Source of the DNA: Candidatus Iainarchaeum sp.
GTDB lineage: Archaea; Iainarchaeota; Iainarchaeia; Iainarchaeales; DTGL01
Reading direction: 5' to 3'
Assembly (NCBI GenBank): GCA_026413945.1
Contig: JAOAJX010000001.1
Coordinates: 1-64,000, forward strand
DNA length: 64,000 bases
The translations under genes and the position numbers were made by a program. Shown one piece after another: positions 1-64,000 of the stretch; position 1 is the first letter of the stretch; every line of letters starts with the position of its first letter. The notes beneath the pieces were generated by a model, which did no database searches, was not told the DNA's origin, and was given only the letters and a program-made list of their open reading frames with translations.

Positions 1-1753
1 TGTCAGCATATGTTGCAATCTTTATGTTTAAATTGCTATCATCATTATTTGCATTACTTTGACCTTTAATTACAGCTTTAAAATTACCTCTTGCATTTTT
101 ATCTGCATCTACTTTAACAGTTATAAGATTGCAATCGCCTCCTTCAAGAACACCTAAGCTGGATGGACTTAGCGTTATCTTAATCCAATTGTTTGTATCG
201 CCGAATACCTGTTTTGAGAAATTCGCATATTGAAGCGCCTTAAAACCTGTGTTACACGCAAAGATCTCAAGCTGTTGCTCTGAGTCTGGTAATATGGTGA
301 ATATAGTAACCTGCTGCTTTTCTGGGAAAAGAGATAATAGGCCGTTTTTATCTGGTAGAGAAAGTGTTCTTATTGAGATTCTTGAGGAATCATAGTTTAC
401 TTTGCTTAGGCCTTCGATCAGGCCATTGTAGTCGCCGTTTGCATCTTGCGGGACATTGATTGATATTTTAAGCGGTTCACAGGTTCCCTTTTGCAAAACC
501 GCTATTTTGGTAGGGCTTAAATTAACCCAGCTGTTTGCATCGCGCTCCATTGAGCGCTTGAGGTTGATATCATTGAGGTCTTTCAGGCCTAAGTTGCATG
601 CATAAATGTTAACATCCTCTCTTGAGCCCTTGAATATTGAAAGCGGGTAATATTCCGGGAAAAGGTATAATTCGCCCTCTTCTTCAGGCAGTGAAAGAAC
701 CTTTATTAAGAGGATTGATGTATCGCTGTTTACATTGCTTGTGCCATAAATTGTACCAGTGTAAATTCCATTTGCATCTTCAGGAACACTCATGGTTACT
801 TTAAACGGCACACACGTCTCCCTTGCAAGCGGGGCAATCGTTGTCTGACCCAGGGCAACCCAGCTGTTTGCATTGCGGTCCATGGAACGAGTTAGATTGA
901 CGTAGTTAAGGTCTTCCATTCCAACATTGCAGGCATAAAAGTTGATGTCCTCTGTTGTGCCCTTCAGTATGGAAATTGGGTATTGCTCTGGATAAAGCTC
1001 AAGCCAGGCCTTCTTTATTATCGTTGCAGAAACCTCTATTGTTACAGGTACAAAAATCTCATATGTCTGGTTTGGGGTTACTGCTGTGAAAACCAATGAA
1101 CCTGGATATGCTCCTGCAGCAAAGGCATCTGAATAAAAATTAAGGTCAAGGGTTTTTGAGGTGCCTGCTTCGAGCTCAAATGATGCTGTATTAATGTCAA
1201 AATTTGCATGCGTATGGCTCCAATTTTTAACTAGAGAAACCTGTGCCTTGGTGTCGCCATCATTGTATATTGTTATCTTTTCCTGCTTGTCGCCGCCTCT
1301 TGAGATATGAACAAAAATAGAAGTCCTATCTAAGTAAATTTCCTCTATACCAAAAACAACATAACCTTCTTTTGCCTCAACCCAAACCTTGTGCTCACCG
1401 GGCTTTAGCGGCAATGTACCAACTAAATTAGCGTCGGCCTTAGCATAAATATCGCTACCAGCAACATTGAAAACAATGCTGCTGCCTTCAATGCCGCTTT
1501 TGCTCGGATTAATCGCACTTGGCACGGAAAAGAAAACCTTTTTTCTCGCGCCTTCGCCTTGCCTGTAAACATCGTTTGCAGCATTTACAAGGTCGTTGAC
1601 GCTCGTAACTGCTATCTGCTGCTGCCTCTCCAGCTGAATCTCTGACAAGGATGTATTAGAGTATGCAATTATAGTTATAAGAATCACTAGACCAACTGAG
1701 AGTATAACTAGAACCTCTACTGAACTTTGGCCTTTTTGACTCTTAAAAATCAT
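1..1753 (-). CDS. Class III pilin-like surface protein with tandem repeats (C-terminus cut by window edge)
   Basis: I translated this by hand because the ORF runs off the window and is absent from the track. It starts MIFKSQKGQSSVEVLVILSV, a class III (archaeal prepilin) signal: basic head, KGQSSVE cleavage motif and one hydrophobic helix. After about 250 residues come three similar tandem units. Their conserved cores are DINFYACNVG, DVNIYACNLG and LEIFACNTG, and the Cys codons lie near positions 929, 596 and 254, giving a period of 111-114 codons. The first two units also share an RSM-R-ANSW segment. The units look like secreted beta-sandwich domains, which is inference. The product is likely a large pilin-like adhesin or filament subunit anchored by its N-terminal helix. 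A TATA-like AAATATAATA and an inverted repeat lie just upstream. The true C-terminus is outside the window. Confidence 0.8.
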   Translation of the reverse strand, partial: MIFKSQKGQSSVEVLVILSVGLVILITIIAYSNTSLSEIQLERQQQIAVTSVNDLVNAANDVYRQGEGARKKVFFSVPSAINPSKSGIEGSSIVFNVAGSDIYAKADANLVGTLPLKPGEHKVWVEAKEGYVVFGIEEIYLDRTSIFVHISRGGDKQEKITIYNDGDTKAQVSLVKNWSHTHANFDINTASFELEAGTSKTLDLNFYSDAFAAGAYPGSLVFTAVTPNQTYEIFVPVTIEVSATIIKKAWLELYPEQYPISILKGTTEDINFYACNVGMEDLNYVNLTRSMDRNANSWVALGQTTIAPLARETCVPFKVTMSVPEDANGIYTGTIYGTSNVNSDTSILLIKVLSLPEEEGELYLFPEYYPLSIFKGSREDVNIYACNLGLKDLNDINLKRSMERDANSWVNLSPTKIAVLQKGTCEPLKISINVPQDANGDYNGLIEGLSKVNYDSSRISIRTLSLPDKNGLLSLFPEKQQVTIFTILPDSEQQLEIFACNTGFKALQYANFSKQVFGDTNNWIKITLSPSSLGVLEGGDCNLITVKVDADKNARGNFKAVIKGQSNANNDDSNLNIKIATYAD

Positions 1754-1783
1754 GGTAAACACTATGAAATATTATATTTAGGA

Positions 1784-1800
1784 AGTTATTAATAATAACT
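1784..1800. repeat. Short inverted repeat upstream of the pilin-like repeat protein
   Basis: AGTTATT-AAT-AATAACT is a perfect 7-bp inverted repeat with a 3-nt centre. It lies about 30 bp upstream of the minus-strand start at 1753, next to an AT-rich TATA-like segment, and just downstream of the KaiC-like gene's stop. The position fits an operator for the surface protein or a small hairpin ending the KaiC-like transcript. In such AT-rich DNA it could also be chance. Confidence 0.4.
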
Positions 1801-1822
1801 ATTATTTGATGAGCTCGGCCAC

Positions 1823-2764
1823 TTAAAAAATCTCTACATCAGGATAAACCTTTAAGCCAGTTTCCTCAAAACCCATGGCAAGAACCTTGTTTGTATGCTT
1901 TGTGCCGCGCATCTTAAGTATTTCGCAGCAGTGAACCCTTGTGCTTTTGCCGCCTTCTTTTTTGTAATAGAGCGCGATTATTGCATCTGAGAGAAATCCA
2001 AGAGAATCTGCCTTTGTGAGGTGCACATCGGCTGGCGTCTCTGAGATAACAATTGTTGTAGTCTCCCACTTGTGCAAAAGGTCAAAAAATTCAAGTATGC
2101 TCTGCCTTTTCACATATTCATCATGGAAAAGAAGCGCATAAGATGTTATTGAGTCAACAACCAAGCGCTTTGCACCAATTTCGTTTATCGCATCCTTTAT
2201 AGGCCCGCCGCCCTCTTTCATCAGCTTTTCAACTTGATGTGGCCTATACTCTAAAACCCTAAAAAGATTTTTTTGCTCTAAGGCCTGGAAATCCCAACCA
2301 AAAACAAGCGCATGCTTGTAAAGCGACTCCCTATCCTCTTCAAAGGTTATATAAATGCCAGGCTCCTTTTTAGCAACAATGCCATAATGCATAAATTGTA
2401 GCGCAAATATTGTTTTGCCAGTTCCGGGCGCTCCAACAAGGAGAACAACAGAGCCTTTTTCAAAACCACCTTCAATCAGCTCATCAAATGATTCTACGCC
2501 TGTGGAAACTCTTTCAATAGCCCTTTGTTTTGACTGCATTTGAGGAACGCTTATCTCACCTAATTGCTGTGCACTCTTGCCGAGTATAACATTATCAAAC
2601 TTTCGTGCTTGCTGTGATGCTTCTTCCTTGAACTCTTTTTTTGTAAGATCCTCTGGCTTTACTTCCTCAAGCAGCTCTTCCTTTTTGCTATCTGGTTGTT
2701 TTTGTTCTGCACCGAGCGACTGAAACATTTTGCCAACACTGTGCTTCTCTATTTTGTCTGTCAT
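1823..2764 (-). CDS. KaiC-like RecA-family ATPase, single domain
   Basis: The protein is a RecA-fold ATPase. It shows Walker A GAPGTGKT, a catalytic-type acidic pair in YITFEEDRES, and Walker B LVVDSITSY, the usual features of a single KaiC domain. About 90 hydrophilic, Lys/Glu-rich residues precede the domain. I place the start at the in-frame ATG at 2764 (MTDKIEKHSVG). The ORF-track extension to 2854 would add a hydrophobic stretch that is really the 5' region, including a plausible TATA box (TTTATTTA) about 30 nt upstream. Archaeal KaiC-like proteins often act as signalling ATPases, and FlaH/ArlH of the archaellum is a relative. It sits between a pilin-like gene and a winged-helix regulator, so a role in surface-structure control is possible but inferred. 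Confidence 0.85.
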   Translation of the reverse strand: MTDKIEKHSVGKMFQSLGAEQKQPDSKKEELLEEVKPEDLTKKEFKEEASQQARKFDNVILGKSAQQLGEISVPQMQSKQRAIERVSTGVESFDELIEGGFEKGSVVLLVGAPGTGKTIFALQFMHYGIVAKKEPGIYITFEEDRESLYKHALVFGWDFQALEQKNLFRVLEYRPHQVEKLMKEGGGPIKDAINEIGAKRLVVDSITSYALLFHDEYVKRQSILEFFDLLHKWETTTIVISETPADVHLTKADSLGFLSDAIIALYYKKEGGKSTRVHCCEILKMRGTKHTNKVLAMGFEETGLKVYPDVEIF

Positions 2765-2863
2765 AAAAACACCAAGAACATGGGAAAGACCAATAAATAA
2801 AAGAAATATATTAAGATTCAGATACATAAAAATTAAAATACCAACTTTGGCCAACAGAAGTTT

Positions 2864-3400
2864 TCATTTGTTCTCAGAGCGCTTTATAAGCTCTATTATT
2901 GACTTTGTTCTTGAGGCGCTCTTGTAAATTGGCTCAGTCGTAAAAAACATGTTGCGATCTCTTATAAAGCTATAAATCCCAGAAATGCTCTCGTAATAAT
3001 AGTTCTCAATGTGCTTCCTGTAAGACTCAACATCCTTGTAAACATACCTCGTGAGAAGATTCCAATTTCCAGAGCCAAGCATTCCTGAAAACCAATATAA
3101 GTGAGGGTCCTGCATTGCTTTATCAATAAAAGCATTAAAGGCCTCTTTTTGCGATAAGTCTGCCTGAAGAAGCATTGTTACTTCGAGGTTATAGCCTAAT
3201 GACCTGAAATTTATCTTTGGGCCATAGCCTTGTATAATGCCGGCTTTGCTGAGGAAATCCAAGGAACTAATTATTGTTGCCTTATGGAAACCTGTGTGCT
3301 TCTTAATTCGCTCTATGCTAGGCCTTACAGAGCCTTCTTTTAGCAGGGCTTCTAGAATTTTAACGCGTACTGAGTCTACAGCTGATTTTTTTAATACCAT
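2864..3400 (-). CDS. Winged-helix transcriptional regulator, Lrp/AsnC-like
   Basis: The N-terminal 65 residues form a helix-turn-helix (RIKKHTGFHKATIISSLDFLSKAGII), followed by a hydrophobic beta/alpha segment resembling an RAM-type ligand-binding or oligomerisation domain. The architecture matches archaeal Lrp/AsnC-like regulators, although the C-terminal half is divergent. The start is supported by GGTGAT three bases before the ATG. The gene lies upstream of and co-oriented with the KaiC-like ATPase, though that gene seems to have its own promoter. Its targets are unknown; adjacent surface-protein genes are the natural guess. Confidence 0.75.
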   Translation of the reverse strand: MVLKKSAVDSVRVKILEALLKEGSVRPSIERIKKHTGFHKATIISSLDFLSKAGIIQGYGPKINFRSLGYNLEVTMLLQADLSQKEAFNAFIDKAMQDPHLYWFSGMLGSGNWNLLTRYVYKDVESYRKHIENYYYESISGIYSFIRDRNMFFTTEPIYKSASRTKSIIELIKRSENK

Positions 3401-3479
3401 AATATCACCACAGTATTATAATAGTACATTAATAGAAATTAAAAATGTAATTTTATTACATATTATTAGCATAAATTGC

Positions 3480-3487
3480 TTTATATA
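3480..3487 (+). promoter_or_regulatory. TATA box for the small membrane protein gene
   Basis: TTTATATA is a near-consensus archaeal TATA box. A start site about 25 nt downstream would give a short leader that contains GGAGGG and then an in-frame TTG codon at 3529. The order box, leader, ribosome-binding site and start codon is what makes the short ORF credible. Confidence 0.6.
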
Positions 3488-3528
3488 GGTTAGTAGATAA
3501 TATATACGCAAAACCAAAAGGAGGGTTG

Positions 3529-3663
3529 TTGCAAGAACCAAAGTCAATTAGAGGGATGGGGCAGCTCACCAGGCTAAAATGGTTTCTGAAGAGGCCCCTT
3601 CTTCCTCTAATTCTTTTTCTGATATACTTAGCATTTGTTGAAATCACTGTAAAGTTGCTTTAG
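3529..3663 (+). CDS. Small single-pass membrane protein (44 aa), TTG start
   Basis: This gene is too short for the ORF track. It reads (M)QEPKSIRGMGQLTRLKWF, then a hydrophobic helix (PLLPLILFLIYLAFVEITV) and ends KLL-stop. A strong GGAGGG site sits 3-4 bases before the TTG at 3529; the preceding TTG at 3526 is in frame and equally possible. A TTTATATA box lies at the right distance upstream. The product would have a basic cytoplasmic head (several Arg/Lys) and one transmembrane helix with positive-inside topology. Its last 36 bases overlap the convergent lipoprotein gene. I recognise no family. The regulatory signals make it more convincing than an average 44-codon ORF. Confidence 0.6.
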   Translation: MQEPKSIRGMGQLTRLKWFLKRPLLPLILFLIYLAFVEITVKLL

Positions 3664-4467
3664 TTCATTAATCGAGGAAATCATTTCTGACTGCAGATCG
3701 TAGAGTTCTTTGGTTTCTAAGCTGAGGGATTCGAGCTCAACAATTATATTTTCTGCTTCTGAAACAAGAGTATTTGCTTCCTCTATTTTCTTATAAAAAT
3801 CAGCAATGTTATTGCAATCAACCCTTTCGAAATCAATTTCTTCAAAAAAGGCCTTTGACTTTTGGTATAGAAAACACTCTTCACCAAGAATTGCTTTGAT
3901 TCTCGCTTTATTCTTTAAAATGTTAAAGCCATTTTCATCTATAAGCAATGAATTCACTCTTAGCTCTTTTGCTTCTACCGGATATCTTAAAGAAAAAGCG
4001 CGAACATTGCTATTGCTCTTTTCAGCCATTGATGAGAGTTCTTTTAGGTCATTAGCAATGCCTGAAAATGATTTTAGGTAAGAGCATTCTGTGGATGAAG
4101 CTTTGCTTATTTCAACAGAAACGCTTTCATTCAATAGCAGTGCATTTCTTGAGCTCAGTACAATTATTTTTTTCTTTAAAAATTCTGCAAAATCGCATTG
4201 CATTGACCAATACTCCTTCATAATGCCGGAGCTTGAATCCTGCAGAGACTTTGCTTTTTTCAAAACAGAGCTAATTTCTGAGAGGAATCTTTCTTTTTCC
4301 AACTCATTAATATCGCTTACGTCTGTGCTCTTGAGCTTTTCCAAATCAATCCCTTGCCAGATGTCTTCTGCTTTTCTATTAGTTTGAATGCAGCCAATAA
4401 TAAAGAGGAAAAGCAATAAACATGTTACAAAAAAAAGTGTGGGCCTCTGCCAATAACCCATTATCAT
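3628..4467 (-). CDS. Putative lipoprotein, alpha-helical, function unknown
   Basis: The N-terminus has basic residues, a hydrophobic segment (LFFVTCLLLFLFIIGC) and a lipobox-like IIGC, which suggests a membrane-anchored lipoprotein cleaved before Cys26. The rest is Glu/Lys/Ser-rich and predicted helical, with four or five scattered cysteines and possible coiled-coil segments. The first ATG overlaps the topoisomerase stop codon as ATGA, so the two genes are probably co-transcribed and translationally coupled. No enzyme motif is visible and I do not recognise a family. An extracytoplasmic structural or sensor role is only a guess. Confidence 0.65.
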   Translation of the reverse strand: MIMGYWQRPTLFFVTCLLLFLFIIGCIQTNRKAEDIWQGIDLEKLKSTDVSDINELEKERFLSEISSVLKKAKSLQDSSSGIMKEYWSMQCDFAEFLKKKIIVLSSRNALLLNESVSVEISKASSTECSYLKSFSGIANDLKELSSMAEKSNSNVRAFSLRYPVEAKELRVNSLLIDENGFNILKNKARIKAILGEECFLYQKSKAFFEEIDFERVDCNNIADFYKKIEEANTLVSEAENIIVELESLSLETKELYDLQSEMISSINELKQLYSDFNKC

Positions 4468-6521
4468 TTGGATTCACGCTCATTATCTTTTGGGGTTTCG
4501 CTTTTAGCTTTCCATGAACTCTTGCTCGGACAATTTGGATCAATGCACATTTCATAGCGGAAGTTCCTTGAGGTGACTTTTATCATCGGCTTTTGGCAGA
4601 TTGTGCATTTCTTTTCTAAAGGCTCTATCTTGCCTTTTTGTGGTAGGGGGTATGTTATGCGGCATTCTGGGTAATTTGTGCAGCCAAGAAAGCGCTTCCC
4701 GTTTTTGCTGTTTCTCAGAAGAAGCGCTCCCTCACAACCAGCTCTCGTGCATTGAAACTGCTTTCTATCCGCCATCAGTGCTTCCCTTAGTGCTTCACCT
4801 ATCTCTTGCTTTTTATCGAGAAGATCCTCCAATGCTTTTTCTAACATCCTTCTTGACTCTTCAACAACTTCGTCTTTTTCTTTCTTTCCTATAGCTATTT
4901 CGTCCATTTCTTTCTCAATTTGTGCAGTCATGTCTGGCTTGATTATCGCACTTTCCTGCTTCTCAAGAGCGTCAACAGTTGCGAATGCAATCTTATTTGG
5001 AATTATTGCCTTGTTTCCCTTTATATAGCCCCTAGCATATAGCTTCTGTATTATCTCATGCCTTGTTGATTTTGTGCCAAGGCCAAGATCTGCCATTAGT
5101 TTTATTAAGGCACCTTGCGAATACCTTGGCTTTGGCTTTGTTTCTTTTTCATGGATTTTCATTTCAATCAGTTTTACAAGAGATCCTTCCTTAAGTGAAG
5201 GAAGTATTATTTCTTCTGTGCTGCTATAAGGGTAAATCTTTTTCCAGCCGAGCTTAAGGTAGCGCTTTCCTGTCGCAACGAAAGGCTCCTTTCCAACTAA
5301 AATCTCTGCGTTTATAAATTCAGCCAACGCATCTTCTCCAAGAGTTGCCAAAAAGTGCCTACTTATGAGTTCATATATTTTAGCGTGATTACCACTTAAT
5401 TGGGTCTTGGGGAGATCAACAGGATGTATTGGCGGATGATCCTTAGTTGCCTTTCCTGATGAAGGCAAAATCTTCCTTTTTAGTATTTCATTGCAGTATT
5501 CTGAAAATTCTTTTTTTAAAGACAGCTTTTCAACAATTTTTTTCAGGCCTATTGTTGCAGGATAAGCTTCATTATCAGTCCTTGGGTAGCTGATGTAACC
5601 TAACTGATAAAGTTCCTCAGCTATATTCATCGCTTGGGGCGCTGAAATTCCTATCGAGCTGGCTGCTTTCAAAAAAGAAGTTGTGTTAAAAGGCAATGGG
5701 CGTTTTATGACTTTTTCTGAAACAATTACCCTTGCAACCAGACCCATTGGTTCCTTGCTTTTTAGGACCTCAATTGCCTTTTCTTTTTCCCAGAATCTAC
5801 CTTCTTTATGAATCGCATTGAAGCGCTTGCCATCTTTTTCAAATATAGCCTCTACTTCCCAATATGGCTTTGGCTTAAATGCAAGGATTTCCTTTTCTCT
5901 GTCAACAATTAATGCCAAAACAGGGCTTTGGACTCTGCCAGCAGAAAGAAATTCCTTGCCTAATTGCCCAGAAACTATTGAAAGAAATCTTGTTAGCACG
6001 GCACCCCATATTAGGTCTGTTTCACGCCTTGCATTTGCGGAATTTGCGAGATTAAAGTCAAGCTTAGTTGGTTTCTTAAATGCTTCTTCAATATCCTGCT
6101 TGGTTATCGCAGAGAAAACAACTCTCTTTGTCTTTATTGCCGGGTTTGCTTCATGAGCGCATTGCAATGCTTCAAGAGCAATGCTTTCGCCCTCACGGTC
6201 ATAATCTGTGGCAAATATTATTTCATCGGCATCTTTTGCATACTTTATAAGCGCCGATATTATGTTTTTTTCTCTTTTCACATACTCAATATCACTAAAA
6301 ACAAGTTTGCGTAAATCTGTGCCAATCCATGGTGAATATTGCTTAGGAAAATCAACGTCAAGTATGTGGCCACGAAGTGGAACAACCACATATTCTTCAC
6401 CAGCTCTAAAAAAATGATAAGCTGGCGCATTGCCAACCCGCTCTTCATGAACATTGCTATCAGCCAGAAGCTCCGCAATTCTCCTTCCAGCAATGTTTTT
6501 TTCAGCAATGATTAGCTTCAC
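4464..6521 (-). CDS. topA: DNA topoisomerase I (type IA)
   Basis: The enzyme relaxes negatively supercoiled DNA through a 5'-phosphotyrosine intermediate. The N-terminal Toprim domain begins KLIIAEKN and has the acidic ATDYDREGE motif. The catalytic tyrosine lies in GYISYPRTDNEAYP. Two C-terminal zinc-ribbon segments are visible: CTRAGC...GCTNYPEC and CTICQKP...CIDPNCPS. The length (about 685 aa) is normal for archaeal TopA. Family members begin at the KLIIAEK strand, so I prefer the GTG at 6521; the ATG at 6551 would add ten residues. The stop overlaps the downstream lipoprotein start. Confidence 0.95.
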   Translation of the reverse strand: MKLIIAEKNIAGRRIAELLADSNVHEERVGNAPAYHFFRAGEEYVVVPLRGHILDVDFPKQYSPWIGTDLRKLVFSDIEYVKREKNIISALIKYAKDADEIIFATDYDREGESIALEALQCAHEANPAIKTKRVVFSAITKQDIEEAFKKPTKLDFNLANSANARRETDLIWGAVLTRFLSIVSGQLGKEFLSAGRVQSPVLALIVDREKEILAFKPKPYWEVEAIFEKDGKRFNAIHKEGRFWEKEKAIEVLKSKEPMGLVARVIVSEKVIKRPLPFNTTSFLKAASSIGISAPQAMNIAEELYQLGYISYPRTDNEAYPATIGLKKIVEKLSLKKEFSEYCNEILKRKILPSSGKATKDHPPIHPVDLPKTQLSGNHAKIYELISRHFLATLGEDALAEFINAEILVGKEPFVATGKRYLKLGWKKIYPYSSTEEIILPSLKEGSLVKLIEMKIHEKETKPKPRYSQGALIKLMADLGLGTKSTRHEIIQKLYARGYIKGNKAIIPNKIAFATVDALEKQESAIIKPDMTAQIEKEMDEIAIGKKEKDEVVEESRRMLEKALEDLLDKKQEIGEALREALMADRKQFQCTRAGCEGALLLRNSKNGKRFLGCTNYPECRITYPLPQKGKIEPLEKKCTICQKPMIKVTSRNFRYEMCIDPNCPSKSSWKAKSETPKDNERESK

Positions 6522-6624
6522 TTTACCACTAAAATAGCTATTTGTGTGCAAAACATAAAAAAGGTAGAGGTCTTAGAAACAGGTAAACGGAAATTAGGAT
6601 AAAAGTTTTTTTAGATTAGATTTC

Positions 6625-7098
6625 CTAAAACCTTTTTTGCATTACGCTTGCTGGCAGAGTATTTGTCTTTCTCACTTCATCAAGGACGACAAGCGTTTTC
6701 ATATCCATAACGCCGCTTATAGAACTTAAGCGCTCTACAAAATCCTTAACTGATGAAAGGTCTGGAAGGACTGCCTTTACAAGAAGATTATATTCCCCCA
6801 AAACTTGGTATATCTCCAAAACATGCTCAAAAGACTCTATGCGCTTGAGAACATCTTTTGTCTGCGCTAGTTCAGTCCTAAGCTGCAAATAAACCGGCTT
6901 CTCAAAGCCGAGCACGCCATAGTTTACCTCTGCTCTTATGGCCTTTATTATGCCTCGCCTTTTCAATGAATCGACACGCTTTCTTATTGCAACATCAGTA
7001 AGTTGGGCTTCCTTTGCAATTGCCTTGTAGCTTGTGCGACCATCTTCCAAAAGCTTCTTTAGTATAAGAACCTCAATCCTATCAAGAGACGCTATCAT
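6625..7098 (-). CDS. Lrp/AsnC family transcriptional regulator
   Basis: This is a canonical two-domain feast/famine regulator. An N-terminal helix-turn-helix begins LDRIEVLILKKLLEDGRTSYKAIAKE and continues through AIRKRVDSLKRRGII. A C-terminal RAM domain spans roughly residues 65-150 (VYLQLRTELAQTKDVL through MDMKTLVVLDEV). The length of 157 aa is typical. Its ATG overlaps the stop of the upstream membrane protein as ATGA, so the two are translationally coupled. The ligand and targets cannot be read from the sequence. Confidence 0.9.
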   Translation of the reverse strand: MIASLDRIEVLILKKLLEDGRTSYKAIAKEAQLTDVAIRKRVDSLKRRGIIKAIRAEVNYGVLGFEKPVYLQLRTELAQTKDVLKRIESFEHVLEIYQVLGEYNLLVKAVLPDLSSVKDFVERLSSISGVMDMKTLVVLDEVRKTNTLPASVMQKRF

Positions 7099-7883
7099 TT
7101 TATCAAAACCTGCCTTTTTATAAGGTCAAATTTAAGCATATAGAAAAAAGTCTTAAGTATTTCAATGAAAGGCACCACAAATACAAGAGTTATTGCTATT
7201 GAAATCACTTGTCCAACAATGAACTCGCTTGCAACTAATGAACCAAAAACACCTGTAAGTGCAACCATGTCAAGAATAAATTCTATAAGGCCAACAAGAA
7301 GCAGCAATGCTGCCATCAAAAAAACAACTTTTAAAGCAATCACTGGGTTTTTTCTCACAAAAGAGGCGCTTTCGGCAAGCGCTGTTTCTAAAGAGACTTC
7401 ATCAATAACTATTGCTTGAGGCACGAACATAAAAAAAATTGAAATGATGAAAACAAATACTAAAAAGGCCACTAGAAGGTTTAAGCTTATGGAAGACAAA
7501 ATTAGTGCAGGGATAAAAACCAAGGCAAGTATAATGGCATAAAAGCCAAATATCTTAAAAGCAAATTTACTTACCATTTCTTTTAAGTAAAAATGAACCT
7601 TCACCTTGCTGAGGTCTCGCCTCACAGCTAGGCATATAAGACCTATCAAAAAGGAATAGAAGAATAGGAAAACTAGGGCTAAGATGAAAATAGGTATTGC
7701 TTGTGTGCTAAGCATATAGTCAATGAGTATGGTGCCAGAAGAAAGCGTAATACCTGTTTCAAAAAAAGGCACCCTAAAAAACGGAATTATGAATACTGGC
7801 ACAAAAGCCAGCAAAAGTGCAAATAATAGGCATATTTTAAAATTACTCTTATATTCTTGAAAAGACTTTGAAATGACATCCAT
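7095..7883 (-). CDS. Polytopic membrane protein (about six helices), function unknown
   Basis: The protein has about six hydrophobic helices in 262 residues and no catalytic motif. The amphipathic segment VSLETALAESASFVRKNPVIAL resembles the E-AL-ESW-L-K motif found in archaeal DUF7847/glycerophosphodiesterase-membrane-domain-like proteins. The protein at 28963-29988 has a similar segment (PVRALEESWALTKGNVLSII), so the two may be distant paralogues. It is coupled by ATGA overlap to an Lrp/AsnC regulator and is divergent from thymidine kinase across a 58-bp promoter region. Its function is unknown. Confidence 0.7.
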   Translation of the reverse strand: MDVISKSFQEYKSNFKICLLFALLLAFVPVFIIPFFRVPFFETGITLSSGTILIDYMLSTQAIPIFILALVFLFFYSFLIGLICLAVRRDLSKVKVHFYLKEMVSKFAFKIFGFYAIILALVFIPALILSSISLNLLVAFLVFVFIISIFFMFVPQAIVIDEVSLETALAESASFVRKNPVIALKVVFLMAALLLLVGLIEFILDMVALTGVFGSLVASEFIVGQVISIAITLVFVVPFIEILKTFFYMLKFDLIKRQVLIK

Positions 7884-7941
7884 AGATGTAATTTAACAGA
7901 AAAAGCTATTTAAACAAAACGCACCTAAAAAATCGGTTATT

Positions 7942-8586
7942 ATGATCGAAATTGTAACAGGACCAATGTTCAGCGGCAAATCTGAAGAGCTGATGAGGCG
8001 AATAAGGCGCCTTCGGATTGCAGGCAGGAAAGTAAAGGTTTTCTCACCAGAGATTGATTTTAGGGGCGGAAAAAACTGCATATACTCTCACGATGATAGG
8101 CGCATAGAAGCTATACCAATAAACAACAGCTCTGAGATAATGGAACATCTTGAAAAGGACACGAGAGCTGTTGGAATAGATGAGATACAATTTTTAGATG
8201 ATGGAATAATTGACATTGCAATTGAATTGGCTGAGAGAGACTTTGATGTTATACTTGCATGCCTCAACCTTGATTTTCGTGGTGAGCCTTTTAGGTTTAG
8301 AAATTCAGAAAGGACAGTAGCTGAAATAATAGCTTTAAGTGAATCCGTAACAAAGCTTCATGCAATATGCACTGAAAAATTAAAAGTAAATGGCACAGAA
8401 AGTATCTGTGGTAGAAACGCATATTTCACTCAGCGCTTAATAAATGGTAAGCCAGCCCCCTATAACAGCCCACTTATTGTAGTTGGGAGTGAGGACTTAT
8501 ATGTAGCAAGATGCAGAAAACACCACAAAGTTCCGGGAAAGCCAAAAGAGTTGAAAAGGCGGTTTGAATTCCAAACTGAATATTAA
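7942..8586 (+). CDS. tdk: Thymidine kinase, type II
   Basis: The enzyme phosphorylates thymidine (and deoxyuridine) for nucleotide salvage. The sequence shows P-loop GPMFSGKS (residues 7-14), Walker B/catalytic segment GIDEIQFLD, and the lasso region ending TQRLINGKPAPYNSPLIVVG. The length of 214 aa is near normal. The zinc-binding part is odd: instead of a compact CxxC it reads CTEKLKVNGTESICG, a roughly ten-residue insertion, with C-R-K-H-H later. Metal binding may be altered. The enzyme is common in bacteria and scattered in archaea, so transfer is likely. It is followed by MCM after 106 bp. Confidence 0.93.
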   Translation: MIEIVTGPMFSGKSEELMRRIRRLRIAGRKVKVFSPEIDFRGGKNCIYSHDDRRIEAIPINNSSEIMEHLEKDTRAVGIDEIQFLDDGIIDIAIELAERDFDVILACLNLDFRGEPFRFRNSERTVAEIIALSESVTKLHAICTEKLKVNGTESICGRNAYFTQRLINGKPAPYNSPLIVVGSEDLYVARCRKHHKVPGKPKELKRRFEFQTEY

Positions 8587-8652
8587 TAAATTCAAAACGC
8601 AGCTCAATCATTTTAATCTCCCAACACTGCTTTTCATAGGAAATAAACTCAG

Positions 8653-8673
8653 CAAAGTTTAATGCAAACTTTG
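8653..8673. repeat. Perfect inverted repeat upstream of mcm
   Basis: CAAAGTTT-AATGC-AAACTTTG has two perfect 8-bp arms around a 5-nt centre, 19 bp before the MCM start codon. It could be an operator controlling mcm, a hairpin in the mcm leader, or a terminator-like hairpin after tdk, though no T-tract follows. Position and perfection favour a real element; its function is inferred. Confidence 0.5.
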
Positions 8674-8692
8674 TAGCATAGATGGGGTAAGC

Positions 8693-10801
8693 ATGCCAAC
8701 GTTAGAGTTTGAAGAATCAACTTTCGGCAGTGAAAACATCTATGTAGAAAAGTTCAAGAGATTTTTTGAGCTGAATTATAAAAAAGAGATTGAAGACTGC
8801 ATTGAAAATTACCCTGAAAAACGCTCTTTGGCCGTAGATTTTGCTTTGCTTGAAAAGTTTGATTATGTGCTTGCAGATGAACTTATAGAAAATCCAGATG
8901 TTGTAATAGATAGTGCAAAGCAAGCATTGCGTGGCTTTTCGTTCACAACATTGGAAACTAAAGAAATAAGCATAAATATAAGATTTTTTAATTTTCCAGA
9001 AACAAACAGAATACTTCTTCGCAATATTTCAGCAACTCATCTTAACAAGATGATATGTGTGGAGGGTGTTATTAAACAGATTACAGATGTTCTTCCTAAG
9101 TTAAAGGTTGCTACTTGGAAATGCAACAGGTGTGGCAACACATACAAAATATTCCAAACAGGCCAAAGTGTTTCAGAGCCGGTTTTTTGTGAAAATTGCA
9201 GACACCGTGATTTTTCCCTATTTGAAGAGGAATCAGAGTTTCTAGATTATCAAAAAATGCAGATTCAAGAACCATTGGAGGTGCTTAAGGGTAGCGAACA
9301 GCCAACTTCATTAGACGTTTACCTTGCGGATGATATAGTAAACAAAGCACTTCCGGGGGATAGTGTTATTCTTGTTGGCATTCTACGACTCTCCCCAACC
9401 AAAAAGGGAAAGCCGATATTTGGGCGTTATCTTGAGTGTATTTACGTGGAGCAGAAGCAACGCGAATTCGAAGAAATTACTGTAACAGCTGCTGATGAGA
9501 AAAAGATAAAAGAACTTGCAAAAGATCCGCAAATTTATGAAAAGCTTATTCAAAGCATAGCCCCAAGCATTTATGGGCATGAGGATGTGAAGGAAGCAAT
9601 AGCATTGCAGCTCTTTGGCGGAGTGAAAAAAATTTTGCCGACGCAGCAGATAAGAGGAAATATACACATTCTTCTTGTTGGTGATCCGGGTGTTGCAAAA
9701 TCACAGATGCTTACATCGGCAAATGCCATAGCACCAAAAAGCATATATGTTGGGGGCAAAACTACTAGTGGAGTTGGTCTTACTGCAACAGCAGTGAAGG
9801 ATGAATTTGGTGAAGGTGCTTGGACTCTCAAGGCAGGAGCATTAGTGCTTGCAAGCGGTGGCATTGCGATGGTTGACGAGCTTGACAAGATGCCGGCCGA
9901 CGAAAGGGTTGCGCTGCATGAAGCGATGGAACAAAGCACAGTAAGTGTTGCTAAAGCTGGGATCATAACAAGATTTAAGACAGACACGAGCATACTTGCT
10001 GCTGCAAACCCAAAATTCTCGAGGTTTGAAAACTATGAACCACTTGTAAACCAGATTGATTTGCCGCCGACTCTTATTTCAAGATTTGACTTATTCTTTC
10101 TTATAAGAGATGTTCTTGACAAAACAAAAGATACTGAGATAGCAAATTTCATACTTAAGACACACAGGGCTGGTGAGAAGCTCTCTAAGGTTAAAATGCA
10201 TGGCAGGGGCATAAGAAAATTGGGTTCGGAAAAGATTGGGGATCTTGCAATGCCGGCAATAGAGCCGGAGCTTTTGAGGAAGTACATTTCATATGCGAGG
10301 CAGCATATATTCCCAGAACTTTCAGATGAAGCGATAAATGCTATATCGGATTTCTATGTGAAGCTTCGTGAAAAAGGGCGTGAAGAAGGCGCATATACAG
10401 CAACGCATAGGCAACTTGAAGGCTTAGTGCGCCTCAGCGAAGCCTCAGCAAGGGTTCGACTTAGCAATGTAGTGGAAAAACAAGACGCTGAAAGGGCAAT
10501 AAGGCTTCTAAAGCGCTCACTTAAGGACGTTGTAACTGATCCTGAGACTGGGAAGATAGATATAGATCTAATACTTGCCGGTCAAACTCATACTCAGCTA
10601 GAAAACATGCACAAAGTGCTTGCAATAATAAAGGAAAAATCAAAAGGTGGAGAGTCAGTGCCAATTGATGTTTTGGTAAGTGAAGCTGCTCAAGCTGGTA
10701 TAAGCTCTGAAAAGCTTGACGAAATCATTAACAAGCTCGAAAAGAAAGGGGAGATTTACAGACCTAGGCACAATCTAGTTAAGCCGACGCAAAAGGATTA
10801 A
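8693..10801 (+). CDS. mcm: Replicative DNA helicase MCM
   Basis: This is the hexameric 3'-5' helicase of archaeal replication. An N-terminal DNA-binding domain (to about residue 260) contains a zinc ribbon, CNRCGNTYK...FCENC. The AAA+ core has Walker A GDPGVAKS, Walker B MVDELDKM, sensor 1 around ILAAANPKF and an arginine finger SRFDLFF. The last 80 residues look like the usual winged helix. The length (702 aa) is normal and no intein is present. The ATG at 8693 begins a typical N-terminus, and an 8-bp inverted repeat precedes it. It is the only mcm gene in the window, and no cdc6/orc1 is beside it. Confidence 0.97.
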   Translation: MPTLEFEESTFGSENIYVEKFKRFFELNYKKEIEDCIENYPEKRSLAVDFALLEKFDYVLADELIENPDVVIDSAKQALRGFSFTTLETKEISINIRFFNFPETNRILLRNISATHLNKMICVEGVIKQITDVLPKLKVATWKCNRCGNTYKIFQTGQSVSEPVFCENCRHRDFSLFEEESEFLDYQKMQIQEPLEVLKGSEQPTSLDVYLADDIVNKALPGDSVILVGILRLSPTKKGKPIFGRYLECIYVEQKQREFEEITVTAADEKKIKELAKDPQIYEKLIQSIAPSIYGHEDVKEAIALQLFGGVKKILPTQQIRGNIHILLVGDPGVAKSQMLTSANAIAPKSIYVGGKTTSGVGLTATAVKDEFGEGAWTLKAGALVLASGGIAMVDELDKMPADERVALHEAMEQSTVSVAKAGIITRFKTDTSILAAANPKFSRFENYEPLVNQIDLPPTLISRFDLFFLIRDVLDKTKDTEIANFILKTHRAGEKLSKVKMHGRGIRKLGSEKIGDLAMPAIEPELLRKYISYARQHIFPELSDEAINAISDFYVKLREKGREEGAYTATHRQLEGLVRLSEASARVRLSNVVEKQDAERAIRLLKRSLKDVVTDPETGKIDIDLILAGQTHTQLENMHKVLAIIKEKSKGGESVPIDVLVSEAAQAGISSEKLDEIINKLEKKGEIYRPRHNLVKPTQKD

Positions 10802-10820
10802 AAAAGCCACAAGCGATTTT

Positions 10821-11195
10821 TTAAATACCTGCTTGATCAACACGCACCGTGCAACCATCACATAACTCTAAATCATTTAGAATATTCTCTTTTGCAGTTA
10901 GATTGTTTTCGAGTTGGGTTCCAATACGACTTCCGCCAACGCTTATGTGAACCTCGCCATTTCTATCTTTCCATTCTCCCGCATAATATATGCTCTCAAC
11001 GAAATAGAAATTAGATTGCCTGCTAAACTCCTTTAAGGTTTCGCTTCGCATAATTGCAAATGTGCTAGTACTGGCCGAAATTGCTGGAAGCTTTGAGAGT
11101 GTTGAAATAGAAATGGTTATTACGACAGCAACAATTATTATAATCTCAAATGATGATTGGGCTTTTTTTTCATTATAAGTTAGTCCTTTGCTCAT
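10821..11195 (-). CDS. Class III pilin-like protein (124 aa)
   Basis: The N-terminus NEKKAQSSFEIIIIVAVVIT has the basic, KKAQSSFE and hydrophobic order of a class III prepilin signal, with cleavage expected after Ala. A short globular part of about 80 residues follows, with a CDGC pair near the C-terminus that could form a disulfide or bind metal. It is the last gene of the type IV pilus cluster. Its ATG follows the stop of the preceding pilin gene without a gap, which indicates co-expression. It is probably a minor pilin. Confidence 0.75.
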   Translation of the reverse strand: MSKGLTYNEKKAQSSFEIIIIVAVVITISISTLSKLPAISASTSTFAIMRSETLKEFSRQSNFYFVESIYYAGEWKDRNGEVHISVGGSRIGTQLENNLTAKENILNDLELCDGCTVRVDQAGI

Positions 11196-11819
11196 TTAAG
11201 GCCCACCTGGTGGCTGTGGTGGCTGCGCTTGCAGTGACACAGTGGATGTGAGTGTTGTTAAGTAATGTTTTGTTATTGAGACTTTTACTTTTTTAACATA
11301 GCTTCCTTCAATGCAATCTCCGCTTGCCCCATTACAAGAGCAATTTCCTGAAGAGCTGTCGCAAAGTTTAAAATTATCACATTCAATGCTTAACGAGGAT
11401 GACGCTGGGAAATGTAAAAGCTCACCACCCTCACAGCCTTGTTGGTATGATGCTTGGTTACAGCCAGAGCCAACTGTAACTGAACCTTCTTTTATCTCTG
11501 TAACCCTTGCACTTGACTGAAAAGGAACTCTGAAATATATTCTTTTGTTTGTTTCATCGCAATGCAGTGTTATATTGTCGTCCAAAAAAATCCAAACTGT
11601 TCTTTGGCTCTCACCGGTTGCTGATGCAACCTCACTTACAGCATTTGCGATCTGTTTTACAGCCAATCTTGCTTGACCAATCCTGTGTAAGCCTAATACG
11701 CTATTCTGCGTCTCGACGAATGCTGGATAAACAACACCGTGAATTATTACTAATATTATCAAAAAAAGGAAAAGAAATTCAATGGATGTCTGACCTTTTC
11801 CATTTAAATTAAAGACCAT
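11196..11819 (-). CDS. Class III pilin-like protein with Cys-rich region and Pro-rich tail
   Basis: The signal is LNGKGQTSIEFLFLFLIILV, a clear class III prepilin motif. The mature part, about 180 residues, contains a Cys-rich stretch (CDSSSGNCSCNGASGDC) likely to be disulfide-bonded outside the cell. It ends in the low-complexity tail QPPQPPGGP. The 5' end overlaps the prepilin peptidase gene by 16 bp, and the 3' end abuts the next pilin gene. It is larger than the micro-pilins of the locus, so it is a candidate tip or minor pilin. No closer family is recognised. Confidence 0.78.
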   Translation of the reverse strand: MVFNLNGKGQTSIEFLFLFLIILVIIHGVVYPAFVETQNSVLGLHRIGQARLAVKQIANAVSEVASATGESQRTVWIFLDDNITLHCDETNKRIYFRVPFQSSARVTEIKEGSVTVGSGCNQASYQQGCEGGELLHFPASSSLSIECDNFKLCDSSSGNCSCNGASGDCIEGSYVKKVKVSITKHYLTTLTSTVSLQAQPPQPPGGP

Positions 11820-12763
11820 ATAATGTCACCAAAAATATTCAGCAGAATATAGGCAAAAAGTATCGCGGGGACCATTGGAACAGACTCTTTAACAAGAATG
11901 CTGTCCTCGAGTTTGTTTTTAGATACTAGTTTTTTTAATTCATTTATCTCTTCGTCAGTAACGCCCCTGGCATTTAGTGGACTTACTATTTCTTTTTCAA
12001 CTTTAGCCATCTCAGTTTTCTTCATAGCCATATAATTGATAAGCATTCCTATATTAAAATGTTTTTCTCTCACTGCTTTACCGTTGACAAGCTTTATGGT
12101 TTCACCAACAATATCCCCTTCCTTTAATTCAGTTATCTTCTTTTCTTTTATAAGTAAAACCCTTGCCAAAGGCATACTCGCTATCAGAATTGCCGAAAAA
12201 ATGAATAGAAATATTGTTAATGCTGCGCCTGCGTCGAGACCAAGAAAAAAAGCAATAAGTGGCAAGATAATCGAAAGGGCAATTAAGGAAATTATCTTCT
12301 CCCTCATTCTTTTTTCAGCACACTTTAGCATTATTAATAGAGATATGGGGAACATTGAAAATATTGTAAAGATAAAAAGTTCAAAAGGAAAAAGAGGGAA
12401 AACTCTATAAGTTCTTTGCAAAAAATAAATGTCATTATTGGATATGAGTGCAAAAACGTTTGGATTAACTGGATTGAGCGCAGCAATAGCTGAGAAAAGC
12501 TTTACATCACCGCCAGCCCAAAATCCGAGCTTATATAGAATGTAACTAAAAAGAAAGGTGTATATAAGTGCAAAAACGGAGTAGAGAAAAGGCGTTGTGG
12601 TTTGCAGATACACTGAAAAAAAGATATGCAGTAGAAGACCTGAAAGTGCAAGCAAAAAGCAAAGCTTATTGCTCACAATCCTTTCTTTCAAATCAGTATA
12701 TGAAGCTATTAGAAGACCTGAAAAGGAAAAAATGAAAACTAATAATGGTAGATAAAATAACAT
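11804..12763 (-). CDS. Prepilin peptidase, A24 family (archaeal EppA/FlaK/PibD type)
   Basis: This is an integral-membrane aspartate protease that cleaves class III signal peptides. Both catalytic aspartates are visible: the first in IASYTDLKERIVSN (residue about 24) and the second in the GGDVKLFSA motif (about residue 85). Hydrophobic helices surround them. At 319 aa it is longer than the simplest archaeal enzymes; the extra part includes a soluble segment (about residues 200-290) before a last helix. It sits inside the pilus operon and could process every class III protein in the window. Confidence 0.88.
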   Translation of the reverse strand: MLFYLPLLVFIFSFSGLLIASYTDLKERIVSNKLCFLLALSGLLLHIFFSVYLQTTTPFLYSVFALIYTFLFSYILYKLGFWAGGDVKLFSAIAALNPVNPNVFALISNNDIYFLQRTYRVFPLFPFELFIFTIFSMFPISLLIMLKCAEKRMREKIISLIALSIILPLIAFFLGLDAGAALTIFLFIFSAILIASMPLARVLLIKEKKITELKEGDIVGETIKLVNGKAVREKHFNIGMLINYMAMKKTEMAKVEKEIVSPLNARGVTDEEINELKKLVSKNKLEDSILVKESVPMVPAILFAYILLNIFGDIIWSLI

Positions 12764-12847
12764 TATGACACCTGAATGCCGCTACATTTATTTATGCAAA
12801 GAAATTAAATTTAATTCGGATTTGGCAATTATAGTTAAAGCATAAGA

Positions 12848-13018
12848 TTAGCGCATTAATGATTGCAGCAGTGAGCTTTGCATCTTTAGAACTTCGGTTC
12901 TGAGGTTGTCAGCAATGATTTCAATATAGACTACTAAAACTGTTCCTGCAACCACTAATGCAATTACAAAAGCAAGCAAAGTGAGATAATCAAATGAGAC
13001 CTGTGCTTTTTTATTCAT
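12848..13018 (-). CDS. Micro-pilin (56 aa), class III signal
   Basis: Too short for the ORF track; read directly. It starts MNKKAQVSFDYLTLLAFVIA. KKAQVSFD is a class III cleavage site followed by about 22 hydrophobic residues and a 22-residue amphipathic tail ending LLQSLMR. A strong GGAGGG precedes the ATG, which shares one base with the upstream stop (TGATG). With no globular domain the mature chain would be essentially one helix of about 50 residues, the size of Flp/Tad pilins. It is probably a paralogue of the next micro-pilin (13018-13188). Confidence 0.82.
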   Translation of the reverse strand: MNKKAQVSFDYLTLLAFVIALVVAGTVLVVYIEIIADNLRTEVLKMQSSLLQSLMR

Positions 13019-13188
13019 CAATTCCCTCCTTGAAGAAGTTTCCTTCTTATCTCTGATGTCTCTCGTTCCATATTAAGTGAGAGATTAATGAGATGGACTA
13101 CTATGGCTGATATGGCAAGGCCTAAAGAAAGAACAAAAGAAAGCATAATCAAATAATCGGTGGCTACTTGTGCCTTATTCTCCATCAT
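13018..13188 (-). CDS. Micro-pilin (56 aa), class III signal
   Basis: Too short for the ORF track; read directly. The sequence begins MMENKAQVATDYLIMLSFVL. NKAQVATD is the class III cleavage motif. A hydrophobic helix and a charged tail (NMERETSEIRRKLLQGGN) follow. The stop overlaps the ATG of the similar gene at 12848-13018 by one base, so they are translated together. The length equals its neighbour's, and both keep KAQV-x-x-DYL, which suggests duplication. The first or second Met could be the start. It is a likely structural or minor subunit of a Flp-like filament. Confidence 0.82.
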   Translation of the reverse strand: MMENKAQVATDYLIMLSFVLSLGLAISAIVVHLINLSLNMERETSEIRRKLLQGGN

Positions 13189-13214
13189 TTATCAGCCGGC
13201 ATGTAACCTTAACT

Positions 13215-13496
13215 TTAACTACAACTGCTGGGAACATCAACGGCAACGCATCTGTTGTTTTGCCAAGCGCAATCTTTAACGTTGTCATTGTCGAGATCTG
13301 GACCTAATGTGCTTCCTTGGCACAAGTTCTCATTTGGTTTCGCACTGCATGTGGCTTCAAAAATTGTCTTATCATTCTCGCACTGCTGTTTTCCTGCAGT
13401 TGGCAAAATAACTGTAATAACCAAAAGCACAACAACCATTGCTGCTCCTATTAGGATTAGGTATTCCAATGCACCTTGACCTTTCTCATATGCCAT
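13215..13496 (-). CDS. Small class III pilin with Cys-rich, Ca-loop-like tail (93 aa)
   Basis: The signal is EKGQGALEYLILIGAAMVVV. After the helix come about 58 residues with six cysteines (residues 39, 50, 59, 76, 83, 92), enough for three disulfides. They also include an acidic DLDNDNVKDC segment resembling a thrombospondin-type-3/dockerin-like calcium loop. GGAGGTAAG ahead of the ATG is a very good ribosome-binding site, consistent with high expression, so this may be the major pilin. It lies between micro-pilin genes in the pilus operon. The calcium and disulfide roles are inference. Confidence 0.85.
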   Translation of the reverse strand: MAYEKGQGALEYLILIGAAMVVVLLVITVILPTAGKQQCENDKTIFEATCSAKPNENLCQGSTLGPDLDNDNVKDCAWQNNRCVAVDVPSSCS

Positions 13497-13522
13497 TTTC
13501 TTACCTCCTTTTTATACAAACA

Positions 13523-13681
13523 TTAAGGTGTGGGTGTATGCTCAGCAGTCCTCTTTATCTCACCACCAACTGTTTTCGTGGTATTTTTAAGATAAATCCC
13601 AACAATTGTTGCTGTCATAACTGCTCCACCCAATATCAGCAAATACTCAAGAGATGTCTGTGCGCGCTTTTCCTTCAACAT
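13523..13681 (-). CDS. Micro-pilin (52 aa), class III signal
   Basis: Too short for the ORF track; read directly. MLKEKRAQTSLEYLLILGGA has the KRAQTSLE cleavage motif and hydrophobic helix of a class III prepilin. Only about 25 residues follow (KNTTKTVGGEIKRTAEHTPTP). GGGAGGTGA is an almost perfect ribosome-binding site before the ATG. It is the first pilin gene after the two TadB/TadC-like membrane proteins. Strong initiation signals and position make it, with the 93-aa protein, a candidate major subunit. Confidence 0.83.
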   Translation of the reverse strand: MLKEKRAQTSLEYLLILGGAVMTATIVGIYLKNTTKTVGGEIKRTAEHTPTP

Positions 13682-13686
13682 CCTAT

Positions 13687-14688
13687 TCACCTCCCAAAGA
13701 ATAATGATGTAAGCACAAATGACAAGTAATATATCAAATATGCAATAAATAAGAAGAATGGGATATATATAAAGCTTTTGCTGATAGTTCCATCTCTTAT
13801 CATCGCTACCATAAAGCTAGCAGCAGTTGCTTCAATTATAATATATGCGATTAGAAGAATCATAAGTGCATTGCTTACACATCCCCAGTAACCTTTGTAA
13901 TCAACACCCGTCGGGGTTATGAAGTGATTTGCATTACAAAAGAAACTGCTGTCTAAACTGCCAACTTGTGTAGGCATGGCACTTACCGCTTTTATTGTCT
14001 GCGTTAATAGGAAATTGACTATTGAAGTTATGAGCCCAAGAATTAATGGTGCTACAAGAACTCCAGCAACAACCATAAAAAGAACCTGCATCGTTGTGCT
14101 GCTTTTCCTTTCTCTTGTTATTCTGTGGGTTGCTCTTACATCATCGGCAATCTCATCCAGTATATCGGCCAAACTTGCGCCTGCTGATATTGAATCGAGT
14201 ATAATATCTACGGCCCTTTTTATAACCCTGCTATTAACATTGTATGCAAAGTTCTTTAGTGCATTTGATAGGTTCTCGCCTTCCTCCAGGCGCCTCAGTA
14301 CAAGTGCTATTTCATAAGTAAGAGGGCCATATTCAGCGGAGCTGACTGTACGTAAAGCATATTCAAATGTGCCTCCTGCTTTTAGCGTATCAGCCATTTG
14401 TCTGAAAGCATCAGGCAAGAACTCCTCCATTTTTGCTATTCTTCTTACTGACATAAGGTATGGGTAAGTTATCATTAGATCTATGACTGCGATGAAAAGC
14501 AAAAAGGATATTATTGCAGCATGTATTTTGCCTATTTTTATAACCTCAAACTCACCGAGTAAAAGCCAAGCCACAATACCTAAGCAAATAGAAAGAACTA
14601 TAGATATGATAAGCCACTTAGTTGGGCTGATAAAGAAATGTATCTCTCTTAGATATTCCTTATACGTTAACCAAGCATTTCTTATCAT
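13687..14688 (-). CDS. Type IV pilus/Tad inner-membrane platform protein (T2SF domain), TadC-like
   Basis: This is a membrane platform protein on which pilin assembly occurs. A T2SF domain is visible in the central soluble part (EEFLPDAFRQMADTLKAGGTFEYAL, then LRRLEEGENLSNALKNFA). It is flanked by paired hydrophobic helices at the N-terminus and several at the C-terminus. It has the single-T2SF-domain architecture of TadB/TadC and ArlJ-type proteins (333 aa). It directly follows a homologous gene (14697-15806), and such paired platform genes are characteristic of Tad systems. It lies 6 bp upstream of a micro-pilin gene. Confidence 0.85.
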   Translation of the reverse strand: MIRNAWLTYKEYLREIHFFISPTKWLIISIVLSICLGIVAWLLLGEFEVIKIGKIHAAIISFLLFIAVIDLMITYPYLMSVRRIAKMEEFLPDAFRQMADTLKAGGTFEYALRTVSSAEYGPLTYEIALVLRRLEEGENLSNALKNFAYNVNSRVIKRAVDIILDSISAGASLADILDEIADDVRATHRITRERKSSTTMQVLFMVVAGVLVAPLILGLITSIVNFLLTQTIKAVSAMPTQVGSLDSSFFCNANHFITPTGVDYKGYWGCVSNALMILLIAYIIIEATAASFMVAMIRDGTISKSFIYIPFFLFIAYLIYYLSFVLTSLFFGR

Positions 14689-14696
14689 ATCTCCAC

Positions 14697-15806
14697 CTAA
14701 GCGTGAGGTTGCATTGACCTTATAAGCGTGAAAACCATTATAAGCAATAGTGGCATCAACATAAGGTAAAATATTGCCAACATATCAATACCCAATGGTA
14801 GCATTGATAGTGTGAACTTTCCGCTAACAGCAGATATTGGAGAATTTCTTATTGCTCCAAGTATTGCTATGACAACTGGAAAAACTATTGCAAAGAATAT
14901 AAATAAAACACCGATGAAATTCATTTTTTGGCCAAATTCTTGCATGTTTGACCTTAGCTGAAAAGCTACATCTTCGGCAATTTCATTCATTACGTTTGAA
15001 AGGTTCCCACCGGTTTTTATGGCTCGTATAGTGTGCATCATTGCATTCTTAAGTGCAACAGATTTTGTGCGCAAGGCTAAGCGCCTTAATGCCTCTTGAG
15101 TATCCATTCCCTCTTCAATCTCGGTTATTGTCCTAGCAAATTCTTCGCTTAAGGGCCCGTAATCCGCTTTAGCGACAGCTTGCAGGGTTCTATAGAGCCC
15201 TATACCTGCGCTTAACTGTGTTGCTATGTGACGCAGGGCAAAAGGAAGCTCCATGCTTATTGCCTTTCCGCGTGATTTAGCACGAAACTTAGGAATCATT
15301 AATGTTATCACACCAGTAAAAAAAGAAAAAACAAAACTGAGTACAAGAACTAGTGGTATCATTGAAGTAGTAATTTTAAAAAGTGATAGAAAACCAAGGC
15401 CTGCAAAAAATACTGCAAAAAACATAAAAAATGACACAGCACTTGATATGATAAGCCACTGCCTTGCAGATAGTTTCATATTTGCAGAATATAGCTCGGC
15501 ATCAAGTGCTTGAGCAAAAGGCGAAATGGAAAATATTTTGGCCGCTAGGTCAAGGAAGCCTCGAAGTGGCCCAGTGTATGTTTTACCTACAAAGCTTAAA
15601 AACTTCGATTCGTGTTCTTTGAGGTCTTCTGGCCTTTGAACCTCAATGGTACTTACCTTGCCTTCAGTGATCAACGAAGTGAGCTCTGTTTTTTGGCCTG
15701 GCGTAACCTCAATGCCTTCTGAAGCATACTTTTTTTTCATTTTTTCAACTATTGCGTCAACTTTTTCCATATCGTGCAATTCTGGTTTATCTTTCTTTAT
15801 AGGCAT
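14697..15806 (-). CDS. Type IV pilus/Tad inner-membrane platform protein (T2SF domain), TadB-like
   Basis: This is the second single-T2SF-domain protein of the locus. The motif region reads SMELPFALRHIATQLSAGIGLYRTL, followed by ITEIEEGMDTQEALRRLA, with hydrophobic helices before and after. About 100 hydrophilic residues with KKKYASEGIEVTPGQ precede the first helix. Its start codon directly follows the ATPase stop (TGA-ATG), showing tight coupling. It is a probable paralogue and hetero-oligomer partner of the 13687-14688 protein. Confidence 0.85.
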   Translation of the reverse strand: MPIKKDKPELHDMEKVDAIVEKMKKKYASEGIEVTPGQKTELTSLITEGKVSTIEVQRPEDLKEHESKFLSFVGKTYTGPLRGFLDLAAKIFSISPFAQALDAELYSANMKLSARQWLIISSAVSFFMFFAVFFAGLGFLSLFKITTSMIPLVLVLSFVFSFFTGVITLMIPKFRAKSRGKAISMELPFALRHIATQLSAGIGLYRTLQAVAKADYGPLSEEFARTITEIEEGMDTQEALRRLALRTKSVALKNAMMHTIRAIKTGGNLSNVMNEIAEDVAFQLRSNMQEFGQKMNFIGVLFIFFAIVFPVVIAILGAIRNSPISAVSGKFTLSMLPLGIDMLAIFYLMLMPLLLIMVFTLIRSMQPHA

Positions 15807-17807
15807 TCAGCGACCACCCGAATCTTTTGACTCTAAGAAATCCTGCATTGATTTTGAAGTTTCTTTTATGCCTTTAATATTTTTCTTCACTAATAACTGC
15901 AAGAAATTTTTTCTTCGACTAATTTCTTTCTCTATCTGCTGCACGGTTATACCAGATAATCTACTAAGTTCTTTTAAATATTCGCAAGGTACTTCAGTTC
16001 TTATAATATCATCTTTAGCAGCATCCCATTGGAAGAGCGCTTCTGTTTGTGGTTTTCCTTCAAGTATGCCTGAAACCTCTGAAAGCTCAGTTACACGCCT
16101 TATAGTACCTTTTTTCTTATCGTGAAGCCTGTGCTCAATGATTATGAAATTAAGTCCTGAAAGCATTACTTGAGGAACACTCATCGGCGGGCTCGTTACC
16201 CTAATTATAGTTTCCTGTGATGAATTCGCATGAACTGTGCCCATCGAACCGTCGTGACCAGTATTCATTGCAGTGAAAAGCGTAAATGCTTCTTGGTGCC
16301 TTATCTCACCGACTATGATCCTGTCGGGCCTCATACGAAGTGAATTTTTTGTGAGTATGTCCATTGTGAGTTCTCCGCGACCCTCCAAGCCGGGAGGCCT
16401 TGCTTCAAATCGTATCCAATGTTCCATCGGAAGGTTTAATTCTGCAGTATCTTCTATTGAAATTATCCTTTCTGTTGGAGGAACAAATGAGGCAAGAACA
16501 TTAAGCAACGTTGTTTTTCCGCTTCCTGTGCCACCAGCAATCAATATGTTTGCTGGTCTGGTGCTTAAGCCTTCAACAGCAAGCCATAGGAACGCGGCAA
16601 GATCGTAACTAACTGTTTTGAAGTTCAACAAGTCAACTATTGTGAATGGATCTTCCCTAAACTTCCTTATAGTTAAAGTTGGTCCAGATAGTGAGGCAGG
16701 TGGTATTGTAGCATTAACCCTTGAGCCATCAGGCAATCTTGCATCTAGCAATGGATTTGAAAAGTCAACCCTCCTACCAACTTCCCTAGCTATTTTATTT
16801 ATAAGGTCTATAAGCTCACTTTCTGAGAAAAACTCTATGTTTGTTTTCATCATTTCGTAATCTCTATGAAAAACGTAAACTGGTTTTTTAACGCCTATTG
16901 CCATAATTTCTTCAAGCCGGTCATCTTTGAGAAGCTCATCAATTAGCCCATACCCAACCATTTCGCGCACAATAGCATCAGTATAAAAGTCAATCTTTCC
17001 CTTAGGGATATTTATTTCGGGTGATGACTCAATAATATCTCTAATTCTTTGCTTGTAGACAGCTCTTCTCTGCTCAGGATCCCTTATCTTGTATGGCTCA
17101 ATTGTAATCAGCCGTGTGGCTGCTTCCCTTATTATCCTTATAGTTCGCTTTTCGCTTTCGGTTGGCTTTGGTACAGGCACAAAGTAGTAAAGGTGCTTTT
17201 GCCCAGGGACTCTGTAAATCTTAACATTGCCATAGGCTTCTACTTCTATATTTTCAGCGCCGGCCATGTCTTTCTCCGCGGAAGTTAATTCTTCGGAGAA
17301 AGTATCGACGTCAGGAATTGACAATGAATCTGTAGGTTTCTTATCTGGTTTTGAAATTTCGGTGATCTTTTCTTTAGATATACCAGCACTGATTAATTTT
17401 TTCTCGAAGTCTTCTTCACCCGGCGGTATTTCAGCTGGGCTAAAATCAAGGTCTTGCTCATCAAAAATGCCTTTTGGTGGTGCTTCCTCTTTTTTTTCTT
17501 GCATTATTGTTTCTCTGAGGTGCTCCTTTATTTTACTTAAGTTTTCCTTCATCTGCGTTGTATCTTCTGTATTATAAGAGCCACTTGCGAACTCATCCAG
17601 AACATTACTCTTCTTTTTTGTTGTGGTGGTGCGTTGCGATGCTTTATTAACTTCTTCCCTCGGCACTTCTGATGAAGAGCCGAGCATATCATCAGTTGGA
17701 ATGTCAAAATCTTGCCTTTTGAGTTGACTCGCCCATTCGTCATCGGTGCTTTTTCCAGAATCTTTCTTGGCTTTTTCAATGAGGTCTTTCAGATAATTTG
17801 TGGGCAT
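15807..17807 (-). CDS. Type II/IV secretion ATPase (GspE/TadA/ArlI-like), pilus assembly motor
   Basis: This ATPase powers pilus assembly. The C-terminal two thirds carry the secretion-ATPase core: Walker A AGGTGSGKTT, Asp-box IISIEDTAEL, Walker B region MRPDRIIVGEIRHQEA and the His-box GHDGSMGTVHANS. The N-terminal 190 residues are charged and low complexity (Lys/Glu/Ser), probably a flexible linker. A TTTAAATA-type box lies about 37 bp upstream. It is the first gene of the cluster that continues with two platform proteins, pilins and the peptidase. A second, non-clustered ATPase occurs at 54445-56007. Confidence 0.93.
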   Translation of the reverse strand: MPTNYLKDLIEKAKKDSGKSTDDEWASQLKRQDFDIPTDDMLGSSSEVPREEVNKASQRTTTTKKKSNVLDEFASGSYNTEDTTQMKENLSKIKEHLRETIMQEKKEEAPPKGIFDEQDLDFSPAEIPPGEEDFEKKLISAGISKEKITEISKPDKKPTDSLSIPDVDTFSEELTSAEKDMAGAENIEVEAYGNVKIYRVPGQKHLYYFVPVPKPTESEKRTIRIIREAATRLITIEPYKIRDPEQRRAVYKQRIRDIIESSPEINIPKGKIDFYTDAIVREMVGYGLIDELLKDDRLEEIMAIGVKKPVYVFHRDYEMMKTNIEFFSESELIDLINKIAREVGRRVDFSNPLLDARLPDGSRVNATIPPASLSGPTLTIRKFREDPFTIVDLLNFKTVSYDLAAFLWLAVEGLSTRPANILIAGGTGSGKTTLLNVLASFVPPTERIISIEDTAELNLPMEHWIRFEARPPGLEGRGELTMDILTKNSLRMRPDRIIVGEIRHQEAFTLFTAMNTGHDGSMGTVHANSSQETIIRVTSPPMSVPQVMLSGLNFIIIEHRLHDKKKGTIRRVTELSEVSGILEGKPQTEALFQWDAAKDDIIRTEVPCEYLKELSRLSGITVQQIEKEISRRKNFLQLLVKKNIKGIKETSKSMQDFLESKDSGGR

Positions 17808-17840
17808 CAGGCATTACCGAAATAAAAAACGCTTTACTAA

Positions 17841-17848
17841 TATTTAAA
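17841..17848 (-). promoter_or_regulatory. Candidate promoter box of the pilus operon
   Basis: On the minus strand the sequence reads GTTTAAATATTAG, a TATA-box match about 37 nt before the ATPase start codon. It lies in the 76-bp gap between the ThrRS stop and the ATPase start, the only obvious place for a promoter of the 7-kb cluster. Confidence 0.5.
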
Positions 17849-17883
17849 CATTACGCATTGGCTTTTTTAGAAAACATAAAAAT

Positions 17884-19629
17884 TTATTTTATGCTTAAAT
17901 CTGGGCAGCGCTCTCTTATTTCATTTTTAAGGGAATTGGTAAAATCATCAAATAGAAGGTTCTTTTTAATTGCCCCGCTTCTTGACCTTAAAGTAACGGT
18001 GCTATTTTTCTCTTCTAAATCGCCCAAAATCAGCATATAGGGTATTTTTTCCAGCTGTGCAGAAAGTATTTTCTTTGAAAGGGTTTCTTTGCCATAGTCT
18101 GCATTAGCACGAATTCCTTGGCCCTTGAGTAAATCTACAATTTTTTTAGCATAGTTGTTGTTTTTGTCTGATATTGGTATAACTCTAACCTGCACTGGTG
18201 AAAGCCATGTTGGCAAAGCGCCAGCGTAATGCTCTATAAGCACACCCATAAACCTTTCAATCGAACCCAGTATTGCGCGATGTATCATCACAGGCCTGTG
18301 TTTTTTATCATCAGCACCAATATAAAAAAGACCAAACTTCTCAGGCATGGAAAAGTCAACTTGTATGGTTGCGCACTGCCATTCTCTTTCTAATGAATCC
18401 TTTATATGAAAATCAATCTTAGGCCCATAGAAGGCACCTTCACCTTCTCTTATTTTGTAACTTAGCCCAAGATCTCTAAGTGCATCTTTAAGTGAATTCG
18501 TTGCTTGAGCCCACTGCTCTTCGCTGCCCATTGAGTTTTCTGGCCTTGTGCTTAGCTCAATCTCATAATCGCTAAAGCCAAAGGCAGAGTAAATCTTTTT
18601 TGTAAGAAGGATTATCTTCTTTATCTCTTCTTTAAGTTGTTCCTCCGTGCAGAAGATGTGCGCATCATCTTGTGTGAACTTTCTCACCCTAAATAACCCA
18701 TGTAATACACCACTACGCTCATGTCTGTGAACAATACCAAGCTCAGCAAACTTGATTGGTAGCTCTTTGTATGAACGCCGTTTCTCTTTATATATTAAAA
18801 TGTGGCCCGGGCAATTCATTGGCTTGACAGCAAAGCTTCTATCATCTATTTCAGTGAAGTACATGTTTTTTCTGTAATGATCCCAATGCCCAGACATAAC
18901 CCATAAGCTTTTGCTCAGTATTATTGGAGTCATAACAAAATTGTAGTTTTCTTTTCTATGCAAGTCTTTCCAAAAGCTTATTATCTCATCCCAAATAATG
19001 GTACCCTTTGGTAAAAAGAAGGGAAAGCCGGGTGCTTCTTCGTGTTGTGAAAAAATCTCGAGCTCTTTGCCAATAGTAATATGGTTTCTTTCACCAACTT
19101 CCTCAACATGCTTTAGGTAAGCGTTAAGTTCATCTATGCTTGGAAATGCTATGCCATAAATCCGCTGTAGCATTTGGTTCTTCTCTGAGCCGCGCCAATA
19201 TGCCCCAGCTACGCGAAGAAGCTTAAAGGCCTTTATTTCTGATGTGCTTTCAATGTGTGGGCCTTTGCAAAGATCAACGAATTTTCCATGCTTATAAATT
19301 GTTAGTTGGCCTTCTATTTCCTCTATCAATTCTAACTTATATGGCTCATCCTTGAAAAGTCTTTTTGCTTCTGATTTTTTAACCTCTTCTTTTTCAAACT
19401 TAAGATTTCTTGAAATTATTTCCTTCATTTTCACCTCTATCTTTCTCAAGTCATCTTCGGTAAAAGGCCTCTTAACATCGAAATCATAGTAGAAGCCAAT
19501 CTTTGCTGCCGGTCCTATGCCAAGCTTCGCCTCTGGAAAAAGCTCTTTGACTGCATCAGCCAAAACATGTGAGGCTGAATGCCAAAGCTTTTTGTAGTAC
19601 TCAGCATCTCCTTTTATGAAACTTGACAT
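17884..19629 (-). CDS. thrS: Threonyl-tRNA synthetase, bacterial type without TGS domain
   Basis: The enzyme charges tRNA-Thr. The N-terminal editing domain has the HSASH zinc/active-site motif and DLCKGPHI. The class II core follows with motif 2 around HRHERSGVLHGLFRVRKF and the zinc Cys in MNCPGH. A C-terminal anticodon-binding domain (VRVIPISDKNNNYA) closes it. The editing domain is the bacterial/eukaryotic N2 type, not the D-aminoacyl-tRNA-deacylase-like domain of most archaea. The roughly 60-residue N-terminal TGS domain of bacterial ThrRS is missing. I start at the ATG at 19629 (MSSFIKGDAEYY); seven extra residues are possible. It is probably a horizontally acquired form. Confidence 0.93.
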   Translation of the reverse strand: MSSFIKGDAEYYKKLWHSASHVLADAVKELFPEAKLGIGPAAKIGFYYDFDVKRPFTEDDLRKIEVKMKEIISRNLKFEKEEVKKSEAKRLFKDEPYKLELIEEIEGQLTIYKHGKFVDLCKGPHIESTSEIKAFKLLRVAGAYWRGSEKNQMLQRIYGIAFPSIDELNAYLKHVEEVGERNHITIGKELEIFSQHEEAPGFPFFLPKGTIIWDEIISFWKDLHRKENYNFVMTPIILSKSLWVMSGHWDHYRKNMYFTEIDDRSFAVKPMNCPGHILIYKEKRRSYKELPIKFAELGIVHRHERSGVLHGLFRVRKFTQDDAHIFCTEEQLKEEIKKIILLTKKIYSAFGFSDYEIELSTRPENSMGSEEQWAQATNSLKDALRDLGLSYKIREGEGAFYGPKIDFHIKDSLEREWQCATIQVDFSMPEKFGLFYIGADDKKHRPVMIHRAILGSIERFMGVLIEHYAGALPTWLSPVQVRVIPISDKNNNYAKKIVDLLKGQGIRANADYGKETLSKKILSAQLEKIPYMLILGDLEEKNSTVTLRSRSGAIKKNLLFDDFTNSLKNEIRERCPDLSIK

Positions 19630-19738
19630 GCAAAAAAATATTGATAACAAAGGTTTAAATAAAAGTTGCCTTTTTAACGGAAAGATGGCTTAAAAACAAA
19701 TATTTTTTGGAGGCAAATTATTAATCATAGGGACAAAC

Positions 19739-20977
19739 GTGCTAGAAAAGAATCTGTGCTTAAGATGTAAGGGTAAGATGTTTTGTGGCCTTGGCTACTG
19801 CCCTCTGCTTACAAGCTATTCGGCAAAGGCCAAAGCAACAGCTTTCTCTGGAGAGCTTTTTCGAGGTGCATCTCCCCCAAGTGTTTTTGTGTCATGGCAA
19901 AATTATCCAAAAGTAACGGTTAGCCCATTAAGCACAAACATAAGCGAGGATGTCTCTTTCTTTGACAGCCCTGAAAAATGGTATGGGTTAAGTGCAGAGC
20001 GCATAATTGAAATGCGATCTTCTCTTCTTATGGCTGGAAAAAAATTTTATGTTTATAGTGCTCAGAAACCAGCGCAAGATTTGCAAGCAATACAGGAACT
20101 TGTGATGAGTTCTTCTGACGTCTCGGTTGAATTAACCCTTGAGAAGAAACCAGGGGCGGAACTCTCTTTCTGCAATTTCTTTGGGCCTATTGGTCCAAAA
20201 GCAACTCTGCAAAAAATAAAACTGGTGGAAAATCCAAAGATCGATAGGAAAGTTGATTATTTGGTGCACGATTATGATGCAAGTGCAATAGAAGTTATCA
20301 TGGAGCTTTATGAAAAAGGTTTTAATACGTCTTTTTTGCAAAAGCTTTTGAACATAGGTCTTCTCGGCAGAGGTAATAAAAGAAAAATCGTACCTACAAG
20401 GTGGGCCATTACTGCTGTTGATTCTAACGTAAGCAAAAAACTTATAGAAAACTACGTTAAAGAATATGAAAAAATCGATTTATATGAGGTCTATAACTCA
20501 TTCTATCTTGATAACGATTTCTGGGTGCTTTTATTGCCAGAAAAATGGTCTTTTGAGCAACTTGAGTGCTGGCTTCCCGGAAGTGTTTGGATGCAGAAGG
20601 AAAAAGAGCATCACATAATACAAGATCACGAGCTTTATAATGGCAGGAAGAATTATGCTGAAAACGTTGAAGGAGCATATTATGCAGCGCGCCTTGCAGT
20701 TGCTGAGCATCTCACAAAAAGAAAAAAGCAGGCAGCATGCATTGTTTTCAGAGAGATATCTGAAAAATATGCCGTGCCTTTAGGAGTATGGCAGATAAGA
20801 GAAAATGTAAGGTATGCGCTTAAGCAAAAGCCAGTGTGCTTTTGCACATTAGATGATGCAATTGCATTCCTTTCTGGGAAACTAAAAATTCCAATTGAAC
20901 AATACCTTAAAGCTTCTGAGTTAATAAAGCATTTTAAAAAGCAAAAGAAAATTGCACAATGGTTTGATAAAAACTAG
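19739..20977 (+). CDS. DNA repair protein NreA-like with C-terminal PIP box
   Basis: Nre proteins are archaeal repair factors that bind PCNA. The N-terminal Cys cluster CLRCKGKMFCGLGYCPLL is characteristic, followed by FRGASPPSVFVSWQNYPKV. The extreme C-terminus, QKKIAQWF, fits a PCNA-interacting motif (Qxx[ILM]xx-aromatic-aromatic). The length (412 aa) is normal. The start is GTG. It lies tail to tail with the small RFC subunit, separated by 3 bp, which puts a PCNA ligand and a PCNA-loader subunit together. Confidence 0.9.
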   Translation: MLEKNLCLRCKGKMFCGLGYCPLLTSYSAKAKATAFSGELFRGASPPSVFVSWQNYPKVTVSPLSTNISEDVSFFDSPEKWYGLSAERIIEMRSSLLMAGKKFYVYSAQKPAQDLQAIQELVMSSSDVSVELTLEKKPGAELSFCNFFGPIGPKATLQKIKLVENPKIDRKVDYLVHDYDASAIEVIMELYEKGFNTSFLQKLLNIGLLGRGNKRKIVPTRWAITAVDSNVSKKLIENYVKEYEKIDLYEVYNSFYLDNDFWVLLLPEKWSFEQLECWLPGSVWMQKEKEHHIIQDHELYNGRKNYAENVEGAYYAARLAVAEHLTKRKKQAACIVFREISEKYAVPLGVWQIRENVRYALKQKPVCFCTLDDAIAFLSGKLKIPIEQYLKASELIKHFKKQKKIAQWFDKN

Positions 20978-20980
20978 ATT

Positions 20981-21943
20981 TTAAGAGTATTTCATGAATT
21001 GTGCAAGCATAGCTTCAAGTTGTATGCGTTCGTTTGCACCCTCAACTATGCGATAGTTGTATTCAGCAATAACGTTGACAAGATCAATTTTAACTCTTGT
21101 AGGTATTGCTTTTTCGTCCATCTCTATGAGCTCACGATACACTTGTATAATTATATCCTCACCACTCATGCCATAATCATACATGAGCTTAGTGAGCATT
21201 TCTCTTGCTTCAATAAATTTTTTACTAAAGGCTAGTTTTATCAATTCTCTTATCTCAACAGGTCTTGCCCTGCTCGAAACGCTATAAACAATTTTGTCTG
21301 TTATTTTTTTTCCTAGGAAGGCTGACCCTTGTAATATATTTATTGCCTTTCTTAAGTCGCCTTCGCTTGCATAAACTATTGCATCGTATGCTGAATCTTC
21401 AACATCAAGCTTTTCGTGCTTTGCTATTTCAGATAGTTTTTTCTTAATCTCAGCATCTGTGAGCGGTGAAAATCTAAATATAACACAACGTGACTGTATT
21501 GGCTCGATTATTCTTGAAGAATAGTTGCAAGAAAGTATGAAACGTGCTGTTTTGGTGTAGCATTCCATGGTTCTACGCAATGCCTGTTGGGCATCTGCAG
21601 TTAATGCATCTGCTTCATCGAGGAATATTATTTTGAAGTCTGCATTAAATGCAAGTGTTCTTGCAAAGTCTTTTATCGTGTTTCTCACAACATCTATGCC
21701 TCGTTCATCACTTGCATTCAGCTCTAGAAAATTTTGTTTGAACCCTTGCTCCCCAAAAAGTGCTTTAGCAAGGACAATTGCGCTGCTTGTTTTTCCAACA
21801 CCTGCAGGCCCAGAGTAAAGTTGATTTGGAACATTTCTGCTCCTAGCGTAACTATTTAGGCGCTCTATTATGCTGCTTTGGCCAACTATTTCTGACAAGC
21901 TTTTTGGCCTGTATTTTTCAACCCATGGAATTTCTACTTGCAA
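20981..21943 (-). CDS. rfcS: Replication factor C small subunit (clamp loader)
   Basis: This AAA+ subunit loads PCNA onto primed DNA. It shows VEKYRPKSLSEIVGQ at the N-terminus, Walker A GPAGVGKT, Walker B IIFLDEADAL, the SRC motif in EPIQSRCVIFRF, and a C-terminal collar domain. At 320 aa it is full length without an intein. The start codon is TTG with GGTG a few bases ahead, and translation from there gives QVEIPWVEKYRP, the expected family N-terminus. The large subunit is not in the window. Confidence 0.96.
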   Translation of the reverse strand: MQVEIPWVEKYRPKSLSEIVGQSSIIERLNSYARSRNVPNQLYSGPAGVGKTSSAIVLAKALFGEQGFKQNFLELNASDERGIDVVRNTIKDFARTLAFNADFKIIFLDEADALTADAQQALRRTMECYTKTARFILSCNYSSRIIEPIQSRCVIFRFSPLTDAEIKKKLSEIAKHEKLDVEDSAYDAIVYASEGDLRKAINILQGSAFLGKKITDKIVYSVSSRARPVEIRELIKLAFSKKFIEAREMLTKLMYDYGMSGEDIIIQVYRELIEMDEKAIPTRVKIDLVNVIAEYNYRIVEGANERIQLEAMLAQFMKYS

Positions 21944-22045
21944 GCAAACACCTTTATGAAAGGTTGTTCAAAAGAGTTTTTAAAGTAAACTCGGCTAAAG
22001 ATAAAGAATATAAAATATTCAACATCTATATTTTCTGTGGTTTGA

Positions 22046-22678
22046 ATGAAACTCAGTGAGAGACAAACAAAGTATATAATAGTGGCTATTTTTGCTATTT
22101 TGAGCTATGCGCTTACATACTTTGCAGTAATTGCGTTGAGAGAATGGGGCGTTAAGCTGTATGATTGGTCTTTCACCTCGAAGAAATATAACGCGATGTA
22201 TAGTTTTGCACCAATAGCTGCATTTGTGCTCGTTTTCTTTGGGCTTATTTATTGGAAAGGCCAATTCAATGAAAAAGTTCCTGCTTTAATTTTTATTTAC
22301 ATTGTTGGAATAATTGCATTGCTTTTCGCCTTTTGGCTAAATCTTTGGTTTTTCTATAGTGATCGAGCAAGTATGATTATAGGAGGCGCGAAAGCAGAGA
22401 TTGAAAGAATAAATCTTTTGCGACCAGATCTTGGTGTTACATTGGATGCAAGCTACAGTGTTTGCTTGGTGAATTGTAACCAGCAAAGTGGCTTTGGCTG
22501 CAATCAGAGCAATGAAGGTAAAGAAATACTATTGAGGTGTGAGGTGAATTACCTCAGCGAGTTTTATCAGTCGGCTTTTTTTCCATTTTGGCTTTCATCG
22601 ATATTTTCAGGAATCTTTTTCTTTGCGTATGTTTTAATAGAAGGCATTATTTGGAAAAAGAGCACTAAACATAACTAA
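22046..22678 (+). CDS. Membrane protein with Cys-containing extracytoplasmic loop, function unknown
   Basis: Three hydrophobic helices occur in the first 110 residues and one near the C-terminus. They bracket a soluble loop of about 75 residues with four cysteines (VCLVNCNQQSGFGCN and LRCEVN). If outside the cell, the loop could hold two disulfides. I recognise no family. It has its own promoter region shared divergently with rfcS and is followed after 14 bp by the methylthiotransferase gene, so the two may be co-transcribed. Confidence 0.65.
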   Translation: MKLSERQTKYIIVAIFAILSYALTYFAVIALREWGVKLYDWSFTSKKYNAMYSFAPIAAFVLVFFGLIYWKGQFNEKVPALIFIYIVGIIALLFAFWLNLWFFYSDRASMIIGGAKAEIERINLLRPDLGVTLDASYSVCLVNCNQQSGFGCNQSNEGKEILLRCEVNYLSEFYQSAFFPFWLSSIFSGIFFFAYVLIEGIIWKKSTKHN

Positions 22679-22692
22679 GATTTTGATAGTTT

Positions 22693-23940
22693 ATGGCAAG
22701 GTTTTATATAGAATGGCACGGTTGCTCCCTAAATAAAGCAGATACTGAAAAGTTAAGGGCTGCACTAATAAGCTCAGGCCATGAACTAGTTGATAATCCT
22801 GAAAAAGCTGATTTTTGCATAATAAATACCTGTGCTGTAAAGTCACCAACTGAAGAAAAGATTATTTCAAGGCTTAAAGTTCTAAGAGAAATTGCAAACA
22901 AGAATAAAATGAAAATAATCGTCGCTGGTTGTCTGGTGGAAATAAATAGAGAGCGTGCTGAAAAAACAGTGCCTGAAGCAATGCTTTTTGGAGTTCATCC
23001 TGAAGAGCTTGGCAGCTATATTGGCTTAAAGCTATCATATGGTCCAACAGCAAAGGCTTTGCCTTATAACAAGTGTATCTCAATAATTCCTGTTGCGAGG
23101 GGCTGTTTGAACAGATGCTCATATTGCTGTGTAAACATAGCGAGAGGAAAGCTAAGAAGCTATTATCCAATTGAGGTAGAAAAAGCTTTTAGATCAGCTG
23201 TGAGAAGATCTCGTGAAATTTGGCTAACTGCAACTGACCTAGCATGTTACGGCTTTGACATTGGCACTGACATTTCAAAGCTAATTGAAAAGCTTCTTGA
23301 GAACAGAGGAGATTATAGGGTGCGCCTGGGTATGCTAAATCCGCAACACACTAAAAAATATTTTAGTCATTTGCTCAAAGCAATGGAAGATGAGCGCGTC
23401 TACAAATTTTTCCATATTCCTGTTCAGAGTGGCTCTGACCGTGTGCTTATAAAGATGAGGCGTGGCTATAAAATAAAAGATTTTGAAAAAATGTTGAAGG
23501 AAATACGATCAAAGTTTCCTGAAGCAACAATTGCAACTGACATAATTGTGGGCTTTCCTGGTGAAAGCCATAAGGACTTTGAAAAAACACTTGAACTTAT
23601 TGAGAAAACAAGGCCTGATATAGTGAACATTTCCAAGTTTGGCAAAAGGCCCGGCACAGCTATTGTGGAAAAACAGCTTCCCAGCAAAATAATCAAAGAA
23701 AGAAGTGAAGTTATATCAAATCTTATTAGGCAAATAACACTTGAAAGAAACATGGTCTTTGTTGGCAGAAAAATGAATGTCTTGTTTTCAGAAAAAGGTG
23801 CAAAAAGCGGTTTTTTAGGTCGTGCCTTTAATTATAAGCCAGTATTAGTTGATAATGCTAAGCTATGTAGTTTTGGAGAAGTATTAATTAAAAAGGCCCA
23901 TGTTACACATCTTGAGGGTGAAATAATTGCTGCCAAGTAA
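22693..23940 (+). CDS. tRNA t6A37 methylthiotransferase, archaeal/eukaryotic MtaB/CDKAL1 type
   Basis: This radical-SAM enzyme converts t6A to ms2t6A at position 37 of ANN-decoding tRNAs. The N-terminal UPF0004 domain has conserved cysteines (WHGCSLN, INTCAVKS, VAGCLVE) for an auxiliary cluster. The radical-SAM motif is CLNRCSYC. A C-terminal TRAM-like stretch (residues about 350-415) completes the MiaB-family architecture. IARGKLRSY is typical of the e-MtaB group. It is co-directional with metG. Confidence 0.92.
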   Translation: MARFYIEWHGCSLNKADTEKLRAALISSGHELVDNPEKADFCIINTCAVKSPTEEKIISRLKVLREIANKNKMKIIVAGCLVEINRERAEKTVPEAMLFGVHPEELGSYIGLKLSYGPTAKALPYNKCISIIPVARGCLNRCSYCCVNIARGKLRSYYPIEVEKAFRSAVRRSREIWLTATDLACYGFDIGTDISKLIEKLLENRGDYRVRLGMLNPQHTKKYFSHLLKAMEDERVYKFFHIPVQSGSDRVLIKMRRGYKIKDFEKMLKEIRSKFPEATIATDIIVGFPGESHKDFEKTLELIEKTRPDIVNISKFGKRPGTAIVEKQLPSKIIKERSEVISNLIRQITLERNMVFVGRKMNVLFSEKGAKSGFLGRAFNYKPVLVDNAKLCSFGEVLIKKAHVTHLEGEIIAAK

Positions 23941-23986
23941 TTTTTTGGATAATTGTTTATATTCTTATTTTTATATTAGTTAAAAT

Positions 23987-25513
23987 ATGGGTAAAAAAGA
24001 TGGGGCTTCAAATAAAGGCAAATTTTACATAACTACAGCAATAGACTATCCAAACGCTGATCCTCACATAGGTCATGCTTATGAAAAACTATGTGCGGAC
24101 GTTATTGCGAGATGGCATCGCCTCCTTGGTGAAGAGGTTTTTTTCCTTACAGGAACTGATGAGCATGGGCTAAAAATAATGCGTTCTGCACAAAAAGCTG
24201 GTTTAACACCGAAGGAGTTTGTAGACAAGCAATCATTAAAGTTCGTTGAACTTTGTAGGCGTTGGAACATAAGCAATAACCGCTTCATAAGGACTACTGA
24301 AGAAGAGCACATAAGGGTTGCTCAGGAAATATTCAACAAGATTTATAAAAAAGGAGACATATACCTTGGGCAATATGTAGGCCCTTACTGCACAGATTGT
24401 GAAACATTTTACACTGAAAAAGACCTCAAGAACGGCCTTTGTCCTGTGCATGCAAAAAAATGCGAAATAGTGAAAGAGGAATCATATTTTTTTAAGCTGA
24501 GTAAATACAAGGAATTCATACTAGAATATATTGACAAAAGAGATGATTCGATTAAACCAGATGGCAAGAAGGAGGAAATAAAAAACAGACTCAAAGCAGG
24601 TCTTGAGGATTTAAGTGTATCTAGGACTAGTTTTGATTGGGGTGTTCCCGTCCCAAAAAACCCGAAACATGTGCAATATGTTTGGATTGATGCTCTAATT
24701 AACTACATAAGCGGGGTTGATTATCCAAAAGAGCGCTTCAGAAAGTTTTGGCCTGCTGATGTTCACATAATAGGAAAGGACATTGTATGGCACCACACAG
24801 TAATATGGTGGAGCATATTGAAGGCGGCTGGCATAAAATTGCCAAAAACAGTATTAGTCCATGGCTTTATATTGAGTGAGGGCGGGGAAAAAATGAGTAA
24901 GAGCTCTGGCAAGGTTATAAATCCAATTGAACTTGCAGATAAGTACAATATAGATGCTGTAAGATATTATTTGATAAGAGAAACACCATTTGGCGAGGAT
25001 GGGTATTTTTCTGAATCAAAATTGATCGAAAGAAACAACACTGAGCTTGCGAATGATGTTGGAAATTTTGCTAATAGGGTATTAGCACTGATTTCACAAA
25101 AAAGCCAAGGTGTTATACCAAAAGGTGAACTTGACAGAGAAATAGTTGCAAAGCTTAATATTGAAAAGATAAAAAAACACTTTGAAAGATTTGAGCTTCA
25201 TTTAGCGCTTGCTGAGATAATGGGCTTTGTAAAGCAATGTAATCAATACATAAATGAGAAAGAGCCATGGAAAAAAAGTGGCGTGGAGCTAAATAACTTG
25301 CTCTATACTCTAGCAGAATGTCTATATGCAATAGCCGTTATGCTTAGTGCTTTTATGCCAGCCACATCAGATAAGATTGCTAAGGCACTCAAAACTGAGG
25401 TTGCTTCCTTAAAAGATATTTTCTCTGGAAAGTGTCTAACCCAGAGCAAAGTTGAAAGCAGATGCATATTATTTGAAAAAATATTGGCTGATAACAAAGC
25501 GAAAACATTTTAA
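23987..25513 (+). CDS. metG: Methionyl-tRNA synthetase
   Basis: This is the class I synthetase for initiator and elongator tRNA-Met. The HIGH-type motif is DPHIGHAY and the KMSKS loop is EKMSKSSGKV. A knuckle domain carries cysteines (YCTDCETF and CPVHAKKC). The helical anticodon domain ends at residue 508, so there is no fused C-terminal EMAP/Trbp111 domain. An AT-rich box (TTTATATT) lies in the 46-bp gap upstream with no evident ribosome-binding site, which suggests a leaderless or near-leaderless message. Confidence 0.95.
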   Translation: MGKKDGASNKGKFYITTAIDYPNADPHIGHAYEKLCADVIARWHRLLGEEVFFLTGTDEHGLKIMRSAQKAGLTPKEFVDKQSLKFVELCRRWNISNNRFIRTTEEEHIRVAQEIFNKIYKKGDIYLGQYVGPYCTDCETFYTEKDLKNGLCPVHAKKCEIVKEESYFFKLSKYKEFILEYIDKRDDSIKPDGKKEEIKNRLKAGLEDLSVSRTSFDWGVPVPKNPKHVQYVWIDALINYISGVDYPKERFRKFWPADVHIIGKDIVWHHTVIWWSILKAAGIKLPKTVLVHGFILSEGGEKMSKSSGKVINPIELADKYNIDAVRYYLIRETPFGEDGYFSESKLIERNNTELANDVGNFANRVLALISQKSQGVIPKGELDREIVAKLNIEKIKKHFERFELHLALAEIMGFVKQCNQYINEKEPWKKSGVELNNLLYTLAECLYAIAVMLSAFMPATSDKIAKALKTEVASLKDIFSGKCLTQSKVESRCILFEKILADNKAKTF

Positions 25514-25549
25514 TATTTCATTTGTTTTATATAGTAAGGAGGTTAGACT

Positions 25550-26107
25550 ATGGTCTTAATGTGGGTTTTAGTCGGCATTATCGTTGTACTACTTGTAATT
25601 ATAGTTGCTCTATACAACAGCTTAGTCGCAACGAGAAACAGGGTAAAAAATGCATGGTCGCAGATAGATGTGCAGCTTAAAAGAAGGGCAGACCTTGTGC
25701 CAAACCTTGTGGAAACAGTGAAAGGCTATATGAAGCATGAAAGGGCAACTCTTGAAGCTGTAACAAAAGCAAGGGCTGCTCTTGTGAGTGCAACAACCGT
25801 GAAAGAAAAAGCACAGGCAACAAATATGCTAACTGGCGCACTGAAGAGCTTGTTTGCCGTGGCTGAAAGTTACCCTGATTTAAAGGCAAGCCAAAACTTT
25901 TTGCAGTTACAAGAGGAGTTGAGCGGCATCGAAAACAAAATTGCGTATGCAAGACAATTCTATAACGACTCAGTAATGAGCTACGACATAGCATTACAGA
26001 AATTTCCTACAAACATGATTGCAGGAATCTTCGGCTTCAAGAAAGAGTTTGATTACTTTGAAGCTGGAGAAGCAGAAAGGGCAACTCCAAAAGTAAGCTT
26101 CGAGTGA
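25550..26107 (+). CDS. lemA: LemA family protein
   Basis: One N-terminal membrane helix ([20 protein letters not shown]) is followed by the LemA signature [30 protein letters not shown] and a helical bundle, with [11 protein letters not shown] near the end. LemA proteins are membrane-anchored helical proteins of unclear function. In bacteria and archaea lemA is commonly paired with htpX or TPM-domain genes, as here (4-bp overlap with the protease). GGAGG precedes the ATG. Confidence 0.93.
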
Positions 26108-27003
26108 GTGTCATGCAGATGTGGGATGCTGCCGCTGCGAACAGGCGCAACGGCGCAATCATCCTTTTTATTTTTATACTTTTCATATTTGGTCTTGTCT
26201 GGTTGATTAACTATATTTTTGCCTTCGGAGAAATCTTCCTTGTATTGGCTCTATTTATTGCATTTATATTCAGCTTTTCATCATATTATTATTCTGACAA
26301 AATAGTTCTTATGATAAGTGGAGCAAAGCCTGTAAGCCGAGAAGAAAATCCTTATCTTTATCACCTTGTTGATGGTTTAGCGATAGCTGCTGGAATTCCG
26401 AAACCGAGATGTTACATAATAGAAGACACGGCACCAAACGCTTTTGCAACAGGTAGGAATCCAGAAAATGCCGTCATATGTGTCACAAGTGGGCTTCTAA
26501 GCAAAATGAATAGAGCAGAGCTTGAAGGAGTTATAGCCCATGAAATGTCTCACATTAAAAATTATGACATAAGGTATATGGCAATTGTTGCTGTTTTGGT
26601 TGGAACTGTTGTATTGCTCAGCGATTGGATGTTTAGGGCATTTCTTTGGGGGGGCAGTCGCAGAAGCAGGGAAAGTAGGGGCGGCGGTTTAATCGTAGTT
26701 ATTGCAATAATTGCGGCAATAATCGCTCCGATAGTTGCTACTTTGATAAAGCTTGCGTTATCAAGGCAGCGCGAATATTTAGCTGATGCTGATGCTGTTG
26801 CCTTAACGCGTTATCCTGAAGGGCTTGCTTCTGCACTTGAGAAACTCGCGGCAGATAAAGAACCTTTGGAAGCAGCCAATAGGGCAACTGCACATCTTTA
26901 CATAGTAAACCCTTTAAAAAGCGATATTGGTAGCAAAGTTGCTGGACTCTTCAGCACACATCCGCCAATAGAGGAAAGGATAAAAAGGTTAAGGGCCATG
27001 TAG
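26104..27003 (+). CDS. htpX: HtpX-like membrane zinc metalloprotease (M48)
   Basis: This membrane protease degrades misfolded membrane proteins. The zinc site is HEMSHIKN, with the third ligand in [13 protein letters not shown]. Two N-terminal helices and two after the active site match HtpX topology. The first possible start is the GTG overlapping the lemA stop; the ATG three codons later (26113) is also possible. The overlap indicates co-translation with LemA. The length (about 299 aa) is typical. Confidence 0.93.
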
Positions 27004-27132
27004 CTAGCGCTTTTTAGGTGGCTTTGCAGCCCTCTTTAATTTCGGCTGCTGCCTTTTTTGCTGCTTTTTTGTGCCAAACAATGCACTCATTCTTGCTGCG
27101 AGATATGCTGTAGAAGGCCTTATTATAGGCAT
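27004..27132 (-). CDS. Small, strongly basic protein (42 aa), unknown
   Basis: Below the ORF-track limit. It reads MPIIRPSTAYLAARMSALFG, then a lysine/arginine/glutamine-rich tail ending KPPKKR. GTGAT lies three bases before the ATG, and a TATA-like TATTATAAAC sits about 38 nt upstream. The basic tail suggests RNA, DNA or ribosome binding, but I recognise no family. It converges on htpX with the stop codons adjacent. Initiation signals and low-complexity basic composition support it; there is no homology evidence. Confidence 0.5.
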   Translation of the reverse strand: MPIIRPSTAYLAARMSALFGTKKQQKRQQPKLKRAAKPPKKR

Positions 27133-27186
27133 ATTATCACAAAATTAAAGATGGAAAAACTTGTTTATAATACTTTGTATAACATA

Positions 27187-27286
27187 CGCCGAGGGTGGGA
27201 TTCGAACCCACGAGTGCTTTCGCACACCAGCTTTCCCGAAAATTGAATCTCGAGGCTGGCGCATTGGACCGCTCTGCCACCTCGGC
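27187..27286 (-). tRNA. tRNA-Ser(CGA) with 16-nt intron
   Basis: The acceptor stem pairs GCCGAGG with CCTCGGC, discriminator G. The T arm is GTGGG-TTCGAAT-CCCAC. A long class II variable arm (GTGC-GAAA-GCAC) identifies Ser. The anticodon stem CCAGC/GCTGG encloses 23 nt; removing 16 nt after position 37 leaves loop CTCGAGA, anticodon CGA. CTCG pairs with CGGG near the intron 3' end, giving the central four base pairs of a bulge-helix-bulge splice site. CCA is not encoded. Confidence 0.93.
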
Positions 27287-27313
27287 ACATAAATAGCTTC
27301 CTTGAAAGTGTTT

Positions 27314-28435
27314 TTAATTGCTTTTAGATTCAATTAAACTCGAGATTCTCTCTTTAATTCGCATCTCGCGGTATGCCTGCTCTATTGCGCTTTGTGATAT
27401 GACACCTACAAGAACGCCTGAGTCAAAAATTGGCACTAGAGCATAGCCTTTTGTCATAAATTTTTCAAATATTTTATTCGGTGGCATATCTATGCTAATT
27501 GGCTCTGGAAAAAAAGCGTAGCTGCTTACAGGTTCAAGAAAATTTATTTTCTCTGGGAGATTTTCAAGATCTAATACGCCATATTTGCCAGAACCAAAAT
27601 CAACTAAGCAAGCAAACTTCTTCTTTGATAGCATATGCCTTATTGCAGAACCGATTGGCTGAGTTGATTCTATTATAAGTGGTTTTTTGTTTATAAGGCT
27701 TTTTAAATTTATTTTTGCGAGGGAGCTTTTTGCTTCGATAAATCTTGCTTCTTCCCGTGAACCAAAAAATATGAAAACTGCAATCACCATAAGTATTATG
27801 CTTTGCAATGCAAAGCTTACCATGAAAAGAATAATTGCTATTACGGCGCTTATTGTTGTTACAATCCTTGTTGCCTTGACAGTGCCCATTTTCATGCTTA
27901 GTAAAGATCTCAGAACGCGGCCTCCGTCCATCGGTAAAGCTGGCAAGAAAAGGTTGAATGAGCCAAGCATTAGGTTGACATAAAGCAACGTGAAGAACGG
28001 GTAGTAAAGGAAGGCTCTGTCAATATCTGCTGCAGTTGTTTTACTTGAAAGAAGATGCCAAGGGAAAAAAGATGGCAAAAAGGTTACTATGAGAATTACA
28101 GCAATAACTACTGAGAAGTTGAATATGGGACCGCTTACTGAGATAAGAAATTCATCTCTTGGATTTTCAGGAATTTCTTCTGCAACTGCAACACCGCCTA
28201 TCGGCAAAAGTACTATTCTTTGCACCGAAATACCACGATTTATCGATACAATGCTGTGCGTAAGCTCGTGAAGAATGACACTCATAAAAAGGAAAAAGAA
28301 AAGCATTGCTGTAGATAACATGCTTTCAATGCCTTCAGCCAGAGCTGAAAAGAGTATGAATAAAACCAAAAGAATGAAGGACCAGTGCAATTCTATTGCA
28401 ACGCCAAAAGGCCTTCCAAGAACAAGAGAACGCAT
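27314..28435 (-). CDS. Site-2 protease family (M50) membrane metalloprotease with CBS domains
   Basis: This intramembrane zinc protease has HELTHS (HExxH) in one helix and the third ligand in PMDGGRVLRS. Five or six hydrophobic helices span residues 1-215. The C-terminal 150 residues contain two CBS-like repeats (IIESTQPIGSAIRHMLSKKK and ISIDMPPNKIFEKFMTKGYALVPIFDSGVLVGVIS), which usually bind adenine nucleotides and regulate activity. The architecture is common in archaea; the substrate is unknown. It is separate from HtpX/LemA and lies downstream of a tRNA. Confidence 0.92.
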   Translation of the reverse strand: MRSLVLGRPFGVAIELHWSFILLVLFILFSALAEGIESMLSTAMLFFFLFMSVILHELTHSIVSINRGISVQRIVLLPIGGVAVAEEIPENPRDEFLISVSGPIFNFSVVIAVILIVTFLPSFFPWHLLSSKTTAADIDRAFLYYPFFTLLYVNLMLGSFNLFLPALPMDGGRVLRSLLSMKMGTVKATRIVTTISAVIAIILFMVSFALQSIILMVIAVFIFFGSREEARFIEAKSSLAKINLKSLINKKPLIIESTQPIGSAIRHMLSKKKFACLVDFGSGKYGVLDLENLPEKINFLEPVSSYAFFPEPISIDMPPNKIFEKFMTKGYALVPIFDSGVLVGVISQSAIEQAYREMRIKERISSLIESKSN

Positions 28436-28445
28436 AACAATCTCA

Positions 28446-28493
28446 TAAAATTAGAAAAAGAAAAAAATAATAAAGAGGGGCTTTGAAAGGCCC
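28446..28493 (-). terminator. Hairpin plus T-rich tract after the 28513-28809 gene
   Basis: On the minus strand GGGCCTTTCAAAGCCC can fold into a 6-bp stem with a TTCA loop. It is followed by a T-rich run (CTCTTTATTATTTTTTTCTTTTT). It lies about 20 bp after the stop codon of the small membrane protein and would separate that transcript from the protease gene. Archaeal termination mainly needs the T-tract; the hairpin may be incidental. Confidence 0.5.
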
Positions 28494-28512
28494 TAAAATT
28501 AAATAAAATTTT

Positions 28513-28809
28513 TTATTGCAGCTCTACTTCTATTCCACCGACAATGCCGGCAACGAAGTTATAGATTAATGCAATTATCGCGCCAGCAATAAAACCACCT
28601 ATAAGACCAATTATTGGAAATATTATTACAGCTAAAAATCCCATACCTGCCAAAAGCCCACCTGCATCACTAGAAGAAGGTCCAAAAGCAGCTCCCAGTA
28701 AGCCAAACCCCAATGCCATAAATAAGCCAACTATAAAATATATGAGTGCATACATCACTGCAAAAACTTTAGCGCAGGATAAAACCCCTATTCTTTTCAT
28801 TACTTGCAA
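28513..28809 (-). CDS. Small membrane protein, DUF3566-like (about 98 aa)
   Basis: The protein begins MKRIGVLSCAKVFAVMYALIYFIVG after a few residues. It has two Gly-rich hydrophobic regions, the pattern of a widespread archaeal family of small membrane proteins resembling DUF3566. A consensus GGAGGTGAT at 28815-28823 decides the start: the TTG at 28809 has the best spacing. The TTG at 28815 overlaps the site, and the ATG at 28800 lies 18 nt from GGAGG. The function is unknown. Confidence 0.75.
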   Translation of the reverse strand: MQVMKRIGVLSCAKVFAVMYALIYFIVGLFMALGFGLLGAAFGPSSSDAGGLLAGMGFLAVIIFPIIGLIGGFIAGAIIALIYNFVAGIVGGIEVELQ

Positions 28810-28962
28810 AACCAATCACCTCCAAGTGATTATAACAATTATTAGTATTTTTCCTTATATTTAAATGTTTCCTTATGCTTTTTGGCATAGGTTTTGACAC
28901 ATTATTCGCTGAAAAAGAAAGAGTTAAATAATTCATATGAGAAAAATATATTGGTGTCAAAA

Positions 28963-29988
28963 ATGGCTTTTGATGTTGAGGAAGCAATTGTTTATTCTTT
29001 TGAATGGTTGAAAAGGAGAGAATCTATAAAATATTTCAGCATAATTTTTATCGCCCAATTATTTTTGCTTATTTTTTCTTTGTCAATAGGTTCTATTTTT
29101 TCAGTCAATTTGGCGACATTATTTTTTATTTTCTTAACTTCATTACTTGTTGAAATATTGCTTGGATCCATAACTCAGCTATATGCACTCAAATCACTTG
29201 GTTTCGAAAAAGCAACTTTTAATTTCTCAAAATATCTCGGTGTTTTGGCTCTTGATATATTATCTGTTCTTGTGGCGCTTTTCTGGTCTTTTGACAAGAG
29301 ATTAAGAATTATACAGCTATGCTCACTGTTAGTAAGTTTGGGAATCCTTGGTTTTGTTATATTATCTATAGTCTTACCGACTTCATATTCAACGTCTTTA
29401 AAAGAAACAAAAATACAGCCTTACGTACTTGTAGAAGAGCTGGGCTCAAATAACGTTAGTAAAATCACTGGTTTCGCAACAATTTTAAGAACTATAACAT
29501 CTGATAGTGTCACAATGCCAGTAACAAGAAAACCTAACAGAGGCATAACTTTGGTGTATTTTATGTTAGGACTTATTTTACTTATATCGCTAATTACTTA
29601 CTTGGCTATCGCATTCTACAACTCCATTCGCTTGACTTTGGGGCGTGCAATATTCTTAAGCAAAGAAATTTTTCCGGTAAGAGCACTCGAAGAATCTTGG
29701 GCGCTAACAAAAGGGAATGTGTTAAGTATAATTATTGTTAATATTTTAATCTCAATCATATTGATCGTAATTCAATTAATTGCCGCTTTTGTCTTTACAC
29801 TTGCTGGAATACTTTTCTTTGGCAAAATAGGTGGTGGTTTAATAGACAAGAATGTTAAGACCCCTGTAGAAGTGAAGGTTTTTTGGGATAATTTGGGTGC
29901 TGTTGTGGTTGCACCAATATCTATTCTTACAAATTCTTTCATGATTGTTAAAATATATTCCATGCTTTACAAGGAAAGTAAGCAGTAA
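28963..29988 (+). CDS. Polytopic membrane protein, function unknown
   Basis: It has about six hydrophobic helices. The segment PVRALEESWALTKGNVLSII resembles the conserved amphipathic stretch in DUF7847/DUF4013-like archaeal membrane proteins and in the 7095-7883 protein. I start at the ATG at 28963 (MAFDVEEAIVYSFEWLKRR), preceded by GGTG; the extra 23 residues in the ORF track are unlikely. Residues around 140-200 form a soluble loop. No catalytic motif is seen. It is AT-richer than the enzyme genes nearby. Confidence 0.7.
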   Translation: MAFDVEEAIVYSFEWLKRRESIKYFSIIFIAQLFLLIFSLSIGSIFSVNLATLFFIFLTSLLVEILLGSITQLYALKSLGFEKATFNFSKYLGVLALDILSVLVALFWSFDKRLRIIQLCSLLVSLGILGFVILSIVLPTSYSTSLKETKIQPYVLVEELGSNNVSKITGFATILRTITSDSVTMPVTRKPNRGITLVYFMLGLILLISLITYLAIAFYNSIRLTLGRAIFLSKEIFPVRALEESWALTKGNVLSIIIVNILISIILIVIQLIAAFVFTLAGILFFGKIGGGLIDKNVKTPVEVKVFWDNLGAVVVAPISILTNSFMIVKIYSMLYKESKQ

Positions 29989-30018
29989 GTTGGCTATTCG
30001 GTAAAAACACGGCTTTGA

Positions 30019-30297
30019 TTAGTTAATAATACTTACCAATCCACAAAAAATCCGTTCAGCATCAACTCTTGTCAATCCTTTTATCAAAATCTTCCCGCTC
30101 TTGAATAAGCTGATGCTCGCTTTTTCGAATCTGAACATAAGAAGGAATGGCGTTTCAGCAATTATGCTTGCATTTTTTTCCTCAAGGGCTTTTCTTATCT
30201 TTTTTAGATTCAAAGAATGCTTTTTTTTCGGAATAAAAGCAATTGCATCTTCACCTTTGCATGCACTTTTGATGAAATCGCTTGCTTTAAGGGCCAT
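30019..30297 (-). CDS. Small protein with a TBP-like half-repeat, function unknown
   Basis: The 92-residue protein ends FRFEKASISLFKSGKILIKGLTRVDAERIFCGLV. This recalls the strand-loop-strand-helix of a TATA-binding-protein repeat (an L-F-x-SGK-I-x-x-[KT]-G pattern followed by a helix). The N-terminal half (SACKGEDAIAFIPKKKHSLNLKKIRKALEEK) is mixed alpha/beta. The start is the ATG at 30297, after GTGGTG. Whether it binds DNA or RNA is unknown, and the similarity is a pattern judgement. Confidence 0.6.
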   Translation of the reverse strand: MALKASDFIKSACKGEDAIAFIPKKKHSLNLKKIRKALEEKNASIIAETPFLLMFRFEKASISLFKSGKILIKGLTRVDAERIFCGLVSIIN

Positions 30298-30351
30298 AAA
30301 CACCACACATTTTTAAAAAAAGGAAGTATTTAATTATTATAGTGGTTTTAA

Positions 30352-30846
30352 ATGGAATTACCATTAGGCACACCTTATCAGGAACATCTTAAGACAACTG
30401 AGGTAGATATGCTTAAAGGAATAAACGACCTCATGCAAAAAGCTTTTACTGGGTACATAGTTGTGACCATCCAAGGCATAGACGGAATGGAAGAGGGTGC
30501 AATTCTTTTCAGGAATGGCATAATAGTTGGCGCTGGCTATGAGTTTATGAAGAGCGGCACAACAATAGATGGCACAGATGCTTTCGAGATTGTGTTAAAT
30601 GCCTTTAAAGCTAAAGCTGGAATAATAGACATCTATTCCCTTAGCTTGCAGCATATGGACCTTGTCATTGCTTTTCATGAGAAGATGCTTATAAAAGCAA
30701 AAATAGATCCGAAGACGCTCCAAAAGCTGTATCCAAAGGAGTTTTCAGATAGGTTTGCAAAGGCAGTCATAAAACAGCAAGAAGAACAATCAAAGTATGA
30801 TGTTTTCAAAAAAATAGGATTACCAGAAATGGTTTCCGAGCGTTGA
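30352..30846 (+). CDS. DUF2226-like protein
   Basis: Residues 30-70 (GYIVVTIQGIDGMEEGAILFRNGIIVGAGYEF) carry the pattern of archaeal DUF2226 proteins: a small beta-rich domain with an F-x-x-G-I-I-x-G-A hairpin, also reminiscent of DUF4388-type modules. A helical C-terminus follows. No transmembrane segment is seen. It lies upstream of and co-directional with minD, although minD has its own promoter. A role with the membrane-associated MinD ATPase is a guess from position only. Confidence 0.65.
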   Translation: MELPLGTPYQEHLKTTEVDMLKGINDLMQKAFTGYIVVTIQGIDGMEEGAILFRNGIIVGAGYEFMKSGTTIDGTDAFEIVLNAFKAKAGIIDIYSLSLQHMDLVIAFHEKMLIKAKIDPKTLQKLYPKEFSDRFAKAVIKQQEEQSKYDVFKKIGLPEMVSER

Positions 30847-30947
30847 TTTTTGATATAGAAATTCAGTTTTTGTTTTGTTATTGAAGAAAAAAGTATTTAT
30901 ATTGATAAGTTCATTTATTTATATCTGCTAATCATAAGTGTGAGAGC

Positions 30948-31733
30948 ATGGGTAGAAGCATTGCTATAGCATCTGGTAAAGGCGGTGTTGGTAAGACAAC
31001 TTTTGTTGCAAACCTTGGTGTTGCACTGGCATCTGGTGGCGCTAAAACGCTTCTTGTGGATACTGACATAGCAATGGCAAACCTTTCACTTATATTCAAG
31101 CTGCAGAATTCACCCATTACACTGCATGAAATCTTGATGGGTGATGCAAATATTGAAGATGCAGTCTATGCTGCACATAAAGGAGTTGAGATTGTTCCAA
31201 GTGGCCTTAGCTTAGAAAGCTATAGGAAAGCAGACCCGGCAAGATTGAAGCAAGCAATAGAATCTGTAGTGAATAAATATGACTTTGTTCTTCTCGATGT
31301 TCCTGCAGGAATTGAGCGCTGTGCGTTGGCATCATTTAATGCTGCACAGCAAACTTTGATAATCACAACGCCAGATGCAGCAAGTGCTGCTGATGCGCTC
31401 AAAGCAAAAAGCGTCGCACAGCGCTTAATGTCAAAGCCATTTGCTTTTGTTATAAATATGGTTAGAGAAGAAAAGGGGGAGCTTACAAAAACTCAGCTTA
31501 GCACTATGTTAGAATTGCCATACTATGGCTCAATACCATATGATCCAGAAGTTAGGAAAAGCTTTGTTGAGGGGTTGGACCCTGTAATAATAAGGAGGCC
31601 ACAAAGCCCGGCTTCGAAAGCAATAGTTGATATTGCAAACAAAATTGCTGGAAGAAGAGTTGAAGTAACCGAAGAAAAGAAATCTTTCTTTTCAGGCCTA
31701 TTTGGGCGATTCTTTAAGAAGAAAGGGGTGTGA
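30948..31733 (+). CDS. minD: MinD/ParA family ATPase
   Basis: This deviant-Walker ATPase shows IASGKGGVGKTTFVANLG at the N-terminus, switch I/II regions (LLVDTDIAMANLS, FVLLDVPAGIE) and IITTPDAASAADALK. The C-terminus ends FFSGLFGRFFKKKGV, an amphipathic basic/hydrophobic helix like the membrane-targeting sequence of MinD. Archaeal MinD proteins position cell-surface structures or chemoreceptors rather than working with MinC/MinE, neither of which is present here. TTTATTTATAT lies about 24 nt before the start. The stop is two bases before the Sm-like ATG. Confidence 0.93.
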   Translation: MGRSIAIASGKGGVGKTTFVANLGVALASGGAKTLLVDTDIAMANLSLIFKLQNSPITLHEILMGDANIEDAVYAAHKGVEIVPSGLSLESYRKADPARLKQAIESVVNKYDFVLLDVPAGIERCALASFNAAQQTLIITTPDAASAADALKAKSVAQRLMSKPFAFVINMVREEKGELTKTQLSTMLELPYYGSIPYDPEVRKSFVEGLDPVIIRRPQSPASKAIVDIANKIAGRRVEVTEEKKSFFSGLFGRFFKKKGV

Positions 31734-31735
31734 AA

Positions 31736-31960
31736 ATGACAAGGCCGTTTGATGAACTTACTAAAGCTCTAGGAAAACCAGTTATGCTGAGGTTAAAGGG
31801 AGACAGAACTATAAGGGGGGTGCTGGCTTCTTTTGATGTTCATCTTAACATAATTCTTGAAAATGCAGAGGAGCTTGCAAATGGGCAAGAGCAAACAATA
31901 AAAGAAAAATACCCACGTCTTATGGTCAGAGGAGACAACATAATATTTGTTGCGCTTTGA
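31736..31960 (+). CDS. Sm-like (LSm/SmAP) RNA-binding protein
   Basis: The 74-residue protein has the Sm1 motif (KPVMLRLKGDRTIRGVLASFDVHLNIILENA) and the Sm2 motif (RLMVRGDNIIFVAL), the complete Sm fold. Archaeal SmAPs form heptameric rings that bind U-rich RNA. The ATG at 31736 follows GGGGTG and lies 2 bp after the minD stop, so the two are co-transcribed. In many archaea the gene is next to L37e; here it is followed by tRNA-Ala. Confidence 0.95.
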   Translation: MTRPFDELTKALGKPVMLRLKGDRTIRGVLASFDVHLNIILENAEELANGQEQTIKEKYPRLMVRGDNIIFVAL

Positions 31961-31999
31961 TTCTGCTTTTTAAACAATTTGGCTGCTTTCTATATTATC

Positions 32000-32071
32000 G
32001 GGCCGGTAGTGTAGTGGTAACACGCGTCCTTGGCATGGACGAAACCCTGGGTTCAAATCCCAGCCGGTCCA
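32000..32071 (+). tRNA. tRNA-Ala(GGC)
   Basis: The acceptor stem GGGCCGG/CCGGTCC contains the G3-U70 wobble that identifies alanine tRNAs. The anticodon arm is CGTCC-TTGGCAT-GGACG, anticodon GGC. The T arm is CTGGG-TTCAAAT-CCCAG. There is no intron and CCA is not encoded. It follows the Sm-like gene by about 40 bp on the same strand. Confidence 0.96.
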
Positions 32072-32128
32072 CTCCGCATTTTATTTAAAAAAGAAAAGGC
32101 AAATACCAAAAGAAATTTAGTCAATAAA

Positions 32129-32193
32129 TTTAGGGCTTATAGATTATTTTGCATGTCGCTGACGGTTGCTATGGCCTTTCGACCCTAGTTACA
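32129..32193 (+). ncRNA. Possible structured RNA (H/ACA-like) between tRNA-Ala and the coiled-coil gene
   Basis: The roughly 200-bp gap holds no ORF but contains a relatively GC-rich island (GCATGTCGCTGACGG through GACCCTAG). TTTAGGG can pair with CCCTAG to close a loop of about 47 nt, and ACA follows 2 nt after the stem, as in H/ACA guide RNAs. No kink-turn or guide target was established. This is weak, pattern-only evidence. Confidence 0.2.
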
Positions 32194-32272
32194 GAAGCAA
32201 TATGAAATAGTTGGTGGTTCTTGCTGGGGGAAAGTTTTTATATTTGATATGTGTAATATAGATTTGATTTGA

Positions 32273-34360
32273 ATGCCTGAGACAGATGAAAAAAGGCGAG
32301 CAATTATACTTGATTCTGTAAAAAAGTTAATTAGTCTCGACTTATCAGACGATGAAATAATAAAAAACCTAAGAGATGTGGGTATAAACGAAAAAGAGGC
32401 AAAAGAACTCATAGCACAAGCGAAAGCTGAAGGTACTGAAACAAAAGCAAAAGTGCCTTCTGAAAACAGAGCTGGAAGGGATTTTCCGAGCGGCTTTGAG
32501 GGTAAAGCGGTTGAATTATGGCAAAATGCAGTAATAAACATGGTTAATAAGAAAATTGATGAAAAAACAGCGGCTCAATTTGAAGCTGAGAAAAACAAGT
32601 TTATTGCACTAATTGACTCAAAGATAGTGTTTACAACCCAAAAAGTGATGAGTGACATAGAGCAAAGGCAAAAAGAGATGGAAGAGATATTAACTGCTAA
32701 AATTAACGAGATTAAAACAATTGCTGAAAAGCACAACCAAGTAGTCGAGGAATTAAAAGAAGCAATTGCAGATAAAGATAAGTTTTTAGAAGACTTAAAT
32801 GAAGCAAAAAAGAATGTTGACAAAGCGAAGGAAGAAGCTGAAATGCTAAAAGAATCCATTGAAAAAGACGTTAAAGAGCGCATAGCAGAGATGATGAAAG
32901 AAATTGATGAAAAAAGCGAAAAGATGGCGAGGGAGCTATCATCAGTTACGTTAAATAAAGTAAATAAACTTGAGGGCGACCTCGCAAGTATGAGATATAG
33001 CATAAAGAAAGTCAGTGAAGATGCTAGGGCAGAACTCGAGAATGCTGCAACGGATATAAAAGCAAGGATTACAAAGGATATAAACCAGCTGATGGAGAAA
33101 AAGGTTGGTGAAGCCGGACAGGAAATAAATGTAATAAAGCAGACACTTGTAACAGAAGTAGAAGATGCTTTAGCGAAGTCGAGAATGGATACTAAGCAAT
33201 TCTTGAGAAAAGCGCAACAAGAGGTAAGCCGTCTAGATACTCGTGTTGTTAAAACACTTGAGCTTGAATCTGAAGTTATAGAGGACCTTCTCAAAGAAGC
33301 TGCAAACCACATAGAAAGCATGAAAATATCTACAAGAGACGAACTTGTAGCCGAAATAAACAAGCATCTTGAGGAGCTTGAGGCGCTTAAGAGAGACATA
33401 AATCCGGAGGCAATAAAGGCAAAGATGACTGAATTAGAGCAGATGAGAAAGCAAATACCAAAAGACATTGAGCAAATCGCTAAAGATAAGCTGGGTTCAC
33501 TCGAAAAGGAATACACTGCAAGAATAAGCGCTAAAATTTCAGAGATAGAATCAAAGATGGCTGAAACAGAGGACGTAGTTGAAGAGATTGTGCATTCTGC
33601 AGATCTTAAAGCAAAGGAGCTTGAAAAGCTTGATGAAGTGTTAAATACTAAAACTATTTCGCACATAAACCAAATGGAAAAAGATTACAAAAGCAGGATG
33701 AATGAGCTTACAAAGGATATTGAGGCAGCAAAAAAGAATTATTCGAAACTCATAGAAGATACAAGTAAACTAAAGGAAGAGCTTGCAGCTGCAAAGGTAG
33801 AACTAGAAAATGAGGCAAAATCGAATAAAGAGTTCTTGCTTGCAGCAATTGATAAGATAAGGGCTGAAGAAAAAGCAAGAGTCGAAGAGTTCATAAATGG
33901 CATAGAAAGCGGAATAATCAAAAGATGTGAGAGAGTCCTTAAAGGGTTTGAAGGATACACAACTATGGATCTAAATAGGTTGAAGCAAACCATAGTTAGA
34001 GAGTCATTAAAAGAGATGCAAAAGGAGCTTGAAGACAAAAAAGAGGAATTTGAAAAAGAGATGAAAGATTTGCAGCAAAAAATAAGCAAAGAGGCAGCAA
34101 GCCTAGATCTTGAGAAAGTAAAGAGTGAAGTTGAGGCAGTAACTGTTTTTAGGGAGCAGTTTGTTAAAGTGCTTGATGGGCATATTGAAAAGTTCAATGA
34201 GAAAATACAAAAATTCAACGAAACTGTAAACCAGATGGATGCGCAATATAAGGAAAGAGTAAAGTTGATTGATGAAAAAATAGAAGAGCTGAATAAATTT
34301 GAGAAGAACTTTGCAAAAATTATTGGTTTAAGCTTAGATACTCTTGTTGAGAAAAAATAG
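32273..34360 (+). CDS. Large cytoplasmic coiled-coil protein (695 aa), function unknown
   Basis: The first 50 residues form a small helical, UBA-like module (KKLISLDLSDDEIIKNLRDVGINEKEAKELI), a motif seen at the start of many archaeal proteins. From about residue 85 to the end it is almost continuous heptad-like coiled coil, rich in Lys/Glu/Ala/Met and without Walker motifs or membrane helices. It is therefore not an SMC/Rad50 ATPase but could be a filament or scaffold. It has its own promoter (TTTTTATATTTG about 40 nt upstream). The long antisense ORFs opposite it are shadows of its repetitive codons. Confidence 0.88.
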   Translation: MPETDEKRRAIILDSVKKLISLDLSDDEIIKNLRDVGINEKEAKELIAQAKAEGTETKAKVPSENRAGRDFPSGFEGKAVELWQNAVINMVNKKIDEKTAAQFEAEKNKFIALIDSKIVFTTQKVMSDIEQRQKEMEEILTAKINEIKTIAEKHNQVVEELKEAIADKDKFLEDLNEAKKNVDKAKEEAEMLKESIEKDVKERIAEMMKEIDEKSEKMARELSSVTLNKVNKLEGDLASMRYSIKKVSEDARAELENAATDIKARITKDINQLMEKKVGEAGQEINVIKQTLVTEVEDALAKSRMDTKQFLRKAQQEVSRLDTRVVKTLELESEVIEDLLKEAANHIESMKISTRDELVAEINKHLEELEALKRDINPEAIKAKMTELEQMRKQIPKDIEQIAKDKLGSLEKEYTARISAKISEIESKMAETEDVVEEIVHSADLKAKELEKLDEVLNTKTISHINQMEKDYKSRMNELTKDIEAAKKNYSKLIEDTSKLKEELAAAKVELENEAKSNKEFLLAAIDKIRAEEKARVEEFINGIESGIIKRCERVLKGFEGYTTMDLNRLKQTIVRESLKEMQKELEDKKEEFEKEMKDLQQKISKEAASLDLEKVKSEVEAVTVFREQFVKVLDGHIEKFNEKIQKFNETVNQMDAQYKERVKLIDEKIEELNKFEKNFAKIIGLSLDTLVEKK

Positions 34361-34433
34361 TGGGCCTGGGCAGAATTGAACTGCCGACCTCCTCCGTGTC
34401 AGGGAGGTGTCATAGCCACTAGACCACAGGCCC
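34361..34433 (-). tRNA. tRNA-Val(GAC)
   Basis: The acceptor is GGGCCTG/CAGGCCC, discriminator A. The anticodon arm is CCTCC-CTGACAC-GGAGG, anticodon GAC. The T arm is GGCAG-TTCAATT-CTGCC. There is no intron and CCA is not encoded. Its 3' end directly abuts the stop codon of the convergent coiled-coil gene. Confidence 0.95.
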
Positions 34434-34485
34434 TTAAAATGATTTTGATGCACAACTAATTAAAAACTTGTCACAGTTAGAAAAA

Positions 34486-35481
34486 CTAATTCTTCAATAT
34501 ACTTAGTTTCTTGCAAGTATCGCATATTTCTTTAGTGCTTGGCTCACCACATTTTTTGCATTTGTTTAGCTCAATTCCTGATAAGATTTTCAATGAGATG
34601 AACTTTACTCTTAATTGAATATAGAAATTCCAAAGGGAATATTTTGTGCCGGGATAATGTTCTTCAAGTTCGTTCAGTATCTTCCTGTAAATGTTCCTCT
34701 TAGCTTTTGCTCTGAAAGGGCAGCAGCTTCCGGAGTAGTGTTCTATACCAACGTAGTTAGCATAGAGAAAAATCTCAGCTTCTGGTATCTCGCAGAGGGG
34801 TTTTACTCTTTGTACCAAATCAGGTATCTGCTTCACACCTGCTAGTGGGCCTGAGCGAAAAAATCTAGCAATATCATTGTCGCATGCATTCATTAGTATG
34901 CTTTGCAACTCATCATCGAGATTGTGCCCAGTAATAAGCTTGTCTGCACTGAGTTTTTTTGCATATCTGTTCATTAAAGTCCTTCGCATCGTTCCACAGA
35001 AAGAGCACATAGATCCGAAGTTTTTTTTGGTTTTACTTATTTTCTTGCTGATATGGCTCATCCCAATACCAAATTCGGTTTTAAAACTAACATGCTTATA
35101 TGGAATACGCCACTTTTTGCAGTTTTTCATGGCTATTTTTAATGCCTTATCTCTGTAACCTGAAATGCCTTCGTCTATTAAAAGAGCTGTTATCTTGTTT
35201 TGTTTGCCAAAGTATTTTTTGGTGAGGTAAAGTGCTGTGAGAGAGTCCTTTCCCCCGCTGACAGCAACCAAAAGATGCTCACCTTTTCTTATTAGAGAAT
35301 ATTTTCTTATGGTTTTTCTAAACCTTTTCTCGATGAGTTGTATGAAGTGCTTATCACAAAACTTTTGCGGCCCATAAGGGAGATAAACAGAGGCAGGCTT
35401 ATTGCATTTAATGCATTTATCGCCTTTTTTTAAACCACATTTGAGATTTTTTGCCATTATGAAAGGCATCTCACAGCCCAT
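34486..35481 (-). CDS. ncsA: tRNA 2-thiouridine synthetase, NcsA/TtuA family
   Basis: This adenylating tRNA thiolase is related to Ncs6/CTU1. An N-terminal zinc finger (CIKCNKP...FCDKHF) is followed by the PP-loop AVSGGKDSLTALYL, the Fe-S/catalytic CSFCGTMRR, LITGHNLDDELQS and SCCPFRAKAKR. A C-terminal zinc ribbon (CKKCGEP...CDTCKKL) completes the TIGR00269 architecture. Archaeal sulfur transfer uses a ubiquitin-like carrier, and a JAMM protease is encoded 4 kb away. The exact start among the first Mets is uncertain. It is divergent from L15e. Confidence 0.9.
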   Translation of the reverse strand: MGCEMPFIMAKNLKCGLKKGDKCIKCNKPASVYLPYGPQKFCDKHFIQLIEKRFRKTIRKYSLIRKGEHLLVAVSGGKDSLTALYLTKKYFGKQNKITALLIDEGISGYRDKALKIAMKNCKKWRIPYKHVSFKTEFGIGMSHISKKISKTKKNFGSMCSFCGTMRRTLMNRYAKKLSADKLITGHNLDDELQSILMNACDNDIARFFRSGPLAGVKQIPDLVQRVKPLCEIPEAEIFLYANYVGIEHYSGSCCPFRAKAKRNIYRKILNELEEHYPGTKYSLWNFYIQLRVKFISLKILSGIELNKCKKCGEPSTKEICDTCKKLSILKN

Positions 35482-35556
35482 ACCAAAACCTTTAAATTAA
35501 TTCCTCAGGAGAAATAATTAAATTAAGAATCTCGTTTTTGTTTTCTGGTGATTTGT

Positions 35557-36111
35557 TTGAGTGCAAGAAAGCAAATAGCAGATACAATTAGGAAAGAGCA
35601 CAAGGAAGAAAGGGGTCTTTATAATTATAAAGCGATTAAAAAGAGCAAGATATTAGAATATAGAAAAACAGAAGAATCTGTAAAAAGATTAGATAAGCCA
35701 TCAAACTTACCCAGGGCAAAAAGCTTAGGTTATAAAGCAAAAAAGGGTTTTTTGGTTGTAAGAGTTAGGGTGAGGCGTGGTGGCGGTGCTCATAAAAGAC
35801 CTCGCTCTGGCAGAAGGCCTAAGCGTATGGGTGTTAACAAGCTGACGAGAAATATAAGCAAACAGCGCATTGCTGAGCTGCGTGCAAGCAGCAAGTTCCC
35901 AAATTGTGAGGTTCTTAACTCTTATTATGTAGGCGAAGATGGGAAGCATAAATATTATGAGGTAATTCTGGTAGATAGAAATGCACCAGAAATTAAAGCT
36001 GACAAAGACATTTGCTGGATATGTTGCCAAAAAAACCGCGGAAGGGCTGAAAGAGGCCTTACGAGCAAAGCTAAAAAAGAGAGACGCGGCAAAAGAAAGA
36101 AAGGCAAATGA
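35557..36111 (+). CDS. rpl15e: Ribosomal protein L15e
   Basis: This 50S protein is shared by archaea and eukaryotes. Characteristic segments are RLDKPSNLPRAKSLGYKAKKGF, VRVRVRRGGGAHKRPRSGRRPKRMG, YYEVILVDRNAPEI and a basic C-terminus (GLTSKAKKERRGKRKKGK). I place the start at the TTG at 35557, four bases after GGTGAT; the ORF-track start at 35548 overlaps that site. The N-terminus (MSARKQIADTIRKEHKEE) differs from the common MYKYIREAWK type. It heads a long plus-strand run of genes. Confidence 0.95.
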   Translation: MSARKQIADTIRKEHKEERGLYNYKAIKKSKILEYRKTEESVKRLDKPSNLPRAKSLGYKAKKGFLVVRVRVRRGGGAHKRPRSGRRPKRMGVNKLTRNISKQRIAELRASSKFPNCEVLNSYYVGEDGKHKYYEVILVDRNAPEIKADKDICWICCQKNRGRAERGLTSKAKKERRGKRKKGK

Positions 36112-36167
36112 GGCGCCAAAAAGCAAATGCACTTTAAGAAAAAGTTTTTTTAAGAGCTGGTGCAAAA

Positions 36168-37256
36168 ATGTTTGTTAAATTTGGAAAAACTAAAAAATGG
36201 TTTACTGCGAGCTGGCTTAAAAATTCAGATGTGAAGATGATTGACCAAAGGCTTCTCCCATTCGAATTTAAAGTGATAACACTTAAAAACCATAAAGAAA
36301 CTGCTTTCGCTATCAAGGACATGGCTATTAGGGGAGCTGGTTCTATAGGTGCAGCAGCGGCATTTGCTTGTGCACAAGCAGTGCTTGAATGCAAAAATGA
36401 GAGGGGCTGGGAGGAAAAAGTTTCGGCTTCTTTTGAGACAATTGCAAAAACAAGGCCTACAGCAAGAGATCTTTTTTATGCTATTGAGCGCTTAAGAAAA
36501 AAGATTTTTGGAAAAAATCTGCAAGAAGCCAAAGTTTTAGCAATCAAAGAAGCAATAATGATTGGAAAAGAATATGAGCAAAATGGAAAATTAATAGGGC
36601 GACATGGTCTAAAATTAATAAAAGAGGGCTCCAGAATTTTAACGCATTGCAATGCTGGTTGGTTAGCACTTCACGATTGGGGCTCTGCACTTGCACCACT
36701 TTATTTTGCCAAGCGCGAGGGTAGAAAATTTTTTGTTTTTGTGGATGAAACAAGGCCAAGGCTTCAGGGCGCCAAGCTAACATCTTGGGAGCTCCTAAAT
36801 GAAGGGATCAAGCATAAAATAATAGTAGACAATGCTGCTGGCTTTTTCATGCAACAAGGCAAAATTGACCTTTGCATAGTAGGGGCTGACAGAATTGCAG
36901 CAAATGGTGATTTTGCTAATAAAATTGGCACATATGAAAAGGCGATTGCTGCAAAAGAAAATGGAATACCTTTCTATGTTGCAGCACCTAAGAGCACATT
37001 TGACCTTGAATGTAAAAATGGAAGAAAGATTGAGATAGAGGAAAGAGCTGATGAAGAAGTACTTTTTGTGAATGGATTTGATAGCACACACAGGAAAATA
37101 AGGGTTGCCCCTTTTGAAGCTAAAGCCACTAATCCGGCTTTTGATATTACTCCGGCAAAGTACTTGAGTGGCATAATAACGGAAAGAGGCATAATTAAGC
37201 CGAAGAAAAGCTACATAAAAAAGGTGTTGATGGTTGAAAACAGATCTTGTGCCTAG
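36168..37256 (+). CDS. mtnA: S-methyl-5-thioribose-1-phosphate isomerase (MtnA/eIF2B-like)
   Basis: The enzyme interconverts 5-methylthioribose-1-phosphate and 5-methylthioribulose-1-phosphate in methionine salvage. It shows AIRGAGSIGAAAAF, the catalytic Cys in LTHCNAGW, DETRPRLQGAKLTSWEL and the catalytic Asp in VGADRIAANGDFANKIGTY. These favour MtnA over ribose-1,5-bisphosphate isomerase, though paralogue assignment by eye is imperfect. GGTG precedes the ATG. No other methionine-salvage gene is in the window. Confidence 0.87.
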   Translation: MFVKFGKTKKWFTASWLKNSDVKMIDQRLLPFEFKVITLKNHKETAFAIKDMAIRGAGSIGAAAAFACAQAVLECKNERGWEEKVSASFETIAKTRPTARDLFYAIERLRKKIFGKNLQEAKVLAIKEAIMIGKEYEQNGKLIGRHGLKLIKEGSRILTHCNAGWLALHDWGSALAPLYFAKREGRKFFVFVDETRPRLQGAKLTSWELLNEGIKHKIIVDNAAGFFMQQGKIDLCIVGADRIAANGDFANKIGTYEKAIAAKENGIPFYVAAPKSTFDLECKNGRKIEIEERADEEVLFVNGFDSTHRKIRVAPFEAKATNPAFDITPAKYLSGIITERGIIKPKKSYIKKVLMVENRSCA

Positions 37257-37767
37257 CGAGGAAGAGTGCCTTAAATTGCTAAAATTGCAAAATGTACCTG
37301 AAAACATAATAAGGCACTCAATTAAGGTTAAGGAGCTTGCCATTGAAATATGTAATTCGTTAAAGGACCGTGGCATAAAAATCAACGAAAAGCTTGTCGT
37401 TGCTGGGGCGCTATTACATGACTTAGATAAAGCAGAGACTTTAGATTCTGAAAAAAAAGGCCATGGAAAAGTTGCCGCGGAAGAGCTTGAGAAGCTTGGT
37501 ATGAAAAGTGTTTCTGAAATTGTAAGAAAACATCTCTTGGAGAATATTCTTTACGGCGAGTTAAAGACAATTGAAGAGAAAATAATATTTTATGCGGACA
37601 AAAGGGTTCAGGATGATAAATTAGTAAGTTTAGATGAGAGATTTAAATACTTTAAAGAAAGATATGGTTTAAAAGACAGTTCAATTATGAAAATTATATG
37701 CGAAAGCTATCCCAAGGTTGTTGAACTCGAAAAGGAGTTGATTGGTTGGAGAAAAAGCTCAAGCTAG
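37234..37767 (+). CDS. HD-domain phosphohydrolase
   Basis: Metal-binding residues of the HD superfamily are visible: H in IIRHSIKVKELA, the HD pair in GALLHDLDKAE, and a later D in FYADKRVQDDKL. This arrangement resembles small archaeal HD hydrolases of the HDIG/YqeK-like group. The substrate is unknown (nucleotide or phosphoester). The start is TTG at 37234 within the mtnA 3' end, preceded by GGTG, and its own end overlaps the next gene by 22 bp, so the three are translated as a set. Confidence 0.85.
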   Translation: MKTDLVPSEEECLKLLKLQNVPENIIRHSIKVKELAIEICNSLKDRGIKINEKLVVAGALLHDLDKAETLDSEKKGHGKVAAEELEKLGMKSVSEIVRKHLLENILYGELKTIEEKIIFYADKRVQDDKLVSLDERFKYFKERYGLKDSSIMKIICESYPKVVELEKELIGWRKSSS

Positions 37768-38276
37768 TGCTTGTTCTTTTAATTTTGCTTTGTGCATTGG
37801 TAGCTGGAGGTATACTTAGCGAAATTTTTGGCAACCAATACTTAATCTTTCATATGGCAGTGTGCATTATAGCATTTTTTACAACTCTTCTTTTACTTAA
37901 AAGGGAAGTTGGCAATGACTTTTCGAGGTACGCAATATACTTTGTGCTTATGCTTGCACTGATTATTTACGCTTTGTTTGCAGTTCTTTCATTAAAGGAA
38001 AATCTAATGGATTTCAGACCGGTGCTTCTAGTGATAATGAGTCTTATAGCTGTAAATCTTATTTTCAGATCCTTTTTTGCGAAGAGCTTTGTTGAGGGAA
38101 AAGTGCTTCTCTGCGATGGCGAATTTGCCGCAGTTGAAGTGCCATTTGATCTTTTTGCGGCCGTAAACCCTGGAAAATATGTGGTGAAATGCGAAAAGAA
38201 TTTCAGAAAAGGAGATGTTGTAAAGGTAAAGATAAGAAAAGGTTTTTTCATAAGAATTCCTGAAAAGGTAATCTGA
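37746..38276 (+). CDS. Membrane protein with C-terminal beta domain (DUF2101-like)
   Basis: Four hydrophobic helices fill residues 1-115. A small soluble beta-rich domain follows (VEGKVLLCDGEFAAVEVPFD through RKGDVVKVKIRKGFF), similar in layout to archaeal DUF2101 proteins and NfeD-like OB domains. The start is TTG, with GGAG ten bases before it, inside the HD gene's 3' end. The function is unknown. The family call rests on layout and motif resemblance. Confidence 0.65.
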   Translation: MEKKLKLVLVLLILLCALVAGGILSEIFGNQYLIFHMAVCIIAFFTTLLLLKREVGNDFSRYAIYFVLMLALIIYALFAVLSLKENLMDFRPVLLVIMSLIAVNLIFRSFFAKSFVEGKVLLCDGEFAAVEVPFDLFAAVNPGKYVVKCEKNFRKGDVVKVKIRKGFFIRIPEKVI

Positions 38277-38319
38277 GAAGCGATATAATAAAATATTTTT
38301 GTTTTAAGAATAATATTTA

Positions 38320-38682
38320 ATGCTGCTAAGGGAATGCTTATTGAGAAGGATTGCGCTTTTATGCGCTGCTGTCGGCATTATTCTGCTATTTGTGTATTCT
38401 AGTATTGACTCTCCAAAGAGGACAAAAATATCTGAAGTAAAGATAAGTAGCATCGGGGATAAAGTGGAGATAGATGCTATTGTATCTTCAAGCAAGGTTT
38501 CAGGAAATGTCCTAATCTTCGAGCTTGATGATGGAGACAAAATAACTAGTGTTTTTTTCAATCCTAGGATTGAACAAAAAATTATTTTGAGAAAAGGCAA
38601 CTTCGTACGAGTATCTGGAAGAATAGCTGAATATAGGGGCAATCTAGAAATAGTCGCTGAAAAGGTGTTGCTCATTGATTGA
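38320..38682 (+). CDS. Membrane-anchored OB-fold protein
   Basis: One N-terminal hydrophobic helix (IALLCAAVGIILLFVY) is followed by an OB-fold nucleic-acid-binding-type domain (KVEIDAIVSSSKVSGNVLIFELDDGDKITSVFF through VRVSGRIAEYRGNLEIVAEKV). Such tRNA_anti-like domains bind single-stranded nucleic acid in some proteins, but here the domain may face outside. The gene overlaps the next by 8 bp. No precise function can be given. Confidence 0.7.
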   Translation: MLLRECLLRRIALLCAAVGIILLFVYSSIDSPKRTKISEVKISSIGDKVEIDAIVSSSKVSGNVLIFELDDGDKITSVFFNPRIEQKIILRKGNFVRVSGRIAEYRGNLEIVAEKVLLID

Positions 38683-39856
38683 GCTTCTCTTTTGGATTCT
38701 TGCAGGTTGTTGCTGTGGCATCATAACAGGTACATTGCCAGGCCTTCATGTAAATACACTAGCATTTTTACTCATGCTTGTTTTTGCAGACATGCCAATA
38801 GGTATTGCTGCATTTATTATTGCAATGGCTGTTACACATAGTTTTTATGATTTTATCCCAAGCATAGTCCTTGGGGTTCCGGATGAAGATAACTATTTAG
38901 CTATTCTGCCAGGTCACAGGTATTTTATCAAAGGACTAGCTTATAAAGCAATAATGCTTACAGCTCTCGGTGGTTTATTTGGAACAATTATTCTTTTGAT
39001 ATTTATGCCCTTGTTTGTTGGCTTTTTGTTATATGCAAAAGAATATTTGCCATTTTTAATACCGTGGATACTTATTTTTGTACTAATTTTGGTTGTTCTG
39101 GCATCAAAACAAAGGGCAAAAACTGCTTTTGTAATGGGAATGTCTGCACTTCTTGGAATAGCCGTTCTTACTAATATGTCAATGAAAAATGGTGTAATGG
39201 CAATTGTTTTGGGCTTTTTTTCTATGAGTATCCTTTTGCTTTCAATATTAAATAGGGTAGATTTTAAAAAACAAAAACTTAGGATGGGAAAAGTGGTTAC
39301 TAAAAACGTCTTGAAAGGCTCTTTACTTGCAGTGCTTGGCTCAGCCATTGTTTCAGTGTTGCCGAGCATGGGGCCTAACCACGCAGCATTTATATTGAGA
39401 AAAATTTTTGGTAAAATTAAGACAGAAGCATACATGGTTATGATCGGCGGCATAAATACATGTAACCTTCTATTTTCTCTTTTTGTTCTGCAGATGCTCG
39501 GTAAGACAAGGACTGGTGTTGCCATTGCGTTAAGATCATTTGTAGAGAACAATCAGAACACATTCATTCTTTTTGCAGGGATTGGTTTGGTTTCGGCATC
39601 CTTTTCAGTTATAAGTATAATTTTTTTCGCAAAAGTCATAATAAATAATTTAATAAATGTATCTTACAGAAGGTTAAATGCAGTGACATTTATTGGAATA
39701 TGTTCTTTTATACTTTTATTTGGGGGATTTTTGGAACTTATTGTTTCGCTTGTTGCTTGTGCACTAGGTATTTATGCGTCTACATCGAAGGTTGCAAGAA
39801 GTAGTTGCATGGCTTTTTTAATTATACCCACTATTATGATTTATTTGGGCCTTTAA
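38675..39856 (+). CDS. TctA-family integral membrane permease-like protein
   Basis: It is a polytopic membrane protein of about ten helices with the TctA/DUF112 N-terminal signature GIITGTLPGLHVNT and a second similar re-entrant segment (VLPSMGPNHAAFIL) in the other half. In bacteria TctA is the large permease of tripartite tricarboxylate transporters. Archaeal stand-alone members lack TctB/TctC, as here, so the substrate is unknown. The start is TTG at 38675, preceded by GGTG. The stop overlaps the start of the JAMM gene by one base. Confidence 0.87.
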   Translation: MIELLFWILAGCCCGIITGTLPGLHVNTLAFLLMLVFADMPIGIAAFIIAMAVTHSFYDFIPSIVLGVPDEDNYLAILPGHRYFIKGLAYKAIMLTALGGLFGTIILLIFMPLFVGFLLYAKEYLPFLIPWILIFVLILVVLASKQRAKTAFVMGMSALLGIAVLTNMSMKNGVMAIVLGFFSMSILLLSILNRVDFKKQKLRMGKVVTKNVLKGSLLAVLGSAIVSVLPSMGPNHAAFILRKIFGKIKTEAYMVMIGGINTCNLLFSLFVLQMLGKTRTGVAIALRSFVENNQNTFILFAGIGLVSASFSVISIIFFAKVIINNLINVSYRRLNAVTFIGICSFILLFGGFLELIVSLVACALGIYASTSKVARSSCMAFLIIPTIMIYLGL

Positions 39857-40221
39857 TGCTGAAAATAAAGAGGAGTTTGTTAGAATGTATTTCTGAAGCA
39901 GCAAAAAATACATACCCAAGAGAATTCTTTGCTTTGCTCGGAAGGTCAAAAAATGAGGTAATAGATGAGCTGATAGTTGTGCCTTCAGTGTACGGAAAAA
40001 CACATGTTTTGGTAAAGTCGCATCTAATCCCAATAGATTCAAAGATAGCTGGTTCAGTGCATTCGCATCCAGCCAACTCTTCAAAACCAAGTGCTGAAGA
40101 TATAGGTTCTTTTCCAATTTTTGGTGAAGTACATTTAATTATATCGTGGCCTTTTAGTATTGAAAATATAAAAGCATATGATGTTTTTGGTAAGGAGATT
40201 CATTGGGTGGTAGTTGAATGA
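39856..40221 (+). CDS. JAMM/MPN-domain metalloprotease-like protein
   Basis: The 121-residue protein is a minimal MPN domain. The JAMM zinc motif is visible in VHSHPANSSKPSAEDIGSF (HxH...S/P..D), with an upstream Glu in PREFFALLGR. Archaeal JAMM proteins cleave ubiquitin-like SAMP/sulfur-carrier conjugates or mature the carriers. NcsA, which depends on such carriers, lies 4 kb upstream on the other strand. The ATG at 39856 overlaps the permease stop (TAATG). The stop overlaps the iPGM start (ATGA). Confidence 0.9.
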   Translation: MLKIKRSLLECISEAAKNTYPREFFALLGRSKNEVIDELIVVPSVYGKTHVLVKSHLIPIDSKIAGSVHSHPANSSKPSAEDIGSFPIFGEVHLIISWPFSIENIKAYDVFGKEIHWVVVE

Positions 40222-41744
40222 GAAGGATAATAATGGTAATAAGAGATGGTTGGGGACATAATCCTAAAAAAGAGGGAAATGCAATAGCACATGCAAAAAC
40301 ACCAAATACGGATTTTTTAATGAAAAATTTTCCAAGCACATTATTGGAGTGCTCTGGTGAGGCAGTTGGGCTTCCGGAAGGATATCAAGGAAATAGCGAA
40401 GTTGGCCATATGACAATAGGTAGCGGCAGAATACTTTTCCAGCCCATGGTGCGCATAGATAAAGCAATATCCTCCGGAGAATTTTTTAGGAATAAAGCAT
40501 TCAAAGCAGCGGCGGACAACTGCAAAAAACATGGCTCAGCAATGCATATATTAGGGCTTTTGCAGTCGGAAGGGGTGCATTCGCACGAGAGGCATTTATT
40601 TGCACTCTTAGAGTTTTGCAAAAGAGAATCACTAAAGAAAGTTTATGTACATGCAATATTGGACGGCCGCGATGCTCCGCCTACAGATGGGATAAAGCAC
40701 ATTAAGCTGCTGAAAGATAGAATAAAGGAGCAAAACATTGGAAGCATAGCGACCATTTCAGGAAGATATTTTGCTATGGATCGAGACAAAAGATGGGAAA
40801 GAACAAAAAAAGCTTATGACTGCATAGTCTTTGCACATGCAGAAGATGAATTCGAAGATCCTGAAAAAAAGCTTTCTGAATGCTATGCTGCTGGCGAAAC
40901 TGACGAGTTTATAAAGCCGAGAAGATATGTTGTTTATGAAGGAGTAAAAGAACATGATAGCATAATATTCTTCAATTTCAGAACTGACAGACCAAGGCAG
41001 CTTACTCAAGCAATAGTAGAAAATGTTTTTGGGGGGTGGCAAAGAAAGCCGCTTAATGTTTGCTTTGTGGCAATGACTCAATATTACAGTCCAATGAACG
41101 CTTTGGTTGCATTTGAAGACCAACCACTTAACAATTTGCTTGGTGAGATCATAAGCAGGGCCAAAATAAAGCAGCTTAGGATATCTGAAACCGAAAAATA
41201 TGCACATGTTACTTTCTTCTTCAATGGCCAAAACGAAAAACCTTTTGATGGTGAAGATAGGATTCTAATAGATTCGCCGAAAGTGGCGACATATGACTTA
41301 AAGCCAGAAATGAGCGCTTATGATGTGACTGAAAGACTCTTAAAAGAGATTGAAAGCAACAAATATGGTTTTATTGTTGTGAATCTTGTAAATGGTGATC
41401 TTGTGGGGCATACAGGTGTCTGGGAAGCTTGCATAAAAGCAGCGGAAGTCGTTGATGAATGCTTAGGAAAGATATGTGAAGCTGGGTTAAAGAACAAATA
41501 TACTATTTTTGTGCTATCAGACCATGGTAACCTCGAGGATAAAAGTGCTGCTTTTAGCACATCGCATACAACAAATAAGGTGCCTTTTATCCTTGTTTCG
41601 GATGAGCCAATACTCAAAAAAGCAAAATTATTAAAAAATAAGGGACTTCAAGATGTTGCACCAACAGTTTTGAAACTCTTAGGACTTCCAAAACCAAAGG
41701 AAATGACTGGTGAGATTTTAATAAAAAATTTCAGAAGTAGGTAA
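40218..41744 (+). CDS. gpmI: 2,3-bisphosphoglycerate-independent phosphoglycerate mutase
   Basis: The enzyme interconverts 3- and 2-phosphoglycerate in glycolysis/gluconeogenesis. Metal and catalytic motifs are present: VIRDGWG, the serine nucleophile region YQGNSEVGHMTIGSGR, HAILDGRDAPPTDG, and DHGNLEDK with FSTSHTTNKVPFIL. At 508 aa it is the long bacterial/plant-type enzyme, not the shorter ApgM form common in archaea, so horizontal origin is likely. It overlaps the JAMM gene by 4 bp. Confidence 0.95.
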   Translation: MRRIIMVIRDGWGHNPKKEGNAIAHAKTPNTDFLMKNFPSTLLECSGEAVGLPEGYQGNSEVGHMTIGSGRILFQPMVRIDKAISSGEFFRNKAFKAAADNCKKHGSAMHILGLLQSEGVHSHERHLFALLEFCKRESLKKVYVHAILDGRDAPPTDGIKHIKLLKDRIKEQNIGSIATISGRYFAMDRDKRWERTKKAYDCIVFAHAEDEFEDPEKKLSECYAAGETDEFIKPRRYVVYEGVKEHDSIIFFNFRTDRPRQLTQAIVENVFGGWQRKPLNVCFVAMTQYYSPMNALVAFEDQPLNNLLGEIISRAKIKQLRISETEKYAHVTFFFNGQNEKPFDGEDRILIDSPKVATYDLKPEMSAYDVTERLLKEIESNKYGFIVVNLVNGDLVGHTGVWEACIKAAEVVDECLGKICEAGLKNKYTIFVLSDHGNLEDKSAAFSTSHTTNKVPFILVSDEPILKKAKLLKNKGLQDVAPTVLKLLGLPKPKEMTGEILIKNFRSR

Positions 41745-41745
41745 A

Positions 41746-41753
41746 TTTAAATA
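41746..41753 (+). promoter_or_regulatory. TATA box of the second pilin-like cluster
   Basis: TTTAAATA is followed by 25 nt and then the ATG at 41779. At the usual archaeal box-to-start distance, transcription would begin at or within a base or two of the ATG, making a leaderless message. No ribosome-binding site is seen before this ATG, unlike the following genes in the cluster. Confidence 0.6.
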
Positions 41754-41778
41754 CTTCTTTTTTTATTAATCGTATAAT

Positions 41779-42207
41779 ATGTCTTTAAAAACAAAAAACA
41801 AAAACAGAAAAGGACAGCTTACAATAGATCTCCTTTTGGCCTTTCTATATCTCATAGTTTTAGTAGATGCTTTGCTTATTATAAATAACAATTATATTAA
41901 AAACCAAAATGAGGTGCTAATAAGACTCCAGGAGAGAAGGGTTGCATATATTATTGCAGAAATGCTTAACGCTAGTAACATACTTTCGGATGGTTCTACA
42001 GAGATAAAATTTAGTGTCCCTGGTATAAGGCATGTTAACAAAACAATGCCGATGCCATGTAATATTAGCATAGGAAATAATTACATAGAAGTGTCAACAG
42101 ATGTGAACGGGCAAACAATTGCTGAAAGAATTGAAATAATAAAACCTACAAATGTTGCAATAACTGGCAGCAAATGTAATAGTGAATTTACCATAAGATA
42201 TACTTGA
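41779..42207 (+). CDS. Class III pilin-like protein (142 aa), first of second cluster
   Basis: The N-terminus NRKGQLTIDLLLAFLYLIVLV is a class III signal: KGQLTID cleavage motif then a hydrophobic helix. About 115 residues of beta-rich soluble domain follow. The gene starts a four-gene overlapping set of membrane-anchored pilin-like proteins and has its own TATA box. No ATPase or platform gene is adjacent, so assembly would have to use distant machinery. It is a probable minor pilin or pseudopilin. Confidence 0.75.
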   Translation: MSLKTKNKNRKGQLTIDLLLAFLYLIVLVDALLIINNNYIKNQNEVLIRLQERRVAYIIAEMLNASNILSDGSTEIKFSVPGIRHVNKTMPMPCNISIGNNYIEVSTDVNGQTIAERIEIIKPTNVAITGSKCNSEFTIRYT

Positions 42208-42219
42208 TGAGGTGCATTG

Positions 42220-42768
42220 ATGAAAAAGCTTGGATATATTGCTAGTATCGATTTAATGCTTTCAACCATTTTATTGATGTTTGCGATTGGCTATGCTTAC
42301 AGGGTTGCTGAAGGAAACTTTTATTCACTCAAACAAGACGAGATTTATGAAGAGCTTAGGCTTTTTGGCAGCACTGCCGCTGAGCTGCTAATAAGCTCAC
42401 CAGAGACAACATGTAGATGTTCTGTCAGAACAGGAACAAACCCTGGAGATCCGCACTATGTAATGAATTGCATAGATACTTCAAAGCTAACAAACTTATC
42501 TTCAAATCCTGATGCTCTGAAAAGTGCTCTTAAGGTACCACCGTCTAGATTTGGGCTAAGGATAGAGATTTTTAAAAATAGAAATATTTTAGTTGGTAAT
42601 TACGGTGAGCCAATTCCAAATCCTGCGGAAGTAGCAAATATATACTCTGAGGGGAGAGCTGTAATAATAAATGCTGGTGATATCACAAAAGGCAAGCTAT
42701 TTGAATGTATATCTGGCAAAGAAATGTGTGAAAGACATGTTGCAAAAATAACAATCTGGAGGAAATGA
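42220..42768 (+). CDS. Pilin-like membrane-anchored protein (182 aa)
   Basis: The N-terminus MKKLGYIASIDLMLSTILLMFAIGYAYRV has a basic head, a small-residue/Asp motif (ASID) and a hydrophobic helix, like a divergent class III prepilin. The extracytoplasmic part has cysteines (TTCRCSVRT, NCID, ECISGKEMC). GAGGTG before the ATG supports the start. It lies 12 bp after the first gene of the cluster and 1 bp before the next. It is a likely minor pilin or pseudopilin. Confidence 0.65.
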   Translation: MKKLGYIASIDLMLSTILLMFAIGYAYRVAEGNFYSLKQDEIYEELRLFGSTAAELLISSPETTCRCSVRTGTNPGDPHYVMNCIDTSKLTNLSSNPDALKSALKVPPSRFGLRIEIFKNRNILVGNYGEPIPNPAEVANIYSEGRAVIINAGDITKGKLFECISGKEMCERHVAKITIWRK

Positions 42769-42769
42769 T

Positions 42770-43129
42770 ATGCGTCTTCCTACCCTTGGAAAATTTGAAT
42801 TTCGGATGAAGAAGCGTGGTTTTATATTTACACTCGATAGCATTGCCGCTGCTTGCATAATAACCCTTCTAGCAGTAACATGGTCAATCTCAGTTAAGTC
42901 AAAAGATAGTATGCCATATTTCACATATTTAGATAAAATAGCAATGGATGAGTCATTGGTAAACACATACACAGCAAATTTTGGTTATGATGACTTCACA
43001 CCAAATGACCAAAATGCAAACATAAGCTGCAAGAATTACTTTATTGTAAAAGAAAACAACAGACATAATGATAAGGATATCAATACTTATGTAAAATGTG
43101 TATATGATATTCTGGTGAGATTGCCATGA
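42770..43129 (+). CDS. Pilin-like membrane-anchored protein (119 aa)
   Basis: After a 12-residue lead the sequence reads MKKRGFIFTLDSIAAACIITLLAV, a basic head, a F-T-L-D motif and a hydrophobic helix: a divergent prepilin-like signal. The mature domain is about 75 residues with two cysteines. GGAGG seven bases before the ATG at 42770 supports that start, though the ATG at 42806 would give a more typical signal. Its stop overlaps the next start (ATGA). Confidence 0.6.
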   Translation: MRLPTLGKFEFRMKKRGFIFTLDSIAAACIITLLAVTWSISVKSKDSMPYFTYLDKIAMDESLVNTYTANFGYDDFTPNDQNANISCKNYFIVKENNRHNDKDINTYVKCVYDILVRLP

Positions 43130-43713
43130 ACTGGAGGGGTGCAATATACTCAACAATGACCGCAGCAATTGTTATGGTTACAATTGCGCTGGTTATGCAT
43201 TCAAACATATCTGCAATCAATCAGGAATATTATGCAAGTTGCACAAATAATATTTCTGATCTTAAGCGAATATGGCAAAACACAAGATTGGTATTAGACA
43301 AAATATCTGGAGAAGCTCTTGCTGATTATGTAAAAGACCAGAATATTGTTAATTCTTCTTGCGATGCATCACTCATATCTCAGCCAAGCGCTCAATCAAA
43401 AGTGGAAGAGTACATGACAAGTGCATTAAACAGAATGATGGGTAAAATCAAAGGTGAAGTTGGCTGCAGGATACAAAACTTAAATTATAATCCAGCTGCT
43501 GGTGGCACACCACAGGCAGCTTCTGTGTCAATATCATTTACCTTAATTTGTGAACAAGTAGTAAAGAAAGGCAGTAGCAATGAGAATGCTTTTTATGTAA
43601 GTTATTCTAAGAATGTTAATTTTGATAAAAGGGTGGAAACAAAAGGCTCTGACTGTATTGTTGTAGCCTATGATTCGCAATCAAATACTATAGATGCAAA
43701 CACTTGGTATTAA
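43126..43713 (+). CDS. Pilin-like membrane-anchored protein (195 aa), last of cluster
   Basis: A hydrophobic N-terminal helix (GAIYSTMTAAIVMVTIALVM) follows NWR, then a soluble, Ser/Asn-rich extracytoplasmic domain with cysteines (ASCTNN, SSCDAS, VGCRIQN, TLICEQV, SDCIVV). The canonical Glu/Asp motif of class III prepilins is not obvious, so it may be an anchored partner rather than a processed pilin. ATGA overlap ties it to the preceding gene. It converges with the asparagine-synthetase-like gene, overlapping it by 26 bp. Confidence 0.6.
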   Translation: MNWRGAIYSTMTAAIVMVTIALVMHSNISAINQEYYASCTNNISDLKRIWQNTRLVLDKISGEALADYVKDQNIVNSSCDASLISQPSAQSKVEEYMTSALNRMMGKIKGEVGCRIQNLNYNPAAGGTPQAASVSISFTLICEQVVKKGSSNENAFYVSYSKNVNFDKRVETKGSDCIVVAYDSQSNTIDANTWY

Positions 43714-44524
43714 ATAATTGCTTAATCCTTTTTGATACGCCACTGCCATATTGAATAGCGTTTTTCCTTTCGTAACATATTTCATCGGGAAGACCTAGTT
43801 TCTTGGCGAGTTTTCTCAGCACATGCTTTCTTAAAAAATCGTTAGGCCCACATATGTTTTCCTTTGGTGGAAATGCCAGGGCAATGAAAACAAAGCTGCT
43901 TTCAAGAAAAGGAAAATGTAGAGAAAGCGAAAAGTTTTTTGCGATGGCTAAATCGCGTTTTATATCTAAATTGCAAACTTTCTGAAGTTTATCTAACCTT
44001 GCAGTTTCAAGACCATCATTACTTTTGCTTTGCAACATGCGTCTGAACTCATCATAACCGAAAAAAAGCTCATCTGCGCCTTGTCCTGAAAAGACGTGCT
44101 TTATATTGTGTTCTTTTATTCTCTCCATGCAAAAGTAAAATGGCACGGCTATTTGCAATTGCATTTTATTCTCTGAGGATATTATTTTTGCAATTTTTGG
44201 TAAAAGCAAATGCAATCTTTCTTCATCAATTATTACAGTGTTAAGACTAAGGTTTAGTAAAGATGCGGCCTTTGACGCTTTTTCGAAAACTTTCGCGTTT
44301 GGAAGACCTACGCAGTAGAGCTCAGTTCTTTTTACTTTTTTAGAGACAGCATACGCTATTAATGATGAATCTAAGCCCCCAGAGAAAAGTACCGCACACT
44401 TTTTTTTGTTAATTGCTTGTGATGAAATTGCTGAAAGAAACGCTAGTTGCAAATTTTCAATTGATGGCCTTTTTGATGCATTGGGCAGCTTAAATAGCAT
44501 ATTTGACTCAAAAAGCGCACACAT
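43688..44524 (-). CDS. Asparagine-synthetase-like amidotransferase domain without glutaminase
   Basis: The protein is only the ATP-pyrophosphatase synthetase domain: PP-loop LFSGGLDSSLIAYA, FSGQGADELFFGYDEF and an alpha-helical C-terminus. The N-terminal class II glutaminase (Cys1) of AsnB is absent. It would need free ammonia or another nitrogen donor, or it may adenylate a different carboxylate substrate. Length 278 aa; no glutaminase gene is adjacent. The family is recognised confidently, the reaction is not. Confidence 0.85.
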   Translation of the reverse strand: MCALFESNMLFKLPNASKRPSIENLQLAFLSAISSQAINKKKCAVLFSGGLDSSLIAYAVSKKVKRTELYCVGLPNAKVFEKASKAASLLNLSLNTVIIDEERLHLLLPKIAKIISSENKMQLQIAVPFYFCMERIKEHNIKHVFSGQGADELFFGYDEFRRMLQSKSNDGLETARLDKLQKVCNLDIKRDLAIAKNFSLSLHFPFLESSFVFIALAFPPKENICGPNDFLRKHVLRKLAKKLGLPDEICYERKNAIQYGSGVSKRIKQLFNTKCLHL

Positions 44525-44640
44525 AATAAACTTTAAAAGCGTAAGGCATAAAACAAATGCATAATTTGCATTATACGGCCTTTTCCGAACAAAAACAAAT
44601 TATTTTAAATTAGTTTGATTTCAATAATATGTGTGATTTT

Positions 44641-46194
44641 ATGAACGACCTAAAAAAGATTTTAATTTCAGTTGCTGTGATTGTTGTTTTGCTTTCTTTA
44701 GTTGTTGTAATTATGGTTTACCAAAAGCCAAATGAATTAGGTGAGATATCTGAAGAAAAGGTAGGTAATTTCTCAAATAATGATAGATTCGAAAAAATAA
44801 ACATTAAAGAATATTCTTCAGTTGTCAGTGCTGAGAAGCCTGCACAAATTATGCTAAAGTTTGCAGAATCTTCATCAAAAGAAAAAGAAGGAACTGAGCT
44901 CACTGTTTATAACCAAAACATGGCGCTGGTAAAAGAGATGAGGGCATTAAATCTTAAAAATGGGCTTAACCTTGTGCAGTATGAGGACATTGCAAGCCAG
45001 ATAAAGGCAGACACTGTACTTTTTACTGATCTTAGTGATCCTAATGCAATAGTAATTGAGCAAAACTACGAGTATGATTTGGTAAGTTTAGACAAAATAC
45101 TAAAGAAGTATCTTGGCAAAACTATAACAGTAACTGCGAAAGACGGAAATTCTTATACCGGGAAGCTGCTTAGCTATAGAGGCAGTGTAGTGCTTGAAAC
45201 AGAGGGAAAAATCATTTCCATATCGGAAGTATCCAGATATGAATTCCCTGAGCTACCAGAAGGCCTTCTTACGAAGCCAACGCTTGTCTGGAAGCTATAT
45301 ACGGAAAAGGAGGGCATCCACAATACTCAAACAAGCTACATAACAAATGGTGTTAATTGGTCCACAAGCTATGTTGCAAAGGTGAGCGCTGATGATAAAT
45401 TTGCAGACCTAACTGGTTGGGTAACTATTTACAATAACTCAGGAACGAGTTATCCAAATACAAGCTTAAAGTTGGTTGCTGGAGAGCTTAACATAGCACA
45501 GCAAGAGTATGTTGTAAAAAGGTATGAGTATGCCGAAACAAAACCCACGTCCGGCCCACAATTCACTGAAGAAGCATTTTTTGAGTATCATCTTTACACC
45601 CTCGATAGGAAAACTGACATAAAGGACAATGAGACAAAGCAAATAAACCTATTAGAAGCGGAAAAAATAGCTTTGAAAAAGGAATACATTTTTGATGAGC
45701 AGCAAGATTACTATTATTATAGCAGCTATTACAACACTTCAAAAGGAAAGGTTAAAACGATGGTCTCATTTGAGAACTCAAAGTCAAACAATATTGGCAT
45801 GCCGTTGCCGAAAGGCATAGTGAGGGTTTACAAAGAGGATTCACAAGGAAAACTTCAGTTCGTAGGTGAAGACTCAATATACCATACACCGAAAGATGAA
45901 AAGGTCAGGTTGTTTTTAGGTTATGCTTTTGACATAGTTGCTGAAAAGAAAGTTTTGGAAACTACAAATGTCGGCGATCGCTGCACTAGAAAATCTTATG
46001 AAGTTAGCATAAGAAATCGTAAAGATGAGGACATAATAGTAACATCGATACAAAAAAATTACTACGCTAGCAATGATTTGCTAACCTCAAGCCACAAAGG
46101 CAACAAAAAGGATGCATATACCTATGAGTTTGATGTCCCAGTTAAAGCCAACAGCGAGACAAAGCTTACATACACGATCATGAGCTGCTGGTAA
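44641..46194 (+). CDS. DUF4139-type secreted, membrane-anchored protein
   Basis: An N-terminal anchor (KILISVAVIVVLLSLVVVIM) is followed by a long extracytoplasmic beta-rich region. The segment WKLYTEKEGIHNTQTSYITNGVNWSTSYVAKV is the DUF4139 signature, and TELTVYNQNMALVKEMRALNL with SQIKADTVLF matches its usual N-terminal part. GTGAT before the ATG at 44641 favours that start over 44629. Archaeal members are surface proteins of unknown function. It is flanked by unrelated genes on the opposite strand. Confidence 0.85.
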   Translation: MNDLKKILISVAVIVVLLSLVVVIMVYQKPNELGEISEEKVGNFSNNDRFEKINIKEYSSVVSAEKPAQIMLKFAESSSKEKEGTELTVYNQNMALVKEMRALNLKNGLNLVQYEDIASQIKADTVLFTDLSDPNAIVIEQNYEYDLVSLDKILKKYLGKTITVTAKDGNSYTGKLLSYRGSVVLETEGKIISISEVSRYEFPELPEGLLTKPTLVWKLYTEKEGIHNTQTSYITNGVNWSTSYVAKVSADDKFADLTGWVTIYNNSGTSYPNTSLKLVAGELNIAQQEYVVKRYEYAETKPTSGPQFTEEAFFEYHLYTLDRKTDIKDNETKQINLLEAEKIALKKEYIFDEQQDYYYYSSYYNTSKGKVKTMVSFENSKSNNIGMPLPKGIVRVYKEDSQGKLQFVGEDSIYHTPKDEKVRLFLGYAFDIVAEKKVLETTNVGDRCTRKSYEVSIRNRKDEDIIVTSIQKNYYASNDLLTSSHKGNKKDAYTYEFDVPVKANSETKLTYTIMSCW

Positions 46195-47961
46195 TTATAA
46201 GTAATAGTATTTGCCAGCTTTTTTTTGTTCACGGTCTTTTACAGAGTTGGGCTTATTTGCACGGGGCCTTAATGTTTGTGCGTCTCGCCTGAAAGTAACG
46301 CCAAAATTCTTGAGGAAAAGATTCATAGCTTCTTCTTTTGCTTTTGGCTCTAGCGCCAAGCCAAAACGGGCAGGTTCGCCTTCAAAAACTATAAATCTAT
46401 CACACAAGCAATCCTGAAAGAGCAAATCATGGTCAACCACAATGCAGGCTTTATTTTTCTTTTCAATAACTGACTTTATAAAGGCAGCAGCATTAAGGCG
46501 CTCTTCAACATCTAAGAAAGCGGATGGTTCGTCAAGTAGAAATAGATCTGCATCTTTGCACATAGCTGTTGCAACAAGAACTTTCTGTAATTCGCCGCCG
46601 CTTAGTTCAGTCATTTTGTTTTCATAAAGCTCTTTTAGGCTTAGCCTTTTTTCTGCTTCCGAGCTAAAAAGCTGCATATCTGTTACATTGCGCATTACAT
46701 ACTCTAGGACTGTTTCATCTTTCTCGGCCTTTATGTACTGTTGCTTATAAGAAAGCTTAAGTCCGGATGAAAAGACTCCGTTGTTGTGCTCAATGCTGCC
46801 AGCTATGACGTTAACGAAAGTTGTTTTGCCAATTGCGTTGGGCCCTAGAATGCCAACAACTTCACATTCCATTATTGAGCCGCCTTTTGCCTGAAGCTTA
46901 AATTTACTATATGATTTCTCAAATGATGGGTAATTAAAATATTCCTTGCACTTTTTCTCGAAAGCAGCTACTTTAGAAAAGCTTAGTTCTTTGTCGCGAA
47001 AAACAATATTCTCTGCCTTTAGGTGGCCTTCGAGGTACTGGTTTATGCCATTTAGCACACTCATCCTAGAACTTACAACGCCATAGGCACCTTTAACTCC
47101 AAAAAGAACGTGCACAAAGTCGCTAAGATAATCTAGAACTGCAAGATCATGCTCCACAACCAAAACATACTTTCCTTTTTCTGCAAGGCCTCTTATTGCT
47201 CTGGCCACGGCAAGTCTTTCCTTAACATCAAGATAGGATGCTGGCTCATCGAAGAAGTAAAAGTCAGCATCTTTAAGCATAGTTGCCGCAATTGAAACCA
47301 TTTGAAGTTCGCCGCCGCTGATTTCAGAGACTTTGCTTTGCAATATTTTTTTGAGATCGAAAACTGAAGTGATTTGTTTAAGATTATTTTTCTCATCAAA
47401 GTGTTTCAGCAAATCTTCAACTTTGCCATTAAAGGATTCCCGCACCTTATTTATGTCCTGCGGCTTAAAAGATGCCTTGATGCCTTCTTTAGAAAGTCTT
47501 TCGAAGTATGCTTGAAGCTCATTGCCTTTGAAAATTTCTATCAAAAAGTTATAACCTTGCTTTTCGTTATCTTCTGTTTTCGGAATAAGTTTTCCAGAGA
47601 GTACTTTCAAAGCGGTTGATTTACCTATGCCATTACTGCCAATAAGACCCACAACCGCGCCTTTTACAGGAATTGGTAAACCATATAGCTTAAATCTGTT
47701 CTTGCCATAACTATGAACTGGGACATCAACTTTTGCAGTAAGGTTTACAATTCTTATTGCATTGAAAGGGCATTTGTGCGTACAAATGCCACAGCCTGTG
47801 CAAAGCATCTCAGATATCTCGGCAGTTTTTCCTGGGATCGTAATGCACTGCTTACCTGAACGGTTTATAGGACAAACCTTGGCACACAGAGAGCCACATT
47901 TTTCAGGATAGCATTTTTTTTCATCTATAATGGCAATTCTTATACGACCTTCTTTGCTCAT
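46195..47961 (-). CDS. ABCE1/Rli1 ribosome-recycling ATPase
   Basis: This twin-ABC protein splits ribosomes after termination or stalling. The N-terminal ferredoxin-like domain has two 4Fe-4S sites (CYPEKCGSLCAKVCPINRSG and CTGCGICTHKCPFNA). Walker A motifs are GSNGIGKST and GPNAIGKTT, each followed by an SGGELQ signature and a D-E Walker B (FFDEPASYLD, LLDEPSAFLD). The start is the ATG at 47961 (MSKEGRIRIA). It is divergent from the Pelota gene, its functional partner, across about 98 bp. Confidence 0.97.
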   Translation of the reverse strand: MSKEGRIRIAIIDEKKCYPEKCGSLCAKVCPINRSGKQCITIPGKTAEISEMLCTGCGICTHKCPFNAIRIVNLTAKVDVPVHSYGKNRFKLYGLPIPVKGAVVGLIGSNGIGKSTALKVLSGKLIPKTEDNEKQGYNFLIEIFKGNELQAYFERLSKEGIKASFKPQDINKVRESFNGKVEDLLKHFDEKNNLKQITSVFDLKKILQSKVSEISGGELQMVSIAATMLKDADFYFFDEPASYLDVKERLAVARAIRGLAEKGKYVLVVEHDLAVLDYLSDFVHVLFGVKGAYGVVSSRMSVLNGINQYLEGHLKAENIVFRDKELSFSKVAAFEKKCKEYFNYPSFEKSYSKFKLQAKGGSIMECEVVGILGPNAIGKTTFVNVIAGSIEHNNGVFSSGLKLSYKQQYIKAEKDETVLEYVMRNVTDMQLFSSEAEKRLSLKELYENKMTELSGGELQKVLVATAMCKDADLFLLDEPSAFLDVEERLNAAAFIKSVIEKKNKACIVVDHDLLFQDCLCDRFIVFEGEPARFGLALEPKAKEEAMNLFLKNFGVTFRRDAQTLRPRANKPNSVKDREQKKAGKYYYL

Positions 47962-48059
47962 AACAGAACATTGCATCAAACTGTTAAAAATCTTATAGCA
48001 TATTTTGGAGAATTTGTTTTTAGTAATATTTTAAATAAGGTTTTAGATTAGCACTATTT

Positions 48060-49088
48060 ATGAGGATATTAAAGATTGATGAGAAGCATGGTATAATTTC
48101 AGTAATTCCCGAAAATGAGGATGATCTTTGGCATCTAAGCAAAGTGATTGAGCCGGGAGACAGGGTTATTGGGTTAACATCTAGGAAAGAGAAGGGAAAA
48201 GAAGGCACTTCTGCTATTAGAAGGGTTTTTCAAGCAGAAATTGAATCAGTTGACGTTTCTTTTGACAGCTTTTCCAAAGCACTTCGCATAAATGGAAAGA
48301 TTTGTGGTGGAAACCTTGATGTTTTGCCACTTGGCTCAATGCAAGTAATAGAAATTACTCCAAACGAAAAATACAAAATAATAAAAAAAGCAATTAGAAA
48401 GCATCACAGAGAGAGGATTGAAAGGGCTGCTAAAAGTCATAGGGAAGAAATAACAATTATAGTAATGGACGATGAAGATGCGACAATCTCATCTTTTAAG
48501 GATTTCAAATGTGATATAAAAGCAGAAATTCATTCTAACAAAGCTGGTAAGCGCTACACATCCGTGGATAGTATGAAAGAATATTTTGGAAATATATTGA
48601 AGAAAGTAACAGACATGGGAGCTAAGATAATAGTAATAGCTGGGCCGAGCTTTGTTAAGGACGATTTTGCCTCATTTCTACATGAGAGGGGTTTTTCTAA
48701 TAAAGTATATATTCAGGGCACGAGCACTACCGGCATAACAGGCACAAATGAGGTAATAAAAAGCAAGGCATTTGAAAATATAGCAAGAGACTCCCAGCTT
48801 GCTGAAGAAGCACGACTTATAGAGAAGCTGCTTGAGGAAGTCGCTAAGGGTAAGCTTGCTACTTATGGCTTTGAGCAAGTGAAGAGAGCATTAGAGCACG
48901 GGGCAGCGGAAAGAGTTTTTGTTCTAGATAAGCTTCTTGAAGAAAGGAAGAATGAAATATATGAGATGATGGAATTGGCTGAAAAAATAGGTGCAAGATT
49001 GCATATTTTTAACTCAGAATACGAGCCTGGAAAAAAGCTTGAGGGCTTGGGTGGCTTGGCAGCAATATTAAGATACTCAATTTCTTAA
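48060..49088 (+). CDS. pelA: Pelota/Dom34 mRNA surveillance protein
   Basis: The eRF1-like factor binds the empty A site of stalled ribosomes and works with ABCE1. The N-terminal Sm-like domain (MRILKIDEKHGIISVIPENEDDLWHLSKVIEPGD), the central domain (IIVIAGPSFVKDDFASFL) and the C-terminal domain (VKRALEHGAAERVFVLDKLL) are all present; as expected there is no GGQ. TTTAAATA lies 22 nt before the ATG, so the message is probably leaderless. It faces ABCE1. Confidence 0.96.
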   Translation: MRILKIDEKHGIISVIPENEDDLWHLSKVIEPGDRVIGLTSRKEKGKEGTSAIRRVFQAEIESVDVSFDSFSKALRINGKICGGNLDVLPLGSMQVIEITPNEKYKIIKKAIRKHHRERIERAAKSHREEITIIVMDDEDATISSFKDFKCDIKAEIHSNKAGKRYTSVDSMKEYFGNILKKVTDMGAKIIVIAGPSFVKDDFASFLHERGFSNKVYIQGTSTTGITGTNEVIKSKAFENIARDSQLAEEARLIEKLLEEVAKGKLATYGFEQVKRALEHGAAERVFVLDKLLEERKNEIYEMMELAEKIGARLHIFNSEYEPGKKLEGLGGLAAILRYSIS

Positions 49089-49095
49089 ATCTATT

Positions 49096-49455
49096 TTACT
49101 TTGCATTGACTTCGCACCACTCAATTTTTTTATCTTGAACGAGCTTTTTTATTTTTCTTTCTTTATCGCTAAGTTTTGAGTCTGCAAACTTAAACTCGCA
49201 AAAGTATATACGATCTTCGCAGAAGGCAATACCATCGATGGGGGACCCTAAAAACCTAAAGTTTGCTGGATCAAAAGGGAATTCCTTACTAAATGGTAGC
49301 CATTGCTCTGCTATTAAGCCATAACGTACACTCTGTGACCTTTTGTCATAGCTTAATTCTGCTAACTTTTCTTCCAGTTGCTCATTACGTATGTAGAGAA
49401 TGATTGCAATTAAAGAAACCAAAATTAGAAGAAAAATTATAATAAATTCAATCAT
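49096..49455 (-). CDS. Membrane-anchored PD-(D/E)XK nuclease, Holliday-resolvase-related
   Basis: One N-terminal transmembrane helix (FIIIFLLILVSLIAIILYI) precedes a small soluble domain. In it GSPIDGIAF and IYFCEFKF supply the D...ExK residues of a PD-(D/E)XK nuclease, and RYGLIAEQWLPF provides a preceding helix. This matches the archaeal family annotated as endonuclease related to Holliday junction resolvase. Membrane anchoring of a DNase-type fold is unusual. It is convergent with pelA (7 bp apart) and the last of three small minus-strand genes with a CARF-like and a winged-helix protein. Confidence 0.8.
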   Translation of the reverse strand: MIEFIIIFLLILVSLIAIILYIRNEQLEEKLAELSYDKRSQSVRYGLIAEQWLPFSKEFPFDPANFRFLGSPIDGIAFCEDRIYFCEFKFADSKLSDKERKIKKLVQDKKIEWCEVNAK

Positions 49456-49489
49456 AAATTAATTATTGCTGTTATTCTTAAAAAAATAA

Positions 49490-49837
49490 TCAGTATTCCT
49501 TAAGCCCATCTCTAGTTAGTACTACTATCTTAAAACTTTTACCTGCTTCCTTAATGGCTGAGAGAAGTGCAGAATGCTCTCTTCCAGTTCCAGAGATAAG
49601 GGATATGCAAAGCTCATCTTCCGGTAATCTGTCCTTTATTTGCTCTTTCAGTGACTCAAATCCGCTTCTCGGGTTTATGAGTATCCAATCGCATTGCTTT
49701 TGTGGTTTAAAATTTTCCTTTGCGAAATCGGTACCTATTAGAACAATTTTGTCCCAATCGCTCTCTTGTATTATGCGTCCGACATGACCCCAAGTACCTT
49801 TTCCCATACCAAGGGTTGCAACAAAAACTTTACCCAT
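49490..49837 (-). CDS. Small Rossmann protein resembling a CARF domain
   Basis: The 115-residue protein alternates strand and helix: KVFVATLGMGKGTWGHVGRI, then DKIVLIGTDF, later CISLISGTGREHSALLSAI and FKIVVLTRDGL. The first strand-loop with Gly and the later S-G-T-G-R-x-H-S-x-L motif correspond in position to the two ligand-binding motifs of CARF domains (Csa3/Csx1 type), which sense cyclic oligoadenylate. No effector domain is fused. The next gene upstream encodes a winged helix, the usual Csa3 partner domain. The CARF assignment is inferred from pattern, not searched. Confidence 0.5.
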   Translation of the reverse strand: MGKVFVATLGMGKGTWGHVGRIIQESDWDKIVLIGTDFAKENFKPQKQCDWILINPRSGFESLKEQIKDRLPEDELCISLISGTGREHSALLSAIKEAGKSFKIVVLTRDGLKEY

Positions 49838-49880
49838 AGTAAAAGGTTCGCATGCAAATTCTTTAAAAGGGTTGTGATGG

Positions 49881-50252
49881 CTAAACCTTTAGCTCTTTAA
49901 GGCCTCCACGAAGTATTGCTAACCTAGTTTTATCATAGAGTTCAATGAATCTTTTGCCGAGATCTGTAAGATAATAAAAATCCTTATTTGTTGCCTTAAA
50001 CCTGCTTACAAGCCCTATTTTCTCAAGAAGTGCCAAAATTTCGAGTAGATCTTCCCTTTCAATGTAGGGAAAAACAGAGCCAAGCATTATTAGGTCTTTT
50101 GCATTCTTTAAGTATCGCAGTATTTGTATGAAAAGAGTGGAATGCAATATTGGAAACAAAACAGGATATTTCTCAATAAAATGCATTAGCTCTCTATATG
50201 AGTTCTCAACCGAATCACTTTGAACACTGCTGGAATTAGCTTCATTTTGCAT
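49881..50252 (-). CDS. Winged-helix protein
   Basis: After about 20 polar residues the sequence shows a winged-helix pattern: MHFIEKYPVLFPILHSTLFIQILRYL, PYIEREDLLEILALLEKIGLVSRF, then wing strands KDFYYLTDLGKRFIELY. It resembles archaeal MarR/ArsR-like or Csa3-type wHTH domains. I use the ATG at 50252. It lies 43 bp upstream of the CARF-like gene on the same strand, after Elp3. It probably binds DNA and may work with the CARF-like protein as a split sensor-regulator. Confidence 0.65.
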   Translation of the reverse strand: MQNEANSSSVQSDSVENSYRELMHFIEKYPVLFPILHSTLFIQILRYLKNAKDLIMLGSVFPYIEREDLLEILALLEKIGLVSRFKATNKDFYYLTDLGKRFIELYDKTRLAILRGGLKELKV

Positions 50253-50273
50253 AAATAGCAATACATACTTGAA

Positions 50274-51863
50274 CTATAAAAGTCTTTTGTAAAGGTATGG
50301 GCCATTGTTTTTATAGCCGAATTTTTTTCGGTAGTACTCTTTAACTCCCAAGCCGGAAATAACAAAAATATTTTTTCTTTCAAAATCCTCTTTAGTTATA
50401 CGCTCTGCTTCCATCACTAGTTTTGTGCCAAGGCCTTGGTGCTGTATTTCGCCGCTTATTTTTTCACCCAAGAGCAGTGGCTCACCAAGTACGCGGAGTT
50501 CCCTTATTATCGATGCTTTATCGGCTATCTCACGCCTATAGGACCTTTCAGGAATTCTAAGGCGACAATATGCATAAAGCATTTCTCTTTTTTTATCTTC
50601 AAAAGAGAGAAAAATTTCATTGCCGTTGCTTGCATAATATTCATCCCTGAAAAGTTTGGTGGCCTCTAGCGAAAGCTCTTTTCCTTGAGAAAGTTGTTTT
50701 AACTTTGCCTCTCTGCATCGTATGCATCTGCAATATAATCCTTTTTTTGCCATTTCAGCTTGTACTATCTGCCTAAGATTGCTCTTCTTTACGCCAGCCT
50801 CTATTATTTGTGCCGGTATGTCACGCTGTACTCGCATTATCCTCACCCAGTATGGCACATATCTTTTCATCTTCACTATAAGCTTTGTAGCTTTTTCAGT
50901 GTCGAGAGGAAGGTATTCACCTTTTGCATACATTTTGCTGAGCTCAGTGCCTTTTATTACAAGGCATGGATAAAGTTTGATGTTGTCAGGCATGAATTCT
51001 TCACATGAAAAAAGCCTTTTGAAATTATAAAGATCGATTTTTGGCGTTGTATATGGCAGACCTGGCATAATGTGGTAGCACACTTTTAGTCCGGCGTCTT
51101 TGAGGATGTGAGTTGCGTTAGTTACATCTTTGACTGTGTGTCCCCTTTTTATTTTGGAATATATTTCATCATCAACAATCTGTACACCGAGTTCACATCT
51201 CGTTCCGCCAAAATTAAGCATCCTATTTACATGAACTTTTTTGCAATAATCTGGCCTCGTCTCAAAGGTTATTCCAATTATTCTGCGACTTGATTTCTCA
51301 GCCATTTTTTTTGCGTCTTCCAAGGATTTTGATTTTTTACCTATTACACCATCTATTGCACCCTTTACAAAAAGTTTCTGGTATTCTATGGGTGTAGAAA
51401 GAAAAGTACCGCCCATTATTATTAGCTCAATCTTTGACGCATTATGGCCAGTCTCTACAAGTTGCTTTATCCGATCTTCAACTTGTTTTTTTGGATCAAA
51501 TTTTGCCTGCAGCGCACGCATAGTTGCTGGCTCTCTCCCTGTATAGCTTTTTGGGGTTTCTTCAAAGATTTGGCTGCTAGGGCAATATATGCAATTACCT
51601 GGGCACTTATGTGGTCTTGCCATTATTGCTATCACATTTATTCCTGATGATGATCTGATTGGTTTTTTCGTAAGAATTGATGCAATTTTTTCGCTTTTAT
51701 TAGATTTATAACGCATTATTGTTGGATTTGTAGGTATTCTATCAAGACAGTATTTTTTCGCAAGTTCGATCTTTGCTTTATTAAGCTGTGCCTTGCTCTT
51801 CAAAGAGCCCTTCTCAATGAGCTCAATTATTTCTTTGCAATATTTCTCTTCGCTTTTGTTCAT
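50274..51863 (-). CDS. elp3: Elp3: tRNA U34 carboxymethyl synthase (radical SAM + acetyltransferase)
   Basis: The enzyme makes cm5U34 in tRNA from acetyl-CoA and SAM. The radical-SAM site is CPGNCIYCPSSQ, preceded by VIAMARPHKCPG; ITFETRPDYCKK and YHIMPGLPYTTP are typical. A zinc-binding CRCIRCREA segment links to the C-terminal GNAT domain (HQGLGTKLVMEAERITKED). The length of 529 aa is normal for archaea. Its ATG overlaps the stop of the secreted-protein gene by one base. Other Elongator subunits are absent, as usual in archaea. Confidence 0.96.
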   Translation of the reverse strand: MNKSEEKYCKEIIELIEKGSLKSKAQLNKAKIELAKKYCLDRIPTNPTIMRYKSNKSEKIASILTKKPIRSSSGINVIAIMARPHKCPGNCIYCPSSQIFEETPKSYTGREPATMRALQAKFDPKKQVEDRIKQLVETGHNASKIELIIMGGTFLSTPIEYQKLFVKGAIDGVIGKKSKSLEDAKKMAEKSSRRIIGITFETRPDYCKKVHVNRMLNFGGTRCELGVQIVDDEIYSKIKRGHTVKDVTNATHILKDAGLKVCYHIMPGLPYTTPKIDLYNFKRLFSCEEFMPDNIKLYPCLVIKGTELSKMYAKGEYLPLDTEKATKLIVKMKRYVPYWVRIMRVQRDIPAQIIEAGVKKSNLRQIVQAEMAKKGLYCRCIRCREAKLKQLSQGKELSLEATKLFRDEYYASNGNEIFLSFEDKKREMLYAYCRLRIPERSYRREIADKASIIRELRVLGEPLLLGEKISGEIQHQGLGTKLVMEAERITKEDFERKNIFVISGLGVKEYYRKKFGYKNNGPYLYKRLL

Positions 51864-52642
51864 TAAGATCGTATTAAAAAGGAGCCCAAAAGGGAATTTA
51901 AAAGATACCCTGGAAGCAAAGAAATCGAAAAGAAAGGCATTGAGTATATGGCAGTTGTATATTTTGCACCCAATGCAGGGGCTACTTTCATTGTTGCCTC
52001 TGCTTGGGAAAAAATGGTTCCTGATAAGGCTGATTTCGTTGTAAAGGTAAACCTTTTGTAGCCTGGGGTAAAAGCATTTACTTTAAGTGTGATTGTCTTG
52101 GAGCTTTTAGGTGCTAAAGAAATCCTTTGTGTTGAAAACCATGTCTCTGGCAAAGAGCTTGTTATCTCAACAGTATGCTCAGCTAAGCTCTCATTGGTAA
52201 TTACCAGCTCAAATTCAGGCCCACTATTTACATTGCAATCTATGTGCGAAACATTCAAACCAGCTTTAATTAGGTCATTGCGGACATAGACTGCAAGATT
52301 AAATGATTCTTCAACACCTGTTTGCCCATCTTTCAAGGTTATTTCAGTATTATTTACCGTTGGTATTTTTTCATGAAGAGGGACTGTTAGAACCAATCTT
52401 ATTGTCTTATCTATAACTTGTGCATTATTGGGCCAAGCGCTTTTTACTGTTATGTAATCCCAATGCGAATTTGGGCTTTTCCTGTCGAATATAAAAACAA
52501 CGTTTTCGCCTGGCTGTGCATATTTTGCCTCATAGAGACCATTTTTTTCTAACACTGCTTCGTATGGGCTATTCACTATTACACTTGCGGCCACATCAAG
52601 GCACAAGAATAGCAAAAATGCAAAAATAACCTTTTTTAACAT
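51863..52642 (-). CDS. Secreted/membrane-anchored beta-sandwich protein, unknown function
   Basis: A Sec-type signal peptide (KKVIFAFLLFLCLDVAASV) is followed by beta-rich segments resembling Ig/NEW3-like extracellular domains (FELVITNESLAEHTVEITSSLPETWFSTQRISLAPKSSKTITLKV). A C-terminal hydrophobic stretch (FFSISLLPGYLLNSLLG) probably anchors it. NEW3-like domains are common in archaeal S-layer-associated proteins. It is translationally linked to elp3 (TAATG). No enzymatic residues are evident. Confidence 0.7.
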   Translation of the reverse strand: MLKKVIFAFLLFLCLDVAASVIVNSPYEAVLEKNGLYEAKYAQPGENVVFIFDRKSPNSHWDYITVKSAWPNNAQVIDKTIRLVLTVPLHEKIPTVNNTEITLKDGQTGVEESFNLAVYVRNDLIKAGLNVSHIDCNVNSGPEFELVITNESLAEHTVEITSSLPETWFSTQRISLAPKSSKTITLKVNAFTPGYKRFTFTTKSALSGTIFSQAEATMKVAPALGAKYTTAIYSMPFFSISLLPGYLLNSLLGSFLIRS

Positions 52643-52696
52643 TTAAACCACATAAGATTATAGGACGCAAAGAAAAAAATACTTAATGGTGATCTC

Positions 52697-53332
52697 TTGA
52701 GAATACTTGCGCTGAGTGATATACATCAGAGAGAAGAAAACCTGCTCTCCATTCTCAATGAAGTTCAAAAAATTAAATTAGACTTGGCAGTCATAGCTGG
52801 GGATTTGACAAATTATGGCAACGGCACTGATTCAGCCAAAATCATTGAAGCCATAAAAACGCCAAAAATATTTGCTGTTCCTGGAAACCTTGATGGAAAA
52901 GCAGTATTGGACTATCTTGAGGAAAGAAACATGTCACTGCACAATAGAAAAGCCCATTATAATGGCTTTGAATTCTGTGGGTTTGGAGGCGGCCTTTTAG
53001 GCAAAACCGGTGAATTGCTTTCATCAGAGCTTGAAATAGAAGAATGCTTGGGAAAAATAGTAACTAAGGGCAGCATACTTGTGACGCACCTGCCACCAAA
53101 AGATACGCCTCTGGATTTTACAGAGGATGAACACATAGGCAGCTCAGCAATCAAAAAAGTAATTTTAGAGAATAAGCCTTTCATGCATATATGCGGCCAC
53201 GCACATAATGCACACGGCAGAATCAAATTAGGAGAAACCATATGCATAAATGTTGCCTCGGTAAAGGATGGCTTCGCGAGCGTCATTGAAATAATGGGAA
53301 GAACAGTGCGCATCAAGAGGATATCAGTATGA
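52697..53332 (+). CDS. Calcineurin-like metallophosphoesterase (YfcE/MJ0936 type)
   Basis: All five blocks of the superfamily are visible: LSDIHQRE, VIAGDLTNYG, VPGNLDGK, LVTHLPPKD and CGHAHNAHG. At 211 aa it is a small phosphodiesterase-type enzyme, not Mre11, which is larger and has extra domains. The start is TTG with GGTGAT just before it. It overlaps the Taw3 gene by 4 bp. The substrate is unknown. Confidence 0.9.
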   Translation: MRILALSDIHQREENLLSILNEVQKIKLDLAVIAGDLTNYGNGTDSAKIIEAIKTPKIFAVPGNLDGKAVLDYLEERNMSLHNRKAHYNGFEFCGFGGGLLGKTGELLSSELEIEECLGKIVTKGSILVTHLPPKDTPLDFTEDEHIGSSAIKKVILENKPFMHICGHAHNAHGRIKLGETICINVASVKDGFASVIEIMGRTVRIKRISV

Positions 53333-53919
53333 GCGAAAAAACCACAAGGTTTGATATGGTGAAGGCGCGGCATAAAAGACGATTAGATGATGCAATAAAA
53401 AATGGTGAGGCTGATGAGCTTATATGTGGCCTTTGCAAATTAATCAACAGCAAAAAAAATTTTTTTACATCCTCAAGTTGTAGTGGTAGAATAATCCTTC
53501 TTGGAATCAAAGGCACTGGTAAAAAAAACGCTTATTTTCATAGGAAGTGGCACTCAAAAGTGAATTTTGCTGAGGTTTGGAGTGCTTTGAGCGAAAAAAC
53601 AAAGGGCACGATTTGGTTCAAAATGGAGTCATTCATAATTCATATTGGCGCATTAAATAAAAATGACGCATTGAAGGTGCTTGAAATAAAGAACAAGGCC
53701 GGTATAAAGAGAGGTGGCATAATATCAATGAAACCCGGCAAAATAATTGTGGAACTAATAGGGACAGAGGATATAGCAATACCTGTAAAAGTTGGCAGTA
53801 AGATCATTGTTAGTGAGAGCTTTATGCACGAAGCAGTAAACCAAGCTAACAAAAAAATGGAAGAGAACTTAAAGCGCCTCAAAGTTTTTGAAAGCGCTGT
53901 TAAAGGTGGGCTTAAATAG
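53329..53919 (+). CDS. taw3: tRNA-Phe wybutosine-pathway methyltransferase Taw3/TYW3
   Basis: The enzyme N4-methylates the tricyclic base at G37 of tRNA-Phe. The family signature SSCSGRI follows the N-terminal FDMVKARHKRRLDDAI. WFKMESFIIHIGA and AGIKRGGIISMKPGKIIVELIGTE are the conserved middle and C-terminal blocks. The length (196 aa) is typical. The ATG overlaps the phosphoesterase stop. Taw1 and Taw2 are not in the window. Confidence 0.92.
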   Translation: MSEKTTRFDMVKARHKRRLDDAIKNGEADELICGLCKLINSKKNFFTSSSCSGRIILLGIKGTGKKNAYFHRKWHSKVNFAEVWSALSEKTKGTIWFKMESFIIHIGALNKNDALKVLEIKNKAGIKRGGIISMKPGKIIVELIGTEDIAIPVKVGSKIIVSESFMHEAVNQANKKMEENLKRLKVFESAVKGGLK

Positions 53920-53927
53920 GTTTTGGT

Positions 53928-54455
53928 ATGAGGGTTTTCATTGCAGTAAACATACCTGAGAATGTGAAAGAAGAGCTTTGGCAGAAATTCTCCGGAAAAC
54001 TTAGAAGAAAAGGAATTAAAGTTGTGGAGAGAGAAAACCTGCATATAACTTTGCTTTTTTTGGGAGAAGTACCAGAGAATTATGGAGAAATGATAAAAGC
54101 TAAACTTATGCCGTTGAGAGAGTTTGGAAAGTTTGAGTTATCATTTGGTGAGATCGGCTACTTTGAGCCAAGAGTGCTTTGGATTGGTTTTTCCTGTGGC
54201 GAAGAGAAGCTAAAGGCCTTACATAAAGAGATTTGCTATCTTTTAGGGCTTGTTGAAGAGCGCTTTTCAGCCCATCTTACAATTGCTAGAAATAAAAATC
54301 TAAATGCAAGAGATTTTTGGAACTTGGTTGAGGAGTGTAGAAAAGAAAGGATATGTGCCTCTTTTGTTGTTTCCAGCATAGATATTATGAAATCTACTTT
54401 AACAAAAGCAGGGCCGATTTATGAGAAGATAGGTGAAGTCAGGTTTAATGCTTGA
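53928..54455 (+). CDS. thpR: RNA 2',3'-cyclic phosphodiesterase ThpR (LigT)
   Basis: This 2H-phosphoesterase has both histidine motifs: HITLLFLGEV and HLTIARN. The N-terminus RVFIAVNIPENVKEEL is characteristic. It hydrolyses 2',3'-cyclic phosphates on RNA ends such as those left after tRNA intron cleavage. It is co-directional with taw3 (8 bp gap), and its 3' end overlaps the convergent secretion ATPase by 11 bp. The two intron-containing tRNAs in the window fit its presumed role. Confidence 0.94.
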   Translation: MRVFIAVNIPENVKEELWQKFSGKLRRKGIKVVERENLHITLLFLGEVPENYGEMIKAKLMPLREFGKFELSFGEIGYFEPRVLWIGFSCGEEKLKALHKEICYLLGLVEERFSAHLTIARNKNLNARDFWNLVEECRKERICASFVVSSIDIMKSTLTKAGPIYEKIGEVRFNA

Positions 54456-56007
54456 ATACTTTATCAAGTACTCCCTTTGGGTCTGTGTAGTATTGGTTTA
54501 TTATATCTTGAACTTCAGCCCATTTATTTATCTTATTTGCTAGCATCCATTCAAGAACATGTTGCCGTATTTCAACCTCTTGCATTATTTCGCTTTTAGT
54601 AAGACCAGTCGCTTCAGCAAACTTATCGAGCAATCTTGAAGGCACATCTGTTTTGTCAATAGTATCTTTGCGTTTATTCCATTCATATACATTGCTTAGT
54701 AATATTTTTTCTTCCATGTGCTCTATTTCCGCAACCTCACGAACACGCCTTATCAAACCATGTTGCTTTGTATAAACTTTAAACATAATAACGCTAATAT
54801 CAAGTAGAGGTATCATATTTAGTGGAACGTTCATTGGAGCTGACTTGAGTCGCAAAATCATTTCTCTTGCTGTATTAGAGTGCAGCGTGCCCAAAAGCCC
54901 TTTGTGACCAGTGTCCATAGCAACAAACATTGTTTGGGCTTCTTCGCCACGAACTTCACCAACAATTAGCCTATCTGGCCTCATACGAAGAGCATTTTTA
55001 AGCAAATCATCCATTGAGACTTCACCAAGGTTCATTATTTTGGGCCTTGATTCAAGTTGTATTATGTTCTCTCTCTCCCCAAGATCTAACTCAAGTGTGT
55101 CCTCTATGCATATTATGCGCTCCTCAGGTCTTATGAACGAACAAAGGGCATTAAGCAGTGTTGTTTTACCTGACCCTGCTCCACCACTTATTATCATATT
55201 TGCTGGGCTTAAGCGTATTCCCTCAACTGCTAACCATAAGAAAGCTGCAACTTCTGGACTAAGCGTTCTTTTTTCTATAAGCTCTATTATCGATATTGGA
55301 TTTTTATTGAATTTTCTTATTGTGAGTGTATAACCAAAAGGTGTGACACTTTTAAAAGTAGCATTCACTCTGGAGCCGCCTGGAAGTCGTGCATCCAAAA
55401 GCGGGTGCTCCTCATCGAAGGCCTTGCCAATTGTTCCAGCTATTCTGCTTATCAGCCTATACAAAGTTTGCTCTGTTTCAATTATAACATTTGTTTTGCA
55501 AGTGCCATACTTTTTATGGAATACAAAAACCGGCTTTCCTTTACCATTGATCATTATTTCCTCAAGGTTTTCATCTTCCATAAAAGGCTCGAGGAAACTG
55601 TAGCCAACGGAATCACCCAAAATTCTTGAGATTATTTCTTCTTTCTTTTCGATATCGGGAAAAAATTCGTTGAAGAGTTTTAACATTGCTTTTTGCAGCT
55701 CTTTATAAGTTTCATCAGAAGGCAGCTTGGTAAGCAGTTGGTTAACTTCTATTGTTTGCACAATTTCCCTGTTAAAGCGCTCTGCAAAATCTTCTGCGCT
55801 TTCTATTGGCATAACTGCACTTAGTTCCTCGATTGAATATGAGCGCTTGACTGCGCTGGACAAAAAATCGATAAAGCGTTGTTGCTCATTCGTGAACATA
55901 TTTGTCTTAACGGAATATAATTTGTAAGGAAACCCGTTGTAAATGGTCACCTGGCCGTATGACTCAATGAGTTCATCTTTGCTTGTAGAGGCCTTTTTTT
56001 CTTGCAT
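54445..56007 (-). CDS. Second type II/IV secretion ATPase, orphan
   Basis: The secretion-ATPase core is complete: LPGGSRVNATF, Walker A SGGAGSGKTT, IICIEDTLEL, Walker B region MRPDRLIVGEVRGEEAQ and GHKGLLGTLHSN. The N-terminal 130 residues are helical and differ from those of the 15807-17807 paralogue, lacking its charged linker. No platform or pilin gene lies beside it; it stands between thpR and cca. It may power the second pilin-like cluster, act as a retraction/regulatory motor, or belong to a system outside the window. The start is the ATG at 56007. Confidence 0.9.
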   Translation of the reverse strand: MQEKKASTSKDELIESYGQVTIYNGFPYKLYSVKTNMFTNEQQRFIDFLSSAVKRSYSIEELSAVMPIESAEDFAERFNREIVQTIEVNQLLTKLPSDETYKELQKAMLKLFNEFFPDIEKKEEIISRILGDSVGYSFLEPFMEDENLEEIMINGKGKPVFVFHKKYGTCKTNVIIETEQTLYRLISRIAGTIGKAFDEEHPLLDARLPGGSRVNATFKSVTPFGYTLTIRKFNKNPISIIELIEKRTLSPEVAAFLWLAVEGIRLSPANMIISGGAGSGKTTLLNALCSFIRPEERIICIEDTLELDLGERENIIQLESRPKIMNLGEVSMDDLLKNALRMRPDRLIVGEVRGEEAQTMFVAMDTGHKGLLGTLHSNTAREMILRLKSAPMNVPLNMIPLLDISVIMFKVYTKQHGLIRRVREVAEIEHMEEKILLSNVYEWNKRKDTIDKTDVPSRLLDKFAEATGLTKSEIMQEVEIRQHVLEWMLANKINKWAEVQDIINQYYTDPKGVLDKVFKH

Positions 56008-56072
56008 CACATCACTTTAAATTTCCAAATATAATTAAAAGGTTTTCAATATTAAAAGGTTACTGTGGTTGT

Positions 56073-57437
56073 ATGGACGGAAAAATAGAAAAGATAATCG
56101 AGAGAGTTTCAAGTAAAATCACTCCAAATGAAGAGGAAAAGAATAAAGAGCTTGAAGTAGTTAGAAAGATGATAAAAAGAATTTCTGGCCTTAGAGAAGA
56201 TGTAAAGGCTTTACTTTGCGGTTCTTTAGCGAGAGATACACACTTAAAAGGAGAGAGAGACCTTGACATATTTGTGCTTTTCAATAAACATATGCCAAAA
56301 GAAGAGTTTGAAAAAGAGGGTATAAAAATTGGGCTCGAAGCTCTTGCTGGTTACGAGCATTGGTTAGAATATAGTGAACATCCCTATGTCAAAGGCATAG
56401 TTGATGGTTATGAAGTTGAGATTGTTCCTTGTTATAAGGTAGATGCTGCATGTGAGCTTAAGAGTTCTGTGGATAGATCACCTTTTCATGCAAAGTTCTT
56501 GAAGAGAAAGTTAAAGCCTGAACAAAAAAAAGAAGCACGTCTCTTGAAAGCTTTTATGAAAGGAGTTGGCTGTTATGGCGCAGACATATCTACAGAGGGC
56601 TTTTCAGGATATCTTACAGAGCTATTAATATTAAAGTACGGAGATTTTATAAGCTGTGTAAAAGCAGCATCTAATTGGAGGCCTGGCATAAAAGTGGCAC
56701 TAGAAGAAAGGCATTCGCGGAAGTGTAAAGCGATTGGCAATCTTGTCTTTCCAGATCCGACAGATCCGAAAAGGAACGTTGCCTCAGCTGTGAGTTTAGA
56801 GCAATTTGCAAGGTTTGTTGCTGCAAGCAAATCATTTCTTAAAAAACCTTCAGAAAAATTCTTTTTTGGTCAGAAAAAGCAAAAAGTAAGCAAAGCTGAT
56901 GCCTTAAGAAAACTAAAGAAGCATAACTTGGTAGTTGTTAAAATATGCCTCAAATCACTTGAAGGACATGACACGATACTTGGGCAAATGAAAAGGTTCA
57001 AAAACCTGGTGTCTGGCTGGCTAAAAAGAAATGGTTTTATGGTATTGAATGAAGAGATAATCAACTTAGAAAATACAGTATACTGTGCAATTGAAGTTGA
57101 AGAAAAAAAGCTGGGCAAATTCAAGAAGATTGTGGGGCCACCAGTGTTTGATGAAAAAAATGTAGCAGCCTTCCTCAAAAAGCACAAAAAAATTGTTTCT
57201 GGTCCAAGGATAGAGAATGATCGCGTGGTTATTGTTGAGGAAGCCAAGGGAAGAATAGATTACCTCGTAGCAAAAGAGGTTGTTGATTTTCTTTCAAAAA
57301 GAGGCAAAGAACCGCTAAAATCGCTCTTGAAAAGCGCAAAAGTGCTTGAGGGAAAAACACTTATCAGGGAGTTGGAAAAAAGCAACTTCAGGGAAGCGCT
57401 ACTTGAGTTTGTCATTGGCAAAGAGGTTTTCTTTTAG
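56073..57437 (+). CDS. cca: CCA-adding tRNA nucleotidyltransferase, class I (archaeal)
   Basis: The enzyme adds CCA to tRNA 3' ends. The nucleotidyltransferase signature is LLCGSLARDTHLKGERDLDIFVLF, with a further catalytic acid in GYEVEIVPCYKVD. The central domain (FSGYLTELLILKYGDF) and the tail-like alpha/beta domain of archaeal class I enzymes follow. The length is 454 aa. It is followed by tRNA-Arg on the opposite strand; none of the four tRNA genes here encodes CCA, so the enzyme is essential for them. Confidence 0.95.
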   Translation: MDGKIEKIIERVSSKITPNEEEKNKELEVVRKMIKRISGLREDVKALLCGSLARDTHLKGERDLDIFVLFNKHMPKEEFEKEGIKIGLEALAGYEHWLEYSEHPYVKGIVDGYEVEIVPCYKVDAACELKSSVDRSPFHAKFLKRKLKPEQKKEARLLKAFMKGVGCYGADISTEGFSGYLTELLILKYGDFISCVKAASNWRPGIKVALEERHSRKCKAIGNLVFPDPTDPKRNVASAVSLEQFARFVAASKSFLKKPSEKFFFGQKKQKVSKADALRKLKKHNLVVVKICLKSLEGHDTILGQMKRFKNLVSGWLKRNGFMVLNEEIINLENTVYCAIEVEEKKLGKFKKIVGPPVFDEKNVAAFLKKHKKIVSGPRIENDRVVIVEEAKGRIDYLVAKEVVDFLSKRGKEPLKSLLKSAKVLEGKTLIRELEKSNFREALLEFVIGKEVFF

Positions 57438-57449
57438 TTTTATTTTTTA

Positions 57450-57544
57450 TGGCCCCGGGGGGGTTCGAACCCTCAACCTGCCGGTATCTTCAAATTAAAG
57501 GAGCTTCCGAAGCCGGCTGCTCTATCCTATTGAGCTACGGGGCC
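57450..57544 (-). tRNA. tRNA-Arg(TCG) with 21-nt intron
   Basis: The acceptor is GGCCCCG/CGGGGCC, discriminator A. Anticodon stem GCCGG/CCGGC encloses 28 nt; removing 21 nt after position 37 leaves CTTCGGA, anticodon TCG. CTTC pairs with GAAG near the intron 3' end, and 3-nt bulges GGA and ATA flank it, as in a bulge-helix-bulge site. The T stem GAGGG/CCCCC has one A-C mismatch. CCA is not encoded. Confidence 0.92.
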
Positions 57545-57607
57545 TGTCGAACTATTTAAAAATATAGTGTTAAAAGAATTAATAATTACTGCTACTTAGG
57601 TGAAAAT

Positions 57608-57763
57608 ATGAAAAAATGTGGAACTTGCAACGTTAGCGTTACTAATGACTATGTGGAGTTTAAATGCCCAAACTGCCTAAAGGCAACCATAATAAGGTGT
57701 GACGGCTGCAGAAAAAAAGGCAAGCTTTACAAATGCCGTGAGTGTGGATTTGTTGGTCCTTAA
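57608..57763 (+). CDS. Small zinc-ribbon protein (DUF1610-like, 51 aa)
   Basis: Below the ORF-track limit; read directly as MKKCGTCNVSVTNDYVEFKC and onward. Four CxxC knuckles are present (CGTC, CPNC, CDGC, CREC), enough for two zinc sites. The spacing matches the archaeal double zinc-finger proteins encoded directly upstream of aEF-1beta in many genomes (HVO_2753-type). It ends 17 bp before the EF-1beta start. It probably has an RNA- or translation-linked role. Confidence 0.88.
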   Translation: MKKCGTCNVSVTNDYVEFKCPNCLKATIIRCDGCRKKGKLYKCRECGFVGP

Positions 57764-57780
57764 AACCAAAAGGTGATTTT

Positions 57781-58038
57781 ATGGCAGAAAACATAGCTGT
57801 TTATAGGATAATGCCAGAAGAGCCGGGTTATGAAAATGAAATAAAGAAAAAGCTTACAGGCATTAAGGTTGCGAATCTTAAAGATATTAAAATAGAGCCA
57901 TTTGCCTTTGGCATAAATGCAATAAATGCTGTTTTTGTTTTAGAGGAGCGCGAAGGTGCTCTGGATACTCTTGAAGAAGAAATAAAAAAAATAAAGCATG
58001 TAAGTGATGTTCGCCTTGAGCATATAAGTAGGATATGA
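57781..58038 (+). CDS. ef1b: Elongation factor 1-beta (aEF-1beta)
   Basis: This is the nucleotide exchange factor for aEF-1alpha. The 85-residue protein has IAVYRIMPEEPGYENEIKKKL, IKIEPFAFGINAINAVFVLEE and a C-terminal strand (SDVRLEHISRI), the complete small alpha/beta domain of archaeal EF-1beta. The ATG at 57781 follows AGGTGAT. The upstream extension in the ORF track is out of character. It is co-transcribed with the zinc-ribbon gene. Confidence 0.95.
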   Translation: MAENIAVYRIMPEEPGYENEIKKKLTGIKVANLKDIKIEPFAFGINAINAVFVLEEREGALDTLEEEIKKIKHVSDVRLEHISRI

Positions 58039-58078
58039 ATGAATTGTAATTTAAAGAATAATTTATAACAATGTTTTT

Positions 58079-60469
58079 ATGATAAAGAAAGTTTTAATTG
58101 AAAATTGGCGCTCACACAAAAGAACCGAGCTAGAATTTGGGAAGGGTAGCAACGTCTTAATAGGGCGCATGGGTGCTGGAAAAAGCAGCGTATTGAATGC
58201 TATTTGTTTCGCTTTTTTTGGCACATATCCTGAGTTGCAACGCAGAGAAACTAACGTTGAAAATATAATCATGAGCAGGCCTAACAAACAAGATTATGCA
58301 AGGGTTGTACTTGACTTTAGCTTTGATGGCAAAAACTATTCTATTGAGAGAAAAATCTACTCTGGCAGCAAGATAAATGAGGCTAAGCTATGCTGTGAGG
58401 GAAAACTTATTGCTGGGCCAAAAGTAAGCGATGTTAACAACGAAATTGAGAAAAGGTTGGGTATTGATTATGAACTTTTCAGCCGTGCGATGTACGCGGA
58501 ACAAAATAATATCGATTATATATTAAAGCTTACTCCAAATGAGAGGAAGATCAGATTTGATCAGTTGCTCGACCTAGAAAAATATGAGAAAGTAAGAAAA
58601 AATGCAGTTACTCTGAGAAACACTCTCAAAGCACTCTCAGAAGACAGAAAGGCAGCCCTTTCTGAGATTAAAGCAATGTTCTCAGAGTCTGATCTTTTGG
58701 CGCTTCAGAGAGAGGTTGAAGAGCTTAAAAAGTTGATTGAACAAAAACAGGCATTGCTAAGAGATATTGAAAAAGAGGTTGAAAAAGCAAAGGAAGATAT
58801 GAATGAGATTATTGAAAAGCAGAAAAAGTATTCGAAACTAAAAGATGAAATAGCACAGCTCAAAGGGCGCATTTCAATGCTTAAGAAAGAAATTGAAAGG
58901 AATGAAAAAATAGTCGGTACAAGCGTTGCTAATCTAAAAAAAGATTCTGTCGAAGCAAAGATTTCCAGTCTAGAAGGTAAGAAAAAAGATCTTGCAAAAA
59001 AAACGGATGAGCTAAATGAGATCAGAGCAAAAATTAGGGAGAGAAAAGCAAGGTTGACGAGTATAATGGAAGAAAACGAACGCTTGAAAGCTGCGATGCC
59101 AAAAGACGCTGCAAGCCCTGAACAAATCATTGAAAAGCTGAAATACAATGAAAAAGTATTTTTTGAGATTGAGTCAGAAATTAAATCTTTAAAGAAAGAG
59201 ACGGTAAAAAGCGAAGAGGAGCTAACAAAAATTAAAGAAAGAGTAGAGGTAGAAAAAAACAAAATTTATGAAGCTCAGGAAAAAATAAAGGCCTTGGAAA
59301 AAGCAGGGGCTTTGTGCCCAACATGTAGCCAGAAGCTTACTGATGAACACAAAAAAAGATTGCTAAAAGAATTCAATAAAATAATTGAGGACACGAACTC
59401 GAAAATAAAAAGTGCAACTGAAATTTCAGAAAAAATCTCTGAGAAAATTAAAGTCTATGAGAATAGATATGACGAGGCTAGCAAAAAGCAGAAGGCACTT
59501 ATTGAAGAAAAGGCTTATTTGCAGAGCCTTAATGAAAAAGCCAAGAGAATACAAGAAAACGAAAATGCTTTGGCTGGTCTTGTTGGCGAGATTTCTGAAC
59601 TAGAGTCAAAAGAAAGAGGCTTTGTTGATATCAGGACAGAGCTTGAAGACCTACAAATAAAGTTGGATTGTGCTAAAGTCGAGCTTGAACTCACAAATTA
59701 TGCTGGTATGCTCACAGAAAGTGAAGAAAAATTAGCACTTGTAGAGAAAGAAATTTTTTCACTGGGATTTGATGAATCGAAAGCGCTCGATATAAAAGCA
59801 AATTTTGAGAGAAAAAATGCTGAAAAACGGGCTTTAGAAGATGCTATAGACTCTAGCAAATCTATTTTGGCTGAGAAAAAGCGCAGGCAGGATGAGTTGG
59901 AAAGAAGAAGTCAACAGATTAAAGCTCTAGAAGGCAAAATAACTGCGAGCGAGATGATGGCTGAGAAGATCCTGCTATTCATAAATGCAATCAAGTCAGC
60001 TCAGGCTGAGCTTAGGGAAACACTTATAGATGCTATAAATCAAGCCATGAATCAGCTTTGGACGAGCATATATCCTTATAGCGATTATTCTGAAATAAGG
60101 CTTTCTGCCTCTGAAACTTATGAGCTCATGGTAAAAAGCAATGGTAATTGGATAAGCGTACAAGGTAATCTTAGCGGTGGTGAGACAAGCGTCGCTGCTT
60201 TGGTTCTCAGGATTTCAACGTCACTCGTTCTTGCCAGGAGCTTAAGGGTTCTTATACTTGATGAACCAACACACAATCTTGATGAAAGAACTATTGAAGT
60301 TTTAAGTGGTTTGGTAAAGGAAATACTTCCGAGATTTGTGGAGCAAATATTTCTTATAACACATGAGAGAGGCATGGAAAAAGCGGCAAGTGCAACATTG
60401 TATATGTTAAGCAAAGATGAGGAGCATGGAAATGTTACAAAAGCAGAGCTTATCTCTTTGATTTCTTAG
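58079..60469 (+). CDS. rad50: Rad50-like SMC-family ATPase with zinc hook
   Basis: This DNA double-strand-break repair ATPase has N-terminal Walker A IGRMGAGKSS, a long coiled coil, a zinc hook (LCPTCSQKL) near residue 420, a second coiled coil, and the C-terminal signature NLSGGETSVAAL with Walker B VLILDEPTHNLDE. At 796 aa it is a typical archaeal Rad50. Its nuclease partner Mre11 is not adjacent or elsewhere in the window, although HerA and NurA lie just beyond. It converges with S17e, overlapping by 4 bp. Confidence 0.93.
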   Translation: MIKKVLIENWRSHKRTELEFGKGSNVLIGRMGAGKSSVLNAICFAFFGTYPELQRRETNVENIIMSRPNKQDYARVVLDFSFDGKNYSIERKIYSGSKINEAKLCCEGKLIAGPKVSDVNNEIEKRLGIDYELFSRAMYAEQNNIDYILKLTPNERKIRFDQLLDLEKYEKVRKNAVTLRNTLKALSEDRKAALSEIKAMFSESDLLALQREVEELKKLIEQKQALLRDIEKEVEKAKEDMNEIIEKQKKYSKLKDEIAQLKGRISMLKKEIERNEKIVGTSVANLKKDSVEAKISSLEGKKKDLAKKTDELNEIRAKIRERKARLTSIMEENERLKAAMPKDAASPEQIIEKLKYNEKVFFEIESEIKSLKKETVKSEEELTKIKERVEVEKNKIYEAQEKIKALEKAGALCPTCSQKLTDEHKKRLLKEFNKIIEDTNSKIKSATEISEKISEKIKVYENRYDEASKKQKALIEEKAYLQSLNEKAKRIQENENALAGLVGEISELESKERGFVDIRTELEDLQIKLDCAKVELELTNYAGMLTESEEKLALVEKEIFSLGFDESKALDIKANFERKNAEKRALEDAIDSSKSILAEKKRRQDELERRSQQIKALEGKITASEMMAEKILLFINAIKSAQAELRETLIDAINQAMNQLWTSIYPYSDYSEIRLSASETYELMVKSNGNWISVQGNLSGGETSVAALVLRISTSLVLARSLRVLILDEPTHNLDERTIEVLSGLVKEILPRFVEQIFLITHERGMEKAASATLYMLSKDEEHGNVTKAELISLIS

Positions 60470-60669
60470 CTCGTTTCTTTTGTTTGTGATAGTTTAATAA
60501 GCCTTGCGATGTAGCTAGCAGTTAGGTTTATTTCAAGTTTGGTAAGCTGAACTCCAAGATCTTTTAAAGAGGCCTTATTTTTTTCAAAATCAGTGGAAAA
60601 TTTGTTAGGATATAGTTCAAGAAGCTCTTTTGCTCTGTTTTTTATTATCCTAGGAACTGCTTTGCCCAT
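60466..60669 (-). CDS. rps17e: Ribosomal protein S17e
   Basis: This is a small 30S protein of archaea and eukaryotes. The segments AVPRIIKNRAKELLELYPNKFSTDFEKNKASL and ITASYIARLI-type helices (here LTASYIARLIKL) are diagnostic. Length is 67 aa. It lies 8 bp downstream of rpoK on the same strand, so they are co-transcribed. Its stop overlaps the convergent rad50 stop. Confidence 0.93.
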   Translation of the reverse strand: MGKAVPRIIKNRAKELLELYPNKFSTDFEKNKASLKDLGVQLTKLEINLTASYIARLIKLSQTKETS

Positions 60670-60677
60670 AAAATCAC

Positions 60678-60881
60678 CTAAATTTCAACTTTTTCAAAAG
60701 TGCCATCAGCATATGTCCTTATCACTGCTATTGGCAAAACTTTCTGTTCAAACTCTTTCTTTGCTACGCTTATTGATGTTTCATCCTTATCTGGTTTTAT
60801 TAGTGGTGGCGCACCTAATGATAATTGTAGTGCACGCGCACCAATAATTCTTGCAATTTCAAATCTTGTGAGCTTTTTCAT
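60678..60881 (-). CDS. rpoK: DNA-directed RNA polymerase subunit K (Rpo6/omega)
   Basis: The 67-residue subunit has the conserved core LTRFEIARIIGARALQLSLGAPPLI followed by VAKKEFEQKVLPIAVIRTYADG, as in Rpo6/omega. GGTG precedes the ATG. An AT-rich, TATA-like segment (AAATATAATTTTTTAA on the minus strand) lies in the 94-bp gap before herA, so rpoK-rps17e probably has its own promoter. Confidence 0.95.
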   Translation of the reverse strand: MKKLTRFEIARIIGARALQLSLGAPPLIKPDKDETSISVAKKEFEQKVLPIAVIRTYADGTFEKVEI

Positions 60882-60975
60882 GGGAACACCGCTAAAAGCA
60901 GATAATATTGAGATGTGTGTGGAAAGGATTAAAAAATTATATTTTTGGTATTTATGCTACAAAAATCGTAAAAAG

Positions 60976-62511
60976 TTAGAGAAAAGAATGTGCTTCATTA
61001 TCGGATTCTAACTTATTCTTCTCAAATTTAATCGCTGCTTCCTCAAGCGTTTGCTCATGCTTTGAAGGCATTGAGCGCCTTTTTCTTACCTTAAAAAATA
61101 AAGGGTAGCCAACAGCCTCACCTATGAGGAGCGCTTCTCCGACATGAAGAGAAGTTATCATGTCCATGCTGATTTGATCTATAGCTTCTGCTGACTGAGC
61201 AATATGTTTGAGATCATAGGGGTTTGTTATCCTGAGGATTATCTTTGTGTTGCATTGACTTAGTGCAGTAGTATCTAGTTGCACAGGTCTTTGTGATATA
61301 AGACAAAGACACGCACCGAACTTGCGCCCTTCTCTAGCAATAGTTCTTATTATGCTACGTGAGATGGCATTCTCTTCCTTTGTCTTTTCTGGGCAAAATT
61401 GATGGCTTTCTTCTATAATGAGTAAGAAGGGCGGAATTTTACCTTTGCATCTCAGACTGAAAAGTTCCTGTGAAAAATAGCAGAGTATCATCTGCTTTTT
61501 TCTCACATCAATAATGTCAGAGAGGTCAACTACTGTTAGCTTACCAGCTTGTGCTATGTTGCTCAAACCTGGCGAGTCTGTCTTTGAAAAAAGGTGCATT
61601 GCATCTAATTCCTCTAGCCATGACAATAGGGCTTCTTTTGTGTTTTCCTGAATTTTGGAATCTTTAATCTCTTTTATCAGATCTTTTAAGTCAAAGGGAC
61701 CGGATCCATCATGCATTTCCTCTTTCAGCTTTAAGAAAGTTTTATCAAAAGTTCTGCGCTGTACTGTGCTAAGGCTTGAAGCAATTATTGAAATTACTCT
61801 TGGACTTAAGTTTGATACTCCAATTCTTATGTTTGATCCTTTAATAAGAACAGTTTTGCTGCTATAATCAGTATAACCTTTTTCTGCTGGCTCAGCAAAG
61901 CTAGTATATTCTCCATGCGGATCGAAGACAACACAAGCGATTCTTCCAAGGTCTTTTTTTCTGTCTAATAGCTCTTCAAAAAGCACAGATGCACAATATG
62001 ATTTTCCTGCACCGCTTATACTCAATATTGCAAGGTGCTTTTTTAGCAATTTTGTCATGTTCAGTATTACTGGCAAATTATTTGCTTCAACATCGCCCAA
62101 ATACAAGCCATTTTTATCCATTTGATAAAAGCTTTCCAAAAGCGAATTATCCGCAGAATAAACCTTGCTTCCTGGCATGGGTGGCACATATACTCTTTTG
62201 GCTTTTTCTTCTGAGAAAATACTGAGAAGCTTTGCTTCTGCAACAGTATACTCCCATTCGCTTGTTGGAAATTGCTCAAGAATTGAAGTTCCTCGCAGCT
62301 CAAATTCCTTAACTGAGTCAGCCCTCTCGAAGTATTTATTTGTTTTGTAGATACTCACAACAAGTGAAAGAATAGTGCCTTCTGGAGAGTTGATTTTAAC
62401 AAACTGTCCTTTTCTCACTTCTTTTGAGGTTAAGACGAAACAAAAGCGCTCAGTGTTGGGTGAATCTGGGGTAGATATTACAATGCCGAGATAATCTTCA
62501 TTCGCGTTCAT
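60976..62511 (-). CDS. herA: HerA hexameric DNA translocase/helicase
   Basis: This FtsK/HerA-type ATPase acts with NurA in DNA end resection. An N-terminal HAS-barrel segment (YLGIVISTPDSPN) is followed by Walker A LSISGAGKSYCASV, FDPHGEYTSF, Walker B FLLIIEESHQFCPE and ACLCLISQRPVQLD. The C-terminus is as in archaeal HerA. I place the start at the ATG at 62511, preceded by GTGGT; a TTG at 62532 overlaps the nurA stop and is possible. It is immediately downstream of nurA. Confidence 0.94.
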   Translation of the reverse strand: MNANEDYLGIVISTPDSPNTERFCFVLTSKEVRKGQFVKINSPEGTILSLVVSIYKTNKYFERADSVKEFELRGTSILEQFPTSEWEYTVAEAKLLSIFSEEKAKRVYVPPMPGSKVYSADNSLLESFYQMDKNGLYLGDVEANNLPVILNMTKLLKKHLAILSISGAGKSYCASVLFEELLDRKKDLGRIACVVFDPHGEYTSFAEPAEKGYTDYSSKTVLIKGSNIRIGVSNLSPRVISIIASSLSTVQRRTFDKTFLKLKEEMHDGSGPFDLKDLIKEIKDSKIQENTKEALLSWLEELDAMHLFSKTDSPGLSNIAQAGKLTVVDLSDIIDVRKKQMILCYFSQELFSLRCKGKIPPFLLIIEESHQFCPEKTKEENAISRSIIRTIAREGRKFGACLCLISQRPVQLDTTALSQCNTKIILRITNPYDLKHIAQSAEAIDQISMDMITSLHVGEALLIGEAVGYPLFFKVRKRRSMPSKHEQTLEEAAIKFEKNKLESDNEAHSFL

Positions 62512-62524
62512 AAGACCACAAACA

Positions 62525-63583
62525 TCAATCAAATGGGCGCCTATTCCTCCTCAATCCAAGCACGTTTGGGCGTATTTTGCAAAATAGTCTATCAATAACT
62601 GCTTGAACTTCTTCGGGTTTCAGGCGTGCGTGAAGATCTGCTTCAAGCAACACTGAAGGATAACTGTATTCACGGTGTCCTTTGCTAAGAAGGTAAGCAA
62701 TACTAGCCGCATTTTCAACGCAACTACTTAAGTTTTCTTTTGAGTTTGCTAAAATTTCGACTCTTAAAGGAACATCATGTTTGCTTGGTCTTATATAAAA
62801 AACAAATATTTTTTCGCAGAATTCTTTTTTTATATCCTTAAGCACTGGGTGCTTAGATGGGTTTTTTGAGTATGGGAAAGCAAACGTGCGTTCTCCCTCT
62901 TCCATAATGTAGCTCAAAAGTGTTGTATCATACACTGGTTCTTCTGAATGTAGCTCTAAGGTATCCTGAAGCATCGTACCTTTTGAATCTTCAACGCAGG
63001 CAACAAGCAATACTTCGTAACTAAGAGAACATTCGTAAAGCTCCTGAAAAAGAGATAGGGTTTTTTCGTAAAGTGGTTTTAGGCAAGAGTTTTTTCCTGG
63101 TTTATCTGCACTTTGTGGAACTATTGAGCCATCAAGAAAGCAAAAATCTGGCCTGAATTGCTTGATTGTATCACAAGCCAAATTTGCTTCCTTTGTAAGG
63201 CGCAGTAGGCTTTTGTTAACCGAAATATCTTCGTTTTGCATTGCTTTTGTACAAATTATTGGCTCTGGCAAGGGAATGGCTTTAGGCAAATATTCGGCAC
63301 GCTCTAAAGAATTATTCTTGTAAGTAAAAACAGCAGCAATAGCTCTGATAAGAACAATCTCCAATGTTGATAAGCTTAGATTTGTGAAACCTGAGTCAAC
63401 GCCAGCAACTTTTGCGCTTAGTCTTTGCTCTTTTATAGGAATGAAAAGTTCTTTATCTGGTAAAGATAACTTATGAATTCTATTTGTTGAATCAAAAAGT
63501 TTTGAAGCCAATGACTTAATCTTGTTTTCTTGTTCTTTTATTAAAAAAATTGCACGATTCAATGTTTCTTCAAAGCATAGCAT
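62525..63583 (-). CDS. nurA: NurA 5'-3' nuclease
   Basis: NurA is the nuclease partner of HerA. The catalytic Asp lies in AKVAGVDSGFTNL, and a second acidic motif in FCFLDGSIVPQ. LEADLHARLKPEEVQAVIDRLF and the C-terminal region fit the family. GGTGAT lies eight bases before the ATG at 63583, which I prefer to the GTG at 63595. It is co-transcribed with herA. Confidence 0.9.
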   Translation of the reverse strand: MLCFEETLNRAIFLIKEQENKIKSLASKLFDSTNRIHKLSLPDKELFIPIKEQRLSAKVAGVDSGFTNLSLSTLEIVLIRAIAAVFTYKNNSLERAEYLPKAIPLPEPIICTKAMQNEDISVNKSLLRLTKEANLACDTIKQFRPDFCFLDGSIVPQSADKPGKNSCLKPLYEKTLSLFQELYECSLSYEVLLVACVEDSKGTMLQDTLELHSEEPVYDTTLLSYIMEEGERTFAFPYSKNPSKHPVLKDIKKEFCEKIFVFYIRPSKHDVPLRVEILANSKENLSSCVENAASIAYLLSKGHREYSYPSVLLEADLHARLKPEEVQAVIDRLFCKIRPNVLGLRRNRRPFD

Positions 63584-63643
63584 AAGATAAATCACACCAT
63601 GAAGATTTTTTTAAGATTGCTTGGCTTGTTTTCCAGTGAATTT

Positions 63644-64000
63644 TTATCGCTTTGTTATCTTGATCAAAACCCTTTTGTTGCTTGTGCCAACATTTTCAAT
63701 TAGAAGTGTGTGCGTTCCTGGGCCAAGATGAAGGTTGCTGTTTATATCGATTGTTGATTTTGAATAATCTAGGCCTGTTTGCACCTTATATACGCTTTCA
63801 GAAGGATAACAAAAAACAGGGTTAATTCTCTTCAGAAATTCGCCTTCTCTGAAAGCATAACGGTTCTTTTCAATAGAATTGTAAGTGCAAGGTCCAAAAA
63901 CGAAGAAAAACTCTTTTCCGTAACCTGGTGTCCAAAAATGAGTTGCATAGAGGTTGAATATATTTGGATTAACATTGGTTATATTTATTTCATAACAGGA
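63644..64000 (-). CDS. Secreted/cell-surface protein, partial (N-terminus outside window)
   Basis: This was read directly; the ORF is open at the window edge and not in the track. The 118 visible residues are beta-rich and aromatic (LYATHFWTPGYGKEFFFVFGPCTYN) and end with a CARDB/Ig-like strand pattern (LHLGPGTHTLLIENVGTSNKRVLIKITKR), typical of extracellular beta-sandwich domains. Three cysteines are present. It lies 60 bp upstream of nurA. The signal peptide, length and family cannot be seen here. Confidence 0.6.
   Translation of the reverse strand, partial: SCYEINITNVNPNIFNLYATHFWTPGYGKEFFFVFGPCTYNSIEKNRYAFREGEFLKRINPVFCYPSESVYKVQTGLDYSKSTIDINSNLHLGPGTHTLLIENVGTSNKRVLIKITKR

Follow-up and report, generated by a model that had tools for sequence, protein, structure and literature searches.

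According to a review, pilus assembly in bacteria begins at a complex of core minor pilins that is located at the tip and has a subunit devoid of Glu5 as its cap (PMC10191384). TadE and TadF of the Tad/T4c pili (TadEFG) and KilLMN of Myxococcus are tip sets encoded as small cassettes of two or three genes, sometimes in several paralogous copies (PMC12075869). Among archaea, EpdA-C of Methanococcus maripaludis and other arCOG minor pilins are class III prepilins. In the part of the Makarova et al. 2016 survey covered here, several archaeal minor pilins are given as essential for piliation, their genes lie in and outside the main locus, pilins are encoded away from ATPases, and one motor is proposed to serve several pilin sets (PMC4858521). 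The part covered of Makarova et al. 2019 describes DPANN pilus islands whose pilins are unrecognised by sequence and were detected only via their ATPase/TadC context and signal peptides (PMC6393860).

Here we analyse a stretch of 64,000 nucleotides from Candidatus Iainarchaeum sp. (the window) that carries a cassette of four genes, g1 to g4. Like PilHIJK and GspHIJK of the T4aP and T2SS, the cassette consists of four consecutive pilin-like genes, one of them for a member without the +5 acid, and it can be paired with an assembly ATPase and a prepilin peptidase. Unlike them, it has heads with conserved Cys and two TadC platform proteins, its g2 and g3 carry their acid at +6, and in the window it lies away from its machinery. 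A sequence search of the PDB with g1-g4 gave nothing above noise and a fold search with g2 and g4 gave no match, so we liken the cassette to HIJK in its working only and do not file it as a member. It resembles TadEFG and KilLMN as a small cassette with paralogous copies, but those are bacterial sets of two or three genes with no sequence link found to the cassette; in Pfam, g1-g4 match no Tad family, TadE/TadF included. With EpdA-C and the other arCOG minor pilins it shares class III prepilins, whereas a fixed four-gene order with an acid-free member is not described in the covered part of that survey, with which the comparison is by description. With the DPANN pilus islands it shares the lineage group and the recognition of pilins by context and signal peptides; this four-gene set and its separation from the machinery are not described in the covered part of that paper's text. 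A targeted literature search, in sources partly covered, yielded no description recognised as this cassette.

The cassette comprises four ORFs at 41779-43713 on the plus strand, with products of 142, 182, 119 (or 107) and 195 aa. Its elements are as follows (arrows mark the predicted cleavage site).

41746-41753, plus strand: TATA-like box TTTAAATA, 33 nt 5' of the g1 start codon, with no Shine-Dalgarno sequence 5' of g1
41779-42207, plus strand: g1, putative minor pilin; class III site RKG↓QLTID, acid at +5, two conserved Cys
42220-42768, plus strand: g2, putative minor pilin; site KLG↓YIASID, acid at +6, conserved Cys, C-terminal x-V-W-R strand
42770-43129, plus strand: g3, putative short minor pilin; site RG↓FIFTLD, acid at +6, two invariant Cys
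43126-43713, plus strand: g4, putative minor pilin and candidate tip cap; acid-free in mature residues 1-10, conserved Cys, ATGA overlap with g3

The original prediction, made from the sequence of the window, spoke of four overlapping genes. Their tight packing and coordinates are correct, but with spacings of +12, +1 and -4 nt a true overlap is found for the last pair only. For g2, the start at ATG 42220 is preferred over the listed TTG 42217 because GAGGTG lies upstream of the former. The g3 start at 42770, preceded by GGAGG, is favoured, with 42806 as a possible alternative. As had been predicted, each of the four products begins with a basic N-terminal head, followed by a single hydrophobic segment and a Cys-bearing remainder. 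The leaderless-type promoter proposed for the set has its equivalent elsewhere: counting the window, 21 genomes have a TATA-like box 27-34 nt before the g1 start codon, and in 20 of them it fits at least 7 of the 8 consensus positions. The mean consensus match is 7.5/8 before g1 versus 5.2/8 before g2, and a Shine-Dalgarno sequence is absent 5' of g1 in nearly all of the 21. Given this conserved box and the missing Shine-Dalgarno sequence, the sequence data give good support to a leaderless g1 transcript, predicted to begin at the ATG or close to it.

The source genome (0.95 Mb in 21 contigs), from a probably uncultivated archaeon that we place in Ca. Diapherotrites, is 92% complete. All seven genomes of its family have g4, and all seven have the four genes in order. 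A g2 profile search was positive in 72 of the 75 genomes of the order, the three misses being genomes of 61-83% completeness. Both the family and the order counts lie well beyond chance. The g1-g2-g3-g4 order is kept in many families of one Ca. Diapherotrites order and in a sister order; all four genes also occur in JAPLVS010000002.1 ('Candidatus Diapherotrites archaeon'). Across the order the cassette is flanked by genes for JAB, phosphoglycerate mutase and ABCE1, and often by an asparagine-synthase-like gene. In the gene-order comparison across the order, one locus (L110) is apparently without g3, and three (L113, L120, L123) were readable in part only. Outside the order but within the class, G085 has the arrangement OB-TctA-JAB-PGM-g1-g2-g3-g4, G077 has the four cassette genes, and G081 has g1- and g2-like genes about 1.5 kb before the pilus ATPase. 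A lack of synteny in relatives, which would have spoken against the set, is thus ruled out by an ordered g1-g4 that recurs in the family and across the order. A limited search of further DPANN phyla gave weak g2-like matches in 18 of the 106 genomes from the phylum to which an Aenigmatarchaeota record belongs; a part of these matches lie within similar gene sets. Two loci of that phylum (L255 and L257) have similar g1-g2-(g3)-(g4) runs, and these suggest a wider distribution of the cassette within DPANN.

The window also contains a complete type IV pilus locus and, directly upstream of g1, a group of genes that link the two in relatives.

15807-17807, minus strand: type IV pilus assembly ATPase (T2SSE), presumed partner from family match and synteny
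13687-15806, minus strand: two TadC/T2SSF platform proteins (14697-15806 and 13687-14688), presumed partners
12848-13690, minus strand: four small pilins with acid at +5, presumed partners, probably including the major pilin
11804-12763, minus strand: prepilin peptidase (Peptidase_A24), presumed partner
10821-11819, minus strand: two more pilins of the pilus locus (207 and 124 aa), acid at +5, conserved in loci L165-L169
38320-41744, plus strand: linker genes (OB-fold, TctA-like, JAB/MPN, phosphoglycerate mutase), named mostly by sequence resemblance

The cassette had been taken for an orphan operon without assembly genes. It is true that no ATPase, platform or peptidase gene adjoins it in the window. 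However, three relatives (G019, G025 and G035; loci L165, L166 and L168) have a single one-strand block that reads ATPase-TadC-TadC-pilins-peptidase-two pilins-OB-TctA-JAB-PGM-[g1-g4], and three others (G064, G074 and G055; loci L163, L164 and L167) follow the same plan with small differences, a few genes being inserted in G025 and G055. The linker genes, presumably no components of the pilus itself, connect the pilus locus to g1-g4 in these relatives, and the contiguous one-strand block recurs in several families. The co-occurrence with an ATPase that had been put forward as a check is found for the ATPase of the pilus locus: it shares a contig with g2 in 13 of 20 near-complete genomes, within 30 kb in 12 of these 13 and on the same strand in 10, the 13 genomes being related to each other and hence not independent events. 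In one single-contig genome (G013) the cassette lies about 110 kb from the pilus ATPase. In the window, the ATPase-to-pilins half of the ancestral block is inverted and some 24 kb away from the cassette. Since relatives keep the cassette just downstream of a complete pilus locus, gene order indicates that g1-g4 seem orphan only through a rearrangement that displaced them from the pilus genes, and the idea of an orphan set was dropped once the ancestral one-strand layout was seen. In G010, G012, G019, G035 and G057 the open frame that includes the pilus ATPase is 1041-1572 aa long, and the T2SSE match within it splits or stops early; an intein or another insertion could account for these oversized frames.

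All four products carry predicted class III prepilin signals, with a basic leader, a putative cleavage site and a hydrophobic mature N terminus. The prepilin site is fitted by g1 in 21 of 21 aligned rows, by g2 in 23 of 24 and by g3 in 22 of 22. Every g1 row (21/21) combines Gln at +1 with an acid at +5, whereas the acid stands at +6 in every g3 row (22/22) and in 23/24 g2 rows, where the single exception has a mis-set start. The earlier statement that g1 alone has a textbook motif holds for the window copies. Among g2 orthologues, however, 22 of 24 rows have [GA]-Q at the site, and the non-textbook KLG↓YIASID is, judging from this alignment, a quirk of this genome. In g4 the KG/KA site and the hydrophobic stretch are retained and the acid is missing; all 23 aligned rows are without one at residues 1-10. 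This loss is specific to g4 and no general trend, since all pilins of the 10.8-13.7 kb locus carry an acid at +5. A Glu5-less pilin at the tip is the hallmark of the priming complex HIJK in bacteria.

AlphaFold2 models were obtained for g4 and g2, with alignments of 23 and 24 sequences, respectively. The g2 model (pLDDT 92.6, about 93) has a helix at residues 4-59 followed by a beta-rich head; the g4 model (pLDDT 91) has a helix at 3-76, short helices and a C-terminal beta sheet. This predicted architecture of a long N-terminal helix and a beta-rich head agrees with pilins. Neither model has a Foldseek match at E ≤1e-3 to any solved structure, solved pilins included. Some true pilins also lack a structural match to a solved pilin, so the missing match lowers the pilin claim and does not remove it. 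On the question whether the folds might be unrelated to pilins, the models thus answer for the gross architecture of g2 and g4, and the solved structures give no match. Searches of Pfam and NCBIfam with g1-g4 produced chance-level matches only. PF04021, the model of the class III signal, was not matched at E 0.01 by g1, g2, g4 and their relatives or, for g3, by the window copy; the pilins at 11-13.7 kb do match it. The absence of any Pfam pilin match, PF04021 included, and of a solved pilin resembling the g2 and g4 heads would be expected if g1-g4 were ordinary single-helix surface proteins anchored in the membrane. We regard this as highly improbable in view of the invariant prepilin-type signals, the long helix that in the g2 and g4 models extends from the membrane segment to the beta-rich heads, and the profile matches, both with pilins and with a paralogous set next to ATPase-TadC.

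This paralogous set is found on another contig of the same genome (C15, locus L148), where four genes with the same four signal types directly precede ATPase-TadC-TadC. Comparable sets occur in other genomes (L154-L158), near an ATPase in L154-L157. When profiles of the cassette and of the paralogous set were compared, the pairs g2-g2 (E 1e-15), g3-g3 (1e-10), g1-g1 (1e-8) and g4-g4 (1e-6) were obtained, the g1-g1 pairing being unspecific in that the g1 profile also matches g2 and the 207-aa pilin. With heads only, g2 was matched at E 2e-6 and g1, g3 and g4 not significantly. As only the g2 heads match significantly, homology to the paralogue over the full length is shown for g2; the pairings of g1, g3 and g4 are based chiefly on their N-terminal part, together with the gene order. 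Contig C15 bears a further run of four pilin-like genes (L148 12773-14473, minus strand), with an acid-free member NGFFSAILLIVF and two g3-like members (GMLFALD, GYIFTMD), which is possibly another minor-pilin set. In the paralogous sets of L153, L157, L158 and L162 the g3 position is taken by a giant gene, whose product of 953-1308 aa may be a fused tip adhesin. At L155 5929-7512 (minus strand), a probable lipoprotein of 527 aa with 45 Cys is encoded between a minor-pilin set and its ATPase.

The source genome has seven T2SSE ATPase matches and several TadC-bearing loci (contigs C11, C15 and C18 of G000), a pilus repertoire that is large for a reduced archaeon. With so many ATPases and TadC pairs at hand, and with a predicted promoter of its own, the cassette could make up a distinct short pseudopilus or secretion device powered by a different motor; a separate secretion device had also been considered in the original prediction. 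One such motor would be the lone T2SSE-type ATPase at 54445-56010 (minus strand); most relatives keep it at a distance of about 7-20 kb from the cassette. However, this ATPase sits between the genes for TYW3 and the CCA-adding enzyme without a neighbouring platform protein, synteny joins the cassette to the full pilus locus, and no cargo gene was recognised near the cassette. The cassette being merely displaced, and its paralogue adjoining ATPase-TadC-TadC in the same genome, a separate device is clearly unlikely.

We therefore favour, with a probability of about 0.68, a reading of g1-g4 as the conserved minor-pilin cassette that belongs to the type IV pilus locus at 10.8-17.8 kb, where the four proteins would prime pilus assembly and stay at the tip. 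The tip-priming role is proposed because there are four fixed partners, one of them acid-free, tied to an assembly ATPase and a prepilin peptidase. The four prepilins would be inserted into the membrane via their N-terminal helix and cleaved by the prepilin peptidase of the pilus (11804-12763). The processed g1-g4 would then associate into a small priming complex, which would remain at the pilus tip, with g4 as the outermost subunit, lacking an acid for bonding to a subunit ahead. The ATPase and the two TadC proteins would insert the small major pilin below this complex. Processing, complex formation, tip position and the choice of this ATPase are inferred; as a counterpoint, another of the seven T2SSE ATPases could drive the cassette.

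The four proteins could also be minor pilins of the same pilus placed along the shaft or at the base, tuning its stability or anchoring without priming at the tip. In the part of the survey covered, Makarova et al. drew on minor archaellins as an analogy and located the minor pilins of archaea close to the base (PMC4858521); archaeal tip complexes are little characterised. However, near-universal presence in the order, a fixed gene order and an acid-free subunit are the pattern of a core tip set rather than of an accessory one, and we consider a shaft or base location rather unlikely. The tip complex for the 11-17 kb pilus, as first suggested, is probably the correct assignment in view of the common gene block in relatives and of a g4 that is invariably acid-free. 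The likeness to a minor-pilin or pseudopilin set with HIJK-type logic is likewise borne out by the four ordered genes and the acid-free g4.

On a broader scale, it is conceivable, though we propose it only tentatively, that the cassette is the DPANN counterpart of the bacterial HIJK complex, with four fixed subunits (acid at +5, +6, +6 and none) and several paralogous copies. These copies might equip different pili with tips of their own, in some cases through giant fusions at the g3 position. DPANN archaea are considered dependent on cell-cell contact and, to our knowledge, how archaeal pili start and what their tips are made of is poorly known. With its conserved signature, the four-gene cassette supplies named candidates for tip proteins in genomes whose pilins mostly go unannotated. 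It also permits a direct test in archaea of the bacterial rule that minor pilins prime assembly from the tip under a Glu5-less cap.
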